Origin: Parcubacteria group bacterium GW2011_GWC2_48_17
Lineage (GTDB): Bacteria > Patescibacteriota > Minisyncoccia > Phycocordibacterales > UBA10002
NCBI GenBank assembly: GCA_001003605.1
Contig: LCPL01000009.1
Location: 1 to 57,233, forward strand
Reading direction: 5' to 3'
DNA length: 57,233 nucleotides
A program made the position numbers and the translations under genes. Position 1 is the stretch's first letter. Every line of letters starts with the position of its first letter. Shown here in pieces: positions 1-57,233 of the stretch. Under the pieces are notes generated by a model. The model did not search any database and was not told where the DNA came from. It saw only the letters and a list, made by a program, of their open reading frames with translations.

Positions 1-98
1 GATACAACCCCCGTCCTCGCCGACTCGGACACCCCCTTTGTTAAGGGGGATACAACCCCCGTCCTCGCCGACTCGGACACCCCCTTTGTTAAGGGGGA
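1..98. repeat. 48-bp tandem direct repeat, two copies
   Basis: Two consecutive copies of a 48-bp unit starting GATACAACCCCCGTCCTCGC at positions 1 and 49. Each copy contains the dyad CCCCCTT-TGTT-AAGGGGG, so each can form a hairpin. The array may continue beyond the left edge of the window. Nothing suggests CRISPR: the units abut with no spacers. Confidence 0.85.
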
Positions 99-174
99 TT
101 TTCCGATTCATTATACCAGATTCTTTCTTACTCATGTTGCGCATAGATTTCGATTTTTTGTTACAATTGAGCGC

Positions 175-1458
175 ATGATTTCGCGTAAAAGAATTTTCTT
201 TCCGACTCTCTTCATACTGGCAGCGCTTTTGATGACTGTCGCGGTCGCGGTCAAGATAAGGCCTACTCAGGCAGACAAAGATGACGTTATCTTGGCTGAC
301 AGAGTTGAGAAAGTGTCCAGAAACGAAACTAACGCTCCCAATATTGATTCTGATGGTGATAGTCTCAAGGATTGGGAAGAAACGCTTCGTGGAACCAATC
401 CGCAAAATCCAGACAGCGACGGCGACAGAACCTTTGATGGCGAAGAAGTCATTAAAAGCAGAAACCCGCTTTTGGCGGGACCAAATGATTTGATTAAAGA
501 AAAAACGGCCGCCATAAAGTCAGGTAGTGAGACGCAGGATGGCGTATCCACCAAAGCCGGAACCCCGAGTATAACTACAACTCCGAATGGAGTGCTTTCT
601 CAAGCACCCGAAGTTCTAATGCCGACGATTTTGTCGGCTTTTCCTGATAGAGTTCGCAAGGGAGACACAGTCACCATTACCGGCGTCAATTTCACTCCGA
701 CAAACAACACAATCTCCCTGATAGATGGGCCAGCTAATCAGCGTTTTTACGGACTCGCCTCTCCCGACGGCAAAACACTAACCTTTGTATATAGTCCGCC
801 GGAAATTGAAATTATGACCGAAGCGGAAATAAGGGCATTGCCAGCGAACATTGTTGACCAAATTGAAAGACCGCTCCAAGCGGCTGGTATGACCATTGCC
901 GACGCGCTCAAGTCATACTCTGAATATGGAATAAAGAGCGAAGCCGAGTTGCGGTCACGCCTTGAGAGTGGCGGGCAGAGATTTGAAGATGTTTATCACT
1001 ATTTTTTTGTGCAAATTGAAAACGCGCAAGGTAGTAGCAAGTCGGAAATTCCTCTCCTGCACGGTTTGCCCAAGATGGTATCCGACCTCGCTTCCGTCAA
1101 CTCTCCGTTATTTAGTTTTTCAACCATTAAAAAAAGCCTACAGAGTTTGCTCCGAAAAGTTACGCCCGTCGCGTACGCGCAAATGGGACAGCAGGGGGGA
1201 GGATTTTTCTCCATTGTACTGATTTGCACCTGCAATTTCGATGGCTGGATGGATTATATGAACGATTACAGCGGAGGCGGTAGCGGTTTGTGGAAGTTCA
1301 CATGGGGTACGATATCAGATGCTGGGTTCGCGTTCGGAGCTGGCTATTGGCTTGGCGGCTATACGCAAGGAGGCGCTACTTGTTCAGTCGGAGTTCGTCC
1401 TTATTGCGCGGACATTTCAGGCAGTACGAGGAAAAGGCCATTTGGCACCTCAATGTGA
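175..1458 (+). CDS. secreted/anchored protein with calcium-binding type-3 repeats and an IPT/TIG domain
   Basis: A 427-aa protein of unknown function, probably exported. Residues 5-27 form a hydrophobic signal or anchor. Residues 57-93 carry two acidic Asp-rich loops (DSDGDSLKDWEE and DSDGDRTFDGEE) typical of thrombospondin type-3-like Ca2+-binding repeats. Residues about 150-290 fit an IPT/TIG immunoglobulin-like fold (FPDRVRKGDTVTITGVNF). The C-terminal part is Gly/Tyr/Cys rich. The ATG at 175 is the first good start. The stop overlaps the 3' end of the convergent rsmA by 9 nt. Architecture suggests a cell-surface adhesive or structural protein; this is inference. Confidence 0.75.
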   Translation: MISRKRIFFPTLFILAALLMTVAVAVKIRPTQADKDDVILADRVEKVSRNETNAPNIDSDGDSLKDWEETLRGTNPQNPDSDGDRTFDGEEVIKSRNPLLAGPNDLIKEKTAAIKSGSETQDGVSTKAGTPSITTTPNGVLSQAPEVLMPTILSAFPDRVRKGDTVTITGVNFTPTNNTISLIDGPANQRFYGLASPDGKTLTFVYSPPEIEIMTEAEIRALPANIVDQIERPLQAAGMTIADALKSYSEYGIKSEAELRSRLESGGQRFEDVYHYFFVQIENAQGSSKSEIPLLHGLPKMVSDLASVNSPLFSFSTIKKSLQSLLRKVTPVAYAQMGQQGGGFFSIVLICTCNFDGWMDYMNDYSGGGSGLWKFTWGTISDAGFAFGAGYWLGGYTQGGATCSVGVRPYCADISGSTRKRPFGTSM

Positions 1459-2268
1459 GTAGAGAGCGGCTACCAAAGAGCGCCATTGCTGAAGGGTAAG
1501 ATTCTCGGCGCGAGATTTTTCCGCTATGCCGCATTGGATGAGTTTTTCCGAATCCACGCCCAAATTTGACGCAAGCAATTTTCGCGGATGCGCGAATCCT
1601 TTTTTAAGCAACTCAAAAAATCTTTTCTCCCTCTCTTTTACAAGGTTAAACCTTGTAACAGTTGGCGGCTGAGCCAGGCCGTCAGAAAAGATGGATTTTG
1701 AGATATTCTCTATCGCGATAATCGCTGAATCCACCTTTGGGGGCGGCGAAAATGCGCCGGCTTTTACAGTATCAATATATATTGGCGTTCCGTAAGCTTT
1801 TACGCTTATAGAAAGAATACTTTCCTTCCCGTCGCGCGCGACAATCCTTTTCGCCACTTCTTTTTGCAGTAACAGCGCCATCGCAGACGGTTGTGTATCC
1901 GACTCCAAAAACTTTCTAATAAACGCTCCAGTAATATAGTAGGGAATGTTTGCAACTAGCTTATACCTATTCCCATAATTCCTAATTCCTAATTCATAAT
2001 TCAGTATATCGGCGTGAATAAGTCCCAGCTTTCCTGAGGCGATTTCGGTTGCGAATTTCTGTCGGAGAATCGGAATCAGCCGGTCATCTTTTTCTACCGC
2101 AATAACTCTTCCTGCACGCAGAAGCAAAAGTTCCGTCAGCGCCCCTTCGCCCGGGCCAACTTCAAGGACGGTATCGCAAGGAGAAAGACGAGCCGCTTCA
2201 ACAATCTTCGCGAGCGCACTTTTTGAGCGGAGAAAATGCTGACCTAGAGACTTTTTTGCGTGAAGCAT
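1450..2268 (-). CDS. rsmA: 16S rRNA (adenine1518-N6/adenine1519-N6)-dimethyltransferase RsmA (KsgA)
   Basis: 272 aa, normal length for the family. It dimethylates two adjacent adenines in the 3' terminal hairpin of 16S rRNA during small-subunit maturation, using S-adenosylmethionine. Visible motifs: N-terminal KKSLGQHFL (residues 5-13), the SAM-binding loop LEVGPGEGALTELLL (35-49), acidic VEKD (58-61) and the catalytic NIPYY (107-111). Residues 89-100 (NYELGIRNYGNR), between motif HADIL and the catalytic strand, are encoded by a short-word repeat (1966-2006) of the same type that fills intergenic junctions here. It converges on the upstream secreted-protein gene. Confidence 0.95.
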   Translation of the reverse strand: MLHAKKSLGQHFLRSKSALAKIVEAARLSPCDTVLEVGPGEGALTELLLLRAGRVIAVEKDDRLIPILRQKFATEIASGKLGLIHADILNYELGIRNYGNRYKLVANIPYYITGAFIRKFLESDTQPSAMALLLQKEVAKRIVARDGKESILSISVKAYGTPIYIDTVKAGAFSPPPKVDSAIIAIENISKSIFSDGLAQPPTVTRFNLVKEREKRFFELLKKGFAHPRKLLASNLGVDSEKLIQCGIAEKSRAENLTLQQWRSLVAALYSH

Positions 2269-2274
2269 GCAAAG

Positions 2275-2340
2275 AGCGTACAGCGTTTAGCGTTTAGCGT
2301 CTAGTTAAGAACATTGTCACTAAACGCTCTACGCTAACCG
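2275..2340. repeat. short-word junction repeat, TAGCGTT type
   Basis: Between rsmA and the helicase gene. A left cluster of AGCGTTTAGCGTTTAGCGT faces a right cluster with ACTAAACGCTCTACGCTAA; the two are roughly complementary and could pair across a short spacer. The right cluster reaches into the last codons of the helicase gene. Confidence 0.7.
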
Positions 2341-4310
2341 CAGTCTACGACTATTCCACTAGTCGCTTCTTCTATCTGCAAGAATTCCTCGTCAATGTCA
2401 AAAATAAATTCCGAAGGCATTGTAACTTGTCGTGAGCCGAAGATAGTTCGCACTCCGGCGTATGTAAGAAATATCTTTTTCTTCGCCCTCGTGAGCGCCA
2501 CATAAAAAAGCCGCCGCTCTTCCTCCTCCGCGCTTTCGTCCTGTGTTTCATTCAATCTCTCGTGTGGAAACAGGCCCTCTTCAAGCCCAGCAATAAATAC
2601 ATACTCAAATTCAAGACCCTTTGAAGCATGCACGGTCATGAGCCGCACCGCCACTTTTTCATCCTTGAGTTCATCTTGGTCGCTTTGGAGCGCTACATCG
2701 GTGAGAAACTTGTCTACCATTTCGCTACAGACTCCGCCAGCCGGAGGATGGTCATAACGCGTCGCAAATGTGACAAGTTCTTTAATATTTTCGAGCCGCT
2801 CCTCATCTTCCGCGCCGCCTTTCTTAAATTCTGCCTCTAGCCCGCTTTTAGCCATTATCCATTTAATGGCCTCGGAAAGAGCAACAGCGCTAAGTCGGTG
2901 TTTTAGCTCGTCGAGGAGTTTTCTAAACGCGGAGATTTTCTCGCGCATTGTTGCCGGAAGCCCGTTTTCCTTTCCGGCAAGAATCTTAAGAAGCGTTACT
3001 TTGCCGATGCCTCGTGGCGGAACATTGATGATACGGCGAAAATCCCCCATACTTTCCGGATTGAGAGCGGCCCGAACATAGGCGAGTATATCTTTCACTT
3101 CTTTTCGCTCAAAAAATCGCACTCCAAGCACTTGATACGGCACTTCTTCGCGCAAAAACGCTTCTTCAAGCGCGCGGCTCTGGAAATTCGCGCGAAAAAG
3201 CACGGCTATCTCGCTTGGCGAAACGCCCTCGGCTATGAGCTTTTTGGAACGCATAGCAATGAAAGAGGCCTCCTCCGCCTCATCATACGCCGTGAACAGG
3301 CCAATTTTTTCGCCCAGAACCCCTTTGGTGAAAAGTATTTTTTCTTTTCTCCGCTTATTTTTCTTGATAACACTGTTCGCTACTGCGAGAATGGTTTGCG
3401 TCGAGCGGTAGTTTTCTTCAAGGAGCACTATCTTGGCGCTTGGGTAATCTTTCTCAAAGTGAAGGATATTTTTAATGGCGGCGCCCCTCCACTCATAAAT
3501 ATTTTGGTCCGGGTCACCCACAACCGCGATGTTCTTATGCTCCTTTGCCAAGAGTTTCGCGATTATGTACTGCGCGTGATTTGTGTCTTGATATTCGTCT
3601 ATGTGAATATAGCTCCAGACTTTTTGGTAGTGTTCTCTCACCGACTTTTCCTCATCTAGTAGTACCGCGGTTTTAAGTAGCAGGTCGTCAAAATCTAGAG
3701 CCTTTTCTCTCTTAAGTATCGCCTCGTATTTTTCCCAGACACTCCCGACAATTTCCTGGAAATATCCGGTGTTTCCACGCTCCAGAAACGCATCCAGCCT
3801 CACCATATTCCCTTTTTCGCGACTGATAGCGGAAAGAATCTTGCCCGGTTCAAAACTTTTGGGGTCAAGGCCACTCTCTTTTATCGCTTCTCTCATGGCG
3901 CTTATAGAATCGCCGCGGTCAAAGATGGCAAAACGCTTTGATAAGCCAAGCCTATGGCTATTTTCGCGAAGTATATGCACGCCAAGCGCGTGGAATGTGC
4001 CAAGCCATGGGAAGCGGTTAGCGTGTAGCGTGTAGCGGTTAGTGGAAGAGTCAAAGCCATCTTCTTGACTTAGGGTTCGGTTGCCAGAGATGAGTTCATG
4101 CACCCTATCTTTCATCTCCTTGGCTGCTTTATTCGTAAACGTAATAGCTAAAATCGCCTCAGGCGGCACTCCCTGTTTGATGAGGTGAAAGATGCGATGC
4201 GTAATTACACGCGTTTTCCCTGCCCCGGCTCCCGCAACGATAAGTAGAGGGCCTTTTGTATAAAGCACCGCTGCTGTCTGACGACTATTGAGGCCCTCAA
4301 GGTATTTCAT
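2334..4310 (-). CDS. pcrA: UvrD/PcrA-type superfamily 1 DNA helicase
   Basis: ATP-dependent 3'-5' DNA helicase acting in repair and in removing RecA or replication barriers. From the ATG at 4310 the product is 658 aa. Motifs: Q motif GLNSRQTAAV, Walker A VAGAGAGKTRVITHR, motif Ia ITFTNKAAKEM, Walker B HIDEYQDTNHAQY, motif III GDPDQNIYEWRGA, motif IV ENYRST, motif V VRLMTVHASKGLEFE and motif VI RRLFYVALTRAKK. A longer frame opens at 4415, but its extra residues come from intergenic word repeats, so 4310 is preferred. Residues about 78-100 include an insertion (STNRYTLHANR) encoded by a TAGCGTGTAGCG word repeat just before the PWLGTFHALG motif. pcrA versus uvrD cannot be settled. Confidence 0.93.
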   Translation of the reverse strand: MKYLEGLNSRQTAAVLYTKGPLLIVAGAGAGKTRVITHRIFHLIKQGVPPEAILAITFTNKAAKEMKDRVHELISGNRTLSQEDGFDSSTNRYTLHANRFPWLGTFHALGVHILRENSHRLGLSKRFAIFDRGDSISAMREAIKESGLDPKSFEPGKILSAISREKGNMVRLDAFLERGNTGYFQEIVGSVWEKYEAILKREKALDFDDLLLKTAVLLDEEKSVREHYQKVWSYIHIDEYQDTNHAQYIIAKLLAKEHKNIAVVGDPDQNIYEWRGAAIKNILHFEKDYPSAKIVLLEENYRSTQTILAVANSVIKKNKRRKEKILFTKGVLGEKIGLFTAYDEAEEASFIAMRSKKLIAEGVSPSEIAVLFRANFQSRALEEAFLREEVPYQVLGVRFFERKEVKDILAYVRAALNPESMGDFRRIINVPPRGIGKVTLLKILAGKENGLPATMREKISAFRKLLDELKHRLSAVALSEAIKWIMAKSGLEAEFKKGGAEDEERLENIKELVTFATRYDHPPAGGVCSEMVDKFLTDVALQSDQDELKDEKVAVRLMTVHASKGLEFEYVFIAGLEEGLFPHERLNETQDESAEEEERRLFYVALTRAKKKIFLTYAGVRTIFGSRQVTMPSEFIFDIDEEFLQIEEATSGIVVDCG

Positions 4311-4325
4311 GGCGTGAACACTATA

Positions 4326-4440
4326 GCATGAAGAGAGAAGGTAGACGGTAGACAGTAGAAGGTAGCGGGTAGAAGATAGCGTTTCGTCTTGAATATTTCG
4401 TTTTCTTTCTACCATCTACTATCTACCTTCTACCCCCTGT
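4326..4440. repeat. short-word junction repeat, GTAGAAG type
   Basis: A purine-rich cluster (GGTAGACGGTAGACAGTAGA) and a facing pyrimidine-rich cluster (CTACCATCTACTATCTACC) separated by about 30 nt, upstream of the helicase start. The arms are approximately complementary. No T-tract of a classical terminator is evident. Confidence 0.7.
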
Positions 4441-4474
4441 CACTTTCCGTTGTCCACAGGGAGGGATTTTTTGA

Positions 4475-4503
4475 TTGACATTACAAGTCGTATCGGCTAT
4501 TGT
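4475..4503 (+). promoter_or_regulatory. sigma70-type promoter of the LysM-M23 gene
   Basis: TTGACA at 4475-4480, 17-bp spacer, TATTGT at 4498-4503, giving a start near 4510 and a long (about 240 nt) 5' leader before the ATG at 4751. The -35 is perfect and the -10 matches 4 of 6. Confidence 0.5.
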
Positions 4504-4538
4504 ATATAGGTCCTGAATGACCGAAAGGTAGACCAAAA

Positions 4539-4559
4539 TGGCCTCATAAGGCCGTTTTT
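4539..4559 (+). terminator. terminator-like hairpin in the leader of the LysM-M23 gene
   Basis: GGCCT-CATA-AGGCC followed by GTTTTTA, about 30 nt after the predicted start of transcription and about 190 nt before the coding sequence. Its position suggests attenuation or a short leader RNA. The remaining leader to 4750 has no gene I can support and matches no riboswitch I can name. Confidence 0.4.
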
Positions 4560-4750
4560 AATGGAAGGAAGCTCCGAACGATAACCGAGAGCAGAACTTT
4601 TAAGCAATCTAATCGATGCATACATCATAAATACGGAAATCCACGTAATTCCTCTTTGGGTTTCTGCCTTTTTGATAGCATGATTGGTTTCTGAAGAGTT
4701 TTCCTTCCGGCCTTTCTTTTATATCAGCATCAACTAACAACAGTCGCTGT

Positions 4751-5848
4751 ATGTCTGGTCCTCGTCCAGAGAGCCGACAGACACCCCGAACTTCGCTCGT
4801 ACACGGCTACTCCATTTTCGGCTGGTTTTTCACTAAGGTAGCTCCTTACGCGCAGAGTGTGACAACACTCCTTTTCATCTTTGGGTTCTTTGTAACGCCG
4901 ATTGAAACGCACGCCGGCGTTATCTCTTTTGTCGCAAGTCTTTTTACGGAAAAAGCCGAAGCCGAAATCACCTCGCCAGCAGTTAATTCCCAGAATGTAT
5001 GGCTTCTTTCCGCAGCGCTAAATCCTGACCCGAATCCTGGAAAGGGCGGAGGAGATATCACCGTTGTTGGTGGCGTCGCGCTCCTTTCGGAAACCGGTCC
5101 CGAAGGCACACTCGCGGACATTGAGGAAAATCAGAGCTCCACTATAAGCATTTATGTGGTTCGGAGGGGCGATACGTTAGGCACCATCGCCAAAATGTTT
5201 GGTGTAACAACCAATACGGTTGCTTGGGCAAACAACATCAAAGGAGGAATCATTCACGAAGGGGAAACACTTATCATTCTTCCCATTTCCGGCGTTCGCC
5301 ACAACGTGCAAAAGGGCGATACGCTTCAGAGCATCGGGAAGAAATACAAAGCGGATGTTACCGAAATCGCGGAGTACAACCACATAACAGAAAGAGCCGC
5401 GCTTGCTGTCGGCGACATCATTCTGGTTCCCGACGGTGAAATCGCCGCGTCTCCCGCGGCGGGAAGGACGGCGACGCTTCGCGGCGCGAATGGTCCCAAT
5501 CTTGACGGATACTATCTTCGCCCTATTATCGGTGGCCGCAAGACGCAGGGACTCCACGGCTACAACGGCGTTGACCTTGCAACATATCTCGGCGCCCCGA
5601 TTCTTGCGTCAGCGGCTGGTGATGTTATTATCGCGCGCGACATCGGATGGAACGGCGGATACGGAAAATATATCGTCATTGCTCACGATAATGGAACGCA
5701 AACTCTCTATGCCCACAACAGCCAGAATGTAGTGTCGGGCGGTCAGCGCGTGGTACGCGGCCAGATCATAGGTTACGTTGGTTCTACGGGCCGCTCCACC
5801 GGAGCACATCTTCACTTTGAAGTCCGTGGAGCGAGGAATCCATTCTAG
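4751..5848 (+). CDS. LysM-repeat M23 peptidoglycan endopeptidase
   Basis: 365-aa exported murein hydrolase or its activator. A hydrophobic segment at about residues 27-50 anchors or exports it. Two LysM glycan-binding modules follow: IYVVRRGDTLGTIAKMFGV (from 134) and HNVQKGDTLQSIGKKY (from 184). The C-terminal M23 domain (about 260-365) has HGYNGVD (269-275), YAH (320-322) and HLHFEVR (353-359). H322 and the HLH histidines match the LAS zinc site. At the first ligand position the His lies six residues before the Asp rather than four, with Tyr271 at the usual place. Acts outside the membrane in cell-wall remodelling. The long leader suggests post-transcriptional control. Confidence 0.9.
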   Translation: MSGPRPESRQTPRTSLVHGYSIFGWFFTKVAPYAQSVTTLLFIFGFFVTPIETHAGVISFVASLFTEKAEAEITSPAVNSQNVWLLSAALNPDPNPGKGGGDITVVGGVALLSETGPEGTLADIEENQSSTISIYVVRRGDTLGTIAKMFGVTTNTVAWANNIKGGIIHEGETLIILPISGVRHNVQKGDTLQSIGKKYKADVTEIAEYNHITERAALAVGDIILVPDGEIAASPAAGRTATLRGANGPNLDGYYLRPIIGGRKTQGLHGYNGVDLATYLGAPILASAAGDVIIARDIGWNGGYGKYIVIAHDNGTQTLYAHNSQNVVSGGQRVVRGQIIGYVGSTGRSTGAHLHFEVRGARNPF

Positions 5849-5851
5849 CCA

Positions 5852-5956
5852 GAAAGTAGAAAGTAGCTAGTAGAAAGTAGTTAATAGGCAAGAAAGAACC
5901 GCGCGAAAGACGTGGTTTTTCCTTCTACCTTCTACTCTCTACCTTCTACCGACTTA
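5852..5956. repeat. short-word junction repeat, GTAGAAAG type
   Basis: GTAGAAAGTAGCTAGTAG in one cluster and CTTCTACCTTCTACTCTCTA in the facing cluster, between the convergent LysM-M23 and comM genes. The arms can pair, so this may serve as a bidirectional terminator. Confidence 0.65.
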
Positions 5957-5960
5957 TTCT

Positions 5961-7535
5961 CTAGCTATCGGCAATCTGTTTCGGCCGGTACTGGAGCGCT
6001 TCCATAAGGTCGCTTTCGAGAACATCTTCGTGGCCTTCAAGGTCGGCGACGGTGCGGGCGAGTTTTATGAGGCGATGGTAAGAGCGAGCGGATAAGTCGT
6101 GCTTTTTGGCGGCGATGTTCAGCGTTTTCTTCACTTCATCCGACAGAGGAATCGCGGCGGCAATGTCTCTTGCCCCAACTTCGCTGTTAGTTTTGAACGG
6201 GAGTTTCAGTTGCTGGTATCTCTCCTCGGCCCGCGTCCGCGCCGCCGCTACCCTTTTACGAACCGTTTCGCTCGCCTCCTCGCCTCCTCGGCCTTCCGTC
6301 AGCTTTTCATGCTCCACGACCGAAACCTCGGTCCAGAGGTCAATGCGGTCCACAATCGGTCCGGATATTTTTCGCTTGTAACGGGCTATCTCATGTCCGG
6401 CGCAGGAACAATTCTTCCCTTTCACTCCTCTGTTGCCGCATGGACAAGGGTTCATGGCGGCGATAAGCGTGAAATGCGCCGGAAACTTCGCCGAACCTTT
6501 AACACGCGCCACATTCACAATACGGTCTTCAAGCGGCTGGCGGAGCGCGTCAATAACGCGCCGTTCAAATTCCGGAAATTCATCAAGAAAAAGAACCCCT
6601 CGGTGTGCAAGCGTAATTTCTCCAGGCTTCGGTATTGACCCACCACCGACGAGAGCAATGTAAGATGCGGTATGATGCGGAGCGCGCAGTGGCGGATAAG
6701 TAATAAGCGGTTCTTGAAGCACTCCCGCGACCGAGTGAATGCCCGTAACTTCAAGGGCTTCTTCAAGAGCGAGCGGAGGAAGAATCGAAATAAACGCTTT
6801 CGCAAGCAGCGTCTTTCCGGTTCCTGGCGGTCCCCACATGGCGATGTTGTGTCCTCCCGCCGCGGCGATTTCGAGTCCGCGCTTAGCGGTTCGCTGGCCT
6901 TTTACATCCGCAAAATCAACTTGATATTCGCGTGTTCCCACTTCGAATTTTGTTTGCGGCACTGGTTTAAGTTTGCGTTTCTGTATAAACGGGCAGTCCT
7001 CATCTGGCAAAATATCTTTTTCCGCGAGATGCGCCACAAGTTCCCAAAGATTCTTCACCCCGTACACCTGAATACCGGAAATGAGAGCGGCTTCTTTGGC
7101 ATTTTCAAGCGGAACATAGACTTCTTTGAATCCAGCGCGCTTCGCTTCGCGAACGATAGGAAGCACGCCATCAACTGGCTGCACCTTTCCCTCCAGCGAG
7201 AGTTCTCCTACGAAGAGTTTGTCCCCCACTTTGGCCGGGAGATATTTTGACGCGACAAGATAACCGATTGCCATTGGAAGGTCAAAACTAGGACCCTCCT
7301 TTTTAACATCCGCGGGCGCGAGGGAAATAACAATTTTGTGATTCTTCTGCCTCGGGGATTTGAAGCCGGTATTTTTAATTGCCGCTGATATTCTATCCTT
7401 CGCCTCCTCCACCGCTTTGTCTGGAAGTCCCACGATTGAAAACGCGTTGAGGCCTTTTGAGAGGTCGACTTCAACGCGTACCAGATTCGTTTTAAGAAGA
7501 TGGACTTGGGCGGAGGAAACGGTAGCGAATGACAT
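5961..7535 (-). CDS. comM: ComM/YifB family AAA+ ATPase (Mg-chelatase-like)
   Basis: 524 aa, typical length. Family members are hexameric helicases that promote branch migration during integration of transformed DNA. N-terminal S5-fold/Lon-like domain: VEVDLSKGLNAFSIVGLP (about 21-38) and ISLAPADVKKEGPSFDLP. AAA+ core with Walker A WGPPGTGKTLLAKAF near residue 235, Walker B VLFLDEFPEF, sensor region AAMNPCPCGNRG and a C-terminal Mg_chelatase domain (SARSYHRLIKLARTVADLEG). With the type IV pilus operon at 51-57 kb it fits competence for DNA uptake, which is inference. Confidence 0.95.
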   Translation of the reverse strand: MSFATVSSAQVHLLKTNLVRVEVDLSKGLNAFSIVGLPDKAVEEAKDRISAAIKNTGFKSPRQKNHKIVISLAPADVKKEGPSFDLPMAIGYLVASKYLPAKVGDKLFVGELSLEGKVQPVDGVLPIVREAKRAGFKEVYVPLENAKEAALISGIQVYGVKNLWELVAHLAEKDILPDEDCPFIQKRKLKPVPQTKFEVGTREYQVDFADVKGQRTAKRGLEIAAAGGHNIAMWGPPGTGKTLLAKAFISILPPLALEEALEVTGIHSVAGVLQEPLITYPPLRAPHHTASYIALVGGGSIPKPGEITLAHRGVLFLDEFPEFERRVIDALRQPLEDRIVNVARVKGSAKFPAHFTLIAAMNPCPCGNRGVKGKNCSCAGHEIARYKRKISGPIVDRIDLWTEVSVVEHEKLTEGRGGEEASETVRKRVAAARTRAEERYQQLKLPFKTNSEVGARDIAAAIPLSDEVKKTLNIAAKKHDLSARSYHRLIKLARTVADLEGHEDVLESDLMEALQYRPKQIADS

Positions 7536-7540
7536 AGCAG

Positions 7541-7604
7541 TGTTAGCTTACTAGCTGTTTAGCTTCTGTTCTAGAAAGCTAGCAAGCTAAAAAGCTAGCC
7601 AGCT
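7541..7604. repeat. short-word junction repeat, TAGCTTACTAGC type
   Basis: Words GTTAGCTTACTAGCTGTTTA and AGCTAGCAAGCTAAAAAGCT face each other between comM and the DksA-like gene. The same family recurs at 29516-29662, 53973-54058 and 57019-57057. Confidence 0.65.
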
Positions 7605-7959
7605 ATTTCATGTGTGCTTTGCATGTCGTTGCCGACGGATTCGCTTCAAGGCGAGCTGTTTCGATTTCTTTCCCGCACACAGAGCAGGTGCCGTATGTTC
7701 CGTCTTTGATTTTATTCAATGAGACATTAATCTCACCAAGGCGGGATTCAAGCTGACGCACAAGCGCCACATTCTCTTCGAATGACTCGAGTTTATCCGC
7801 AACCTCATCTCGCTCCGCAGGTCTCTCTTCCGCGGTAGCTATCGGCTCCCAGTCAGCCGCATTTTCTGGATTGCGCCGCCCCACTGTTCCAAGTTCATTC
7901 TCAACAAGTTCTTTTTCTTCGAGCAATTTCTTTTTGAATATGTTCGTGTCCATGATCAT
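7603..7959 (-). CDS. DksA/TraR-family zinc-finger protein
   Basis: 118-aa small protein. The N-terminal half is an acidic coiled-coil hairpin region (KKLLEEKELVENELG). The C-terminus has the DksA-type zinc finger YGTCSVCGKEIETARLEAN followed by TTCKAH. The fourth ligand is His instead of Cys (CxxC-x17-CxxH). Family members bind the RNA polymerase secondary channel and modulate transcription, or are general-stress relatives. Alternative start at the third residue. It lies alone between two word-repeat junctions. Confidence 0.85.
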   Translation of the reverse strand: MIMDTNIFKKKLLEEKELVENELGTVGRRNPENAADWEPIATAEERPAERDEVADKLESFEENVALVRQLESRLGEINVSLNKIKDGTYGTCSVCGKEIETARLEANPSATTCKAHMK

Positions 7960-7979
7960 AAAGCTATGATATCACAGAA

Positions 7980-8064
7980 GCGTATAGCGTACAGCGTTTA
8001 GCGTTTAGTCAAGAAAATCAAAACATGAAACTCTTTCACTATACGCTAACCGCTAGACGCTATC
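7980..8064. repeat. short-word junction repeat, TAGCGTT type
   Basis: GCGTATAGCGTACAGCGTTT and facing CTATACGCTAACCGCTAGAC around a 30-nt spacer between the DksA-like gene and its upstream neighbour. Potential long imperfect hairpin. Confidence 0.65.
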
Positions 8065-9028
8065 TCAAGCGGCCTCCCCACGCCTTGCCTATAAGGAACC
8101 GAAGCGTATCTTCGCTAGTCGTTAACACAAGAGTTTCTTTGTCGATGAATGAGTAAAGAAATATAATCTCTTTCTTGGGGTCGAATATCGCGCGGACATC
8201 CTTATTCTTTATGATTACATCTTTTACGGCGAGCGTGTTTTGAAGCGCCTCGCTTGTAGTGCTAGCGGCCTTTCCCAATATATCGCGAACGGAAATCCCG
8301 AACAACGGGCCGATATCACTTAACAGATTTTGCTCCCAAGAGAGCATGCCGTCGAACGCGTGGTCATAAGATGAAACGCTGAAAAGCAGGAAAGGTTTGC
8401 CGCCTCGAAATCCATGAATGCCGAGCGTCGGCATGGTTCCCAACGCTCGTTCAAGCGGCGCTGGAGCCGATGCTTCTATCTTCTCGAATAATTCAAGCGT
8501 TGTGATTGCTACGTTATCAAGTTTAATTGGAATAACGCGAAGTTCGTTTTGCGGAACCGATAAGCCTCTAACTTGACTCCATATCGTCTTTATCGCCCCT
8601 TCCTTGCTTTCCATGCTATCTATAGCTATCGCCACTCCTTGTGGAATCGTTGTATTTGGTTCAGAAATCTCCTGTTGCCCGTTTCCTCTAAAATAAAAGA
8701 AAACACCGGCGCTAATTCCGCCAATGACCAAGACTCCGATTACGGCAAGCGTTATGAGCCCGATATTCCACTTTGAGGACAAAGGAATGTCGCCGGAAAT
8801 CTTGAATATCTTTGAATCGGAAAAAGACGGCGAAGAAATGTTTTGCGGAGCCTGTTCCTCTATTCTGACTCTTTTTTCGCTTTCTGAAATCGCGATTGTT
8901 GCTTTTGAAATCTGTTGTTTCCGCAACAACTCTTCGACATCGCTTTGGAACGTTTTGATTGGTTTTAGCTCATCGTCAGGCTTTTGTTGCGAAGTAGTCG
9001 CAGACTGTAGAGATTGTTCGTCTAGCAT
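8060..9028 (-). CDS. single-pass membrane protein of unknown function
   Basis: 322 aa, not recognised. Residues 1-85 are hydrophilic and charged (EELLRKQQISKATIAISE). Residues about 88-113 form one membrane helix (GLITLAVIGVLVIGGISAG), followed by a Ser/Thr/Pro linker and an extracytoplasmic domain of about 200 residues without Cys. Topology is predicted cytoplasmic N-terminus and external C-terminus. The 3' end lies in a word-repeat junction. It may be a surface or envelope protein; no catalytic motif is visible. Confidence 0.8.
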   Translation of the reverse strand: MLDEQSLQSATTSQQKPDDELKPIKTFQSDVEELLRKQQISKATIAISESEKRVRIEEQAPQNISSPSFSDSKIFKISGDIPLSSKWNIGLITLAVIGVLVIGGISAGVFFYFRGNGQQEISEPNTTIPQGVAIAIDSMESKEGAIKTIWSQVRGLSVPQNELRVIPIKLDNVAITTLELFEKIEASAPAPLERALGTMPTLGIHGFRGGKPFLLFSVSSYDHAFDGMLSWEQNLLSDIGPLFGISVRDILGKAASTTSEALQNTLAVKDVIIKNKDVRAIFDPKKEIIFLYSFIDKETLVLTTSEDTLRFLIGKAWGGRLR

Positions 9029-9072
9029 GCGGCTATTGTCGCAGAATGGCGGTGTGTTCGCAATGGGTTTAC

Positions 9073-9140
9073 GGACTATAGATATGTACGAATATACGGA
9101 TTCCGTATCCGTATATCTGTATTGATTTATACTCTGTAAA
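9073..9140. repeat. TACGAAT/TATACGG word repeat
   Basis: TATGTACGAATATACGGATT and CCGTATCCGTATATCTGTAT face each other, ending in ACTCTGTAAA. A closely related block is at 13610-13682 next to cca, with the same CTCTGTAAA end, and related words occur at 25672-25760 and 25915-25965. Confidence 0.65.
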
Positions 9141-9141
9141 C

Positions 9142-11259
9142 CTAGGCTTTGCGCTTAATGAAGTTCGGGTCAGCGTCTTTTATTGAGAGCTTGATGCGGC
9201 CGCGTTCGTCAATATCTTTTACAACAACTGGCACATTATCGCCCACATGAAGGACAGATTCTACTCTATCAATACGGAACGGCGCGATTTCAGAAACATG
9301 CACTAATCCCTCCGCATTGCCGCCGCCTATCGCGACGAATGCTCCGAACTCCGCGATTTTCACGACTTCCCCTTCTGTTCGCTCGCCTCGTTTGTATTCA
9401 TGCGTTAAAGCTTCAATTATTTTCGCCGCTTTATCAGCGCTCCCCTCTTTGCCGGAAATGAAAATCGTCCCATCCTCTTCAATATCGATTGCATCTACGC
9501 CTGTCTTTTCCTTGATACCGTTAATAGTCTTGCCTCCGCCGCCGATGACAAGTCCAATCTGGTCTTTTTTGACTTTCATCGTTATGATTTTAGGCGCAAG
9601 TGGCGAAATATCGGGCCGCGGCGCGGGGATTTCTTTCGCAATGACATCAAGGATTTTGTAACGAGCAAGTTTCGCTTTCTCAAAGGCTTCCGCGAGAATC
9701 TGGATAGGCACGCCATCTACCTTCACGTCCATCTGCACGGCGGTCACACCCGCTCTCGTGCCGGCCACCTTGAAGTCCATGTCGCCGTGGTGGTCCTCCG
9801 GCCCTTGGATGTCGGTGAGTACCTTATACTCTTTCGCGCCGCGCATCATGAGTCCCGACGCAATTCCAGCGACCGGACTCGTGATAGGTACTCCTCCGTC
9901 CATAAGTGCGAGCGTTGAACCGCATACACTGCCCATCGAGGTCGAGCCGTTCGACGCGAACGCTTCAGACACGAGGCGAATCGTGTACGGAAATTTCTCC
10001 ATCTGTGGGATGACCGGGATAAGAGCTTTCTCGGCAAGCGCGCCGTGTCCAATCATGCGGCGGTTCGTCGAGCCGATGCGGCCGGTTTCGCCGGTTGAGA
10101 AAGGCGGGAAATTGTAATGATGAATAAAACGCTTTTTGGATTCCTGAATTTCCATGTTGTCTATAATCTGCGCATCTCCAGGGCCTCCAAGCGTAAGCAC
10201 GGAGAGGATATGCGTTTGACCCCTGTAGAACACTCCCGAGCCGTGAAGAATTTTCGAGATTCCACCAGCCTTTGCGAAAAGTGGGCGTAAGTCGTCCATC
10301 CCTCGTCCGTCCGGACGTTTGTTATTCTCGATTGCTTCGCTGTGAATAAGGTTATTGACCTCTTCTTCGAAGAGATTGTCGGCGAGCCCAGGTTTTTCAC
10401 CTTGGAATCGCTCCTTGGCAATCGCCATCCATTCGCCTTTGAGTTCATAAATACGAGCGTTACCCGCTTGTCCAAAAACATATTCTTTCATCCGCGGTTC
10501 AATCTTTTCAGCGAAGAGTTGCTTTAATATCGCTGGCGTTTCAGGAAGCGCTATTGTCTGTTTTTTCTTGCCGATTTCTGCGACAATTTGCTTCTGCCAT
10601 GTTTGCAGTTTTTCAATTTCCTTGGACGCTTCTTCGAGTCCCACGACAATGACGCTTTCTTGCACCTCTTTTCCCCCGACCTCTATCATATTGACGAGAC
10701 CGTCTTTTCCACAAGCCACTAGGTCCATTTCAAATTCAGGATTCTCCGCGCGGTCTTTGTAGATAGGATTGATGATAAGGTGATTGGTGTCTCGGAGTTT
10801 CCCGATACGGACGGCTGACACTGGACCATTCCACGGAATATCAGAAGTGCCGAGCGCGAGTGACGCTCCCAGAACAGCGAGGATGTCCGGGTCGTCTTCA
10901 TCAATTGAAAGTATGGTGATAACCACCTGCACATCTCGGCGCGTTCGCTGGTCAAAGAGCGGTCGAATCGTACGGTCCACAATCCGTCCAGAAAGCACTG
11001 CTTCGTCGGTCGGCCTTCCCTCTCGGCGAATGAATCGTGAGCCCAAAATCTCTCCCGCGGCATAAAAACGCTCTTCATAATCAACCGTAAGAGGGAAAAA
11101 GTCAGTTTCTTTTTCGCCCTTCGACATTGTAGCGGTAATAAGAGCCGTCGTGTTCCCATACTTCATAATGACCGAACCGTTTGCCTGTTCGGCAAGGTCG
11201 GTAAACTCGGCGGTCAAGGTTTTCCCTCCGAGTTCAATCGAGTATTCTTTTTTCTTCAT
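9142..11259 (-). CDS. pnp: polyribonucleotide nucleotidyltransferase (PNPase)
   Basis: 705 aa from the ATG at 11259; a start five codons upstream is possible but would extend the N-terminus beyond the usual start. Phosphorolytic 3'-5' exoribonuclease of mRNA turnover. Visible: first RNase PH core (GSVIMKYGNTTALITATMS), GRPTDEAVLSGRIVDRTIRP, second core with DGRGMDDLRP and PDAQIIDNMEIQ-like region (GGPGDAQIIDNMEIQ), substrate-binding FASNGSTSMGSVCGSTLALM, KH domain (DQIGLVIGGGGKTINGI) and S1 domain (GEVVKIAEFGAFVAI). rpsO lies nearby in the same orientation, separated by two other genes, so the common rpsO-pnp pair is broken up here. Confidence 0.97.
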   Translation of the reverse strand: MKKKEYSIELGGKTLTAEFTDLAEQANGSVIMKYGNTTALITATMSKGEKETDFFPLTVDYEERFYAAGEILGSRFIRREGRPTDEAVLSGRIVDRTIRPLFDQRTRRDVQVVITILSIDEDDPDILAVLGASLALGTSDIPWNGPVSAVRIGKLRDTNHLIINPIYKDRAENPEFEMDLVACGKDGLVNMIEVGGKEVQESVIVVGLEEASKEIEKLQTWQKQIVAEIGKKKQTIALPETPAILKQLFAEKIEPRMKEYVFGQAGNARIYELKGEWMAIAKERFQGEKPGLADNLFEEEVNNLIHSEAIENNKRPDGRGMDDLRPLFAKAGGISKILHGSGVFYRGQTHILSVLTLGGPGDAQIIDNMEIQESKKRFIHHYNFPPFSTGETGRIGSTNRRMIGHGALAEKALIPVIPQMEKFPYTIRLVSEAFASNGSTSMGSVCGSTLALMDGGVPITSPVAGIASGLMMRGAKEYKVLTDIQGPEDHHGDMDFKVAGTRAGVTAVQMDVKVDGVPIQILAEAFEKAKLARYKILDVIAKEIPAPRPDISPLAPKIITMKVKKDQIGLVIGGGGKTINGIKEKTGVDAIDIEEDGTIFISGKEGSADKAAKIIEALTHEYKRGERTEGEVVKIAEFGAFVAIGGGNAEGLVHVSEIAPFRIDRVESVLHVGDNVPVVVKDIDERGRIKLSIKDADPNFIKRKA

Positions 11260-11535
11260 AAAATGCGATGCCAATATACTTGCCCCGTAGTGAAAATTCC
11301 AATTTTCTACTACAGTGGCGAATTACATTAGCCGTAGCTGACCTCCGAATTTTAGATTTCGAAATCGTTTGACGGAGTTTCGAAAACTACTTACTCGCAG
11401 GCCAGCGATTATTTAATAACACGCACATCATATCACCCGCTCGCCAGGTTGACAAACTTCTAGTTTTGTGGAGAATGAAAACTGGATGCCAGACAAACCC
11501 GCGCCAAAGCGGGAGCTGGTAAGAAATAAGTTCTT

Positions 11536-11871
11536 ATGAAGAAAAACCAAAACGGTCTAACCTTGATTGAGGTACTCATTCTGGCGACAATCGTGGCAAT
11601 ACTAGGAGTGATAATTACCGGCTTTATAGAAGATGGAGCGCAAAGTAGGGCGCGCGCTTTGGGCAACGAGATGGTGGTGGAGTTGCCCCCTAACCACAAA
11701 CTCGTTACCGCCACTTGGGAGAATAAGCGTCTGTGGTATCTTGTCCGATCGATGGGAACCGGGGATACTGCAGAAACGAATCTTTTTATCGGGCCTGGAG
11801 GTGCCTACTATGGAGCGGATAAGAAAATTGTCTTCAAGGAATCAAAGCTGGCCGCCGAAGCGGCCAAGTAG
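11536..11871 (+). CDS. prepilin-like N-terminus fused to a small WENxxLWYL-type domain
   Basis: 111 aa. The N-terminus KKNQNGLTLIEVLILATIVA is a class III (type IV prepilin) signal: cleavage after Gly7, Glu12 at +5, then a hydrophobic helix. The mature part is too short for a normal pilin. It contains HKLVTATWENKRLWYLVRSM and GDTAETNLF, which resemble small lipoprotein-like proteins normally carrying a lipobox; this similarity is from memory and unverified. The mature domain may be held in the membrane by, or assembled into, the pilus machinery. It is alone on the plus strand between minus-strand genes. Confidence 0.75.
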   Translation: MKKNQNGLTLIEVLILATIVAILGVIITGFIEDGAQSRARALGNEMVVELPPNHKLVTATWENKRLWYLVRSMGTGDTAETNLFIGPGGAYYGADKKIVFKESKLAAEAAK

Positions 11872-11971
11872 CCAAGACCAGTCGCACAGTTGCCAACGGC
11901 GGGCGGAGAACCTCTCCCCCGCCCTTTTCTTTTCGTTAAGGATTAAGGATGAAAGATTAAGGATTCTTTCT

Positions 11972-12487
11972 CTACCTCCCTCTCCCAAGTAGATATTTCC
12001 TCGGATTTTCGTCCAAGTCTAAAAAATCATCGCACACCTCAAGAAGTTTGCTTGAAGTCGATTTGCCAAAAGCGGCTACCTCCACTTGACAACCCTCATG
12101 GGTTTTAAGATATTCCACAAGCGGCGCGAAATCACCGTCGCCCGACACTATTATGACGGCGTCAAGTTTAGGGGCGAGTTTTACCGCGTCTATCGCGAGT
12201 CCCACATCCCAATCCGCTTTTTTCGCGCCGCTTCCGAAGATTTGCAATGGTTTTGACTTGGTTTCAATGCCTACTTTCTCTAAAGCCTCAAAAAATCCTT
12301 TTTCTTCGCCCCCTTCGGTCGTGATGAGGTACGCTATTGCTCGTATAAGTGCGCGACCTCCGACCACATCCTTTAAAACTTGCCCAAAGTTGACGTTCGA
12401 GTGGTACAGATTCTTGGCACTGTGATATAGATTTTGCGTGTCAATAAAGACACCAACTCTCTGTTCCTCATGTTTTATGACGGTCAT
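11972..12487 (-). CDS. NYN-domain (LabA/DUF88-like) putative RNase
   Basis: 171 aa. N-terminal VGVFIDTQNLYHSAKN carries the first acidic residue of the NYN/PIN-like fold. DWDVGLAIDAV and VIIVSGDGDFAPLVEYL supply the other conserved Asp residues, and VAAFGKSTSSKLLEVCDDF is the usual C-terminal strand-helix. Proteins of this family are single-domain metal-dependent RNases or RNA-processing factors. It is followed downstream by a short-word junction and is codirectional with rpsO. Confidence 0.9.
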   Translation of the reverse strand: MTVIKHEEQRVGVFIDTQNLYHSAKNLYHSNVNFGQVLKDVVGGRALIRAIAYLITTEGGEEKGFFEALEKVGIETKSKPLQIFGSGAKKADWDVGLAIDAVKLAPKLDAVIIVSGDGDFAPLVEYLKTHEGCQVEVAAFGKSTSSKLLEVCDDFLDLDENPRKYLLGRGR

Positions 12488-12575
12488 GTTCGTGTAGCGC
12501 GTAACGCAAAACGTATATCGCCGGAAACTGTGATAGAGATTGTTCTGGCGTTACACGTTATACGCTTCACGTTTT
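12487..12575. repeat. short-word junction repeat, GTAACGC/ATACGC type
   Basis: TGTAGCGCGTAACGCAAAAC and GGCGTTACACGTTATACGCT flank a 35-nt spacer between the NYN gene and rpsO. Arms are partly complementary. The same words occur at 45623-45705 and 55670-55710. Confidence 0.65.
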
Positions 12576-12840
12576 ACTTTTTTAATTCAAGTTTGCGCAC
12601 GATCGTGTTATAACGCCTCGTGTTTTTCTTTTGAAGATAACGAAGATGAGATTGCCGGTCCGCGACCATTGAAAGAAGTCCTCGCCTCGAATGCGTGTCC
12701 TTCTTGTGCTCCTTGAGATGTTTTGAGAGTTCATCAATACGTTTGGTAAGCACAGCAATCTGCACTTCGGGCGACCCCGTGTCTTTTTCGTGAATCCCCG
12801 CCGCCTTGATGATTTTAAGTTTCCTAGTTTTTGTCAGCAT
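12574..12840 (-). CDS. rpsO: 30S ribosomal protein S15
   Basis: 88 aa from the ATG at 12840, matching the usual 88-89 residues; a frame six codons longer starts at 12858. Binds the 16S rRNA three-way junction and organises the platform. Diagnostic segments: HEKDTGSPEVQIAVLTKRI, LKEHKKDTHSRRGLL and VADRQSHLRYLQKKN. Classical neighbour of pnp, here about 1.3 kb apart. Confidence 0.97.
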   Translation of the reverse strand: MLTKTRKLKIIKAAGIHEKDTGSPEVQIAVLTKRIDELSKHLKEHKKDTHSRRGLLSMVADRQSHLRYLQKKNTRRYNTIVRKLELKK

Positions 12841-13570
12841 ACACGGTAAATATAGCATAAATACCTTTACGTTGCAATACTTTCCAATTTTGCCCCCACT
12901 GAAGCCTGGATGAAAAATTGAGCCCCTCGAGGACTCGCAGGTAATGTTGGGAGATACCGAGGTCTCCCGAGGTACCCCAAAGATTCGAAATGGATTAACT
13001 TTTATACACCCATTTCAACCCGATAACGGCAAAGAGCTAAATGTAAAGGACATTTTCCAAATATAGACTCTTACAGAGCCGCAACACGACAACACGTCAA
13101 TTAGCCTAATTTATGGCTGTATAAAGGACTAGCTATCGTTAGCCTGTCCCTAAGGGACATTTCTGCGTAAAGGCTACTTCTCAGTTATCCACAGACGTGT
13201 CCTTTACGCTGTCCTTAACATGGGAGTATACTTCTCATTAGTCAGGGGAACGTTTAGATTGCGTTGTCCTGAAATATAAGCAGAGGAGCCTGTTCAGAAG
13301 TCTTGTTTTTAGAGAAAATCCTGGAACGAGACCTCTGAACAGGCTCTATTCTGCTTTCTGTTCTTTGAAAGAGGATTCAACTCTCTCTTTCTCGGAAGAA
13401 GAATTTGTTTAGCTAGATTTTGAGAAATATTTTCGCATCTTTCTATTATTTCTGGAATTATCTTCTCGCGCTGGCTATTTACTGTTTTTCTTTCCGATCT
13501 CCTTTACCGATCTGACTTACGTCAGATTTCGGTACAAAGCCGCCCCGGGTTAAGCCTTCTTTCAAGCAAC
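12841..13570. other. long non-coding region with DnaA box and TAAAGGACA motifs (candidate origin segment)
   Basis: No credible gene in about 730 bp. It holds a perfect DnaA box TTATCCACA at 13185-13193; TAAAGGACA at 13044-13052 and its complement at 13198-13206; the variant ATAAAGGACT at 13121-13130; the perfect dyad TGTCCCTAAGGGACA at 13145-13159; and TGTCCTTAA at 13210-13218. The same motif recurs at 15641 and 16670-16725. A replication origin segment is a reasonable inference; no dnaA gene lies in the window. Confidence 0.4.
13280..13354. repeat. imperfect inverted repeat, about 23-bp arms
   Basis: Arms 13280-13302 and 13330-13354 share GAGCCTGTTCAGA with one mismatch and a 2-nt bulge; the spacer is 27 nt. 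The structure lacks a following T-tract. It could be a structured RNA or DNA element, or a remnant of a small transposable element. Confidence 0.6.
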
Positions 13571-13605
13571 AAAAGAAAGCCGCCCTATTTGGGCGGCTTT
13601 CTTTT
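13571..13605. terminator. bidirectional rho-independent terminator downstream of cca
   Basis: Perfect 15-bp arms (AAAAGAAAGCCGCCC and its complement) with loop TATTT; each side ends in a T-rich run. It sits 78 bp beyond the cca stop on the minus strand. Confidence 0.85.
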
Positions 13606-13609
13606 GGGT

Positions 13610-13682
13610 ATACAGAATACGAATCAATACAGATATACAGATCCGACATCGGTATATTCGTACCTATCCGTACTCTGTAAAA
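13610..13682. repeat. TACGAAT/ATACAGA word repeat
   Basis: ACAGAATACGAATCAATACA faces GGTATATTCGTACCTATCCG next to the cca stop. Near copy of the block at 9073-9140. Confidence 0.6.
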
Positions 13683-15167
13683 CTACGACACCCAGTGTCT
13701 TTTTCGTATCGCTTGCAGGGTCTTTTCTTCCTCTTTTTCCTTGCTCTCTTTAGCGCTCTTACCCCGCTTCTCAAGCTCTTTTTCAGGCAAAGCGTATAGC
13801 TCTAATGCCATCTTTTCCAAATAATCGGCTGTATTTTTGGCTGGGTCGTCAAGAACTTCTTCTAAAAGCGCATGCAATATATGGCCTATCTTCGGCCCCG
13901 GAGCAGTCTTCGTAAGTTCAAGGATTCTTCCTCCATTTATCTTGAGCATTCCCACAGATAGTGGGTCCCGCATAACCTCGTCAATCATTGAGTGATATTT
14001 TCGAAGCCTGTACGGGCTTTCTTTTGGTCGTCCTGTGCCTATTCTATCGCAGGCCCTAACGTCCATAAGGTTCCAAACATGTTCTTTCCCCACCCTATTT
14101 ACAATACGCCGCACCGCTGAATGCGTTATCTGTTCAGTGTCCGAGAAAAACATATGCCAACGGACAAGAGTGGTCACAATGTCGGTCATTTTTCTTGGAA
14201 AGGCAAGACGAGCCATAATCTTTGCGGCAATTTTTGCTCCAACCACATCGTGTCCATAAAACGTCCAATCTTTCTTTTCCTCTGACCAACGTCTGGTTGC
14301 GGGCTTTCCGATATCATGCAACAACGCGGAAAGCCGTGTTTCAAGAGGAAATTCCTTTTTAGCCGCATGTTCGATTGTTCGTAGCATGTGTTCAAACACA
14401 TCGAATGAATGCGCCTTGTTCTGCGCCACTCCGATTCCCTCTTCGAGTTCTGGCGCGATATATTTGAGCAATCCCAATTTTTGGCTAAGTATCAAGCCAA
14501 TATGAGGCCGTGGGGACATAATAATCCGGATAAACTCATCGCGTATACGTTCCGCGGCCATTTCTTTTATGTGTTTTGCGTTTAAGGCGATGGCGTCTCC
14601 CGTGGTTGAATCAATTGTAAAATCAAGCTCTACCGCTATTCTAACGGCCCGTAGCATACGCAGAGCATCCTCACTAAAGCGACTTTCAGGGTCCCCAACC
14701 GTCTGAATAGTTTTCTTTTTGATATCAATTTGACCGCTGAAAATATCGACGATGTCTCCCGGTAATTTAAGCGCTATCGCGTTGATTGTAAAATCTCGGC
14801 GTTTCAAATCATCTTCCAGTTTTGCGCCCCACGTTACAGAGTCAGGTCTGCGCTTGTCGGAATAATTTCCTTCCAAACGATACGGCGTTACCTCTATCAC
14901 TTTCAGCGTTTCATCATCGGTATTTTCCGTCACTACTCCGACAGTTCCATAGTCATTTTCATAGAACGTATTGGGGAATGAGGCCACAATTTCCTCTGGT
15001 TTTGCGTTGGTAGTTATATCCCAATCCTTTGGCCTGCGTCCGACCAATAGATCTCGCACACATCCCCCTATTAAATACGCCTGAAAGCCCTTGTTTTCAA
15101 GAGTTCTAGCTACTTCCGCAACCTCTTTTGGAACAGATAGCTTCGCACTGTCTTCAGTCTTTTTCAC
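13683..15167 (-). CDS. cca: CCA tRNA nucleotidyltransferase with HD domain
   Basis: About 494 aa. Adds or repairs the 3' CCA of tRNAs from CTP and ATP. N-terminal nucleotidyltransferase head: FQAYLIGGCVRDLLVGRRP then KDWDITTNAKPEEI with the catalytic DxD-like pair; neck RRDFTINAIAL; RNA-binding helices EDALRMLRAVRIAVEL; HD motif LLHDIGKPATRR. The open frame runs to 15494 but would be antisense to two tRNA genes, so the GTG at 15167 is taken as start; no in-frame ATG lies between. Three of the four tRNAs in the window lack encoded CCA, so the enzyme is needed for their maturation. Confidence 0.93.
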   Translation of the reverse strand: MKKTEDSAKLSVPKEVAEVARTLENKGFQAYLIGGCVRDLLVGRRPKDWDITTNAKPEEIVASFPNTFYENDYGTVGVVTENTDDETLKVIEVTPYRLEGNYSDKRRPDSVTWGAKLEDDLKRRDFTINAIALKLPGDIVDIFSGQIDIKKKTIQTVGDPESRFSEDALRMLRAVRIAVELDFTIDSTTGDAIALNAKHIKEMAAERIRDEFIRIIMSPRPHIGLILSQKLGLLKYIAPELEEGIGVAQNKAHSFDVFEHMLRTIEHAAKKEFPLETRLSALLHDIGKPATRRWSEEKKDWTFYGHDVVGAKIAAKIMARLAFPRKMTDIVTTLVRWHMFFSDTEQITHSAVRRIVNRVGKEHVWNLMDVRACDRIGTGRPKESPYRLRKYHSMIDEVMRDPLSVGMLKINGGRILELTKTAPGPKIGHILHALLEEVLDDPAKNTADYLEKMALELYALPEKELEKRGKSAKESKEKEEEKTLQAIRKRHWVS

Positions 15168-15306
15168 TCCGATATTGTAGTATCTCTTTTGAAATTCGCC
15201 TAATTTAGCGTATGATTTAAGCTTAGTCTCATGACCAGTAAGATTCCAAGCTGTGTTAAACACAGCTCGAACGTCGAAGGTAAGTTTATAGCGTCTGCAA
15301 TAAGGT

Positions 15307-15378
15307 GCGCCTATGGTGAAATGGATATCATACCTGCCTTCGAAGCAGATGTTCCAGGTTCGAATCCTGGTAGGCGCA
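15307..15378 (+). tRNA. tRNA-Arg (anticodon TCG)
   Basis: 72 nt. Acceptor GCGCCTA pairs with TAGGCGC, discriminator A. T arm CCAGG-TTCGAAT-CCTGG is perfect. The anticodon loop CTTCGAA gives TCG at 34-36, reading CGA. One C-A mismatch closes the anticodon stem. No CCA is encoded (TAA follows). Confidence 0.93.
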
Positions 15379-15457
15379 TAAAAGCTTTGAGGAATTTTAA
15401 AAATCTGGTATTCTCTGCATAGACGCTCAATTGTGCAAGGTGATTTGACATAACACC

Positions 15458-15528
15458 GCGGGTATGGTTTAGTGGTAGAACGCGTCCTTGCCAAGGACGA
15501 GATTCGGGTCCGATTCCCGGTACCCGCA
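15458..15528 (+). tRNA. tRNA-Gly (anticodon GCC)
   Basis: 71 nt. Acceptor GCGGGTA/TACCCGC, anticodon stem CGTCC/GGACG with loop TTGCCAA (GCC), T arm TCGGG-TCCGATT-CCCGG. CCA is not encoded. It lies 79 nt after tRNA-Arg, probably cotranscribed. Confidence 0.95.
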
Positions 15529-15768
15529 TAAATTGGAGAGCCGGAAATCTAGAAACCAGCACCTTGAATAAATGTCTTCCCAGCTTCGGACATTTGTATT
15601 TCAGCCTCTTGAACTGTGGATAAGACAGTGGATAGGTGTATAAAGGACAAATGCTGGTTCATGTGAAATATTGATTTTGGCGCTAAGAATGAGGACATTA
15701 TTAAAAAGACAGTCAGAAGAAGTCCTTTATCGTTTCACGTGAAACAATTACAATTAGAGCATTAGAAA
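15529..15768. other. intergenic region with DnaA boxes, TAAAGGACA and parS
   Basis: Between tRNA-Gly and the Nudix gene. It contains the perfect DnaA box TGTGGATAA (15615-15623), a weaker AGTGGATAG just after, TAAAGGACA (15641-15649), a degenerate parS-like TGGTTCATGTGAAATA (15655-15670), GTCCTTTAT (15722-15730) and the near-perfect parS at 15731. No gene is visible. Confidence 0.5.
15731..15746. promoter_or_regulatory. parS-type ParB-binding site
   Basis: CGTTTCACGTGAAACA matches 15 of 16 positions of the conserved bacterial parS TGTTTCACGTGAAACA, including the whole palindromic core. It is the best of the cluster extending to 16578. Confidence 0.75.
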
Positions 15769-16191
15769 ATGAACACGTCAATACTTTTGCAGGTAGGAGT
15801 GAAGATATTTTTGAAGAATATAGAAGGTAGATATTTATTGTTAAAAAGGTCCGCGGTTCGGTATCCTAATATAAAGAACTTTTGGGATATTCCAGGAGGA
15901 AGAATTCTCCCTGGGACTCCGCTTTTAGAAAATATAAAACGTGAAGTCTTTGAAGAAGCAAAACTTTCTATTTCAAGCGAGCCAAAATTAATTGGCGCTC
16001 AAGATATCATTCGATTGCCTGAGAAACATATCGTACGGTTAACTTTTTCTGCCAATGTTTCAGGTGAACCTGTCCTTGATGAAGAACATGTAGAGTTTAG
16101 GTGGGTGACTCCTGGAGAAATGGAAATGGTAAAAGAACTAGACGAGTTTACACGTCAAATTCTAGGAAGAAATTTCACAAAAATCACTTAG
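15769..16191 (+). CDS. Nudix hydrolase family protein
   Basis: 140 aa. The Nudix helix region reads GGRILPGTPLLENIKREVFE followed by EAKL. The catalytic RExxEE part (REVFEE) is intact, while the first Glu of the box (after Gly) is Thr and the final Gly is Lys. Family members hydrolyse nucleoside diphosphates linked to another moiety; the substrate here is unknown. Starts at the ATG 23 nt after the parS palindrome. It is followed 21 nt later by yraN, with another parS-like palindrome in the gap. Confidence 0.88.
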   Translation: MNTSILLQVGVKIFLKNIEGRYLLLKRSAVRYPNIKNFWDIPGGRILPGTPLLENIKREVFEEAKLSISSEPKLIGAQDIIRLPEKHIVRLTFSANVSGEPVLDEEHVEFRWVTPGEMEMVKELDEFTRQILGRNFTKIT

Positions 16192-16193
16192 TA

Positions 16194-16209
16194 TGTTTCA
16201 TCTGAAACT
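16194..16209. promoter_or_regulatory. parS-like palindrome
   Basis: TGTTTCATCTGAAACT: both half-sites of parS with the central CG changed; 13 of 16 positions match. It lies in the 21-nt gap between the Nudix gene and yraN. Confidence 0.5.
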
Positions 16210-16212
16210 AAA

Positions 16213-16665
16213 ATGGGTGTTACTCAAAAAGTCGGTTCGCTTGGTGAAGAACTTGTTGTAAGGTTTCTTGTGAGAAAAGGTTATAAGATTCTTGATCGAA
16301 ATTTTCGGCGGCCATGGGGAGAACTTGACATTGTTGCTACGCGAAAAGAAAGAATTCACTTTGTAGAAGTAAAAAGCGTTTCAGATATGAAAGGCGATGT
16401 TTCAGATGAAACAATTTCACGGGAAACCTCTCCGCGTGAAAAAGCTCTTTCATACATTCGTCGAAAGAGACCCAAGGACCGCTACCGGCCCGAGAATAAT
16501 GTGCATGCCAATAAAATCAAGCGTCTAAGCCGTATAATTCAGACCTACTTAAGTGGGAAACATGTTTCAGATGAAACAACCTGGCAGTTTGATGTTGCAA
16601 CGGTTTATGTGAATGAAGGTCAGAAGAAGGCAAAGATAAATTTAATGGAAGAGATAATTCTATAG
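16213..16665 (+). CDS. yraN: YraN (UPF0102) family endonuclease-like protein
   Basis: 150 aa. N-terminal KVGSLGEELVVRFLVRKGYK, then the restriction-endonuclease-like core NFRRPWGELDIVATRKERIH and FVEVKSV with the conserved Glu/Asp/ExK. Family members are Holliday-junction-resolvase-fold proteins of uncertain function. Residues about 60-78 (DVSDETISRETSPREK) and 118-123 (VSDETT) are not family core: they are the in-frame translation of three parS-like palindromes at 16398-16413, 16413-16428 and 16563-16578. The gene therefore appears to double as a ParB-type binding platform. Confidence 0.88.
   Translation: MGVTQKVGSLGEELVVRFLVRKGYKILDRNFRRPWGELDIVATRKERIHFVEVKSVSDMKGDVSDETISRETSPREKALSYIRRKRPKDRYRPENNVHANKIKRLSRIIQTYLSGKHVSDETTWQFDVATVYVNEGQKKAKINLMEEIIL
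16398..16428. promoter_or_regulatory. two adjacent parS-like palindromes inside yraN
   Basis: TGTTTCAGATGAAACA (16398-16413; 14 of 16 parS positions) is followed immediately by AATTTCACGGGAAACC (16413-16428), which keeps the TTTCACG-GAAAC core and also resembles the Noc-binding consensus ATTTCCCGGGAAAT. Confidence 0.55.
16563..16578. promoter_or_regulatory. parS-like palindrome inside yraN
   Basis: TGTTTCAGATGAAACA, an identical 16-mer to the one at 16398; it differs from canonical parS only in the two central positions. Confidence 0.55.
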
Positions 16666-16669
16666 GGCG

Positions 16670-16725
16670 TAAAGGACAGCGCAGATATAAAGTGCATTCG
16701 AAAATGTCCTTTATGATGTCCTTTA
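16670..16725. repeat. TAAAGGACA motif cluster
   Basis: TAAAGGACA at 16670-16678 and the complement TGTCCTTTA at 16705-16713 and 16717-16725, between yraN and tRNA-Pro. Opposed orientation allows hairpin formation. Same 9-mer as at 13044, 13198 and 15641. Confidence 0.6.
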
Positions 16726-16763
16726 GAGAATTATCTTATGATGTGTTAGTATCGTTGAACTGT

Positions 16764-16834
16764 CGGGGCGTGGTGTAACGGTAGCATACATGCTTTGGGA
16801 GCATGCAGTTCGAGTTCAAATCTCGGCGCCCCGA
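16764..16834 (+). tRNA. tRNA-Pro (anticodon TGG)
   Basis: 71 nt. Acceptor CGGGGCG/CGCCCCG, anticodon stem CATGC/GCATG with loop TTTGGGA (TGG), T arm TCGAG-TTCAAAT-CTCGG. CCA is not encoded. A coding sequence begins 2 nt after its 3' end. Confidence 0.95.
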
Positions 16835-16836
16835 AT

Positions 16837-17223
16837 ATGAAAAAGTATAAAGGTGTGATTATTGAAGAGTCGCTAAAAACTAAAAGAGTTCTCGACCGAG
16901 TGAAAATTATTTCGACTGAGACTGAAGATGTTACTCCAAGGCACAACACTCCCGATCTTTTGCAGTGGACGCTCCATACAGTTGAAATTAACTCCGATCA
17001 GATTGAAGCCCTTTCAAAAGAGATATCCACCCATCTTCGAGATGCTTGGTATGCGGATTTTGATAATGGAATAACTCACTACATCATTTACCCAAATAAA
17101 GTCTTTAAAATTGATATGCAAAGTAAGGAACAGTATGACGCGACGAAAGCATATGGGATTTCTCTTGGCATCCCTCCCTATCAAGTTGACTTTCATCCGC
17201 TAGAGGAAAAGTGGAAACGCTAA
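16837..17223 (+). CDS. conserved hypothetical protein
   Basis: 128 aa from the ATG at 16837; a longer frame would start inside tRNA-Pro and is rejected. Function not recognised. Soluble, Trp/Tyr/His rich, with HTVEINSDQIEALSKEIS, WYADFDNGITHYIIYPNKVF and YGISLGIPPYQVDF. No membrane segment or catalytic motif is evident. Its start is 2 nt after the tRNA, so its mRNA must come from processing of a tRNA-containing transcript or a promoter within the tRNA. Its TAA overlaps the ATG of the Mur ligase gene (TAATG), implying translational coupling. Confidence 0.8.
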   Translation: MKKYKGVIIEESLKTKRVLDRVKIISTETEDVTPRHNTPDLLQWTLHTVEINSDQIEALSKEISTHLRDAWYADFDNGITHYIIYPNKVFKIDMQSKEQYDATKAYGISLGIPPYQVDFHPLEEKWKR

Positions 17224-18527
17224 TGCGATCATTTTTCAAAAAATGTGTGACGATGATGCTTAAGCTTGAGGCACAGCTTATGCTCGCGCGACATCGACCA
17301 CGCATTGTTGCCATCACGGGGACCGTAGGCAAGACTTCTACTAAAGATGCTGTTTTTTGCGCGCTTACACCTTTTTTCGCGGTGCGCAAAAGCGAAAAGA
17401 GCTTTAACAACGACTTTGGCATACCGCTTACGATTCTTGGGCTCCCAACCGCCGGGGGAAATCCGCTACTGTGGTTCAAGAATATCGTCCTCGGGTTTTT
17501 TCGGGCCTTTTTCTCTACTGCATATCCAGAATGGTTGGTACTCGAGGTCGGGGCGGGGGAGCCCGGCGATATCAAGAAATTTTCCGGCATGCTTTCTCCT
17601 AATATCGCGGTAATTACGCGTTTTTCAGAGGTTCCGGTGCATGTGGAGTTCTTCGCCTCGCCGGAGGCGCTCATTTCTGAGAAGCGCGAGCTTGCGAAAG
17701 CGGTTAAAGCGGACGGCGTGCTCATTTTGGGAGGCGACGACGAAAAAGTGCTGGCGCTGAAATCGGCCTTTCCCGACCGACGGACTATTTTGTATGGCAC
17801 AAGCACCCCCGCGGATGTGCGAGGTTCCGACTACACTCCCGTGTATGAAAACTCGAATATGTCCATATTTCCGGTCGGGGTATCCTTTACCGTACACATT
17901 GGCGCGCATTCTTTCCCCATAGCTCTAAGCGGTGTGCTCGGGGCGCACCTCATGCAACCCGTGCTTGCGGCTTTTAGCGTCGCAAGTGCGCTTTCGCTGA
18001 ATATAAGCCGCGTGGCGGAATCCTTTAGGGGTTTTGTGCCGCCTCCCGGGCGCATGCGGCTTATTCAGGGAGCGAACAGCTCTCTCATTATCGACGATTC
18101 ATACAATGCTTCTCCGGTTGCTATGCGGGAAGCTCTGACAGCCCTTGCTTCGTTTGATGGGAGCGGCCGGAAAATAGCTGTGCTCGGTACGATGGCGGAG
18201 CTTGGCGGCTTTGGTCCAAAGGAGCATCAAAAGATCGGTGCGCTTGTGGCGCGCTTTGCCACGAAACTCGTGATCGTGGGGACTCTCACAGAGGAAATTC
18301 GACTCGGCGCTTTGCGAAGTGGAATGTCGCCTGAAAACATTCGCGCTTTCGGGACAAGCAAAGAGGCAGCCGACGCGCTCGCGCGTGATATCCGGTCTGG
18401 AGACGCGGTTTTAGTAAAAGGCTCGCAGTCGGTCCATATGGAGCGAATCGTAAAGGCACTTATGCAAGAACCGGTGCGCGCGAAAGAGCTTCTGGTCCGC
18501 CAAGAGAGTGAGTGGCGGGATAAGTGA
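17223..18527 (+). CDS. murF: MurF-like Mur ligase lacking the N-terminal domain
   Basis: 434 aa from the ATG at 17223 (an ATG at 17211 is also open). Mur ligases join UDP-MurNAc-peptide and an amino acid or D-Ala-D-Ala with ATP. Walker-type ATP motif IVAITGTVGKTSTKDAV lies at about residues 28-44, whereas in standard MurF it is near 110, so domain 1 (UDP binding) is absent. Central LEVGAGEPGDI and NIAVITRFSEVPVHVEFF, and C-terminal SLIIDDSYNASPVAMREAL and LGTMAELGGFG, are typical. The ddl gene follows, so assignment to the D-Ala-D-Ala branch is consistent. Confidence 0.88.
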   Translation: MRSFFKKCVTMMLKLEAQLMLARHRPRIVAITGTVGKTSTKDAVFCALTPFFAVRKSEKSFNNDFGIPLTILGLPTAGGNPLLWFKNIVLGFFRAFFSTAYPEWLVLEVGAGEPGDIKKFSGMLSPNIAVITRFSEVPVHVEFFASPEALISEKRELAKAVKADGVLILGGDDEKVLALKSAFPDRRTILYGTSTPADVRGSDYTPVYENSNMSIFPVGVSFTVHIGAHSFPIALSGVLGAHLMQPVLAAFSVASALSLNISRVAESFRGFVPPPGRMRLIQGANSSLIIDDSYNASPVAMREALTALASFDGSGRKIAVLGTMAELGGFGPKEHQKIGALVARFATKLVIVGTLTEEIRLGALRSGMSPENIRAFGTSKEAADALARDIRSGDAVLVKGSQSVHMERIVKALMQEPVRAKELLVRQESEWRDK

Positions 18528-18546
18528 TGGTTATAGCGCGTCCAAA

Positions 18547-19656
18547 ATGAAAAAACCAAGAAAAATTCGCGTAGGCATTATATTCGGCGGCAAATCAACC
18601 GAGCACGAGGTATCTTTGCAGTCCGCGAAGAATGTGATCGCCGCGCTCGACAAAGAGAAATATGAGCCGGTCATGATCGGCATAGACAAAACAGGTCGCT
18701 GGTTCCGGAGCTCGAGAGCGAACTATCTTTTGCATAGTGAAAATCCAAAACTCATCGCGCTTAACAAAAAGGTGGCGCAAGGAATGGTGCTTATTCCTGG
18801 AGAAGAAAGGCAACTTATGGTACTTAGCGGTGGGGAAGTTAATCAAGCCTTGGATGTGGTCTTTCCGATCTTGCACGGCCCGCTCGGCGAGGATGGGACC
18901 ATGCAGGGGCTCTTGAAACTTATAGATATTCCGTTTGTAGGTCCGGGAGTACTCGGTTCCGCTATTGGCATGGACAAAGATGTGCAAAAGCGGATCCTGC
19001 GCGACGCGGGGATTCCGATTGCAAAGTTTTTGACTATACGTGAGCAGGACAAGGATACAGTTTCGTTTACGCGTGTGAAAAAACAACTCGGTTTGCCGTT
19101 GTTTATAAAACCGGCGAATGCCGGGTCGTCGGTTGGAGTGACTAAAGTAAAAAAAGAAGCCGATTTTCAGACGGCGATCGAAGATGCATTCAGGTATGAC
19201 AGTAAGATTTTGATAGAAGAGGGAATAGATGGGCGCGAAATTGAGTGCGCGATACTCGGCAATGAGGACCCTATTGCCTCGGTACTCGGCGAAATAAAGC
19301 CAAACCATGAATTTTATTCCTACGAGGCGAAATATATTGATGAGAATGGCGCGGTTTCGGAGATTCCGGCGAAGTTGCCCAAGGTGGTAATAAAAAAAGT
19401 ACAGGAAACCGCTGTCGCGTCCTTCAAGGCACTTGAGTGCGAGGGTATGGCGCGGGTAGATTCGTTTTTGACTAAAGACGGTCGGGTACTTGTGAATGAG
19501 ATAAATACTATTCCAGGATTCACCAAAATAAGTATGTATCCAAAACTCTGGGAAGCGTCCGGCATTGCCTACCCAAAACTCATTGATACCCTCATCACCC
19601 TCGCGCTCGCCCGCGCGAAGCGCGAAAAACGCATCACCACCAATCTTCAGGCCTAA
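18547..19656 (+). CDS. ddl: D-alanine--D-alanine ligase
   Basis: 369 aa from the ATG at 18547 (20 nt after the Mur ligase stop; a start at 18508 would overlap it). ATP-grasp enzyme forming D-Ala-D-Ala. Motifs: IIFGGKSTEHEVSLQSAKNV at the N-terminus, FPILHGPLGEDGTMQGLL, the ATP-grasp loop FIKPANAGSSVGVTKV and the metal site VLVNEINTIPGFT. The presence of both Mur ligase and ddl supports a real peptidoglycan pathway and fits the LysM-M23 hydrolase in the window. Confidence 0.96.
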   Translation: MKKPRKIRVGIIFGGKSTEHEVSLQSAKNVIAALDKEKYEPVMIGIDKTGRWFRSSRANYLLHSENPKLIALNKKVAQGMVLIPGEERQLMVLSGGEVNQALDVVFPILHGPLGEDGTMQGLLKLIDIPFVGPGVLGSAIGMDKDVQKRILRDAGIPIAKFLTIREQDKDTVSFTRVKKQLGLPLFIKPANAGSSVGVTKVKKEADFQTAIEDAFRYDSKILIEEGIDGREIECAILGNEDPIASVLGEIKPNHEFYSYEAKYIDENGAVSEIPAKLPKVVIKKVQETAVASFKALECEGMARVDSFLTKDGRVLVNEINTIPGFTKISMYPKLWEASGIAYPKLIDTLITLALARAKREKRITTNLQA

Positions 19657-19779
19657 GTAATGGAGCAAAACCTTACCCACACCTTCCCCTATTGGCATCC
19701 TCTCCAAAGTCTCCGGTCCTAAGATTCAATGAATTTTCTTTCGGATAAACCATGTACCCTGCTTTACTAAGCAAATAAA

Positions 19780-20415
19780 GTGAAACCAGCAAATATGGTT
19801 AACAGCACGACGGCGATTAGACAATTGAAAGAACTGGAGAGGCTGGGTGGGGTTAAGAAAATGCGGCTGGCGGCGGAGGGGTGGAGGGAAGAGTGGCAGA
19901 CACTGATTGCAATACTTATGTCTGCGCGGACGCGGGATGAAATCACCGTCGTTGTCGCGGAAAAGTTATTTAAGAGATTCACAACTCTCCCCGCACTCGC
20001 CGAAGCAAAAGGGGGAGAAGTCTCCGCTATCATCGGGCCGGTAAATTTCTTTCAAAATAAAACCAAATATGTTATTGCCATTGCCAAAGTGCTTGCAGAG
20101 AGCTATGGAGGTGTGCCTCCGCGCGATTTACAAAAGCTGGTTGAACTTCCCGGCGTCGGCAGAAAGACCGCAAATGTTTTTCTTTCCGAATACGGCGCAG
20201 ATGCGATCGGCGTAGATACCCACGTTTCTTATATTTCACAAAAACTCGGTTGGACAAAGCACTCGCATCCGAACAAAATCGAAAAAGACCTTGAAGTACT
20301 GTTCCCGCGAAACTGCTGGAGCCGCGTGAATAGGGTTTGTGTCCGTTTCGGCAAGACATATCAGAGCAGGAGCAAAAAAGCTGAATTGCTTGAGAAGATG
20401 CGTATCCTGCGCTAG
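19780..20415 (+). CDS. nth: endonuclease III-type DNA glycosylase without Fe-S cluster
   Basis: 211 aa from GTG at 19780 (an ATG five codons later is equally possible). Base-excision repair glycosylase/AP lyase. Helix-hairpin-helix LVELPGVGRKTANVFLSEYG with the catalytic Lys, then VDTHVSYISQKLGW with the catalytic Asp. The C-terminus (NRVCVRFGKTYQSRSKKAEL) has only one Cys where C-x6-C-x2-C-x5-C would bind a 4Fe-4S cluster, so the cluster is missing. The gap after ddl contains no clear terminator. Confidence 0.92.
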   Translation: MKPANMVNSTTAIRQLKELERLGGVKKMRLAAEGWREEWQTLIAILMSARTRDEITVVVAEKLFKRFTTLPALAEAKGGEVSAIIGPVNFFQNKTKYVIAIAKVLAESYGGVPPRDLQKLVELPGVGRKTANVFLSEYGADAIGVDTHVSYISQKLGWTKHSHPNKIEKDLEVLFPRNCWSRVNRVCVRFGKTYQSRSKKAELLEKMRILR

Positions 20416-20424
20416 TATTGCAAT

Positions 20425-20766
20425 ATGAAAGAGTCTCCGAATCTCGAATCAGCCCATGATAGGAAACGTCAACTGCTTATTGGGATAGAAAAACCGCGCA
20501 ATGAAGGCGAGCACCAGATGATTCTTATGGCGGAACTCTTTACTCGTGACAATCCATCCGAAGCAATGAAAATTGGCGATAGAAATTTTGAAAGTAGAAT
20601 GTTCCAACATTGGATAGACAACGGCTACGCGAAAGCTTTTAGAGATTTAATCGAATATCCGGATTTCAAAAACAAGAAACAATACCGACTAAGTGGAGAT
20701 GTCTTTAACGTTACGCTCTCCGACGTGGAATTTTTTCTTCATAACAACGAGCTGCCTGAACGGTAA
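20425..20766 (+). CDS. small hypothetical protein
   Basis: 113 aa, not recognised. Starts 9 nt after nth, so probably cotranscribed. Acidic and helical: RQLLIGIEKPRNEGEHQMIL, then MFQHWIDNGYAKAFRDLIEY and VTLSDVEFFLHNNEL. No signal peptide or membrane helix. Confidence 0.65.
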   Translation: MKESPNLESAHDRKRQLLIGIEKPRNEGEHQMILMAELFTRDNPSEAMKIGDRNFESRMFQHWIDNGYAKAFRDLIEYPDFKNKKQYRLSGDVFNVTLSDVEFFLHNNELPER

Positions 20767-20930
20767 AAAGCCCTTAATGCCAGGAAAAGATATGAATGGT
20801 TCCTCCGAAAGAGGAGAATCATATATCATATTTTTCTGACATAATGAGCTGTAAATCTTGGAGGCGACACCCTGCGCGGGATCGCGGGGTGTCCTCCATT
20901 CGTGTGCGCTATTCGTTAAGCGTATCTACT

Positions 20931-21242
20931 ATGAAACGATTCACTCGAACCAAAGAAAATTTTACGTGTGAGAAATGCGGTGCGCGTGTAACTGGGAGCG
21001 GCTACACCAATCATTGTCCGGAGTGCTTGTGGAGCAAACATGTCGACAAAAATCCCGGTGACCGCGCTTCCCTCTGCGGGGGCAGTATGGAACCATCCAG
21101 CGTTTCAGTTCTTGGAGGAGATACCTGCCGCATCATTCATGAATGCAAACTGTGCGGTTTCATCCGCGCTCAAAATGCAGCGAAAGAAGACAGTATCGAA
21201 CGCCTCATAAAACTTTCGGCGAGTCCGTTCAAGAAGCCGTAG
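20931..21242 (+). CDS. RNHCP-domain zinc-ribbon protein
   Basis: 103 aa from the ATG at 20931; the frame is open from 20796 but the upstream part is not family-like. CEKCGARV, then TNHCPECLWSKHVDKNPGDR (the RNHCP signature) and ECKLCGFIRAQNAAKED. Three Cys pairs suggest two zinc sites. Biochemical function is not established; members are small zinc-binding proteins in many bacteria. Confidence 0.85.
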   Translation: MKRFTRTKENFTCEKCGARVTGSGYTNHCPECLWSKHVDKNPGDRASLCGGSMEPSSVSVLGGDTCRIIHECKLCGFIRAQNAAKEDSIERLIKLSASPFKKP

Positions 21243-21287
21243 TGGTTGTTTTCTGGATCCCCGACTTCTCGGGGATGACAAAACACT

Positions 21288-22643
21288 TTAGCGTTTTGTC
21301 AGTGCGTCTTGCAGAATCTTTTTTAATTCAGGAGCGATTTTTTCGTTGAAACTTTGCGCGCTCGCCCTTATATCTCCCACAAAGAGGGAACGGATACTAT
21401 CGCCGGTAGCTTCCCGAAAGCTCGAATCAATATGGGACATAGTAAGAGCGTTAAGGTCCCGCTCCCCCGTCGTCTTCCCGGTTGAGGAAGTAACAATGAG
21501 GCCGATGAGCTTGTTTTCTCTATTCACCACGGCGCCCCCGCTTGAACCCTTCTGCGCTACCACTGACCCGCCCAAACTGAATACATCAGGCGTATTTTCT
21601 TTGAAACTATACACCGCACCTGTTACTACGACAGAAGAACTTGGATACAAGTCTTTTTGAACAGTGATACCGCTAAGAAATCCGACCGGGTACGCGGCGA
21701 TAAGCACTACCGCGGGTTCGCGGAACGAGACATCGCCAAAATCCATCTGGATATACTGGAATATCTCCGGCAGAGGATTTTCTTCGATAGTCGTATCATT
21801 TATGAGGAGCAGAGCGTAATCGTTTTCTCCTGTGCCAGTTGGTTCGTCGGCGTCTATCTTTGCGGCGTTGTCACGCACCCATGCTGGTGGTATAAAGAGA
21901 AGCGTCGCCTTGTACATATTGCGCGCCGGCTCACCAGCGCGGATTATACATTCAATGTTTCCGGGAGTTGGGAAATCTTGAAGCAAGAAATATTGTCCAA
22001 GATGCGCGTTGGTGAGAATAATACCGCGCGGGTCAATGATAACCCCGCTTCCGGAAATGAGATTAAACGAGCCGCCTCGCTTTGTAGTGCAGATAACATT
22101 GACGAGAGCCTCGCGGGTTTTTCGGTTTACTTCGTCAAAAGAAGGTGGTGGTGCTAAGTCGGAAGGCGCCAATGTCGCCATAACCGTAAGCGGAGTTGCT
22201 TCTTGCTGTGCGGGGAGAGGTGGTGAAGCAATAGAAACATCGGGTGTGAGAGATGCGTTGGCAGATAACCAGTTCAATTTATTTCGCGTGAGCGGCCCCA
22301 CGATTCCTGTGCTTTTTGAAAGTCCCGCAGGTGCAAGCACTTCGGAAGCGTATTTGAACTGGAATTTCCCGACAGCGTTCTTTGTGGCGAGGCCGAAATA
22401 ACCAGTTTCAGCGCCCGCGCCGCCGATGAGCCCGGGTGCGTTTACTCTCGTCTCGTTGTCGCGGTTGAGGAGAATTTGAAGATAGCGGGCATCATCACCT
22501 TGTGACCCAACGCGAAGAGTGCGTTCAAAGCGAAAACCGTCAGGAATCGCTTTCTCTGCCAAAGCGTTCCGGGCGCTGGGACATACAAGAAGCGCAACAA
22601 GAACAAAGAGCACGAGAGCAGGTTTTATCCGGGATATGTTCAT
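21288..22643 (-). CDS. secreted trypsin-like serine protease with N-terminal peptidoglycan-binding-like domain
   Basis: 451 aa. Signal peptide at residues 1-29 ending NALA. Residues about 43-128 (VGSQGDDARYLQILLN, VGKFQFKY) match a peptidoglycan_binding_1-like fold. The protease domain (about 175-430) shows a complete triad: His213 in LTNAHLG, Asp275 in ENDYALLL and Ser368 in KGSSGGAVV. No PDZ domain is seen, so it is not a standard DegP/HtrA. It probably acts outside the membrane, anchored to the wall. It converges with the RNHCP gene. Confidence 0.9.
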   Translation of the reverse strand: MNISRIKPALVLFVLVALLVCPSARNALAEKAIPDGFRFERTLRVGSQGDDARYLQILLNRDNETRVNAPGLIGGAGAETGYFGLATKNAVGKFQFKYASEVLAPAGLSKSTGIVGPLTRNKLNWLSANASLTPDVSIASPPLPAQQEATPLTVMATLAPSDLAPPPSFDEVNRKTREALVNVICTTKRGGSFNLISGSGVIIDPRGIILTNAHLGQYFLLQDFPTPGNIECIIRAGEPARNMYKATLLFIPPAWVRDNAAKIDADEPTGTGENDYALLLINDTTIEENPLPEIFQYIQMDFGDVSFREPAVVLIAAYPVGFLSGITVQKDLYPSSSVVVTGAVYSFKENTPDVFSLGGSVVAQKGSSGGAVVNRENKLIGLIVTSSTGKTTGERDLNALTMSHIDSSFREATGDSIRSLFVGDIRASAQSFNEKIAPELKKILQDALTKR

Positions 22644-22775
22644 ACGAAGAGATTATACAAGAATTATACAAGAGTCGCCGCGCGTCGGCGAACGCTCTGC
22701 AGAAAATTGCGAGTAGGTCCTTTTTTTGATACGATTCGCAGACATCCTCCTTCGCTAGAGTTCTGGAGGACGAGA

Positions 22776-22849
22776 GCGGGTATGGTTTAGTGGTAGAATG
22801 ACACACTTCCAATGTGTAGACCCGAGTTCGATTCTCGGTACCCGCACCA
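22776..22849 (+). tRNA. tRNA-Gly (anticodon TCC)
   Basis: Acceptor GCGGGTA/TACCCGC, anticodon stem ACACA/TGTGT with loop CTTCCAA (TCC), T arm CCGAG-TTCGATT-CTCGG, discriminator A. Unlike the other three tRNAs here it is followed by CCA at 22847-22849. It marks the left edge of an accessory segment. Confidence 0.94.
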
Positions 22850-22865
22850 AAATACCCTTATCAAA

Positions 22866-22958
22866 ATGGAATCGGGAGAAAACCAAAACCCGACATTAGA
22901 TACGCTCAAAAAGGTTGCGAAAGCTCTTGACGTTAGTGTCGACAAACTAATTAAGTAA
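22866..22958 (+). pseudogene. C-terminal remnant of an XRE-family HTH regulator
   Basis: A 30-codon open stretch reading IESGENQNP-like MESGENQNPTLDTLKKVAKA then LDVSVDKLIK and a stop. This is the last part of an XRE/Cro helix-turn-helix domain; the recognition helices are missing. It begins 17 nt after tRNA-Gly and ends 2 nt before the next gene. It may be the residue of a regulator or of an integration event at the tRNA. Confidence 0.6.
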
Positions 22959-22960
22959 AT

Positions 22961-24079
22961 ATGAACTACTTTATTGATTTATTTTCTCCGGAAACTGCAC
23001 GAGCATTTGAGCAATCCAAGCGGGATGTAAGTGGTTTTCGTATTTCGCGCAAAACCTATATTGAAAATCAGAAAATCGGCCCTGGCGATAAGTTTATTTG
23101 CTATGCGACACGATTACAGCGTTTTGTGGGTGTTTTGGAAGTCACCAGCAAGTACTTCACAGACGAAACACCTCTTTTTCAAAAAGAAAATGATCCATTT
23201 GTTTTGCGCTTTAACATAAAACCACTTGTTTGGCTTCCTCTTGAAAAAGCGATTCCTGTCCACGAAGATTTCGTTTGGAGTAATCTTTCGTTTACAAAGG
23301 GTCTCACCAAAGACAGCAACAGGTGGACGTATATGGTTTTTTCTAGCCCGCGCGCATGGCCCAAGAGCGATTGCGAATTTTTGGAAAAGACACTCGTTGA
23401 ACAATCACAAAAGCTTGTGGAGTATAAGTTTAGCGAAGACGATGAAAAGAAACTGAAATCTCCAAAAATCCGTCTAGCTGGTAAGAAAGAAGTTTCTGTT
23501 TCTGTTCCAGAAGATGAGGAGTCCACAGCAGAAGAACAAGAATCTGCGCCTGTAAGTGAGGAACGCGAATCAATTAAAGTTCAGGCAAAACTTGCCGAAA
23601 TCGGAGAAAAGCTTGGTTTGAAAATATGGTTGCCACGAAATGACCGCGCGGGCGTATTAGAGTCATGGAAACCAAAAGAGAATGTCCTACTCGAAGATTT
23701 GCCATTTTCTTTCGACGATGTGACATTGAGAACAATCAAAAATATCGATGTGCTTTGGATTCAAGGGCGCACAATAGTCCGAGCATTTGAAGTTGAGGGG
23801 ACAACATCAATTTACTCCGGTATTTTAAGAATGGCTGATTTGCTTTCTCTTTTACCAAACATTGAAATTAAAATCCATATTGTCGCACCCGATAACAGGC
23901 GGAATGAAGTTTTCAAACAAATTTCTCGTCCAGTTTTTGCGGTTATGGAAAAGGGGCCGTTATCAGAGCTTTGCTCGTATATTCCTTACGACTCTATTTA
24001 CGAATTAGCAAAAGAGAAACGGCTGGAAAATATGAAAGATACGATTGTCGATGAGTTAGCAGAGTATTCCGAGGAATAA
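22961..24079 (+). CDS. EVE-domain protein with C-terminal nuclease-like domain (candidate modification-dependent restriction enzyme)
   Basis: 372 aa. The N-terminus (about 1-145) fits the EVE/PUA-like fold that reads modified bases: NYFIDLFSPETARAFEQS, GPGDKFICYATRLQRFVGVL, and a W-rich segment. An acidic linker (about 170-205, PEDEESTAEEQESAPVSEER) separates it from a C-terminal domain with KNIDVLWIQG, VRAFEVEGTTSIYSGILRMA and KIHIVAPDNRRNEVF. The Asp and Glu-x-Glu pattern resembles a PD-(D/E)XK core. First gene of a four-gene operon with 5-nt or shorter gaps. Restriction of modified DNA is an inference from domains and context. Confidence 0.78.
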   Translation: MNYFIDLFSPETARAFEQSKRDVSGFRISRKTYIENQKIGPGDKFICYATRLQRFVGVLEVTSKYFTDETPLFQKENDPFVLRFNIKPLVWLPLEKAIPVHEDFVWSNLSFTKGLTKDSNRWTYMVFSSPRAWPKSDCEFLEKTLVEQSQKLVEYKFSEDDEKKLKSPKIRLAGKKEVSVSVPEDEESTAEEQESAPVSEERESIKVQAKLAEIGEKLGLKIWLPRNDRAGVLESWKPKENVLLEDLPFSFDDVTLRTIKNIDVLWIQGRTIVRAFEVEGTTSIYSGILRMADLLSLLPNIEIKIHIVAPDNRRNEVFKQISRPVFAVMEKGPLSELCSYIPYDSIYELAKEKRLENMKDTIVDELAEYSEE

Positions 24080-24084
24080 TAGAC

Positions 24085-24456
24085 ATGCACTTACCCTTTA
24101 GAACAGATTCATTGGCTCAACAAGTTGCGGTAAAAAGTGCCGTGAACCCATCTCTCTGGGCTTGCGTTGTTATTTCTATTCCTCTCTTTGTATTAGCAAG
24201 TAAAACTGAGGGCTGGCTTTCTATTGCGAGTTTTATTGTTGCGCTGGTTCCAGTCGGAGCTTTTGCTTTTAGCTATTTATTTTTGTTGTTTAAGAATCCG
24301 GAGTATCTTCGGTCAGAAGAATATCAGCTGCGAATGAATTCGATGCGCCTACTCGGCGATAAAGACAATCCCCTACATGCAAACGCAGAAAATATTGTTT
24401 CCGTGATAAATAATCCTAGGTTGCCGCCTCCTGACGCACAAGAAAAACATGACTAA
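24085..24456 (+). CDS. small two-TM membrane protein in the EVE operon
   Basis: 123 aa, not recognised. Two adjacent membrane helices at about residues 27-44 (WACVVISIPLFVLASK) and 48-73 (LSIASFIVALVPVGAFAFSY), then a cytoplasmic tail of about 50 residues (EEYQLRMNSMRLLGDKDNP). It starts 5 nt after the EVE gene and overlaps the next gene by 8 nt. Two-TM proteins often serve as membrane effectors in defence operons, which is the hypothesis offered here. Confidence 0.8.
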   Translation: MHLPFRTDSLAQQVAVKSAVNPSLWACVVISIPLFVLASKTEGWLSIASFIVALVPVGAFAFSYLFLLFKNPEYLRSEEYQLRMNSMRLLGDKDNPLHANAENIVSVINNPRLPPPDAQEKHD

Positions 24457-24739
24457 GATATATTTAGTTACATATAACCCCGATGTCTATTTTAATAAAG
24501 CCATATTTCATGGCTATATGACTTCTTTGTATCCTAGACATATCACTGACTGGTGGCACTATATTGATACCACTTACTTAATTGCATCGTCTTTAGATGT
24601 TACTTCGCTGTATAATTTAATATTCCCCGGAGTACCCCAAAGATATTTGTTAATTATGGAAGTGGATCCAAACAACGCGCAGGGGTGGTTACCAAAAGAC
24701 GCATGGACTTGGCTTCAGAAATATCAGCGAAAAGCATAA
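24449..24739 (+). CDS. small Cas2/SinR-like protein
   Basis: 96 aa. The N-terminal strand KIYLVTYNP and the following DWWHYIDTTYLIAS resemble solitary Cas2-fold (SinR-like) proteins, whose signature is a beta strand, then WWHxLDSTW-like segment, then LFVxEL-like strand (here YLLIMEVDPNNAQGW). No CRISPR array or other cas gene is nearby. It overlaps the two-TM gene by 8 nt (translational coupling). Assignment rests on memory of the family and needs structure comparison. Confidence 0.65.
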   Translation: MTKIYLVTYNPDVYFNKAIFHGYMTSLYPRHITDWWHYIDTTYLIASSLDVTSLYNLIFPGVPQRYLLIMEVDPNNAQGWLPKDAWTWLQKYQRKA

Positions 24740-24743
24740 AAAC

Positions 24744-25157
24744 ATGGCAGAGGATTTTTCAAAAGATTTAGTGAAAGGATATAAATATTGGGAAATTTAT
24801 GTCCATGAAAATCAAGGTTATCTAGGGCGTTGCGTCGTTTGGTGCAAACGCAGTGACGCTCTTGATTTAGCCGACGCAACGCCCAAAGAACAATCAGAAT
24901 TGTTTTTGGTTTTGCGCGATTTAAGAGAAGCGACAAAAAAAGTTTTTCAACCGGACTGGTTCAACTATTCATTTTTGGGAAACGAGACACGACATTTGCA
25001 CGGACATTTTATTCCGCGCCACGCAAAACCAAAAACATTTATGGATATTGTGTTTGAGGACAAACTCTATGGACATAATTACAAAACCGACCATAATTTT
25101 AAGACATCACTTGAATTATTGAATAAAGTAAGGGATGAATTGAAATCGGTTTTGTAA
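24744..25157 (+). CDS. HIT-family hydrolase
   Basis: 137 aa. The histidine triad is visible as TRHLHGHFIPRH (HxHxH). Upstream GYLGRCVVWCKRSDALDLAD and PDWFNYSFLGNETRHLH fit the HIT alpha/beta fold of dinucleoside polyphosphate hydrolases or nucleoside phosphoramidases. Last gene of the EVE operon, 4 nt after the Cas2/SinR-like gene. In this context it might process a nucleotide signal or a modified nucleotide; that is inference. Confidence 0.85.
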   Translation: MAEDFSKDLVKGYKYWEIYVHENQGYLGRCVVWCKRSDALDLADATPKEQSELFLVLRDLREATKKVFQPDWFNYSFLGNETRHLHGHFIPRHAKPKTFMDIVFEDKLYGHNYKTDHNFKTSLELLNKVRDELKSVL

Positions 25158-25317
25158 TTATTGATTCTGGCGGCGAAAAAATTTTGGCTTCCCGCGAGAG
25201 CGCGGCGGAAAGGTGTGGGGGAATTCCGCCGAGCCCGAGCGTTCCGCTGGAGCAAAGTGGAGGCGGGTCAGTTTCGTTCAAAAATGTTCGAGCAGAGTTG
25301 TATAATTCCACCAATGC

Positions 25318-25350
25318 AAACCCCCGTTCGCCGCAGGCGAACGGGGGTTT
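25318..25350. terminator. rho-independent terminator shared by the EVE operon and hup
   Basis: Perfect 15-bp arms AAACCCCCGTTCGCC/GGCGAACGGGGGTTT with loop GCA, between convergent genes. The stretch 25158-25317 before it contains no gene; a TATAAT sits at 25300-25305. Confidence 0.88.
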
Positions 25351-25387
25351 GTATGACTTCCAACCCTACAAACTTGAAACATATCAA

Positions 25388-25660
25388 CTATCTCACCGCG
25401 TCCTTAAGGGCCTTTGCTGCGCGGAACTTCGGGACTTTCATAGCCGCCACCTGCACCATTTCGCCGGTTCGAGGGTTTCTCGCCTGACGAGCGGCGCGCT
25501 GTTTAACCGAGAAAATACCGAGACCCGCGATTGAAACCTCCTCACCGCCCTTGAGCGTAGAAACGATTGACTCAAGCACCTTGTCTACCACTGCTTCGGC
25601 CTGCACTTTGGTGCCGCCAAGCACTACGTGAACGGCTTCAACAATACCTTGTTTGTTCAT
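25388..25660 (-). CDS. hup: HU/IHF-family DNA-binding protein
   Basis: 90 aa from the ATG at 25660; the longer frame from 25789 is made of TACGAAT word repeats. Nucleoid protein bending DNA as a dimer. MNKQGIVEAVHVVLGG, EEVSIAGLGIFSVKQRAAR and the beta-arm tip ARNPRTGEMV are diagnostic, followed by KVPKFRAAKALKDAV. Confidence 0.95.
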   Translation of the reverse strand: MNKQGIVEAVHVVLGGTKVQAEAVVDKVLESIVSTLKGGEEVSIAGLGIFSVKQRAARQARNPRTGEMVQVAAMKVPKFRAAKALKDAVR

Positions 25661-26066
25661 AATAGATAAACATACGAAAATACGAATTTTACGAATCAAC
25701 GAATGGCTACGAATCCCGTTAGAAGTAAGAAATCTTTGATTTCTGCCGAAATCCTTATCTCGGACTTCTAATTGGGACGAATAAGACATTCAGAATGCGC
25801 AAGTCGTACTTCAGTATATCTTTATAATTACTAAAACTTCGACCTATTGATAAAAACCCAATAAAACTACTGAATCATTATATAGTAGGCCGTTTTTGGC
25901 GCAATAGGGAGGTGAACATACGAAAATACGAATTATTCGAATCTACGAATAGCTACGAATAGGAAAGAAAGGAGAGAAGATAAACAGCTACATAGAGCCG
26001 TATTTTAATGATATTGACTAATACATCCATGTATGCTACCATTTTCCCAGATTTCGATGCCTCCAG
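25661..26066. repeat. intergenic region with two TACGAAT word blocks
   Basis: No gene. CGAAAATACGAATTTTACGA (25674-25693) and a near copy at 25918-25965 (CATACGAAAATACGAATTAT) flank a 150-bp stretch. The first block forms the leader of hup. IS30 insertion lies just to the right. Confidence 0.55.
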
Positions 26067-27020
26067 TTACCCCCCAAGTAGGACAGATGCTGTTAACGAC
26101 GAATAATACTCTTTCGGACTCCTGAAGCCAATGCACTCTCTCGGCCGGTCATTGAGGAAGGAAAGGATCTCTCGCATTTCTTCCTCACTGACTGACGCAA
26201 TGTCCCTCCGCTTCGGCACGAAGCACCGTATCCACCGGTTGGTGTTCTCGACCAGTCCTTTTTCCCAAGAGTGGTACGGATGTGTAAAATATATTCGTGT
26301 GTTGAGGAGCGTTTCCAATTCTCTCCAACACGTGAACGCGATGTCGTTGTCGGTGGTGATGCTTTTGACGAGAATCCCACGGAACAACGCTGAAAGCGCA
26401 CGACGAATAGTCGTGCGCTTTCTGTTGAGTAGTTTCCGTATGAATGTCTGCTTGGTTACGGTATCAACCGCTACGAGGAGTACGGAGGCGCTCTCCTTGG
26501 ACACGATGAAATCAAGCTCGAAGTGTCCCACTCCGATACGCTCCGGACGCGAATCAATGTACTTACGGCCGTCATGAGCCGTTTTCCAGTGCCCCCGCTT
26601 CCTGCCGCTCTTGTGGTCGTTCCAACTCCAGAACAGCAGGTGGTCCAGTCCTCTCGCTTCAGTGAATTTGTAGATGGCTTTTGCGGAACAGCCGATGCCG
26701 AGTTCTCGTCGCAAGTATCCGCTGATTTGTCGTGGAGACCATTTCGTTTCCAGTTTTTCTTCCACGAATCGAGACAGAAACGAATCCATCGCTACCTTCA
26801 TGCACTGACGTTTCGCTCTCCACCTTCGAGCAGAAACTTTGTGCTTTGCTTTTTCTGCTCCGTACACTCCATGCACTGAGTTTTTCCTGACCTCTCGGCT
26901 GACGGTGTTCGGGCTACGCCTTAGGAAAATGGCAATCTCCCGAACGACCACTCCGCTCCGATACATCACTTCAATCGCGAATCGCTCTTCAAACGACAAC
27001 TGACGATATGTCTTTTTCAT
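26067..27020 (-). CDS. IS30-family transposase
   Basis: 317 aa. N-terminal HTH (LSFEERFAIEVMYRSGVVVR, FLRRSPNTVSREVRKN), a central region WSPRQISGYLRRELG, and the DDE catalytic residues Asp170 (GVGHFELDFIV), Asp224 (SITTDNDIAF) and Glu258 (KGLVENTNRWIR). The frame is intact. The last codons run through the terminal inverted repeat and use a stop in flanking DNA. Confidence 0.95.
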   Translation of the reverse strand: MKKTYRQLSFEERFAIEVMYRSGVVVREIAIFLRRSPNTVSREVRKNSVHGVYGAEKAKHKVSARRWRAKRQCMKVAMDSFLSRFVEEKLETKWSPRQISGYLRRELGIGCSAKAIYKFTEARGLDHLLFWSWNDHKSGRKRGHWKTAHDGRKYIDSRPERIGVGHFELDFIVSKESASVLLVAVDTVTKQTFIRKLLNRKRTTIRRALSALFRGILVKSITTDNDIAFTCWRELETLLNTRIYFTHPYHSWEKGLVENTNRWIRCFVPKRRDIASVSEEEMREILSFLNDRPRECIGFRSPKEYYSSLTASVLLGG

Positions 27021-27069
27021 TGGACAAGTAGTTAATTGCTAAATTACAGCAATTTTACCTGTCCTACTT
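26076..27069. mobile_element. IS30-family insertion sequence, about 994 bp
   Basis: Outer inverted repeats AAGTAGGACAG at 26076-26086 and CTGTCCTACTT at 27059-27069, continuing inward with a gap (GCTGTTAA against TTACAGC). One complete transposase gene. A target-site duplication is not obvious: flanking CCCCCC and CAAAGG differ. Probably complete and potentially active. Confidence 0.8.
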
Positions 27070-27135
27070 CAAAGGTAGCTGGGGGATGAACATTCTCAAT
27101 GAGTGCGTGTGAAGAAATCTTGGAGGATTCTTGAT

Positions 27136-27613
27136 ATGACTACAACAGTTGAGTTGCCGACTATTAAGGTTGGTAATCTTCACTTAGCGAAGGGGAAGGC
27201 AGTTGCTTTTCCAGCTACTACAGGCGTACACCTTGGGCGTGGATTCGAACAAGTTCAACCTCAAGTCGCTCGAATGCGGCCAGCGCGGAAATGACGCCTT
27301 TACGGGGGTGTACTTCACGACTGAGTCTGGCAACATCTACCGAATCTCTCAACCGGAGAACAGATTCGGCGGGCGTGAGCCTTATTGGTGTGTGATTAGT
27401 GTCAACTACAAGACCTCGGGCATGTACAAGTTTGCCGATGTCGAGTTAATGGCAGGAGTCTTGGAAGTCGGAAAACCGTTTCGTTACGGCACCGGCTGGA
27501 GTAGCAACATTCAGGCCATTCTCTGCGTTAACGCCAACCGTTGCTACGGCAAAGTGAACGCAGATTTCGTTAGCGACATCCGAAATGAGTTCCTCCGATT
27601 GGTCGCTACCTGA
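27136..27613 (+). pseudogene. small hypothetical gene with a frameshift
   Basis: A strong GGAGG (27122-27126) precedes the ATG at 27136. Frame 1 reads TVELPTIKVGNLHLAKGKAV then ATTGVHLG. At about 27232-27242 (CTTGGGCGTGG) the similarity to a continuous protein passes to another frame: GVDSNKFNLKSLECGQRGND, VYFTTESGNIYRIS and EPYWCVISVNYKT. Removing one base there joins both into a protein of about 158 aa. Function unknown. Directly beside the IS30 element. It may be a real mutation, a sequencing error or a programmed shift. Confidence 0.65.
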
Positions 27614-27633
27614 AGCGTGAAGTAGTTTTACTC

Positions 27634-27678
27634 AAAAAGCGCGAGGCAAACAGTTGCCCGCGCTTTTCTTTTTTCTTT
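27634..27678 (+). terminator. rho-independent terminator
   Basis: AAAAAGCGCG-A-GGCAA then TTGCC-CGCGCTTTT with a one-base bulge, followed by a T-rich run. It ends the frameshifted gene. Confidence 0.85.
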
Positions 27679-27716
27679 TCGCTACGTTCTACTGGCTACT
27701 ATCTACTTACTATTTC

Positions 27717-29246
27717 TTATCTCGCAAATTCTATCACTCGTGTTTCGCGAATTACGGTAACTTTTATTTCCCCTGGATATTTAAGCTCCTTTTCTATGCG
27801 TTCCGCTACGCCTCGCGCGACATTTTTTGCCTCAAGGTCGCCCATTTCCTCGGGCTTTACGAAGATGCGGATTTCACGTCCCGCTTGCAGTGCGTAGGCC
27901 TTCTCAACCCCCTTGAATGAAGTCGCTATCGCCTCAAGTTCCGCCAAGCGCTTGAGATAATTCTCAACGGTATCCCGCCTCGCTCCAGGCCGCGCGCCGG
28001 AAATTGCGTCGGCAGTCTGCACGATATACGATTCCAAAGTTTCGTATGGGTACTCGCCATGGTGCGCTTCCATGGCCTTGATGACGAGCGGGTCAACGCC
28101 GAATTTTTGCATGATACGGCGGCCTATCTCTACATGCGTTCCCTGCACTTCGTGGTCAACCGCTTTGCCAAGGTCGTGAAGGAGTGCGCCCGCTTTTGCT
28201 ACCGCCACGTTGGCTTTAAGCTCCTCTGCTATCATGCCGGCGATGTGCGTCATTTCTATAGAATGCTGGAGCACATTCTGTCCGTAACTTGTTCTGAAAT
28301 GCAATCTGCCCAAAATGGAGATTATTTGCGGAGGTAGATTGATGACACCGCATTCATAAGCCGCTTGCTGGCCTTTCTCTTTGATAATCTTGTTGATATC
28401 CGCCTGGGCTTTTTCGACAACACCTTCGATTTTAGCAGGCTGTATACGACCATCAAGGATGAGGTTCTCAAGTGCGATACGCGCTATTTGACGGCGTATT
28501 GGGTCAAACGATGAAATAGTAATTGTTCCCGGCGTGTCATCTACGATGACCTCAACTCCCGTAGCCCGTTCAAACGCCTTTATGTTGCGCCCTTCCTTGC
28601 CGATAATCTTGCCCTTTATCTCATCATTCGGAATGTTAACCGCGGTGGTGAGAATATCGGGGGATACTGAATTTCCAAGACGCTGGATTGAAGTAGTAAG
28701 GATTTCCTGGGCGCGCTTCGCAAGCCGGTCGTCCACGGAACGCTCGAGCTTTTGCATGCGCACAAGCAAATCTTCCTCGTATTTCCGCTCCGTAATCGCG
28801 AAAAGCTGCGCCTTGGCCTCTTCTTCCGAAAGATGGGATATCTTTTGGAGTTCCTGTAGTTTTCCAACCTCCATCTCGGCTATTTTTTCCTTAACGCGCT
28901 TTACTTCCGTAATTCGCGTCTTTATTTCCTCAACCTCCTTGTCGATATCCGTCTGCCGCTTATCTAAGAGGTCCTCTTTTTTAATGAGACGGTCTTCCGT
29001 CTTCTTTATCTTTTCTTCTTTTTCTTTGAGTTCAACGCGAGCTTCGTGGAGTACTTTGGTGGCCTCTTCCTGCGCGTGGAGAATTATCTTTTTCGCCTCC
29101 TCCTTTCCGGCGAGTTCCATGGACTTGATCTGTAGCTCCATGGAGCCTCGCTTTCCAAGCGAAATGATCATCCGCAGATAGTACCCTAGTGCGATTCCGA
29201 CGATGCCCGCAATACTCGCAAGGAGCACCACGAGTTTGAGTGACAT
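27717..29246 (-). CDS. rny: ribonuclease Y
   Basis: 509 aa, family-typical. Membrane-anchored endoribonuclease initiating mRNA decay. Residues 1-24 form a membrane helix; about 30-190 a long coiled coil (KEKEEKIKKTEDRLIKKEDL); KH domain GKIIGKEGRNIKAFERATGV; HD domain GALLHDLGKAVDHEVQGTH with the catalytic HD pair; C-terminal VARGVAERIEKELKYPGEI. Together with PNPase it forms the core of RNA turnover here. Confidence 0.97.
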   Translation of the reverse strand: MSLKLVVLLASIAGIVGIALGYYLRMIISLGKRGSMELQIKSMELAGKEEAKKIILHAQEEATKVLHEARVELKEKEEKIKKTEDRLIKKEDLLDKRQTDIDKEVEEIKTRITEVKRVKEKIAEMEVGKLQELQKISHLSEEEAKAQLFAITERKYEEDLLVRMQKLERSVDDRLAKRAQEILTTSIQRLGNSVSPDILTTAVNIPNDEIKGKIIGKEGRNIKAFERATGVEVIVDDTPGTITISSFDPIRRQIARIALENLILDGRIQPAKIEGVVEKAQADINKIIKEKGQQAAYECGVINLPPQIISILGRLHFRTSYGQNVLQHSIEMTHIAGMIAEELKANVAVAKAGALLHDLGKAVDHEVQGTHVEIGRRIMQKFGVDPLVIKAMEAHHGEYPYETLESYIVQTADAISGARPGARRDTVENYLKRLAELEAIATSFKGVEKAYALQAGREIRIFVKPEEMGDLEAKNVARGVAERIEKELKYPGEIKVTVIRETRVIEFAR

Positions 29247-29667
29247 AATTCTAAAAGACCTCGCCTATTATGCGTTTTCTGTCCCTATAGAAGCTATTCT
29301 CCCGGTCGGCTCGTGGCTATTCCTCGAGACGGTCGAGTGAACTTGTTGTTTAAATTTCATAACGTTCGTCCGCAATCGAGTGACACACTCGGACCTGTGT
29401 AAAACAGTGGCTTGAATCAGGAAATTAGCGCCGTAAAAAGCGAAATCATGACTAACAATTTTTAATACCCATATTGTACAAAAAGACAAGAAAAAAGTCC
29501 AACTCGTCGCTGGTCCTCTAAAAAGCTAGTAAGCTAGTGCCGTTACAACTTAATTTTGAGACCCTAAAGATTCAACGAAACGTATGCAGAATAAGGAGAA
29601 ATAGTGCATCGGACAGGTTCAGTTTTAAGTTGTAACGGTACTAGCCAGCTAGAAAGCTGTTCCGCGG
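29247..29667. other. 420-bp intergenic region between rny and clpP
   Basis: No supported gene (a 73-codon minus-strand frame has no recognisable features). Word repeats AAAAGCTAGTAAGCTAGT at 29521-29538 and GCCAGCTAGAAAGCT at 29644-29658 enclose a strong 21-bp inverted repeat described separately. Confidence 0.5.
29533..29645. repeat. near-perfect 21-bp inverted repeat with 71-nt interior
   Basis: Arms 29533-29553 and 29625-29645 share CCGTTACAACTTAA and CTAGT with one mismatch. The interior (GAGACCCTAAAGATTCAACG...) contains no open frame. It could be a miniature transposable element or a structured RNA near the clpP 3' end. Confidence 0.65.
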
Positions 29668-30255
29668 TTACTCTATAACTTGGATGACCTTGTCGATAAT
29701 GCCGTATTTCTTTGCCTCATCGGCGGTCATGAAGAAGTCGCGTTCAACGTCTTTCTCAACCTGCGTGAGTGGCTTGCCGCAATTATGCGCCAGCATTTTG
29801 TTCAGCTTATCTTTGGTCTGGAGAATATGCTTTGCGGTAATGGCAATGTCCGTTGCCTGGCCCTCGACGCCTCCAAGCGGTTGGTGAATCATGACTTCCG
29901 CATTTGGGAGAATATAACGTTTGCCTTTCTTTCCAGCCGACAGTACCATCGCCGCGCCGGAGGCGGCAATGCCGACGCAGGTAGTGGCAACATCATTTTT
30001 GATGTGATTCATTGTGTCAATAATCGCGAGTGTGGAGGTCACGGAACCGCCCGGGGAATTTATGTAAATGTTGATTTCTTTTTTCGGGTCTTCAGACTGC
30101 AAAAATAGTAACTGCGCGATGATAATGTTGGCGACGTGGTCGTCAATATGACCACCGAGGAAAATGATGTTTTCCTTAAGCAGGCGCGAGTAGATGTCAT
30201 ACGCGCGCTCGCCATAGCTAGTTTTCTCTATCACCGTTGGTATTAATATACTCAT
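29668..30255 (-). CDS. clpP: ATP-dependent Clp protease proteolytic subunit
   Basis: 195 aa. Tetradecameric serine protease working with ClpX/ClpC. Substrate strand [18 protein letters not shown]; catalytic Ser in [16 protein letters not shown] (the usual QAASMGA reads IAASGAA); catalytic His in VMIHQPLGG; catalytic Asp in the [20 protein letters not shown] segment. Confidence 0.96.
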
Positions 30256-30533
30256 GTTATTTTGAAAAATTAAACTCTCAAATTGTAAGTTTTTCCTGCC
30301 CCGTAGTGAAGCGAGTCCACGCCGTGCTCCCTACCGAGCTTTGCTCTGGTACAGGGGGAGCTTCTACTACTGGGGTCAATAACCGTGGGGATGAGAATGG
30401 ACATAGAGATATATACATTATGATTTATAAATAAGATACGGAAAGCATAGCAGAAAAATGGGGAACTGACAAAGCTATGGCTTGGTACATTCGCAGTTTT
30501 GTAGCATTCGCATGGTAATTCGTTGCACTCGTG
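30256..30533. repeat. intergenic region with a CCTGCCCCGTAGTGAAG repeat
   Basis: No gene. 30295-30317 is identical to the reverse complement of 42754-42776 (23 bp, core CCCCGTAGTGAAGCGAG). A facing CTACTACTGGGG at 30366-30377 can pair with CCCCGTAGT. Related copies are at 11282, 31674, 42733 and 43460. Confidence 0.6.
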
Positions 30534-31547
30534 TCAATGTTGCTCAAGAAACTCAATAACTTTTTGGTTGGTAAGGAGCGTCTCCACGAAGCTTCGGGCA
30601 CTTTGCGGGTCGGCGTTTTTGTGGTGTTCCAAGAGATGCTTCACTTCCGCCTCAATGCTCTTTTCCTCCGCCGCGATTTTTTCCTCCCGCGCGATTTGAA
30701 AAAACATGAGCTGAAGCCGAGCCCGCCGTTCCGCGTCCTTCCCCCATTCTTTTTTGAGCGCTACGGCGTCTTTTTTCACCTCCTTTAGATAGTCGTCAAA
30801 CGAACCCCCCAGATTCTCCACCTGTCCTCGGAGTTCATGCTCCATTCTGGCAAGCTCGTTTTCAATGAGAAGTCCGGGAATGTCTCCGCGGCTTTCGCGG
30901 ACGAGCGCGTCAAGAAGCTCCGCGCGCCGCTTCTCCTTGGAGAGTTCTTCTTTCCGGGCCGCAAGTCCTTCTTTAACCTTGGCGCGGAAATCGGCGACTG
31001 TTTTGAATCCGCCGAATGCGTTTACCGTCTCGTCGGTAAGGACGAAATCCTTTTTCTCTTCCCCAGCGGCGTTTTCATGCTGTTTGATAATTTCCGCAAC
31101 AACAGCGTCAATTTCTTTTTCACCTACTTGTATTGGTTCGGGCGTTTTACTGTTTTGCAGACTCGCGATTTTTTTGTAGTCTGGCAATGCGAGCGTAGGA
31201 TACAGGGCGAAAGTAACTTTGAACTCGGTGGGGTTGTCTGGAGCAAGTTTCAGCGTTTCTACGCGCGGGCGCCCGAGAACATCAAGTTTTTCAGCGCGGA
31301 GAATGTCGGAGAGTACTCCCGAAAGCACATGCTCGGCGGCTTCTTCCCAGAGCGCCATTTCCCCGGCGCGTTCGCGCAGCATCTTTTCTGGCACGAATCC
31401 TTTTCGGAAACCCGGCAGTTCCGTTTCTTGCTTGAGGCGCAGAAGCAGGCGGCTTCTCTCGTTCGCCACTTCTTCCGAAGGAATTTCCACATGCAGAAAA
31501 AACTCCGAATTCGGGAGCGGCTTTTTCTCTTTTAGCGTGTAGTGCAT
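30534..31547 (-). CDS. tig: trigger factor lacking the PPIase domain
   Basis: 337 aa against about 430 in most bacteria. Ribosome-associated chaperone. The N-terminal ribosome-binding signature is GFRKGFVPEKMLRE (residues about 46-60). The usual FKBP-like domain between the N- and C-terminal regions is absent: after VTFALYPTLALPDYKKI and EKEIDAVVAEIIKQHEN the sequence goes directly to the helical C-terminal chaperone arms (ADFRAKVKEGLAARKEEL, LLDALVRESRGDIPGLLIEN). Confidence 0.92.
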   Translation of the reverse strand: MHYTLKEKKPLPNSEFFLHVEIPSEEVANERSRLLLRLKQETELPGFRKGFVPEKMLRERAGEMALWEEAAEHVLSGVLSDILRAEKLDVLGRPRVETLKLAPDNPTEFKVTFALYPTLALPDYKKIASLQNSKTPEPIQVGEKEIDAVVAEIIKQHENAAGEEKKDFVLTDETVNAFGGFKTVADFRAKVKEGLAARKEELSKEKRRAELLDALVRESRGDIPGLLIENELARMEHELRGQVENLGGSFDDYLKEVKKDAVALKKEWGKDAERRARLQLMFFQIAREEKIAAEEKSIEAEVKHLLEHHKNADPQSARSFVETLLTNQKVIEFLEQH

Positions 31548-31850
31548 AAGAATAAAACTCCGCTCGTCCTATCCCCGCGGCAAGCCGAGGGGGAATTCTG
31601 CGGGTCGTTTAAATCAAAACGGCACAAAGCACCGTGTACAAAAACCAAACCCCAAAGGACAACAAGTTGCCTACGGGGCAGGCAAAACGCAAACTACTCA
31701 AAGCACAAACTCTTCCTTCTTTTTGGATTTTTTCCTGCCCGCCGAAGCCGCTCCTGCCTGCGCCGGAGCTTCGGCAGGCAGGTCGGCGCAGGCGGGTGTG
31801 CCGTGCTTTGAGATGTTTGTTTGGACACCGGATACTGTGCTTTGTGTTTT
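31548..31850. repeat. intergenic palindrome-rich region
   Basis: No supported gene. Contains CACAAAGCACCGTGTACAAA (31621-31640) facing ACTGTGCTTTGTGTTTTTTA, CTCAAAGCACA facing CCGTGCTTTGAG, and a GC-rich stem CCTGCCCGCCGAAGC (31734-31748) with GCTTCGGCAGGCAGG. CTACGGGGCAGG at 31674 belongs to the CCCCGTAG family. It likely folds into an extended structure after tig is transcribed from the right or before it. Confidence 0.55.
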
Positions 31851-32174
31851 TTATCGGGCGATATCTGTCCTGACATTTGAGTCTTGAAACCCCGCATCGC
31901 GTTCGGCGAGCTTTGCGCCCCAGAAGTAAAGAGCGCCTATGACAAGCACGGCGAGAATAATACTAATACCGATAAGAGCGCCCCACGAGGTTCGGGGTGG
32001 AGCCGTAAGAAGTCTTTCCGGCGGAGTCGGCAGTGAAGGAGCGTGGACAGGCGCCGCAATCTGCGGCTCCGCGGGAGCCGTTTCTGAAGTTGGCGCAGGC
32101 GCTACAACCAGAGGTTGTGCGGGGGCCGGCGTCGGGGAAGTTGGGGGTAGTTGATTAGAATCCATGGCAGACAT
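31851..32174 (-). CDS. single-pass membrane protein with Pro/Ala-rich N-terminus
   Basis: 107 aa (start at 32174 or three codons later). Residues 1-60 are Pro/Ala/Thr rich. One membrane helix at about 65-87 (WGALIGISIILAVLVIGALY) ends with FWGAKLAERDAG, followed by a short tail. The neighbouring 92-aa protein has the same TM-exit motif LYFWGxxL, so the two are paralogues. Function unknown. Confidence 0.8.
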   Translation of the reverse strand: MSAMDSNQLPPTSPTPAPAQPLVVAPAPTSETAPAEPQIAAPVHAPSLPTPPERLLTAPPRTSWGALIGISIILAVLVIGALYFWGAKLAERDAGFQDSNVRTDIAR

Positions 32175-32202
32175 ACCGCATATCTAAAAATATCTAAAGT
32201 CA

Positions 32203-32481
32203 TTACGGCGACTCTATAAGCGCGGCCTCCAAGTCGCTATCAAGTTCCTCAATCATCGTTGCGTCAAGGTCCGTTTCAATGTCATCAAGCTCATCGGAAA
32301 CGCTCTGTTCCTGAAGCGTGTTAGTCACCGAATCCACCGCTTCGCCGTTCCGGAGTCTCTCGCCCCAGAAGTACAGCCCCACAAGAATGAGCACAATAAC
32401 GACGATAATAATTCCAATCGTTGATCCGGTCCTCCCCTCTTTTGCCGCGCCGAGCGGCTGATTTGGTTCCATTGGGTTCAT
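32203..32481 (-). CDS. single-pass membrane protein with acidic tail
   Basis: 92 aa. TM at about residues 20-41 (GSTIGIIIVVIVLILVGLY) followed by FWGERLRNGEA, then an acidic helical tail (SDELDDIETDLDATMIEEL). Paralogue of the adjacent 107-aa protein in TM and exit motif but with a different extramembrane part. Start 28 nt from its neighbour, probably one operon. Confidence 0.8.
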   Translation of the reverse strand: MNPMEPNQPLGAAKEGRTGSTIGIIIVVIVLILVGLYFWGERLRNGEAVDSVTNTLQEQSVSDELDDIETDLDATMIEELDSDLEAALIESP

Positions 32482-32513
32482 GTTTTTAAACTAAAAGCTA
32501 TAGATTGTTCGCG

Positions 32514-33284
32514 CTAATTCCCAGAACTTTCAGCGGTGGTAGTGGCAGGAGTGCCGCTTCGGCCGGGTTTCATTCCATTCACGACTTGAACGAGCGCGGC
32601 GTGGGCCACTCTAATGCTTTCCTTGGCCATTTTCACCGTAGTGCGAAGACTTCCCAAGGCGGTTTCCGCATCAAGCGCGACGCCTGAACTTACAGCCGCG
32701 GTCTTGATTGCTTCAGTATCATTCCGGGCCGCGCTGATGTTCGCTCGCACCTCAGCAAGGCGAGTCCGCGAGGTGCTCATGTCCCGGCTCTGTTCCTCAA
32801 ATTTCTTAAGGCGCGACTCTATGCGTGTCGCGAGCTTTTCAAGCCGCTCAACCGCCGCCATAAACCGCCGGTAAACGCGTTCAAACTCCCGGTTAAGCCG
32901 CACCCGGCGCAACTCCGCTTGTTTCGCTTTTATTTCCTCCCTCGCCCCGGTTCGGGTGTCTTTAATGTTTTGCTTTGCCCCGGTCCGGATATCTTTGACC
33001 TGTGAGCGAACCGCGTCCTTGGTTGCTCCGGAACTCGTGGCCGTTGCTCGAATCGTTTTGATGTCGGTTCGCGCTTTTTGAAACTCGTCCTTGACCGTTT
33101 CGCGGCGCTCCACGCGAATATCACGAATGTCTTTCCGGAGTTCGCGAACAGGTTGAGGTTTTGGCGGGGAGACAGCTGGCGGCACGATGACGGCAGGGTC
33201 TGCCGCGATTGCGGTAGCGTAAACGAAGAACGAAGCAACAACCGTTGCCGCGGCGACAGCCGCCTTTCTATCCATGAAAATCAT
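32514..33284 (-). CDS. secreted coiled-coil protein
   Basis: 256 aa, unknown function. Signal peptide ending at about residue 28 (VVASFFVYATAIAADP). A Pro-rich linker, then highly charged Arg/Lys/Glu helices predicted to form coiled coils (RELRKDIRDIRVERRETV, RNISAARNDTEAIK-like repeats), and a Ser/Thr/Gly tail. Upstream of and codirectional with the two TM paralogues. It may be an envelope or surface structural protein. Confidence 0.82.
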   Translation of the reverse strand: MIFMDRKAAVAAATVVASFFVYATAIAADPAVIVPPAVSPPKPQPVRELRKDIRDIRVERRETVKDEFQKARTDIKTIRATATSSGATKDAVRSQVKDIRTGAKQNIKDTRTGAREEIKAKQAELRRVRLNREFERVYRRFMAAVERLEKLATRIESRLKKFEEQSRDMSTSRTRLAEVRANISAARNDTEAIKTAAVSSGVALDAETALGSLRTTVKMAKESIRVAHAALVQVVNGMKPGRSGTPATTTAESSGN

Positions 33285-33567
33285 TGGTTTGATGCTTAAA
33301 ATTGATAATCAGTTTCTAATGTAATGGTAAGTATAGCAGAAATGCTGGTCCCTAGGCAATCAACTGTAGAGTTAACCATATGAGGTGACAAAAAGGTGGT
33401 TTAATGACCCGCCAGAACTCCCTGCGCTCCGCGCAGGGATGAATGGCGGGTCAACGAAAGGGGTCGGGGAAACTGTAGTTTCCCCGTTGAGGAGAGCAAG
33501 GGTTCTTAAAGGAAACTTCGCTCGCCGAACGCCCTGTGCTCCCGCACAGGGATAGGGCGAGCGGAGT
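33285..33567. other. structured intergenic region with three consecutive stem-loops
   Basis: No supported gene. Stem 1 at 33406-33452 (GACCCGCCA outer, CCCTGCGC-TCC-GCGCAGGG inner), stem 2 at 33466-33485 (GGGGAAACTGTAGTTTCCCC), stem 3 at about 33512-33560 (CGCTCGCC outer, CCCTGTGC-TCCC-GCACAGGG inner). Stems 1 and 3 share the same two-tier layout and a nearly identical inner stem. Confidence 0.55.
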
Positions 33568-33717
33568 TTACGTGACCCCCCATTCGCGCGCCCGCGTGCC
33601 AAACTTCCCCCGAATCTTCTCCGAAGTCCCCTTGTCCGCGCTCGCAAAATGCCATGCGGCTTGCACGCCAGGATATATCCACACTTCCGATTTAATTTTG
33701 TATGTTTTGGATTTCAT
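33568..33717 (-). pseudogene. truncated duplicate of the DUF1905 gene
   Basis: 49 codons: KSKTYKIKSEVWIYPGVQAA then WHFASADKGTSEKIR and a frame ending at TAA in the structured region. The first 26 codons and 16 bp of leader (33640-33733) match 34883-34976 at 93 of 94 bases, whereas the rest is diverged and cut short. It lacks the second half of the domain. Confidence 0.75.
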
Positions 33718-33867
33718 CACACAAATTTTACTCTCCCTTGCCAATTAATCCCAGTGCTTTCTCTTTAACCTGCACAAAAAAGCAACTGTTAACACTCGTT
33801 GATAAAAACAAAAAATAGCGTAAGCTACACTCGGAGCACAACACCTTTGACTTTTCCAAAAAAGTTT

Positions 33868-34509
33868 ATGAGAGAATACCTCGCCCAAGTGGAAACGCTC
33901 AAAAACGGCGTGATCAGGCGCTCGATAATTGAGGCCGAGAACCGAATGGAGGCGGTACATAAAATGGAATTGTGGTTCTGGAAACAATTCCAGGGCTCGC
34001 TTGGCCAAGCCGTTAACGTCCTTACTGTGAATGACCCGTACGGCGAAGTCCATTACGGGCTGCATTTCAACTGCGGCAGAAAAGAAAACCGTTACTTGCC
34101 CGAAGAAATAGTGGAGCGTCTGCTGCGAGAAGCCAAGGGAGAACTCATGAGGGATACGCGGCGGGGCAGACCGCATAATCCGCGCGGCTCCGTTTGCCGT
34201 ATCAAAAGACGGAGAGATTTCGGCAAGTTTCTTTTGCCAAATATCAAAGTGATGAAAAGCGGGGCACTCTATTACAGAGTAGTGGCAGTGCCACAATGCG
34301 TCAGAAACGGCCGCCGTTACAGAAAAAGAAAGCAGAAAGATATTCGGCTTTACGCGAGACATTTCACAGAAGCGTTAGCTGAAATATCGGAACGCGGTCT
34401 TCATCTGACTCACGCTCGCACGGCGAAACGAAATGTCAAAAAGAGATCGCTCGCGCTCCTGCGGAGAAAAATAGCGGCACTTGAAGTGCCCAGCCACACG
34501 CTTGTCTAA
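33868..34509 (+). CDS. basic hypothetical protein, possibly DNA-binding
   Basis: 213 aa from the ATG at 33868. Very rich in Arg/Lys. N-terminal MREYLAQVETLKNGVIRRSI, central YGEVHYGLHFNCGRKENRYL, then YYRVVAVPQCVRNGRRYRKR which loosely resembles AP2-like DNA-binding strands. No known family is assigned. It lies between the two DUF1905 copies, divergent from both neighbours, and ends in a terminator. Confidence 0.65.
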   Translation: MREYLAQVETLKNGVIRRSIIEAENRMEAVHKMELWFWKQFQGSLGQAVNVLTVNDPYGEVHYGLHFNCGRKENRYLPEEIVERLLREAKGELMRDTRRGRPHNPRGSVCRIKRRRDFGKFLLPNIKVMKSGALYYRVVAVPQCVRNGRRYRKRKQKDIRLYARHFTEALAEISERGLHLTHARTAKRNVKKRSLALLRRKIAALEVPSHTLV

Positions 34510-34527
34510 CCGGACAGGCGTTTTTTT
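34499..34527 (+). terminator. rho-independent terminator
   Basis: CGCTTGTC-TAACCG-GACAGGCG followed by seven T, overlapping the stop of the basic protein. Confidence 0.85.
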
Positions 34528-34583
34528 GTTGATGAAACTATACAAGGTCGGACCTTGTAGAGAGTGCGAAAATATGTGCCCCC

Positions 34584-34617
34584 TCTATTCTCTAATTCTC
34601 ACGAATTAGAGAATAGA
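34584..34617. repeat. perfect 15-bp inverted repeat, loop TCAC
   Basis: Arms 34584-34598 and 34603-34617 (TCTATTCTCTAATTC and its exact complement). AT-rich with no T-tract, 38 bp beyond the DUF1905 stop. Confidence 0.8.
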
Positions 34618-34654
34618 TGCGGCTGAGTATTGGGAACGTGGGACAAAAAACAAG

Positions 34655-34960
34655 TTATGAAAGAATCTTGAGGTGAAATGTAATGCTGTCGCCGGCTCGA
34701 ATTCCCTCTTTATTTCGCACTGATGCTTTTAGGGGCAGGAGGTAGGTGCCAGACTTCCGGTCGGGGAAAATTGAGGTCTTCCAATTCGTCTGGCCAACTG
34801 TCACCAATACCGGAAGCGACCCAAAGCCGCGGGCACACGCCCCGAATGTCTTTTTCATCTCCTCCGAATTTTTCTTATCCACGCTCGCAAAATGCCATGC
34901 GGCTTGCACGCCAGGATATATCCACACTTCCGATTTAATTTTGTATGTTTTGAATTTCAT
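34655..34960 (-). CDS. DUF1905-domain protein
   Basis: 101 aa. KFKTYKIKSEVWIYPGVQAA, WHFASVDKKNSEEM, FGSLPVLVTVGQTNWKTSIF and GTYLLPLKASVRNKEGIRAG, SITFHLKI are typical of the small beta-barrel DUF1905 family; its function is unknown. Intact copy of the truncated gene at 33568; start chosen to match it. Confidence 0.9.
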   Translation of the reverse strand: MKFKTYKIKSEVWIYPGVQAAWHFASVDKKNSEEMKKTFGACARGFGSLPVLVTVGQTNWKTSIFPDRKSGTYLLPLKASVRNKEGIRAGDSITFHLKILS

Positions 34961-35036
34961 CACACAAATTTTACTCCTCCAGCCATCTATCCCAAAACCA
35001 ACGGCTCCTTGTTCTTGGTTCTATCTCGCTATATAG

Positions 35037-35108
35037 TTTAGTGAATGTGAAGCATTTTATCCTCCCAATTCACTAAATATTGACTTTTTACGATTAAAAG
35101 ACTATAAT
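35037..35108 (+). promoter_or_regulatory. strong promoter with adjacent dyad operator for the Fic gene
   Basis: TTGACT (35080-35085), 17-bp spacer and TATAAT (35103-35108). Immediately upstream a perfect 10-bp inverted repeat TTTAGTGAAT (35037-35046) / ATTCACTAAA (35068-35077) ends 2 bp before the -35. A regulator bound there would sit at the polymerase. Confidence 0.75.
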
Positions 35109-35132
35109 GACCATACCATAATCACGAACTTT

Positions 35133-36041
35133 ATGGCTACAACAAAACCAATCAAAAACAGGATTCAGGCGCTAAAAGCCGAATTTGACACCCTTCGCAA
35201 GGGCAAAGATTCGCTTTTGGTCATAATTGACGAAGCAGAAGTGCCGGAGAACGTCTACAACTCTAACGCTATAGAAAATTCCACCCTGACCCTCAAGGAA
35301 ACCGAGAAGATTCTTTTAGATATGGAGGTTGTTAGAAATGTTTCGTTGCGTGAAGTCTTTGAAGCAAGAAATCTCGCTCGAGTCATCGGCTATCTCCGCA
35401 CTAAATCTCAAGAAACTGAAATAACCCGCGAGGTAGTGTTACTTCTGCATCAAATGCTCATCGGTGGCGTTGACGACAAAATCGCCGGTCGTTTCAGGAG
35501 GCCGGGTGAATATGTTCGCGTTGGTACGCATGTTGCTCCATCTCCAGAACACATCGAACGAATGATTGAATCTATCATCACCGAATATACAAGTGACCTG
35601 TCCGCTTATTTTCTGGATAAGATCGCCAAGTTCCATTTAGATTTTGAGACCATCCATCCGTTCTGCGATGGCAATGGGCGCATTGGTCGTGTGCTAATCT
35701 CCTACCAACTCCAGCGTTTCGGTTTCCCGATGATTATTATCCGAGATCGCGAGAAAAAAGAATACTATCAGTCGTTTGAAGACTATCGCGATGACAAAAA
35801 CACTAAAACGATGGAGAAAGTCGTCTCTCTCGCCTTGATGGAATCCCTGCATAAGCGGATCACCTATCTCAAGGGCGACAAAGTTATCCGGCTTTCCGAA
35901 TACGCGAAAAAGCGTGGCGCGTCCGCGCCAGCCGTAACTAATGCCGCGCGCCGCCAAAACATCTCGGCTTTCAGAGAGAAAGGCGTTTGGAAAATCGGCG
36001 AGAGTTTTGAGTATAAAGGCGCGAGCGAAAAATTAAAATGA
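35133..36041 (+). CDS. Fic-family protein with inhibitory helix and C-terminal winged helix
   Basis: 302 aa. Fic proteins transfer AMP or a related group to target hydroxyls. The catalytic motif HPFCDGNGRIGR spans residues 175-186 with all residues intact. The autoinhibitory motif (S/T)xxxE(G/N) is present as SNAIEN at 44-49, so it is a class II (self-inhibited) enzyme. Residues about 250-300 (IRLSEYAKKRGASAPAVTNA) look like a winged helix, which could bind the dyad beside its own promoter; that is inference. Followed by the SWIM gene after 54 nt. Confidence 0.93.
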   Translation: MATTKPIKNRIQALKAEFDTLRKGKDSLLVIIDEAEVPENVYNSNAIENSTLTLKETEKILLDMEVVRNVSLREVFEARNLARVIGYLRTKSQETEITREVVLLLHQMLIGGVDDKIAGRFRRPGEYVRVGTHVAPSPEHIERMIESIITEYTSDLSAYFLDKIAKFHLDFETIHPFCDGNGRIGRVLISYQLQRFGFPMIIIRDREKKEYYQSFEDYRDDKNTKTMEKVVSLALMESLHKRITYLKGDKVIRLSEYAKKRGASAPAVTNAARRQNISAFREKGVWKIGESFEYKGASEKLK

Positions 36042-36095
36042 ATTCTATTATTGAACTCACAAGAAGCGGGCATACGGACGGGTAAGTAAAAAATC

Positions 36096-36836
36096 ATGAC
36101 GGCGAAATACGATTTAGATAAAATTAAGTTTGCGACGGATGGGCCGACATTTGAGAGGGCGATTAGTATTTATGAATCGGGCGGAGTGAAGAATTTTAGA
36201 GATAATGAAATGTCCGGTTTTTTGGCAAATGTGCGCGGGAGTGGTGGGAATGTTTACGAGGTTTTTGTCTCTGCGCGGCGCTTTGATGAAGGCGACTGTA
36301 CTTGTTATCTTGGGCAGAATGACACGCTCTGCAAACACATGGTGGCAGTAGCGATTCGAGCCGTAACCGGTGGCAAGCCGCTTAGAGATGAGGAAAAGAA
36401 ACTCGTAAGCCGGCCAACTTGCAGCGGCCTGCTTGGAGAGTTAAGCAAAGAGGAATTAGCGGCGATAAAAAAAGAAATCACTGGTGCCATGAGATATATT
36501 AAGCCGTATGATGGCCCTTCACGCACTTGGTTTTCGTATCAAAGCTCGCTCGCCGAAGGATGCAACCGTTTGGCAAAAATCGTTTCCGACTTGCTGGTCG
36601 GCGAGCAGACGGCAAAACTCTTGGTTGATACGCTTCTACGGCTCGATGATAGACTTTCTCGCGGTGGTGTTGACGATTCCGATGGCACGGTCGGCGGATT
36701 CATGGAGGAGATTGTCGCTGTGCTTCAAGAATACGCCAAGCTTGACCCGAATTGTACAAAGGCATTCGGCGTCCTAAAAGACAGGGAAACTTGCTTCGGT
36801 TGGGAAGAATCACTCTTAATGCTTATCAAAAACTGA
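36096..36836 (+). CDS. SWIM zinc-finger protein
   Basis: 246 aa. The SWIM motif Cys68-x-Cys70...Cys79-x-His81 lies in DEGDCTCYLGQNDTLCKHMV. The N-terminal part (RAISIYESGGVKNFRDNEMS, ANVRGSGGNVYEVFVSARRF) is the usual SWIM-adjacent strand region. The C-terminal 150 residues are helical without a known domain. SWIM fingers bind nucleic acid or protein. It may be cotranscribed with the Fic gene. Confidence 0.88.
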   Translation: MTAKYDLDKIKFATDGPTFERAISIYESGGVKNFRDNEMSGFLANVRGSGGNVYEVFVSARRFDEGDCTCYLGQNDTLCKHMVAVAIRAVTGGKPLRDEEKKLVSRPTCSGLLGELSKEELAAIKKEITGAMRYIKPYDGPSRTWFSYQSSLAEGCNRLAKIVSDLLVGEQTAKLLVDTLLRLDDRLSRGGVDDSDGTVGGFMEEIVAVLQEYAKLDPNCTKAFGVLKDRETCFGWEESLLMLIKN

Positions 36837-36859
36837 TACGGCAAGTCTGGCCAAAGAAG

Positions 36860-37288
36860 TTACAACGGCTGTTTACGCGCCCGTGCCTCTTTGAGTTTTT
36901 GGGAGGCGATGAGGAGGAGGGTGATGAGAAGGAACCCGCCGGCGGTGAGCCATGAGACAATATCTTTGTCTTCAAAACAAACAAAGAAACCTCCACAATT
37001 AACTGGAGCTACGCCAATTAACGCTGCCGAAAGAATAAGATAAATAAGAGCCCCTTTTTTCACAAAAGAAGAAAAAAGTGGTTTGAAAAAAATAACAATT
37101 ATTGCCCAAATAATTGTAATCTTACCCCAGATCAAGAAGGGGCGAGAGAGTTCCGAGTAATACTTATAGGCACAAATCTGGTCGTTTGAAGGACAAATGG
37201 ACAACGAATCAGCAAACCTAAATAATACGGAAAGTAAAAAAAGAACAATTGGAAACAACAAATAAGTTAGAATTCTTTTTGAGGACAT
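36860..37288 (-). CDS. four-TM membrane protein
   Basis: 142 aa. Hydrophobic helices at about 8-26 (YLLFPIVLFLLSVLF), 50-70 (FLIWGKITIIWAIIVIFF), 78-95 (GALIYLILSAALIGV) and 110-130. Two Cys in the first loop (SICPSNDQICAY) and two in GGFFVC suggest external disulfides. Its ATG is immediately adjacent to the stop of the upstream lipase-like gene (no gap), so translation is coupled. Confidence 0.8.
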   Translation of the reverse strand: MSSKRILTYLLFPIVLFLLSVLFRFADSLSICPSNDQICAYKYYSELSRPFLIWGKITIIWAIIVIFFKPLFSSFVKKGALIYLILSAALIGVAPVNCGGFFVCFEDKDIVSWLTAGGFLLITLLLIASQKLKEARARKQPL

Positions 37289-40200
37289 TTATTTCAAATT
37301 AACTAATAATTGGTTCAACATGATAATTATTGAGTTCAGATCTTCATTGGGAATCTTTTTGAAGTGACCTTTGTGGTGAGAAAGCTTCTTGATGGCCTGT
37401 TTAAGCTTCTTCTCAACACCTTTAATTTTACCCTTTTCAATGCCCTTTATCACCTTGTCAATCCACTTGATGAAGTACCTTTCAATCTTCGGGGGCAAAT
37501 CAAGAGAATATACAAAGAGTTTGAGGGAGTTGAGGAAAAGAACAGGGTCAAATGTGTCGCTCGGCCTTAAAGTGAAATCAGTATCGCCGTCGCCGTCGGA
37601 ATCAAGTTTAATAACCGTCGTGGTCGCATCCGGCAATACTTCCACCTCGGCTACCGTAAGCGGAGTTACGGGTAAGTCGGTAAAAGTGGTGGTTGTGGCG
37701 GCGCCGTCTTCGGAGAATTCTTTTTTCTCAAATGTAAATGTGCCGTAGCCGGTTCCATTCATTACAATTCTGTATGTATCACTTCCATCCAAACCGACAG
37801 TTTTTCCTTCCCCAAATTCTTTGTAGTAGCTGTTTGGTATTTTTTCCTCAAAGAAAGTCAAATCAGAATCGGGAATCGGACTTGGTATCAGACCGGTGTG
37901 CAAATTGGTGGAATCGTAAGCGTCTATGGTGATTGGAGAATAAACGCTCAATTTCAAACTGGATTGACTCGGCAGGAGTTCTGGTTTTTCACTGGAAATA
38001 AATTCGGGAACGGTAGGATTATCAGCAAGAAGATTGTTAGTAAATTCTTGCAGAACACCGACTGACATAACGTTCATGTGATTGCGGCTTTCTCCTCTTG
38101 CCCTGTTGTAAGTAGGTAAATTTAAGTAAAAACTCTCCCCACCACTTTCTATCACACTTGGGTATACAACAGTTCCGTCACCTTCAAGTGTTGCGAGCTC
38201 TTCCCTCACAAGCTCATACTCGTCGCAGAAGATTGGGCAGACGGGTTTGGCGTCGTAGCGGATGCCTTTTGGAGTGTCCAAGCCCCAGCCGGCGATTTCC
38301 ACGACTTTGATGTGCGGGGGCGGGACGTAGGCATCAGCCGCCGCGTGGAAACTTTCGGCCGAATCAAGGAGAGCGGGGTTTAAAATGTTTGGTGTCGCGG
38401 TGTCACCAAACGCGGGGTCGCTTCGGCCATCAAGAATCGCGAGGAAGAATTGGCCGAGTTCCGCGAAGGAAGAAATGTCGGGCGCGTAGGCGCCGAAGTT
38501 CGCCGCGCTCGTGATATCGTCGCTAAATGTTACGACGGGGTCGGATACAATCTCAAAATATCTCGTGGATGGAAGAAGCGCGTACGCGCCCGGGAGATTT
38601 TCGGCGAAAACCCGCGCCGTCTGTTTGTTAAGGAAAAACCCGCCGAGCATGTGCTCGCCGTCGCCATGAAGCATGGCGGCGATGGTGGACGGTGTGCCGA
38701 GTTGCGGCGCGGCGACCATGATGACGCGGTCAATCTTGTCCAGAAGGTCGCTCTCGCCGAGGGCTTTGAGAGTTTCTAGGCGGGCGAGGAGCGATTTTGC
38801 GACGAGCCCGCCGTTTGAGTGCGTTACAAGCGTTACCTTACCATTTTGCGAAACAGCGGCGAGTTCCTCAATCTCTTTAATCATAAACGGCAGTTCCCCT
38901 TCCGGCACCGGCGAGAGGTAGGAAATGTTTCCGCCTCCGGTCTCAACTCCTTTCTGCACTACTTCATCGGGAGCGAGGCGCCAGTCATACGGCAGAGCTC
39001 GCCAGCCGACAATCGTGCCGTCCAAAACCAAGCCGTCCATAAAATCAATAAAGCCGGAGTACACATCAAACATGCCGAATGCCCGACCAATAACATCGCG
39101 GGTGTAAATGTCGGGGTCCAGAGACGCGCCGCTTTCATCCATCAATAGTTTCTCCACATCCGCATTTCTGTTCGGCTCCCAGAGCTGGTTTTCCGAGTCG
39201 CCGATTTCTTTGTAGAGCCGCGACCCTTTAATTCCCGGAATAAAGGCAACCGAAGAACAGCACGCAGGCGGCGGCGTAAACGGGTCGGTTAACAACCACG
39301 GCTCAAAAAGAACACCGCCATATATCTCATTGCCGAGTCCGTCCGGATTCAAGTCAGAATGAAACGGGCCAGAAGCGTCGCCCCAGAAATTTCCTCGCGC
39401 GTCCGTCGGCGCGCCGCCCTCGTCGTAGACACCATACGAAGCGTTGTCTGCAATCACACTGTCGGAAATCGTAACCTCGCTCTCGTCACCCGAAACATAG
39501 ACCCCGTAGTCGTTGCCGCGGATAATGGAGTCCTGAACAATAACGCGGCTCTCATACGGGTAGACGGCAGTCCCGGAGAAATCCTCAATCGTGGTATCAA
39601 GAATGGTAAGTGATGACCCGTCATAGGGCTCAAGCGCCGAATCCATGCCGCCGGATATTACGCTCTGTGAGGTAGTCGCATGCGCGCTGTAGAGACCGAC
39701 GGCGGAACCGAAGCCGATGTCCTCAATACGCGACTCAAAGAGAAGAAGAAAAGAGCCGCTGTAGAGGCCGAACACATCTCCCGAGAAGACATCACGCATC
39801 ACAGAGTTACTCACTTCCACATAGCTCTCGCCGTCCGCCGCGACGAGGTCGCCGTCCGTCCCGCCGAGCGTGGAATCGGCGACAGAAAGCATCCCCGCGC
39901 CGTCAACATAAAATCCGTTATCGCTTTCTTCAAAGGTCGCCTGCTTTAGGGAGAGCTTCGCGCCCGAGACATACGCGCCGTATTGTGAGTTGCGAATAGT
40001 CGTGTGTCGGAATGTGGAAACGGGCATTCTCGCCGCACCGTAGAAATTAAGTCCCCACGGGTCAAAAGATGTGGGAGAGGTTGCCCCGCCGTCGCCGTTC
40101 GTATCGCCTCCCGCCGCGTCATCATAGATTGAGGTGAAGATAACCGGCTCGCTTGCGGTGCCGAGCGCTTCAACGCTTCCGTCTGCAGTGAGCATTGCGC

Positions 40201-40486
40201 CGTCCTCAAACTTCACGACAACGCCTGAGAGCATGGTGAGCGTCGCGCCAGTGCCGACAGAGACCTCGTCTCGGATGACATACGGACTCCCGGCAATATC
40301 CCAAGTTTCGGAAGCGGCAATCGTTACGCCGTCAAGAATCGTTGCCGCGCTTGCCGCAAACGGCGCAATAAAGAAGACAGACGCAGCCAGAACAATGCCA
40401 CGCAGCCGTCTTGCACAACAAAACCCCGACTCCCGTTCAGGAGCCGGGGCTTTGCGGAAGAAACCTCTATGGAGATAGAGCGCCAT
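37289..40486 (-). CDS. large secreted beta-helix protein with LCAT/lipase-like alpha/beta-hydrolase domain
   Basis: About 1065 aa from the ATG at 40486; in-frame ATGs up to 40534 are also possible. Signal peptide LRGIVLAASVFFIAPFAASA. A right-handed parallel beta-helix of repeated short strands follows (for example TIEDFSGTAVYPYESRVIVQ, IRGNDYGVYVSG) over about 350 residues. The hydrolase domain begins with FIPGIKGSRLYKE and has the nucleophile elbow LVTHSNGGLVAKSLL. The C-terminus is a helical stalk (DKVIKGIEKGKIKGVEKKLK). Probably surface-exposed, acting on lipids or esters, which is inference. A terminator-like hairpin lies within its first codons. Confidence 0.85.
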   Translation of the reverse strand: MALYLHRGFFRKAPAPERESGFCCARRLRGIVLAASVFFIAPFAASAATILDGVTIAASETWDIAGSPYVIRDEVSVGTGATLTMLSGVVVKFEDGAMLTADGSVEALGTASEPVIFTSIYDDAAGGDTNGDGGATSPTSFDPWGLNFYGAARMPVSTFRHTTIRNSQYGAYVSGAKLSLKQATFEESDNGFYVDGAGMLSVADSTLGGTDGDLVAADGESYVEVSNSVMRDVFSGDVFGLYSGSFLLLFESRIEDIGFGSAVGLYSAHATTSQSVISGGMDSALEPYDGSSLTILDTTIEDFSGTAVYPYESRVIVQDSIIRGNDYGVYVSGDESEVTISDSVIADNASYGVYDEGGAPTDARGNFWGDASGPFHSDLNPDGLGNEIYGGVLFEPWLLTDPFTPPPACCSSVAFIPGIKGSRLYKEIGDSENQLWEPNRNADVEKLLMDESGASLDPDIYTRDVIGRAFGMFDVYSGFIDFMDGLVLDGTIVGWRALPYDWRLAPDEVVQKGVETGGGNISYLSPVPEGELPFMIKEIEELAAVSQNGKVTLVTHSNGGLVAKSLLARLETLKALGESDLLDKIDRVIMVAAPQLGTPSTIAAMLHGDGEHMLGGFFLNKQTARVFAENLPGAYALLPSTRYFEIVSDPVVTFSDDITSAANFGAYAPDISSFAELGQFFLAILDGRSDPAFGDTATPNILNPALLDSAESFHAAADAYVPPPHIKVVEIAGWGLDTPKGIRYDAKPVCPIFCDEYELVREELATLEGDGTVVYPSVIESGGESFYLNLPTYNRARGESRNHMNVMSVGVLQEFTNNLLADNPTVPEFISSEKPELLPSQSSLKLSVYSPITIDAYDSTNLHTGLIPSPIPDSDLTFFEEKIPNSYYKEFGEGKTVGLDGSDTYRIVMNGTGYGTFTFEKKEFSEDGAATTTTFTDLPVTPLTVAEVEVLPDATTTVIKLDSDGDGDTDFTLRPSDTFDPVLFLNSLKLFVYSLDLPPKIERYFIKWIDKVIKGIEKGKIKGVEKKLKQAIKKLSHHKGHFKKIPNEDLNSIIIMLNQLLVNLK
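40420..40453 (-). terminator. terminator-like hairpin inside the 5' coding region
   Basis: On the minus strand: AAAGCCCCGGCTCC-TGAACG-GGAGTCGGGGTTTTG, a stable stem with a T-run, at codons about 12-23 of the lipase-like gene. No in-frame ATG, GTG or TTG lies between it and the signal peptide, so it is not simply upstream of the true start. Confidence 0.6.
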
Positions 40487-40490
40487 TTTA

Positions 40491-40676
40491 GAGCTCATCT
40501 CAAAATCTACCATGGTCATATGAATGGAAACCATTTCGGCTCGTCGTCACGCCATATTCGGCAAAAAATGCCTTATCCTCGGTCGGAGTACGCGTGTACA
40601 CCTTCCTCGTCTGCGTCATTTTTTTCTCGAATCCGGCGTGACTTTGGAGCTCGATAGGTTTTGAGATGAGTTCTAG
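40491..40676. repeat. 17-bp inverted repeat flanking the hppA to lipase intergenic region
   Basis: TAGAGCTCATCTCAAAA (40491-40507) and TTTTGAGATGAGTTCTA (40660-40676), one mismatch. The 150-bp interior contains no gene and probably holds the promoter of the lipase-like gene. Confidence 0.55.
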
Positions 40677-40723
40677 GACAATGATACTACACGGCGTTCA
40701 AGTCTCGTAGAGGATAGGACTGA

Positions 40724-42718
40724 TTAGAGGAGGAACGGTATCAGTAGCAACGCCACAATGTTTAGGATTTTGATCATGGGATTTATTGCCGGACCTGCCG
40801 TATCTTTGTACGGGTCGCCCACAGTATCTCCCGTAATCGCCGCTTTGTGCGGGTCACCGCCTTTGCCGCCAAAGTTCCCTTTCTCAATATATTTTTTCGC
40901 GTTATCCCACGCTCCACCGCCAGAAGTCATAGAAATGGCGACAAAGAGTCCCGTGACAATACTCCCAACCAAAAGGCCTCCTAGTGCCACCGGACCAAAA
41001 AGAAATCCTACAACGATAGGCGCGAGTACGGGGATAATAGCCGGAATTATCATCTCGCGGATAGCCGCCTTAGTAACTATATCTACGGCTCGGCTATAGT
41101 CTGGCTTCGCAGTGCCATCCATGATTCCTTTAATCTCTCTAAATTGCCGTCGCACTTCTTCTACCACGGCGCTCGCGGCCTTACGAACTGATTCCATTGA
41201 AATGGCTGCAAAATAGTATGGCAGAAGTCCACCTAAGAAAAGGCCGATAATAACCATCGGGTCCCGCAGGTCAAATTTAAGCGTTTTGCCGAGTGCCTCG
41301 AATTCCTGCGTGTAGGAAGAAAAGAGCACAAGAGCGGCAAGTCCCGCCGAACCAATCGCATAGCCTTTTGTTACCGCTTTGGTTGTGTTGCCTACTGCGT
41401 CGAGTGCGTCAGTAACCTCGCGAACAGACGGCGGAAGATTTGACATTTCAGCGATACCGCCCGCGTTGTCAGTTATGGGGCCGTAGGCGTCAATCGCGAC
41501 GATGATGCCAGCCATAGAGAGCATGCTCATTGCCGCTATGGCAATGCCATAAAGACCCGCGAAATAATGCGCGAAGAGAATTCCGCCGACAATCGTAAGA
41601 AGCGGAAGCGCAGTCGCCTTCATTGACACAGCAAGTCCTTGAATGATGTTGGTGCCGTGGCCGGATTTTGAAGCGGCAGCAATGGACTGCACGGGAGAGT
41701 GCGAGGTGCCGGTGTAATACTCCGTAATCCAAACGAGAAGGGCGGTGACGAATAGCCCCACAAGCGTTGCGTAAAAGAGCGCGCTTGGCGCGTAGATTCC
41801 GTTTCCGTCCATAAGTCGTGTCGTAAGGGGATAAAAAGCGATAGCTGAAAACACTCCGGAAGCAATAAGACCTTTATACAGAGCACCCATTATATTCCCC
41901 GATTTTCCAAGTCGAACGAAGAACGTACCAATGATAGAAGCAATGATTGAAACGGCTCCAATAGCAAGCGGGTAGAGCAAAGCGCCACCAAAATCAGGAA
42001 AGATAATCGTTCCAAGAAGCATTGCCGCTACCGCGGTGACAGCATAAGTTTCAAAAAGGTCCGCCGCCATGCCAGCGCAGTCTCCCACATTGTCGCCGAC
42101 ATTATCCGCTATGACAGCGGGGTTTCGCGGATCATCTTCGGGGATGCCGACCTCTACTTTGCCGACAAGGTCGGCTCCGACATCCGCCGCTTTCGTGAAA
42201 ATCCCGCCGCCAAGACGAGCAAAAACCGATATAAGACTGGCGCCGAACGAAAGGCCGATTAGCGCTTTCACATCTCCGGTTGCTGCAAAGAACCCAGCAA
42301 CACCGAGAAGTGCTAGGCCAACGACAAGAAGCCCCGTAATCGCTCCGCCTTGAAAAGCAAGCGCGAGTGCCGGCTTCATACCGATGGAGGCGGCCTGCGC
42401 GACACGGCTGTTTGCCCGTACCGAAACATTCATGCCGATATAACCGGCAAGCGCCGACAGAATCGCTCCGATTAAGAATCCTACTGCGGTCGTTGCGTTA
42501 AACGCAAAGTAAAGAAGGGCTGCAAGCACAACCGCAATTACAGCAATCGTTTTATACTGGCGGTTAAGGTACGCTTTCGCGCCCTGCGCTATCGCGCTCG
42601 AGATTTCTTTCATACGAGCAGAGCCGCTGTCTTGCTTCAACAGACGCCACACGGTAACGCCTCCATAAAGAATGGCGAGCAATGATGAGCCGAGCGCGAA
42701 GATAATGACGGGGGACAT
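40724..42718 (-). CDS. hppA: membrane-bound proton-translocating pyrophosphatase (K+-independent type)
   Basis: 664 aa, multispanning. Couples PPi hydrolysis to ion pumping. Signature PPi-binding region [20 protein letters not shown] and [20 protein letters not shown]; further [19 protein letters not shown] near the end with [20 protein letters not shown]. At the position distinguishing K+ classes it reads [16 protein letters not shown] (Lys after the Thr pair, where K+-dependent enzymes have Ala), indicating a K+-independent H+ pump. It provides an ion gradient in an organism likely lacking respiration. Confidence 0.96.
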
Positions 42719-42732
42719 AAATTTCTAATTCA

Positions 42733-42776
42733 CCCCAGTAGTAGAATCTCGAAGACTCGCTTCACTACGGGGCAGG
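42733..42776. repeat. CCCCGTAGT-family hairpin
   Basis: CCCCAGTAGTAGAATC and facing TTCACTACGGGGCAGG, upstream of hppA. 42754-42776 repeats 30295-30317 in reverse. Confidence 0.65.
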
Positions 42777-42916
42777 CCTAATTACCTAATTTCTAATAAA
42801 ATGTCCAATGCCCAACAGAATAGCAGAGTTTGCGATTTCAGCGAGTATTGACAATATAAGTGAATTATGCTTACATGTTCTACGAACAGTCTAAACCAAC
42901 ACCGAAACAAAATACT

Positions 42917-43408
42917 ATGAGTGAAATCGATGCCCTTCGTTCTTTGAAACAGCAATGGGAAAATCACTCCAAAAACGAGGTCCGTTCTATACGGTCCGGC
43001 AAAGGAGAGCCGGTACTACTCTGCTATCTCCAAGCGGGTGCGCTTATTGCACGTCTCGCGCTCATCGTCGGGAAAAGAGGGGGGATAAGGGAGCATTTGT
43101 GTGTCGCCGACCTCGGCAATGAACGTGTCTCTGAACAGTTGATCATTCTTTCAGAACACTACGCCGCCACTATCCGGGAAGAGGCGCGGAAAGAGAGACA
43201 AACACTTTTGGATTTGAGGAAGATACGCGCGCAAATCAAGGTCGGTTCAGATCCAGTGGAAGTCTGCCAAAACGCGCTCACTGAATTCATCAGGAATCTG
43301 CAGGACGGTTATGAACTTGAAGAAGCCTTGCGGCGTTTGGCGATCAATGAAGTGAGTCCTCTCTTTGATCGAATAGTATGTGGAGGCGCTCCAGGACTCC
43401 GTCGCTAG
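42917..43408 (+). CDS. hypothetical protein
   Basis: 163 aa from the ATG at 42917 (an upstream ATG at 42860 is weaker). Not recognised. Mostly helical: SEIDALRSLKQQWENHSKNE, LLCYLQAGALIARLALIVGK, IREEARKERQTLLDLRKIRA. No TM certain; no catalytic motif. Followed by a CCCCGTAGT terminator. Confidence 0.65.
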   Translation: MSEIDALRSLKQQWENHSKNEVRSIRSGKGEPVLLCYLQAGALIARLALIVGKRGGIREHLCVADLGNERVSEQLIILSEHYAATIREEARKERQTLLDLRKIRAQIKVGSDPVEVCQNALTEFIRNLQDGYELEEALRRLAINEVSPLFDRIVCGGAPGLRR

Positions 43409-43459
43409 TTCTCCAATCATGCTTTCGGTGGGCTGGCACACAAGCCAACCCGCCCCTCG

Positions 43460-43495
43460 CCCCGTAGTGAGCCGCGCTCTACTACGGGGGTTTTT
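43460..43495 (+). terminator. CCCCGTAGT-family terminator
   Basis: CCCCGTAGT-GAGCCGCGCTCT-ACTACGGGG followed by GTTTTT and more T. Shows that at least one member of the repeat family works as a terminator. Confidence 0.8.
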
Positions 43496-43519
43496 CTTTT
43501 TTGTGGTATAGTAAAAGGC

Positions 43520-43921
43520 ATGCAAAAGATTGACTTTGAATCAAAAAAAGACGCGATTGCCGAGATTGCGAAAAAAAACAACTTGAATTTTGTTGTGCTG
43601 TTCGGCTCGCAAGCAACCGGCAGAGTGCATGAAAAAAGCGATATTGATATTGCGGTTTTAGGCTCCAAGGAAGTTGACCGAGTCAAGGTAGGCTGTGAGT
43701 TTGATGAGGTCTTTGGACGTAATGATATTGAGGTTGTCGTATTGAACAATGCGTCGCCCACCATGATGTATGTCGTTGCGAGAGACGGCAAAGTTCTCTA
43801 TGAGGATAGTGCAGGGCGATATATCTCCTGGAAATTATTTGCAATGCGGGAATGGCGAGATACCGCTTGGCTAAGAGCATTGCGCGACCGTAAATTAACA
43901 GAGTGGGCAAAGACCGCATGA
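43520..43921 (+). CDS. mntA: MntA-type nucleotidyltransferase antitoxin
   Basis: 133 aa. Minimal nucleotidyltransferase: VVLFGSQATGRVHEKSDIDI with Gly29-Ser30 and Asp41/Asp43, plus the third acidic residue in NDIEVVVLN. In MntA-HepT pairs this enzyme AMPylates the HEPN toxin and so neutralises it. A TATAGT at 43504-43509 lies 10 bp upstream of the ATG, so the mRNA may be nearly leaderless. It overlaps hepT by 4 nt. Confidence 0.93.
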   Translation: MQKIDFESKKDAIAEIAKKNNLNFVVLFGSQATGRVHEKSDIDIAVLGSKEVDRVKVGCEFDEVFGRNDIEVVVLNNASPTMMYVVARDGKVLYEDSAGRYISWKLFAMREWRDTAWLRALRDRKLTEWAKTA

Positions 43922-44352
43922 TTTTTCATTCTATGGACCCGGAACTCAAGAGAAAAATACAGCGCTTGCAAGGTTACTTTAACGACCTGTCGCCATATTT
44001 GGATATGGATACGGATGCGTTGCTCGGCAACAAGGAGAAGCTGGCTTCGATGGAACGCTTTTTCCAACTCATGGCAGATGAGGCCTTCGATACGAACAGC
44101 GCAATTGCCTATGAGTTGGGCAATGAGATACCGGAGTCTAACCGTTCCACATTCATTGTGCTTTCCGATTTGGGGGTTTTGGAAAGAAACTTTGCCGAGA
44201 AAATTGCGGGTTCTGCGGGGGTCAGAAATGCTATTATCCATGATTACGAGAAACTTCAGAAAAAGAAACTGATTGAGGACATAAAGAAGTTCGTGGAATT
44301 GTACAAAGAGTATATTAAGATTTTGATTAATCGTTTTGTGCAGGAGAAATGA
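43918..44352 (+). CDS. hepT: HepT-type HEPN toxin RNase
   Basis: 144 aa from the ATG overlapping the mntA stop (ATGA). The HEPN RNase motif is GVRNAIIHDYEKL, i.e. Arg103-x4-His108-x-Tyr110; Tyr110 is the usual AMPylation target. All-helical. The gene order antitoxin-toxin and the 4-nt overlap are typical of the family. Confidence 0.92.
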   Translation: MIFHSMDPELKRKIQRLQGYFNDLSPYLDMDTDALLGNKEKLASMERFFQLMADEAFDTNSAIAYELGNEIPESNRSTFIVLSDLGVLERNFAEKIAGSAGVRNAIIHDYEKLQKKKLIEDIKKFVELYKEYIKILINRFVQEK

Positions 44353-44380
44353 CAAAAGCGGCTGTTCCAGCCGCTTTTGT
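44352..44380. terminator. bidirectional terminator between hepT and nusA
   Basis: Perfect 13-bp arms ACAAAAGCGGCTG/CAGCCGCTTTTGT, loop TTC, between convergent genes. Confidence 0.9.
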
Positions 44381-44385
44381 GTAAA

Positions 44386-45624
44386 CTATTTTTTCTCTTC
44401 GAGTTTTTCTTCGGTGGTCGGTGGTAGGTTGTCGCTTGTGGTGAGCGGCGTCGAACCAGTGGTTGGTTCTCCTGTCGGTTCCGCCTCCGCGCTGGCGATT
44501 TCCTCCCCTTTGGTGGAACGAATATCGATTTTCCACCCAGTAAGTTTTGCCGCAAGACGGACATTTTGCCCGCCTTTGCCTATTGCAAGCGACTGCTCCT
44601 CTGCGGTAACTTCAACAATCGCTTTCTTTTCGGTTTCGTCAATCTTTACGGAAATCACTTCGGCAGGAGAGAGCGACGCTTCCACGAATCTTGCCGAGTC
44701 CGGCGACCACTCTATAATATCAATTTTTTCTCCGCCGAGTTCCGACATGACCGTGGAAACACGAACGCCACGCTGGCCTACGAGCGAACCTACAGGGTCT
44801 ATGTGCGTGTCGTTTGAAACCACCGCAATCTTGCTCCGAGAGCCAGGTTCGCGCGCGATTGCTTTTATTTCCACCGCGCCCGATGCAACTTCAGGAACCT
44901 CCTGTTTGAATAATTCGTAAATTAGCTTTGGGTGCGAGCGTGAAAGTTTGAGGAAGATGCCCTTAGGAGTCTCTTCCACGCGGTAAAGATATGCGCGAAC
45001 GCGTTCGCCCTGTCTGTAGCGTTCTCCCGGGATTTGCTCTTCATAAGGCAGAATGCCGGTCGCGCGACCCATATCTATAAAAAGATTTCCCCGCTCAATT
45101 CGTTGCACAGTCCCGCCAACAATTTCCCCCTGCCTCGCACCGTACTCCGTCATTACAGATGTCTTCTCGGCCTCCCTTATCTTTTGAATTATCACTTGTT
45201 TGGCAGTCTGCGCGGCTATGCGGCCATAATCTCCCTTACTGTCCAATGGGAATATTATTTCATCATCAAGCACCGCGTCTTTTTTAATCTTACGAGCGTC
45301 TTCGAGCATGATATGGTGCTCGGGGTTGAAATAAATGCGCTCATCCGCCGCGTCGCGCGCCCGCTCTTCCTCTTTCATTTTTTCAATCTCCGGCTCTGGA
45401 ATCACGCGCGTATCATCAACCACGATTTTAACCTGGCTGAATATCGTTCCACCGGTACTTAAGTCAAACTTGGCCCGGATAATCTGGCCTTTTTTCCCGT
45501 ACTCCTTTTTATACGCGGTGGCGAGTGCCGCCTCGATTGCTTCAAGCACCTTTTCACGCGGTATTCCGCGCTCCTCCTCTAGCTGGTCTAATACTGAGTT
45601 GATTATTTTTAGGTCAAAAAGCAT
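44386..45624 (-). CDS. nusA: transcription termination/antitermination factor NusA
   Basis: 412 aa. N-terminal RNAP-binding domain (ERGIPREKVLEAIEAALATA), S1 domain (GARQGEIVGGTVQRIERGNL), two KH domains (VSNDTHIDPVGSLVGQRGVR and EEQSLAIGKGGQNVRLAAKL). No acidic AR repeats; instead a low-complexity Thr/Glu/Pro tail (about 385-412). The usual upstream rimP is absent. Confidence 0.96.
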   Translation of the reverse strand: MLFDLKIINSVLDQLEEERGIPREKVLEAIEAALATAYKKEYGKKGQIIRAKFDLSTGGTIFSQVKIVVDDTRVIPEPEIEKMKEEERARDAADERIYFNPEHHIMLEDARKIKKDAVLDDEIIFPLDSKGDYGRIAAQTAKQVIIQKIREAEKTSVMTEYGARQGEIVGGTVQRIERGNLFIDMGRATGILPYEEQIPGERYRQGERVRAYLYRVEETPKGIFLKLSRSHPKLIYELFKQEVPEVASGAVEIKAIAREPGSRSKIAVVSNDTHIDPVGSLVGQRGVRVSTVMSELGGEKIDIIEWSPDSARFVEASLSPAEVISVKIDETEKKAIVEVTAEEQSLAIGKGGQNVRLAAKLTGWKIDIRSTKGEEIASAEAEPTGEPTTGSTPLTTSDNLPPTTEEKLEEKK

Positions 45625-45705
45625 GTATCGTGTATCGTATAACGTATAACGCAGAAAGTTCTCTCTGACGATATGCGTTTTGTGCTATACGCTTTGCGAT
45701 TTGTT
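45623..45705. repeat. short-word junction repeat, GTATAACG type
   Basis: ATCGTGTATCGTATAACGTA and facing GCGTTTTGTGCTATACGCTT upstream of nusA. Same words as at 12487 and 55670. Confidence 0.65.
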
Positions 45706-46111
45706 AATAAAAGCACCTAATCTTAATATTATTTCCCTACTGGAACGGTACACTTTTCGCATTCCGAAGACGTAACGCTCAAAGTCTTGCGGAAGCTCCA
45801 CAAAGTAGGTGATTGTACTCAATCAAGTATTCGCTTCCTCACCTCGGATCGGAAATGAAAACTCAAGGCAGTTTTCGTTTCTCTCGCTCTATGTCGCTAA
45901 TAAAAATGTCCGCCCCCGAAGGCGAACACTGAATACAGAAAGGATAGCAAAGCGGGGTGTTTCTGTCAATGCTGGGTATGCTATGGTGTGTATAAAAAGA
46001 TTTTCTATTCTTAAAACTAGTTTGGTTTTTATTGTCTCCATCTTCAATTTTGCGCTTTCGTTTTGAGATTTTTCGAGGACGGTCCACGCTGATTTCAGCA
46101 AATTATGTGTT
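45706..46111. other. intergenic region upstream of nusA
   Basis: About 400 bp without a supported gene; open frames of 70-85 codons on both strands lack recognisable features. Probably contains the nusA promoter. Confidence 0.4.
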
Positions 46112-46156
46112 TTTAGGTGCTAAACACCTCAAGTCTTGAGGTGTTTAGCACCTAAA
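46112..46156. repeat. perfect 45-nt nested palindrome
   Basis: 22-bp arms (46112-46133 and 46135-46156) around a single T. Each arm itself contains GGTG-CTAAA-CACC, so the site can form one long hairpin or two small ones. No T-tract follows. Confidence 0.9.
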
Positions 46157-46185
46157 GGTTTCCAAAATTATGAAGCTCTGAAACT

Positions 46186-46263
46186 CTACTGCCCGACCGG
46201 AATGACGCTTCCGTCCTTGGCGGCCATCGCGGCGCATTCGGGGATAATGAAATTGGAATTGTC
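46186..46263 (-). pseudogene. orphan 3' end encoding a PECAAM...IPVG tail
   Basis: Minus-strand codons ending FIIPECAAM-AAKDG-SVIPVGQ and TAG. Matches the C-terminus of the metallopeptidase at 48192 (FPECAAMQGVIPVGE). No start or body precedes it: the ATPase gene ends 29 bp upstream. Confidence 0.6.
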
Positions 46264-46291
46264 GGTTTCGCCCCTGAGACAATTCTGACGA

Positions 46292-47419
46292 CTATTTTGC
46301 CAACAAGCGCTCGAGATAATTGTTCTGATGAATAATCTCGAAAGTGGCGTCTGGGTATGCCGCCTTCCACAAAGGCGGCGCGGCGCCTTTTTCCTCCGAC
46401 CATTTGCATTCAATCGCTGACAATTGCCCGTTTGATTCCCTGACAATGTCAATTTCCTGTCCGGTGTGAGTGCGCCAGAAATAATAAGTGTCAAAGGCGC
46501 CTTCAATGGTGCTTTTCTTCAACAATTCCATAAAAATAAAATTCTCCCAAAGAGCGCCGACATCATTGCGCAAAGACAAAGGATTAAACTGGGAGATGAC
46601 GGCGTTCCTGACGCCGTTGTCAAGGAAATAGTATTTGGCTTTTTTTGATATTTCATTTCGCAGGTTGCGGCTGAAACCTCTGACTTTCTTTACGATAAAC
46701 ATTTTCTCAAGCAAATCCAAATATCTGCCGACGGTTTTGACATCCGTCTTTACGGTGACAGCAATTTCATTGAGGGACACTTCATTCCCCACTTGAAACG
46801 CTACGAGTTTAAGAACCTCTTTCAGGAGCTCGGGATACTTGACGGCTTCCAGCATCAGCACATCCTTGAAAAGATAGGATGAAACTAATTCATTTAGTAT
46901 TTTTATTTTTTTCTGGATGTCCGGCTCGTTTAACACTTCAGGATATGAACCATAGATAAGAAAATCCTCAAGATGAGTTTTGAGTTCAAAGCGACTCTCT
47001 TCCATTTCTCCTTGAGACAGAGGCAAAAGCATCAGCGTAAAGTGGCGGCCGGTCAGCGGCTCACCGAGCTTATTGGACAAATCCAACGATGATGACCCAG
47101 TGAGAATAATATTTTTTTCAGGAAAAGCGTCAATCATCATTTTGGCGCCGATGCCGATATTCGGGATGTACTGCGCTTCGTCAAGAGCGATAATGTCGTG
47201 AGGGCGGGCAAAATCAAGAATTTCTTTTCTGTATTGGGGCTTAAAGATTTCGTGCAACCGTGCGTCATCCCCGTTTGCATAATACACGCTCCCGCCGGAT
47301 TTTTCTTTGAGATACGCCTCTAACATAGTTGTCTTGCCCACTCGGCGAGGGCCATAAACAACCAAAACTCTTTTTGGCACAATCTCTTTAGAGATGTCTT
47401 GTTTTCTATGAAATTTCAT
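46292..47419 (-). CDS. AAA ATPase with DUF4143 C-terminal domain
   Basis: 375 aa. Walker A VVYGPRRVGKTTMLEAYL, Walker B IIALDEAQYIPNIG, then LTGSSSLDLSN (sensor). The C-terminal DUF4143 part has ETVKTDVKTVGRYLDLLEKM-like (NEIAVTVKTDVKTVGRYLDL), YFLDNGVRNAVI and a nuclease-like FDTYYFWRTHTGQEIDIVRE. Widespread archaeal/bacterial family of unclear role, common in accessory regions. It lies between two copies of the tail motif. Confidence 0.92.
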   Translation of the reverse strand: MKFHRKQDISKEIVPKRVLVVYGPRRVGKTTMLEAYLKEKSGGSVYYANGDDARLHEIFKPQYRKEILDFARPHDIIALDEAQYIPNIGIGAKMMIDAFPEKNIILTGSSSLDLSNKLGEPLTGRHFTLMLLPLSQGEMEESRFELKTHLEDFLIYGSYPEVLNEPDIQKKIKILNELVSSYLFKDVLMLEAVKYPELLKEVLKLVAFQVGNEVSLNEIAVTVKTDVKTVGRYLDLLEKMFIVKKVRGFSRNLRNEISKKAKYYFLDNGVRNAVISQFNPLSLRNDVGALWENFIFMELLKKSTIEGAFDTYYFWRTHTGQEIDIVRESNGQLSAIECKWSEEKGAAPPLWKAAYPDATFEIIHQNNYLERLLAK

Positions 47420-47533
47420 AGATTTTTATGGTATTCTATACCATATATTTTGTCAAATATGCGGTATGGGGATAAACCACCATAGGGGGGTAATACCGAG
47501 TTTTTTGCTTTTCTTCTGGCTAAAAAGCTATCT

Positions 47534-47590
47534 TTATTGCCCGACTGGAATGATGCCGGGCATTAAGGCGTATTCGGGGAAGTGGGACTT
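47534..47590 (-). pseudogene. orphan 3' end encoding a PEYALM...IPVG tail
   Basis: Minus-strand codons SHFPEYALMPGIIPVGQ and TAA, again matching the C-terminus of the metallopeptidase at 48192, without any upstream body. Confidence 0.6.
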
Positions 47591-47609
47591 CGCCGAGCAA
47601 TTTGACAAG

Positions 47610-47723
47610 ATGAAAGTGTTCATGGTAAAATACCATCGGTTTCAGGGATTGAACCGTGAAGAAAAGTCGGCGGTCACACATGATGTGGAAACTGTCGAGA
47701 TACAGAAAGAGAGGTTGAGATGA
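47610..47723 (+). CDS. possible small leader peptide upstream of the lipoprotein
   Basis: 37 codons (MKVFMVKYHRFQGLNREEKS...) whose TGA overlaps the lipoprotein ATG (ATGA). No homologue recognised; coding status is uncertain and based on the coupling geometry alone. Confidence 0.3.
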   Translation: MKVFMVKYHRFQGLNREEKSAVTHDVETVEIQKERLR

Positions 47724-48127
47724 AAAGATATATAGTTCTTTGGCTAATGGTGATGGGGTTTTTCGTCGGCTGCGCCACCGGAAGAAACGAGAAGGCGGAA
47801 GGGGTGGTAACGGTTGGGAAAGCTTATGCTGTCCGGAAATTGGTTCTCCCCGAGCAGAGGGCGAAACCATTTCCATTCTCTGTCAAAAAAGCGATGTATT
47901 CGCGCTTTGCCGAAAAAGACCTGGCGTCCGCAATAGTCGTCAGTGATTACCTCGAAGCGATTGCGACGACTGGTCGCCTTCCACTCCGAGTCAGAGAAGG
48001 GTTTCTAAATAAGCAGAATGGCCAGTGGTATTTGGCCGAATTGCCACCCGAAGTTCCCTACCGACAATTCTGTGCTGGGTACCCTACCGTCGGTGCCCGA
48101 GTGTATTACATTGCGAAAATGAGATGA
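47720..48127 (+). CDS. small lipoprotein
   Basis: 135 aa. Signal peptide with lipobox LVMGFFVGC-like (VMGFFVGC), Cys18 as the acylated residue. The mature domain is not recognised: KAYAVRKLVLPEQRAKPFPF, YLEAIATTGRLPLRVREGFL, QWYLAELPPEVPYRQFCAGY. A GAGAGGTTGAG ribosome-binding site precedes the ATG. It ends in a terminator. Confidence 0.8.
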   Translation: MKRYIVLWLMVMGFFVGCATGRNEKAEGVVTVGKAYAVRKLVLPEQRAKPFPFSVKKAMYSRFAEKDLASAIVVSDYLEAIATTGRLPLRVREGFLNKQNGQWYLAELPPEVPYRQFCAGYPTVGARVYYIAKMR

Positions 48128-48144
48128 CTCTCTTCATCTTGTTT

Positions 48145-48174
48145 GGGACCTCGTTCGCGAGGTCCCTTCTTTTG
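48145..48174 (+). terminator. rho-independent terminator
   Basis: GGGACCTCG-TTCG-CGAGGTCCC followed by TTCTTTTG. Confidence 0.88.
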
Positions 48175-48191
48175 TGCCGGGAGAACAGGTA

Positions 48192-49778
48192 TTACTCTCC
48201 TACAGGAATAACACCCTGCATCGCGGCGCATTCGGGGAAGTAGGAGTGGGCACTACCCCCATTTTTTATGGACTTGAGAAGATAACCGCAACTGACAACA
48301 TTAAATCTGTTATCAAATAATTCATTCATTAAACTGTTAACGCTTGGTCGATATACGGGTTTTCCATTTTCAAGTAAAGCCGAGCACCGTTGGATATTAG
48401 TTCTGCCATAAACCTTCCACCCAAATCGGTAACTTGCACCAGGGTCTATTGCGCAATTAGAGTAAAAACGAAAGTATCCTGCGGGTGCTGACTTTGCTTG
48501 AAAATATTCATCATATAAATTGGCAAATGCGTGAGCTCCTTCGTGTATAAATACTCGCACTCCCAAAGTCGGACTATCGCTAACAGAAAGCGGATATTTG
48601 TTTATAACGCTCACTGGATTCATAAAAAATCTATGACGAAATAGTGACGCAACACCGTCCGGCTTTACAAGAGACGGGGTGCGAGAATCACCTGCCTTGA
48701 AAGTCGGCATCGCTATAAATGCCCCGGTTAAAGAGGTTGGGAATCGACAACTTGACACTGAATTAACATCAGGGAAACTAGATACTGTATCTTTTAGATA
48801 CAGGGTTGAGAGACGGTCACGCCATGAAGTATCGTAATGATTCTTAAGGTCAATGAAATGGGAAAACTTCTCCTGATTTGAAGAAAACGGTTGTATCGAC
48901 GAAAAACCCGTACTATAAACTGATTGAACATCCTGCACTAATATCGTAGCCGTCAGCCCGCTACTCTGCCCTCTCACATAAAGTACTCTATGCTCTCCGC
49001 TCCCATACACCTGCGCGCAGTTGGTCATGGGCAGGGGTTGGTATTTGGGCGTGTCTTTGTTGGGCCCGATGTCGGGGCCGAGGAATTTAAGCTGCACGGG
49101 TCGGCCGGCGGCGACGCTCGCGATGTAGGGTTCAACGGTGGGAAGGAAACGGGGGTCTTGGCTGGTGGAAATCAATCCTTTGTACACCAAGTCGGAAACT
49201 TTGGCGATAGAACCGAGCGTGCGGTTATCGGGAGTGCTGAAAATGAGATAGAAGGAAACTTCGTTGCCCGATGAATCCTTGGTCGTGTAATAGACCTTCA
49301 TGGGCACGAAAGCGGGAGTGGTAGCACCGCACTTTTTGGCTTTGAACGTGACGGTAACGAGAAGGTCGCCTAAGGTGGGATTGAGTTTCTTGGAGTCGGG
49401 CGTGAACTTTTTATCGGTTTGCGTTTTGGCCACATACGCCGGAGCGTATTCAACTTTGACGCTCGCGATGTCCTTACTTCCGTAACTATGGCTCCAAGAA
49501 TCGGTATCGTTACAGTCCGGCGGCGGCCAGTTTGAGCAACTGAATTCTTTATCAAAAACATGGGAAGTATCGCAGTAGGCGCGGTAGCCGTCTTTGTCGT
49601 TGTCGGGGCAGATGGTGCAAGATTGGTCGGCATACGTTGGTCCAGGACCATGAGTTGCTAACACCGTTTGCGTCAGTGCCAACCCGGACACAATCACCAA
49701 AACAAGAAGCGCAAACAAGAGGAAACTGCGTTTTGACGGATTTCTCTTTTTCTCTTCAATTTTGTTTGCTTTCTTCAC
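48192..49778 (-). CDS. secreted M64-like zinc metallopeptidase
   Basis: 528 aa. Signal or anchor at about 17-42 (SFLLFALLVLVIVSGLALTQ). A Cys/Asp-rich segment CTICPDNDKDGYRAYCD (54-70) resembles a Ca2+-binding type-3 or MOPRN repeat. The zinc site is HEGAH at 412-416 followed by DEY at 423-425, the HExxHxxxxxxDEY pattern of M64 (IgA-peptidase-like) enzymes. The C-terminus FPECAAMQGVIPVGE is shared with two orphan 3' ends. An extracellular protease is likely; the substrate is unknown. Downstream of the Cys-rich protein gene. Confidence 0.85.
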   Translation of the reverse strand: MKKANKIEEKKRNPSKRSFLLFALLVLVIVSGLALTQTVLATHGPGPTYADQSCTICPDNDKDGYRAYCDTSHVFDKEFSCSNWPPPDCNDTDSWSHSYGSKDIASVKVEYAPAYVAKTQTDKKFTPDSKKLNPTLGDLLVTVTFKAKKCGATTPAFVPMKVYYTTKDSSGNEVSFYLIFSTPDNRTLGSIAKVSDLVYKGLISTSQDPRFLPTVEPYIASVAAGRPVQLKFLGPDIGPNKDTPKYQPLPMTNCAQVYGSGEHRVLYVRGQSSGLTATILVQDVQSVYSTGFSSIQPFSSNQEKFSHFIDLKNHYDTSWRDRLSTLYLKDTVSSFPDVNSVSSCRFPTSLTGAFIAMPTFKAGDSRTPSLVKPDGVASLFRHRFFMNPVSVINKYPLSVSDSPTLGVRVFIHEGAHAFANLYDEYFQAKSAPAGYFRFYSNCAIDPGASYRFGWKVYGRTNIQRCSALLENGKPVYRPSVNSLMNELFDNRFNVVSCGYLLKSIKNGGSAHSYFPECAAMQGVIPVGE

Positions 49779-49811
49779 CTCTTTAAGTTTTACGCTTTTC
49801 GCTTTTAGTTT

Positions 49812-50534
49812 TTAACTTCCCACCATACACACCAACTTGCTCTCATCAAGGTAAATGGAAGAGAGAGCGGCATTGGAAGTGCCTTGGTAGAGGTTAAGGT
49901 AACGGACAGAGCGGTTTAAGGGGAGAAAGAGGTCAATCGTGGAAGACGGCAGTTCTATGAGTTCGCCTTGAGGGGGATTACTGAAGGACTCAGCGATGAT
50001 GAAGCGTCCGCTCCAGAGTTCGTATCTGCCGAGGGAGACCTTGGAGCCGTTCAAGGTTTCCGCTCTGAAAGGTGAGGGTTCTTCGGCGTAGAATTGATTG
50101 ACCAAAGGAGAGGCATCTTCGGAGGTGGTGGTGGCAGATTGGAAGGTGAAAGAAGAGGAATCGCCGTTCTTGGACTCGGTTAGGGTAACACCCACGAAGC
50201 AGGAACCAATACACGCTCCCGAGGAACAGCCCTTGGGGCATTGGACATACTCGTACTTGCGATAACCGGAGGAGCAGTAGTTTTCGTAGAGGTACGCGGA
50301 GGTGTAGCAGGAGTCGTTGTAGGCGATGCCGCCACTCGTGACAGTGCCGTAGGTGAAGTGGTTTCTGCCGTAGTCGGAGTCGGTGCAACCGCCGGAGACT
50401 TGGGCCAGCTGAAAACCGATTGGCACGCCGAGTTTTGACAACAAGTTAAACACCGCGAACGCCAAAAACACCACTGCAATCACGGCTCGGGCTACATCAA
50501 ATGGGTCTTTAATCATACGGTGGAGGTTATTCAA
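49812..50534 (-). CDS. secreted cysteine-rich protein
   Basis: 240 aa. One membrane helix at about residues 15-33 (ARAVIAVVFLAFAVFNLL) precedes a Cys-rich module (about 49-117) with SCYTSAYLYENYCSSGYRKY and QCPKGCSSGACIGSC. The C-terminal about 120 residues form a Ser/Thr-rich beta domain. Unknown function. Starts the minus-strand pair with the metallopeptidase (33-nt gap), so they probably act together at the surface. Confidence 0.8.
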   Translation of the reverse strand: MNNLHRMIKDPFDVARAVIAVVFLAFAVFNLLSKLGVPIGFQLAQVSGGCTDSDYGRNHFTYGTVTSGGIAYNDSCYTSAYLYENYCSSGYRKYEYVQCPKGCSSGACIGSCFVGVTLTESKNGDSSSFTFQSATTTSEDASPLVNQFYAEEPSPFRAETLNGSKVSLGRYELWSGRFIIAESFSNPPQGELIELPSSTIDLFLPLNRSVRYLNLYQGTSNAALSSIYLDESKLVCMVGS

Positions 50535-50906
50535 GCTCTAATCATCGCACGCTGTATTCAATCTGTCGTCAGTATTTACACGATAAGCTGTGTATAGCTC
50601 CGAAGTTTAGGAGGGAAAGCGACGAAATATTGAAGCCAGCAGGCCGAAAGACGGAACCTCTCAATTTTGATATCATTAGAACCTGTGCACTTCAGCCTGT
50701 TCTCGCATTTTCTCCTCTGTAATTCCCACCCCTCGGAGAGACTCTGGATAAACTCCGGCGGGAATCCAGAGCTATACTGCATAACATGGATTCCTCTCTC
50801 CGATCTGGTCGAGGACAAGTTTTCAGTGGAATGACACCGAAAGTTTATACAGTGCGTAAGTCCTAATTATGTTAATGCGTGTGGTTCTATAGTTAGCTTT
50901 CATTCC
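50535..50906. other. divergent intergenic region between the secreted pair and the pilus operon
   Basis: About 370 bp. An 80-codon minus-strand frame here has no recognisable features. It should contain both promoters; a TATAGT at 50888-50893 is 14 bp before the pilB ATG, without a convincing -35. Confidence 0.4.
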
Positions 50907-52661
50907 ATGTTTATAGAAGAAAAACAACTGCGGGAATTCATCAAAGATTCTGGTCTCGTAACCCGAGCTGACTTTCTGCTCGCTGAAAAAGAAGCCGACG
51001 AGAAAAAGCAGAGCGTTGGAGGCATTTTGGTGCTTAGAGGAAAGGTGAATGAAGATGACCTGCGCAAAATGCAGGCATACCTCCTAGGCATTCCGTTTGT
51101 CGACCTCAAACAGCAAAAAATAGAGTTCGAAACCCTCTCCCTTCTACCGGAGCCAATTGCGAGAAGCCACAGCATCGTGGCTTTTAAGAGAAGTGACAAG
51201 ATCCTTGAGGTGGCGATGCTAGATACAGATGACCTTGCCGCTATTGATTTCATAAGAAAGAAAACGAATTTAAAAATTCTACCTCGGCTTACAGACACAG
51301 CGTCAATTAGATCCGCAATCTTACAGTATCAAAAGTCTCTTAAGGCTGAATTTGGCGACCTAATAAAAGAGGAAACGGATGTTTTAAAACAGATTCCAGA
51401 AGCTGGCTCTGACAAGCTTACGAGCGCGGCCGACCTCAAAAAGTTGGCTGAAGACGTTCCTGTCATCCGCGTAGTTGACACGCTCCTCAAGCACGCTGTT
51501 TTACAGAGGGCCTCTGATATTCACATCGAGGCGCAGGAAAAGGAGCTCATCGTTCGCTACCGCATTGATGGGATTTTGCACGACGCGATGATTCTTCCGA
51601 AGCACGTCGCGAGTAGCATAGTCGCGAGAATAAAAGTCTTGGCAAGCCTGAAACTTGACGAAAAACGCCTCCCGCAAGACGGGCGATTCAAGATAGAAAC
51701 CAGCGGAGATAAGGTATCACTCCGCGTGTCCATTCTGCCAACCTACTTCGGAGAAAAGGTTGTAATGCGCCTCTTGCGAGAAGGCGCGTCTGGGTTCACG
51801 CTAGAAGTGCTTGGCTTTCATGGCGAAGCATTAGAGCGTGTCCATGAATCCCTTAAGCTTTCAACAGGTATGATACTTACGACTGGTCCTACCGGTTCAG
51901 GAAAGACAACGACTCTCTATACTATGATTGACATACTCAATACCACAGATGTGAATATTTCCACTGTTGAGGACCCAATTGAATATCAGATGCCGCGTGT
52001 CAATCAGACCCAAGTAAAGCCCGAGATAGGATTTACTTTCTCCAGCGGCCTTCGTTCTCTTGTGCGCCAGGACCCGGATATCATCATGGTCGGAGAGATT
52101 CGCGATAATGAAACCGCTTCGCTCGCCATCAACGCGTCTCTCACAGGGCACCTTGTGCTTTCAACGCTCCATACGAATTCTGCCGCCGGGGCCATTCCTC
52201 GCCTTATCGATATGAAAGTCGAGCCGTTTCTTATTGTTTCCACGGTGAATGTTATCATTGCCCAGCGTCTCGTAAGAAAGCTTTGCGACACTAAGGAAAA
52301 ATATTTTTTGAATAAAGCTGGCATCGCGACTCTTGGCAAGTCGGTCGACATGGAGCGCGTTCTTAAGGCTCTTAAATCTGGGAAAATAGTTCCCGAGTCC
52401 GCAGTATGGGAGAAAGTCGCTTTTTATCGGCCACGACCCGCGACAGACGCTCCTGATGGGTTTTTGAGTCGAATTGGCATTCATGAAGTGATGAAAGTAA
52501 CACAATCTATCCGAGAGCTCATCATCAAAGGAGGGACATCCGCGGACATTGAAGCGCAGGCAAAAAAAGAAGGTATGCTCACCATGCTGGAAGACGGCAT
52601 ATTTAAGTGCGTGCAGGGACACACGACAATTGAAGAAGTACTCCGGGTGGTGTCGGAGTAA
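50907..52661 (+). CDS. pilB: type IV pilus assembly ATPase PilB
   Basis: 584 aa. Extension motor of the type IV pilus. N-terminal MshEN-type domain (LREFIKDSGLVTRADFLLAE), then a GspE core: IRVVDTLLKHAVLQRASDIH, Walker A LTTGPTGSGKTTTLYTM, Asp box EDPIEYQMPRVNQTQVKPEI, Walker B MVGEIRDNETASLAI, His box GHLVLSTLHTNSA. The usual zinc tetracysteine loop is lost: only one Cys (RKLCDTKEKYF) is present. First gene of a six-gene operon. Confidence 0.95.
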   Translation: MFIEEKQLREFIKDSGLVTRADFLLAEKEADEKKQSVGGILVLRGKVNEDDLRKMQAYLLGIPFVDLKQQKIEFETLSLLPEPIARSHSIVAFKRSDKILEVAMLDTDDLAAIDFIRKKTNLKILPRLTDTASIRSAILQYQKSLKAEFGDLIKEETDVLKQIPEAGSDKLTSAADLKKLAEDVPVIRVVDTLLKHAVLQRASDIHIEAQEKELIVRYRIDGILHDAMILPKHVASSIVARIKVLASLKLDEKRLPQDGRFKIETSGDKVSLRVSILPTYFGEKVVMRLLREGASGFTLEVLGFHGEALERVHESLKLSTGMILTTGPTGSGKTTTLYTMIDILNTTDVNISTVEDPIEYQMPRVNQTQVKPEIGFTFSSGLRSLVRQDPDIIMVGEIRDNETASLAINASLTGHLVLSTLHTNSAAGAIPRLIDMKVEPFLIVSTVNVIIAQRLVRKLCDTKEKYFLNKAGIATLGKSVDMERVLKALKSGKIVPESAVWEKVAFYRPRPATDAPDGFLSRIGIHEVMKVTQSIRELIIKGGTSADIEAQAKKEGMLTMLEDGIFKCVQGHTTIEEVLRVVSE

Positions 52662-52748
52662 CTGAATAACTGATAACATATAACAGAATCACAGAAGTCA
52701 TTTTTCTTTCGGTTGGTTATTCAGTGATAAGTTATCCAGTCATTTGTT
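52661..52748. repeat. short-word junction repeat, AACTGATAAC type
   Basis: CTGAATAACTGATAACATAT faces TTATTCAGTGATAAGTTATC between pilB and pilC; arms pair over about 18 nt. Confidence 0.65.
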
Positions 52749-53972
52749 ATGCATTTTAAGTATAAAGCACAAAAGACTTCCGGCGATTTCTATGAGGGGG
52801 AGCGCGAAGCGGCTGATAAGTTTGCGCTCGCGCGCGAGTTGCACAAAGAGGGGGAAACACTCATCAGCGCTTTTGAATTAAGCGCCGGAGGAGTAGGGCA
52901 TGGATTCAATCTGGAGAAGATATTCTCGTTTATTGGGCGCGTCTCTATACATGACAAGATAACCTTCACTAGAAATCTAGGAGGTATGCTTGCGGCAGGG
53001 CTTACCGTATCACGAGCCCTTAATGTGCTGGAGCGCCAAACACATTCCCGAAGATTTAAGCTGATTATCGAAGGGTTATCAGGCAAAATCAGCACGGGGG
53101 AGAGTCTTAGCCAAGCATTTACGGAATACAGCAATGTCTTTCCGCAGATAGTCATCTCGATGGTAAAAGCTGGGGAAGAAGGAGGGAATCTTTCGACGTC
53201 GCTTCTCGCGGTTGGAGACCAACTTGACAAAGCGTACGCGCTTCAACGGAAGATAAAAGGAGCGATGATGTATCCTGCTATCGTCGTTTCGGTAATGCTT
53301 CTCGTAGGCGCAGTGATGTTCATATACGTCGTTCCAGGACTCACGAACGCATTCAAAGAGTTCAACGTTGACCTTCCGATTTCCACTAAAATTGTCATTG
53401 CCATAAGCGATTTTATGCAAGCGCATTTAATTCTCGGCATTGTCCTTGCTGCCGGATTTTTCGGCGGGCTATGGATAACCGCGAAAAGTCCGCCCGGAAA
53501 ACGCTTTATTGATTTCGCTACACTGCATATCCCAGTCATCAGTCCAATTATTCGCGAGGCGAATGCCGCCAGAGTGGGACAAACGCTCTCTTCGCTTCTT
53601 TCTTCCGGAGTAGAAGTGGTATCAGCGCTTCTCATCACTGCCGATGTTCTTTCAAATGAGTATTATAGGGAGGTACTTTTCCAAGCTCGTGAGGCTGTTG
53701 AGCGAGGCGAACCTATGTCCGGCATATTTCGCGAACATGAGAATATCTTTCCTCCGTTTCTTTCTGAAATGGTGGCGGTCGGCGAAGAAACAGGAAAACT
53801 ATCAGGCATGCTGAAAGAAACGGGAATATTTTTTGAGGCGGAAGTGGAGCAGAGGACAAAAAATCTCTCTACGATAATCGAACCCGCTCTCATGGTTGTG
53901 GTTGGTGTCGCGGTCGGTTTCTTCGCCGTCGCAATGATATCTCCGGCGTATTCGCTGATGAACTCTATTTAG
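52749..53972 (+). CDS. pilC: type IV pilus inner-membrane platform protein PilC
   Basis: 407 aa. Two GspF domains: TFTRNLGGMLAAGLTVSRAL with SRRFKLIIEGLSGKISTGES, and VGQTLSSLLSSGVEVVSALL with VERGEPMSGIFREHENIFPP. Three membrane helices (about 170-195, 225-245, 375-400). Couples PilB to the prepilins. Confidence 0.95.
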   Translation: MHFKYKAQKTSGDFYEGEREAADKFALARELHKEGETLISAFELSAGGVGHGFNLEKIFSFIGRVSIHDKITFTRNLGGMLAAGLTVSRALNVLERQTHSRRFKLIIEGLSGKISTGESLSQAFTEYSNVFPQIVISMVKAGEEGGNLSTSLLAVGDQLDKAYALQRKIKGAMMYPAIVVSVMLLVGAVMFIYVVPGLTNAFKEFNVDLPISTKIVIAISDFMQAHLILGIVLAAGFFGGLWITAKSPPGKRFIDFATLHIPVISPIIREANAARVGQTLSSLLSSGVEVVSALLITADVLSNEYYREVLFQAREAVERGEPMSGIFREHENIFPPFLSEMVAVGEETGKLSGMLKETGIFFEAEVEQRTKNLSTIIEPALMVVVGVAVGFFAVAMISPAYSLMNSI

Positions 53973-54058
53973 CTTATTAGCTGTTTAGCTTTCTAGCTTA
54001 CTAGGTAACGCATGTTCACCGTCTGCCATGTTTATCCTAAACAGCTAGTAAGCTTTTT
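53973..54058. repeat. short-word junction repeat, TAGCTTACTAG type
   Basis: TTAGCTGTTTAGCTTTCTAG and facing CTAAACAGCTAGTAAGCTTT between pilC and the first prepilin gene; strongly complementary arms with a 45-nt spacer. Confidence 0.75.
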
Positions 54059-54511
54059 ATGAAAGGTTTTACTTTACTCGAAATACTGTTAGCCCTTGGT
54101 ATCGCCGCGGTCGTTACGGTAATCAGCGTAACGTCACTTTCCAATTTCAATAAGGGTAAGGCGCTTGGTATTGAAACCGAAAAAGTATTTTCACTCCTTA
54201 CTAAAGCTCGTTCGCTTACGCTTGCCGCGAAAGATGGATTAAGTTACGGCGTGCATTTTGAAGAAAGAAAGGCAGTATTGTTTTCTGGAGTAAGCTATAG
54301 CGCTAACGCTTCCACCAATCAAATCCAGCTACTCAATGATGAAGTGAAGATATCCACCATAGCGCTTACAGGCGGAGGAGCGGAAGTACTCTTTAAGAAG
54401 CTATCTGGCGCCACGGACCAAAATGGGACCATAACGCTTGCATTGGTGCGAGACGCGAGTAAAACCAAGATTATTACGGTTGCGGGGACGGGAATAGCTT
54501 TTTCGAATTAG
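54059..54511 (+). CDS. GspH/FimT-like minor prepilin
   Basis: 150 aa. Prepilin signal MKGFTLLEILLALGIAAVV: cleavage after Gly3, Phe at +1, Glu8 at +5, then the assembly helix. The globular part (RSLTLAAKDGLSYGVHFEER, VRDASKTKIITVAGTGIAF) is a GspH-like beta domain. Probably a minor or tip pilin. Confidence 0.9.
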   Translation: MKGFTLLEILLALGIAAVVTVISVTSLSNFNKGKALGIETEKVFSLLTKARSLTLAAKDGLSYGVHFEERKAVLFSGVSYSANASTNQIQLLNDEVKISTIALTGGGAEVLFKKLSGATDQNGTITLALVRDASKTKIITVAGTGIAFSN

Positions 54512-54590
54512 GAAGTATGAATTAAGAATTATGCACAGAACAAAAAACAAATTTAAATTCTCCTTAATTCATAATTCATGATTCAGTATT
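54512..54590. repeat. short-word junction repeat, TAATTCATAATT type
   Basis: AGTATGAATTAAGAATTATG and facing CTTAATTCATAATTCATGAT. The last part is translated as the leader of the next prepilin (MIQYSS). Same words encode residues 89-100 of RsmA. Confidence 0.7.
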
Positions 54591-55075
54591 CATCTTCAAA
54601 AGGTATCAGTCTAGTTGAGGTTATCATCGGAACCGCTCTTATCCTGCTCTCTCTTACAGGACTTACCACCGCCTATTCTTTCTATCTAAAAGCTGGACTC
54701 CAGAATACCGACAACCTCAAGGCGGCATTTCTTCTGCAAGAAGGAGTTGAGGCGGCGACACTCATTCGCGATGATAACTGGGGCGCCTTTGCTTCACTTG
54801 CGACAGGCACTCCATACTATCTTTCCTGGAACAATTCAAAGTGGAATACAACCACGACCCCGCTTATTATTGACGGAGTCTTCCGAAGGACTGTTTTACT
54901 TGAAGATGTCTATCGCCGAAACCTCGGTAAAGACATTGTAGAAATAACATCTGGAGACGCGAAATCACTTGACGCTGGAACAAAAAAAGTTACCGTGCAT
55001 GTTTTTATAGTGAACAGCGCAACTACAACGCTAGATAAACAGATGGAAACGTACCTCGCCAATCTCTTCGAGTAG
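54578..55075 (+). CDS. PilV-like minor prepilin
   Basis: 165 aa. Leader MIQYSSSKG, cleavage after Gly9, ISLVEVIIGTALILLSLTGL with Glu14 at +5. The globular domain begins LLQEGVEAATLIRDDNWG, a segment typical of PilV-like minor pilins. Confidence 0.9.
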   Translation: MIQYSSSKGISLVEVIIGTALILLSLTGLTTAYSFYLKAGLQNTDNLKAAFLLQEGVEAATLIRDDNWGAFASLATGTPYYLSWNNSKWNTTTTPLIIDGVFRRTVLLEDVYRRNLGKDIVEITSGDAKSLDAGTKKVTVHVFIVNSATTTLDKQMETYLANLFE

Positions 55076-55172
55076 CGTCTAGCGATTAGCGTTTAGCGTG
55101 TAGTTATCAAGACTATGAAAAAAGTTGAACATTATCAGCCTTCTCTAAACGCTAAACGCTGTACGCTTTACG
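55072..55172. repeat. short-word junction repeat, TAGCGTT type, partly coding
   Basis: GTCTAGCGATTAGCGTTTAG (55077-55096) faces CTAAACGCTAAACGCTGTAC (55145-55164). The second cluster lies inside the next gene and encodes its leader (SLNAKRCTLYA). Confidence 0.75.
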
Positions 55173-55666
55173 CTGGGTTTTCCTTGGTGGAAGCGCTTTT
55201 TTATGTCGCCATATTCTCGTTTTCTCTGCTAGCTATTATGCAGACGCTCATTGTTGTTACTCGCTCGCATGGAATGCTTCGTAGCGCGCAGCGCGTGGAG
55301 CAAGAAGCGAGCATCTCCATTGAGCGAATGATTCGAGAAATCCGCGACGGAGAAAGTATAGATGACGCCGGCAGCGTGTTTAGCGCGCACCCCGGGAAGC
55401 TTCTCCTGCATAGCACAAATGTTTCCGGCCTTCCGAGAACAGTTGAATTTTCTCTTAGTGGAGGGAAACTCTCGCTAAAAGAAGATGGCGTCGCTGTCGG
55501 ACTTCTAACAAGCACGCAAACAAACATTTCGAACTTGGTGTTCCGAAAGATAAGCACTGCGCGTTCCGAGGGCGTTAAAATAGAGATGACAATGCAAAGC
55601 GGCACAAGCACCACCGCGCGGTCGGAGAATTTCAACACGACGGCGGCGCTCCGTGACTCATATTAA
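55115..55666 (+). CDS. PilW-like minor prepilin with a repeat-encoded leader
   Basis: 183 aa. The signal is MKKVEHYQPSLNAKRCTLYA then cleavage after Gly21, FSLVEALFYVAIFSFSLLAI with Glu26 at +5. The 20-residue leader is unusually long because residues 10-20 are the translation of a TAAACGC word repeat. The globular part includes EQEASISIERMIREIRDGES. Confidence 0.9.
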   Translation: MKKVEHYQPSLNAKRCTLYAGFSLVEALFYVAIFSFSLLAIMQTLIVVTRSHGMLRSAQRVEQEASISIERMIREIRDGESIDDAGSVFSAHPGKLLLHSTNVSGLPRTVEFSLSGGKLSLKEDGVAVGLLTSTQTNISNLVFRKISTARSEGVKIEMTMQSGTSTTARSENFNTTAALRDSY

Positions 55667-55668
55667 AC

Positions 55669-57018
55669 ATGTATAACGCAAAACATATAACGCAAAACGG
55701 CAGAAGAAAAGAGCATTTTTTCGCGCTACACGCTACACGCTACACGCTACACGCTCATCAAGGGCAGGCTATTGTTCTCGCCGCCATCTTCTTTTTGGTC
55801 ATTTCCGTCACAGTCGGTCTCGGTATAGTGAATCCAGTCATAAACCAAATTGAGTCTGTGCGGGGAGTTGCAAGTGGCGCGGAGAGTCTCTACGCCGCAG
55901 ACGCAGCCGCGCAGGACGTGGTCTATCGTTTGATTAATGGCATGAGTGTAGATGATGTAGAGACAATAAGTATTGGCGGAGCTTCTGGAACGGCGACAAC
56001 TACCGCGATTTTGGACGGCAAAGAAGTCCTTTCTTCTGGGAACAAGAATCGTTATGTCAGGAAAAATAAGATGAAACTGCTTACTGGGAGCGGTATAACT
56101 TTCAACTACGGTCTTCAAGCGGGAGAGGGCGGCATCAATCTTAAAAACAGCGCGCTTATCGTTGGGAATGTGTACTCTAGTGGTCCCATCACAGGAGAAA
56201 ACAGTAATTTGATTAAAGGTGACGCGATTTCTGCCGGCGGAGCGGGACTTATTAACAAAGTTCATGCCACAAGTTCCGCCTATGCTCACACCATTCGTGA
56301 TTCTCAAATTGACAAAGACGCCCATTATCAGGTTATTTCCGGAACCACGGTGGGCGGCACTCTGTATCCCGGAAGTCCTGACCAGGCCACTTCAAGTTTG
56401 CCCATTTCCGACGCTCAAATTACGCAATGGGAAAACGACGCCGCGGCTGGAGGGACGGTTACTTGCAGCGGCGGAAGTTACAACATAAGCGGCAGCGTGA
56501 CTTTGGGTCCCAAAAAGATTCCTTGCGATTTACATATTGACGGCTCCGATAAGCTCTACCTTACGGGGCCGCTGTGGGTAATCGGCGATATTCAATTTAG
56601 CAATACTTCTAAAATCGCGGTTGACGCGAGTCTCTCCGGCAAGACCGTGGCTATTATTGCCGATAATCCCTCAAACCAGACCTCAAGCAGTAAAATAACA
56701 GCGTCAAACAGCGCGGAGTTCCAAGGCGCCGGCGCCAATTCTTATGTTTTACTTATCTCCCAAAACAAAAGCGCCGAGCTTGGCGGCGGCGATGAAGCTA
56801 TAGAGGTATCAAATTCCGTGAACGGCAAGGTTCTTGTTTACGCCGGCCACGGCAAGATTGAGATTTCCAATTCCGTCAATTTAAAGGAGGTGACGGCTTA
56901 CCGAATTGATGTTAGCAACAGCGCGCAGGTCATATATGAAACAGGACTAGCGAACCTGCTATTTTCAGGCGGACCATCTGGCGGGTACTTTGTTGATTCA
57001 TGGAGAGAGGTGGAATAA
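55669..57018 (+). CDS. PilX-like pilus protein with adhesive beta domain
   Basis: 449 aa. Residues 1-31 (MYNAKHITQNGRRKEHFFAL, HATRYTLHAHQGQ) are largely encoded by word repeats at 55671-55702 and 55727-55758. A single hydrophobic helix AIVLAAIFFLVISVTVGLGI follows, then ESVRGVASGAESLYAADAAA typical of PilX-type proteins. The C-terminal half (KLYLTGPLWVIGDIQFSNTS, VNGKVLVYAGHGKIEISNSV) is a repetitive beta structure like a polymer-forming or adhesive fold. Last gene of the pilus operon. Confidence 0.85.
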   Translation: MYNAKHITQNGRRKEHFFALHATRYTLHAHQGQAIVLAAIFFLVISVTVGLGIVNPVINQIESVRGVASGAESLYAADAAAQDVVYRLINGMSVDDVETISIGGASGTATTTAILDGKEVLSSGNKNRYVRKNKMKLLTGSGITFNYGLQAGEGGINLKNSALIVGNVYSSGPITGENSNLIKGDAISAGGAGLINKVHATSSAYAHTIRDSQIDKDAHYQVISGTTVGGTLYPGSPDQATSSLPISDAQITQWENDAAAGGTVTCSGGSYNISGSVTLGPKKIPCDLHIDGSDKLYLTGPLWVIGDIQFSNTSKIAVDASLSGKTVAIIADNPSNQTSSSKITASNSAEFQGAGANSYVLLISQNKSAELGGGDEAIEVSNSVNGKVLVYAGHGKIEISNSVNLKEVTAYRIDVSNSAQVIYETGLANLLFSGGPSGGYFVDSWREVE

Positions 57019-57057
57019 AAAGCTGTTAGCTTCTAGCTGATCGTTGTTAGCTTCAAA
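57019..57057. repeat. short-word junction repeat, TAGCTTCTAGCT type
   Basis: AAAAGCTGTTAGCTTCTAGC then GTTGTTAGCTTC after the last pilus gene, just before its terminator. Confidence 0.6.
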
Positions 57058-57065
57058 AAAGACGA

Positions 57066-57100
57066 ATGCGGCAACCCCCAGAAGTTGCCGCGTTTTTTAT
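57066..57100 (+). terminator. rho-independent terminator of the pilus operon
   Basis: GCGGCAAC-CCCCAGAA-GTTGCCGC followed by GTTTTTTATTT. Confidence 0.9.
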
Positions 57101-57233
57101 TTCGACAAGCGAGGAGCGCCGCGCAAACGTCTTCGTTTGCATGGCGTCCTTTATGTTAATCCCTCTGCCTGTGGATATCTTTCTTTGTAAAACAAGCTAT
57201 GCCGAAAACGCTTTTCTTTTGTCAAAGAATCTG
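57101..57233. other. right edge of the window, no gene
   Basis: Contains a small stem GCAAACG-TCTT-CGTTTGC (57122-57139), GTCCTTTA (57146-57153, related to the TAAAGGACA motif) and a DnaA-box-like TGTGGATAT. Confidence 0.4.

Follow-up and report, generated by a model that had tools for sequence, protein, structure and literature searches.

In the window, a stretch of 57,233 nucleotides from Parcubacteria group bacterium GW2011_GWC2_48_17 (contig LCPL01000009.1), the leaders of the PilW-like and PilX-like proteins of a type IV pilus operon are both composed largely of degenerate 7-bp repeats. We think that these belong to a proliferating class of heptad repeats, which persists where its translation product is either cut away or tolerated, and we give this reading a probability of about 60%. 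The features that matter for the argument are the following, the gene names being putative and drawn from gene order, motifs and homology:

50907..57018, plus strand: type IV pilus operon pilB, pilC, fimT/gspH-like, pilV-, pilW- and pilX-like, at the window's end
50907-52661, plus strand: pilB
52749-53972, plus strand: pilC
54059-54511, plus strand: fimT/gspH-like gene
54578, 55115 and 55669, plus strand: starts of the pilV-like, pilW-like and pilX-like genes
55073..55104, plus strand: left heptad array TAGCGTC-TAGCGAT-TAGCGTT-TAGCGTG-TAG, facing the PilW leader array
55115..55174, plus strand: PilW leader MKKVEHYQPSLNAKRCTLYA (20 residues), followed by the cleavage glycine codon at 55175-55177 (G/FSLVE)
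55145-55174, plus strand: right heptad array of PilW, (CTAAACG)2-CTGTACG-CTTTACG-CT
55669..55761, plus strand: PilX-like leader of 31 residues, MYNAKHITQNGRRKEHFFALHATRYTLHAHQ, then the G-Q-A-I-V-L core
55670..55698, plus strand: two copies of TATAACGCAAAAC, 14 bp apart, in the PilX leader
55719..55759, plus strand: near-perfect CTACACG array of about 4.5 units in the PilX leader, without local hairpin

Position, period and frame of these arrays can be read directly. The earlier note on this DNA had claimed that residues SLNAKRCTLYA of the PilW leader are encoded by repeat words and that such words make up most of the 31 N-terminal residues of the PilX-like protein, and both claims are borne out: CTCTAAACGCTAAACGCTGTACGCTTTACGCT at 55143-55174 (the right array with the two bases preceding it) encodes the former, and the TATAACGCAAAAC and CTACACG words encode most of the latter. 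The further claim, that the repeats are translated as pilin leaders, also holds. In PilW, the ATG at 55115 is followed by no other ATG, GTG or TTG until a TTG and a GTG within FSLVE, past the cleavage glycine, and on codon grounds initiation past the repeat is excluded; in PilX, the next candidate start is residue 42, within the hydrophobic segment, which makes initiation past its repeat very unlikely. Since the next starts of both genes lie past the arrays, these must be translated if mature pilins are made.

The prepilin motif (glycine at -1, a hydrophobic residue at +1, glutamate at +5 and a hydrophobic stretch) is present in PilW (G/FSLVE) and PilV (G/ISLVE), and PilX lacks the canonical E5. 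Cleavage of the leader is thus predicted from the G/FxxxE motif, and the genome encodes a prepilin peptidase, PilD, with matches to PF06750 and PF01478. PilW would then occur in an unprocessed form carrying MKKVEHYQPSLNAK and in a mature form beginning with N-methylated FSLVEALF. Upstream, the stop codon of pilV is the first triplet of the left array (55073-55104), and the right array pairs over 30 nt with 55074-55103 at 80% complementarity. The other pil junctions contain arrays of the same kind, each with its own word:

52659..52748, plus strand: pilB-pilC junction, TAACTGA-type inverted arrays
53971..54058, plus strand: pilC-fimT junction, TTAGCTG inverted arrays whose left arm has the stop TAG at its base
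54505..54592, plus strand: fimT-pilV junction, AATTATG/CATAATT inverted arrays, the right arm holding the PilV start ATG and the leader residues MIQYS
57019..57055, plus strand: TTAGCTTC-type array 3' of pilX, a weak match to the other junctions

The arrays are not confined to the operon. The window contains 17 arrays at lag 7, while the other lags from 4 to 12 give 0-3 and Markov shuffles 0-1, and a 497-kb sample of its genome (about half of the genome, in stretches of up to 20 kb) contains 175, against 13-45 at other lags, which corresponds to a density of 35 per 100 kb versus a mean of about 5 for other periods. Among 141 inverted repeats of the same sample, 36 have arms whose best period is 7; these arms measure 15-55 nt and enclose loops of 4-80 nt. 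At the same threshold, 18 were found in the real window and none in one shuffled window. Most arrays (119 of the 175) lie mainly outside open reading frames and 144 of the 175 lie no more than 150 bp from a gene end, while adjoining arrays are inverted with respect to each other in 32 of 43 pairs. With their excess of 7-bp units over other unit lengths and their mainly intergenic position near gene ends, they belong to the class of heptamer arrays. One member of this class lies away from any start codon:

5856..5949, no strand assigned: GTAGAAG inverted heptad arrays between convergent genes

The arrays have no preference for junctions bearing a start: those between tandem, convergent and divergent genes number 93, 28 and 20, for a background of 284, 81 and 71 (chi-square p=0.77).

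Studies on related genomes showed the same architecture built from different words. Arrays are present at the pil junctions of eight genomes (G000, which is that of the window, G001, G003, G004, G005, G008, G009 and G010), and the 7-mers at orthologous junctions are mostly unrelated between them. When the leaders are compared, as the earlier note had suggested, the residues are not kept, whereas an M-K-K style start and a G-F/E core are, with each genome's own heptads in between. At pilV-pilW, the left array and the leader are separated by ATGAAGAAA (MKK), kept in G003, G004 and G005, and by ATGAAGCAT in G008; the leader heptads running up to G-F-S-L-[VI]-E are GGAAATT in G003, TCGAAAT in G004 and G008, and decayed words in G005, while the heptads of this junction are ATATTCC in G001 and AATTCAT in G009. 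The distance from stop codon to core in array-bearing genomes is 85-144 nt, with three exceptions (long pilB-pilC gaps in G009 and G010, and a 9-nt pilC-fimT gap in G005). Three other genomes of the same nominal genus, with more divergent proteins, are array-poor (G006, G007 and G011): a clear lag-7 excess was looked for in them and none was found, their comparable gaps are mostly of 5-25 nt, a few junctions not being comparable and the pilW gap of G011 being longer, and their leaders there mostly have 2-4 residues (such as MK, MKK, MYR or MKYR). Many array-bearing leaders still present K or R just ahead of the glycine, as expected if an array had split a short M-K-K...R-G leader, and we infer that this is how they arose.

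The association with leaders extends across Parcubacteria. Heptad arrays were found in 24 of 136 prepilin leaders and in 36 of the first 90 nt of 2015 other open reading frames (Fisher p ~1e-14), so that such arrays are about 12 times commoner in prepilin leaders than at other gene starts, even though the control count is inflated by over-extended ORF starts. Indeed, some cytosolic control genes have an ATG 3' of the array; from their N-terminal motifs, we take them to be DnaG, GatA, ScpA and DnaE. Beyond the genus, the enrichment is 11 of 108 prepilin leaders versus 15 of 992 other starts (p ~1e-5). Among the clean examples, L110 carries MKKIFKITNYELRITNFKR-GYSLIE, in which four ATTACGA units lack a left arm, and further ones are L107 and L056; single-arm leader arrays with no facing cluster occur in other Parcubacteria. 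None of the 26 leaders of at least 14 residues contains an in-frame stop, against 19 of 26 in each of the other frames, a comparison which is partly circular, the leaders having been picked from a start codon, and which we do not use as main evidence. Bursts of heptad arrays arose in further lineages too, with 10-12 lag-7 arrays in 22 kb for both Taylorbacteria RIFCSPLOWO2_12_FULL_43_20 (L083) and a Campbellbacteria genome (L107).

Other proteins also contain translated arrays. In a type IV secretion system (T4SS) pilin (PF18895; G000:C1:40188-40565, the same as L131:188-565), the signal-peptide-like N-terminus FSLLPSTFYLLPSAFFYLLPSVSLA is encoded by CTTCTAC heptads, and its orthologues in G003 and G005 have other heptads at that place, others having ordinary hydrophobic segments. 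The earlier proposal that repeats were exapted into signal sequences therefore applies more broadly than claimed as regards their use, but to read a benefit into it, as the word exaptation implies, would go beyond the data, and tolerance suffices. PilD itself (PF06750/PF01478; L127:17362-18213, minus strand) has coding arrays at two membrane-associated positions, and across eight genomes (orthologues L231-L237) heptads lie at the same two places in mostly different words; the copy in G012 has one in-frame TAG. Finally, valyl-tRNA synthetase (PF00133; L143:5452-7626) carries a CTAAACG array (RYPLNAKRFS) in a linker just ahead of the conserved IVMPP motif. Because 7 and 3 are coprime, a stop-free heptad yields one and the same heptapeptide whichever of the three frames is read.

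Our preferred scenario would run as follows. Lineage-specific, degenerate 7-bp arrays, often an inverted pair with a loop of 4-80 nt, would have spread from junction to junction in the genomes of this Taylorbacteria-like genus. In prepilin genes they lie between the retained start codon, in or beside the loop, and the cleavage-glycine codon, and in that position the 3' arm is translated as leader. They would be kept there because the leader is cut off by prepilin peptidase, which would leave its sequence and length nearly free, provided that it contains no stops and ends near K/R-G. At times an entire cassette, with its arms, loop, start codon and leader, would be copied from one pilin gene to another. 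The RNA hairpin would be a by-product of the inverted arms and not a conserved function. Three observations count against this scenario. Our search for an agent inserting or rewriting heptads found none, Y1 transposases being present in array-poor genomes too. The polarity of the arms is fixed in every word family tested, in 34 of 34 hairpins of the window's genome (e.g., TAGCG...loop...CGCTA) and whatever the gene orientation, which is not explained by tolerance alone; and the hairpins at pilW and at the L127 cassette described below are genuinely strong. In the same hairpins, stop codons tend to fall in left-arm words and less in right-arm words.

These strong hairpins suggest a different explanation, in which an mRNA hairpin around each start codon would provide translational coupling, the downstream pilin being translated as the ribosome completes the upstream gene. 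The earlier note had placed a hairpin over the start region, which held for pilW, where the predicted fold reaches -40.3 kcal/mol (z -4.5), enclosing the AUG and carrying the pilV stop at its base, but failed for pilX, where folding gave no hairpin (z +1.0) and the two word groups have the same orientation. The fimT-pilV junction gives z -2.7, and a second prepilin cassette, that of L127 and of similar build, folds strongly (z -4.3). The folds at pilW and L127, together with the predominance of inverted neighbours among adjoining arrays, favour the coupling scheme, but the rest of the evidence does not: arrays between convergent or divergent genes are as common as expected, the orthologous pilW junctions fold weakly (z -1.1, -1.4, -0.07 and -1.8), and some leader arrays have no left arm at all. 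Moreover, a regulatory hairpin should keep its pairing by compensatory change, and variable bases in paired TAGCG units did not covary (0.517 versus 0.540 when permuted, p 0.74), in a small sample of 29 unit pairs from one word family. We therefore rejected the hairpin as a conserved translational regulator, and the earlier proposal that it could block or tune initiation is not supported; these observations argue against start-site regulation as the reason for the arrays, and we consider the coupling scheme unlikely, although the hairpin may have a local effect at pilW.

The copying of cassettes could also be given a larger role. Two different prepilin-like genes of a second cluster (L127:16500-16632 and 15118-15247, minus strand) share a 130-nt cassette which is 91% identical and comprises both arms, the loop, the start codon and the leader; likewise, arms, loop and start codon are common to pilW and pilX in G001, and to pilV and pilX in G005. 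One may imagine that the arrays of Patescibacteria are portable start-plus-leader cassettes, gained, rewritten and copied among genes for prepilins, signal peptides and membrane proteins, as the equivalence of the three frames would allow, and that slippage by a single unit toggles pilus parts. We regard this broad picture as speculative and its truth as unlikely.

Somewhat less probable in our opinion is that a transposase mobilises the arrays as classical MITE-like or REPIN-like elements, whose terminal inverted repeats would be the heptad arms. Such elements would fit the size of about 85-140 nt, the inverted arms with their fixed polarity, the many genomic copies and some copies of whole cassettes, but many arrays are partnerless, and the hairpin loops are unrelated save for one local pair (top score 57, the rest near null), for which reason dispersal of whole elements was rejected. 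A REP-associated Y1 transposase was also rejected as driver: PF01797 is found in 12 of 13 genomes of the genus, array-poor ones included, and Y1 transposases do not follow array density. A conserved sequence, terminal inverted repeats and a matching transposase were not found together. A separate repeat, TAGGACTTACGC, forms facing pairs about 110-145 bp apart (L060, L115, L130, L132 and L083), in relatives and in other stretches of the window's genome, and these pairs resemble the two termini of a small mobile element; in the window the repeat occurs once, at 50854-50865, upstream of pilB.

Least probable is that the leader arrays are contingency loci, in which gain or loss of one heptad shifts the frame, 7 not being a multiple of 3, and switches the pilin off or on: near-perfect tandem units do exist within leaders (about 4.5 CTACACG in PilX, four ATTACGA in L110), and the copy number of TTAGCTG at the pilC-fimT junction is higher in G009 than in the window's genome, but many leader arrays are too degenerate for ready slippage, all 26 leaders of at least 14 residues are open from the chosen start (partly by construction), and most arrays lie in noncoding DNA.

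Tandem repeats translated within a cleaved signal sequence have a precedent in the opa genes of Neisseria, whose coding repeats are perfect pentamers and phase-variable. The pilin arrays resemble them in being translated within a leader whose cleavage is here predicted, but they consist of heptads and a role for slippage is hypothetical. Heptamer direct repeats of the word TAACTGA have been described in marine Beggiatoaceae, Cyanobacteria and Bacteroidetes (PMC4679880). As there, we find tandem 7-mers, mostly intergenic and near starts, with related words and occasional arrays translated at protein ends, and the word of the pilB-pilC junction is TAACTGA itself. The repeats of that study use one word, which is in direct orientation apart from one inverted case in the main genome, whereas ours comprise many words, mostly in inverted pairs (32 of 43 neighbours), occur in Patescibacteria and have a strong link with prepilin leaders; they are thus not TAACTGA repeats in the strict sense. 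In Geobacter, multi-copy heptanucleotide elements of four or five tandem units have been proposed as regulatory sites (PMC2700814); they form GC-rich or fixed-consensus families, and the passages that we consulted report no association with cleaved leaders. Rickettsia palindromic elements, which are short (about 150 bp) and inserted in frame at tolerated protein sites (reviewed in PMC10969869), conserve their sequence and peptide, whereas the arrays here share period and arm symmetry but not their words, and within coding sequence they favour a cleaved leader. In the literature that we searched, no paper tied heptad repeats to prepilin leaders or to Parcubacteria, nor did we find the pattern of different words at the same site or the link with signal peptides; bacterial heptamer repeats as such are known, and their link with prepilin leaders is undescribed there.

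For the annotation of Patescibacteria, starts near heptad arrays need care: cytosolic genes begin after the array and prepilin genes before it. The host bacterium has a very small genome, and in such reduced genomes cleaved prepilin leaders and signal peptides would be the favoured coding refuges of proliferating repeats, sites where the repeat architecture persists while the sequence is swapped species by species. They may thus provide a testable system for studying how short repeats enter proteins.
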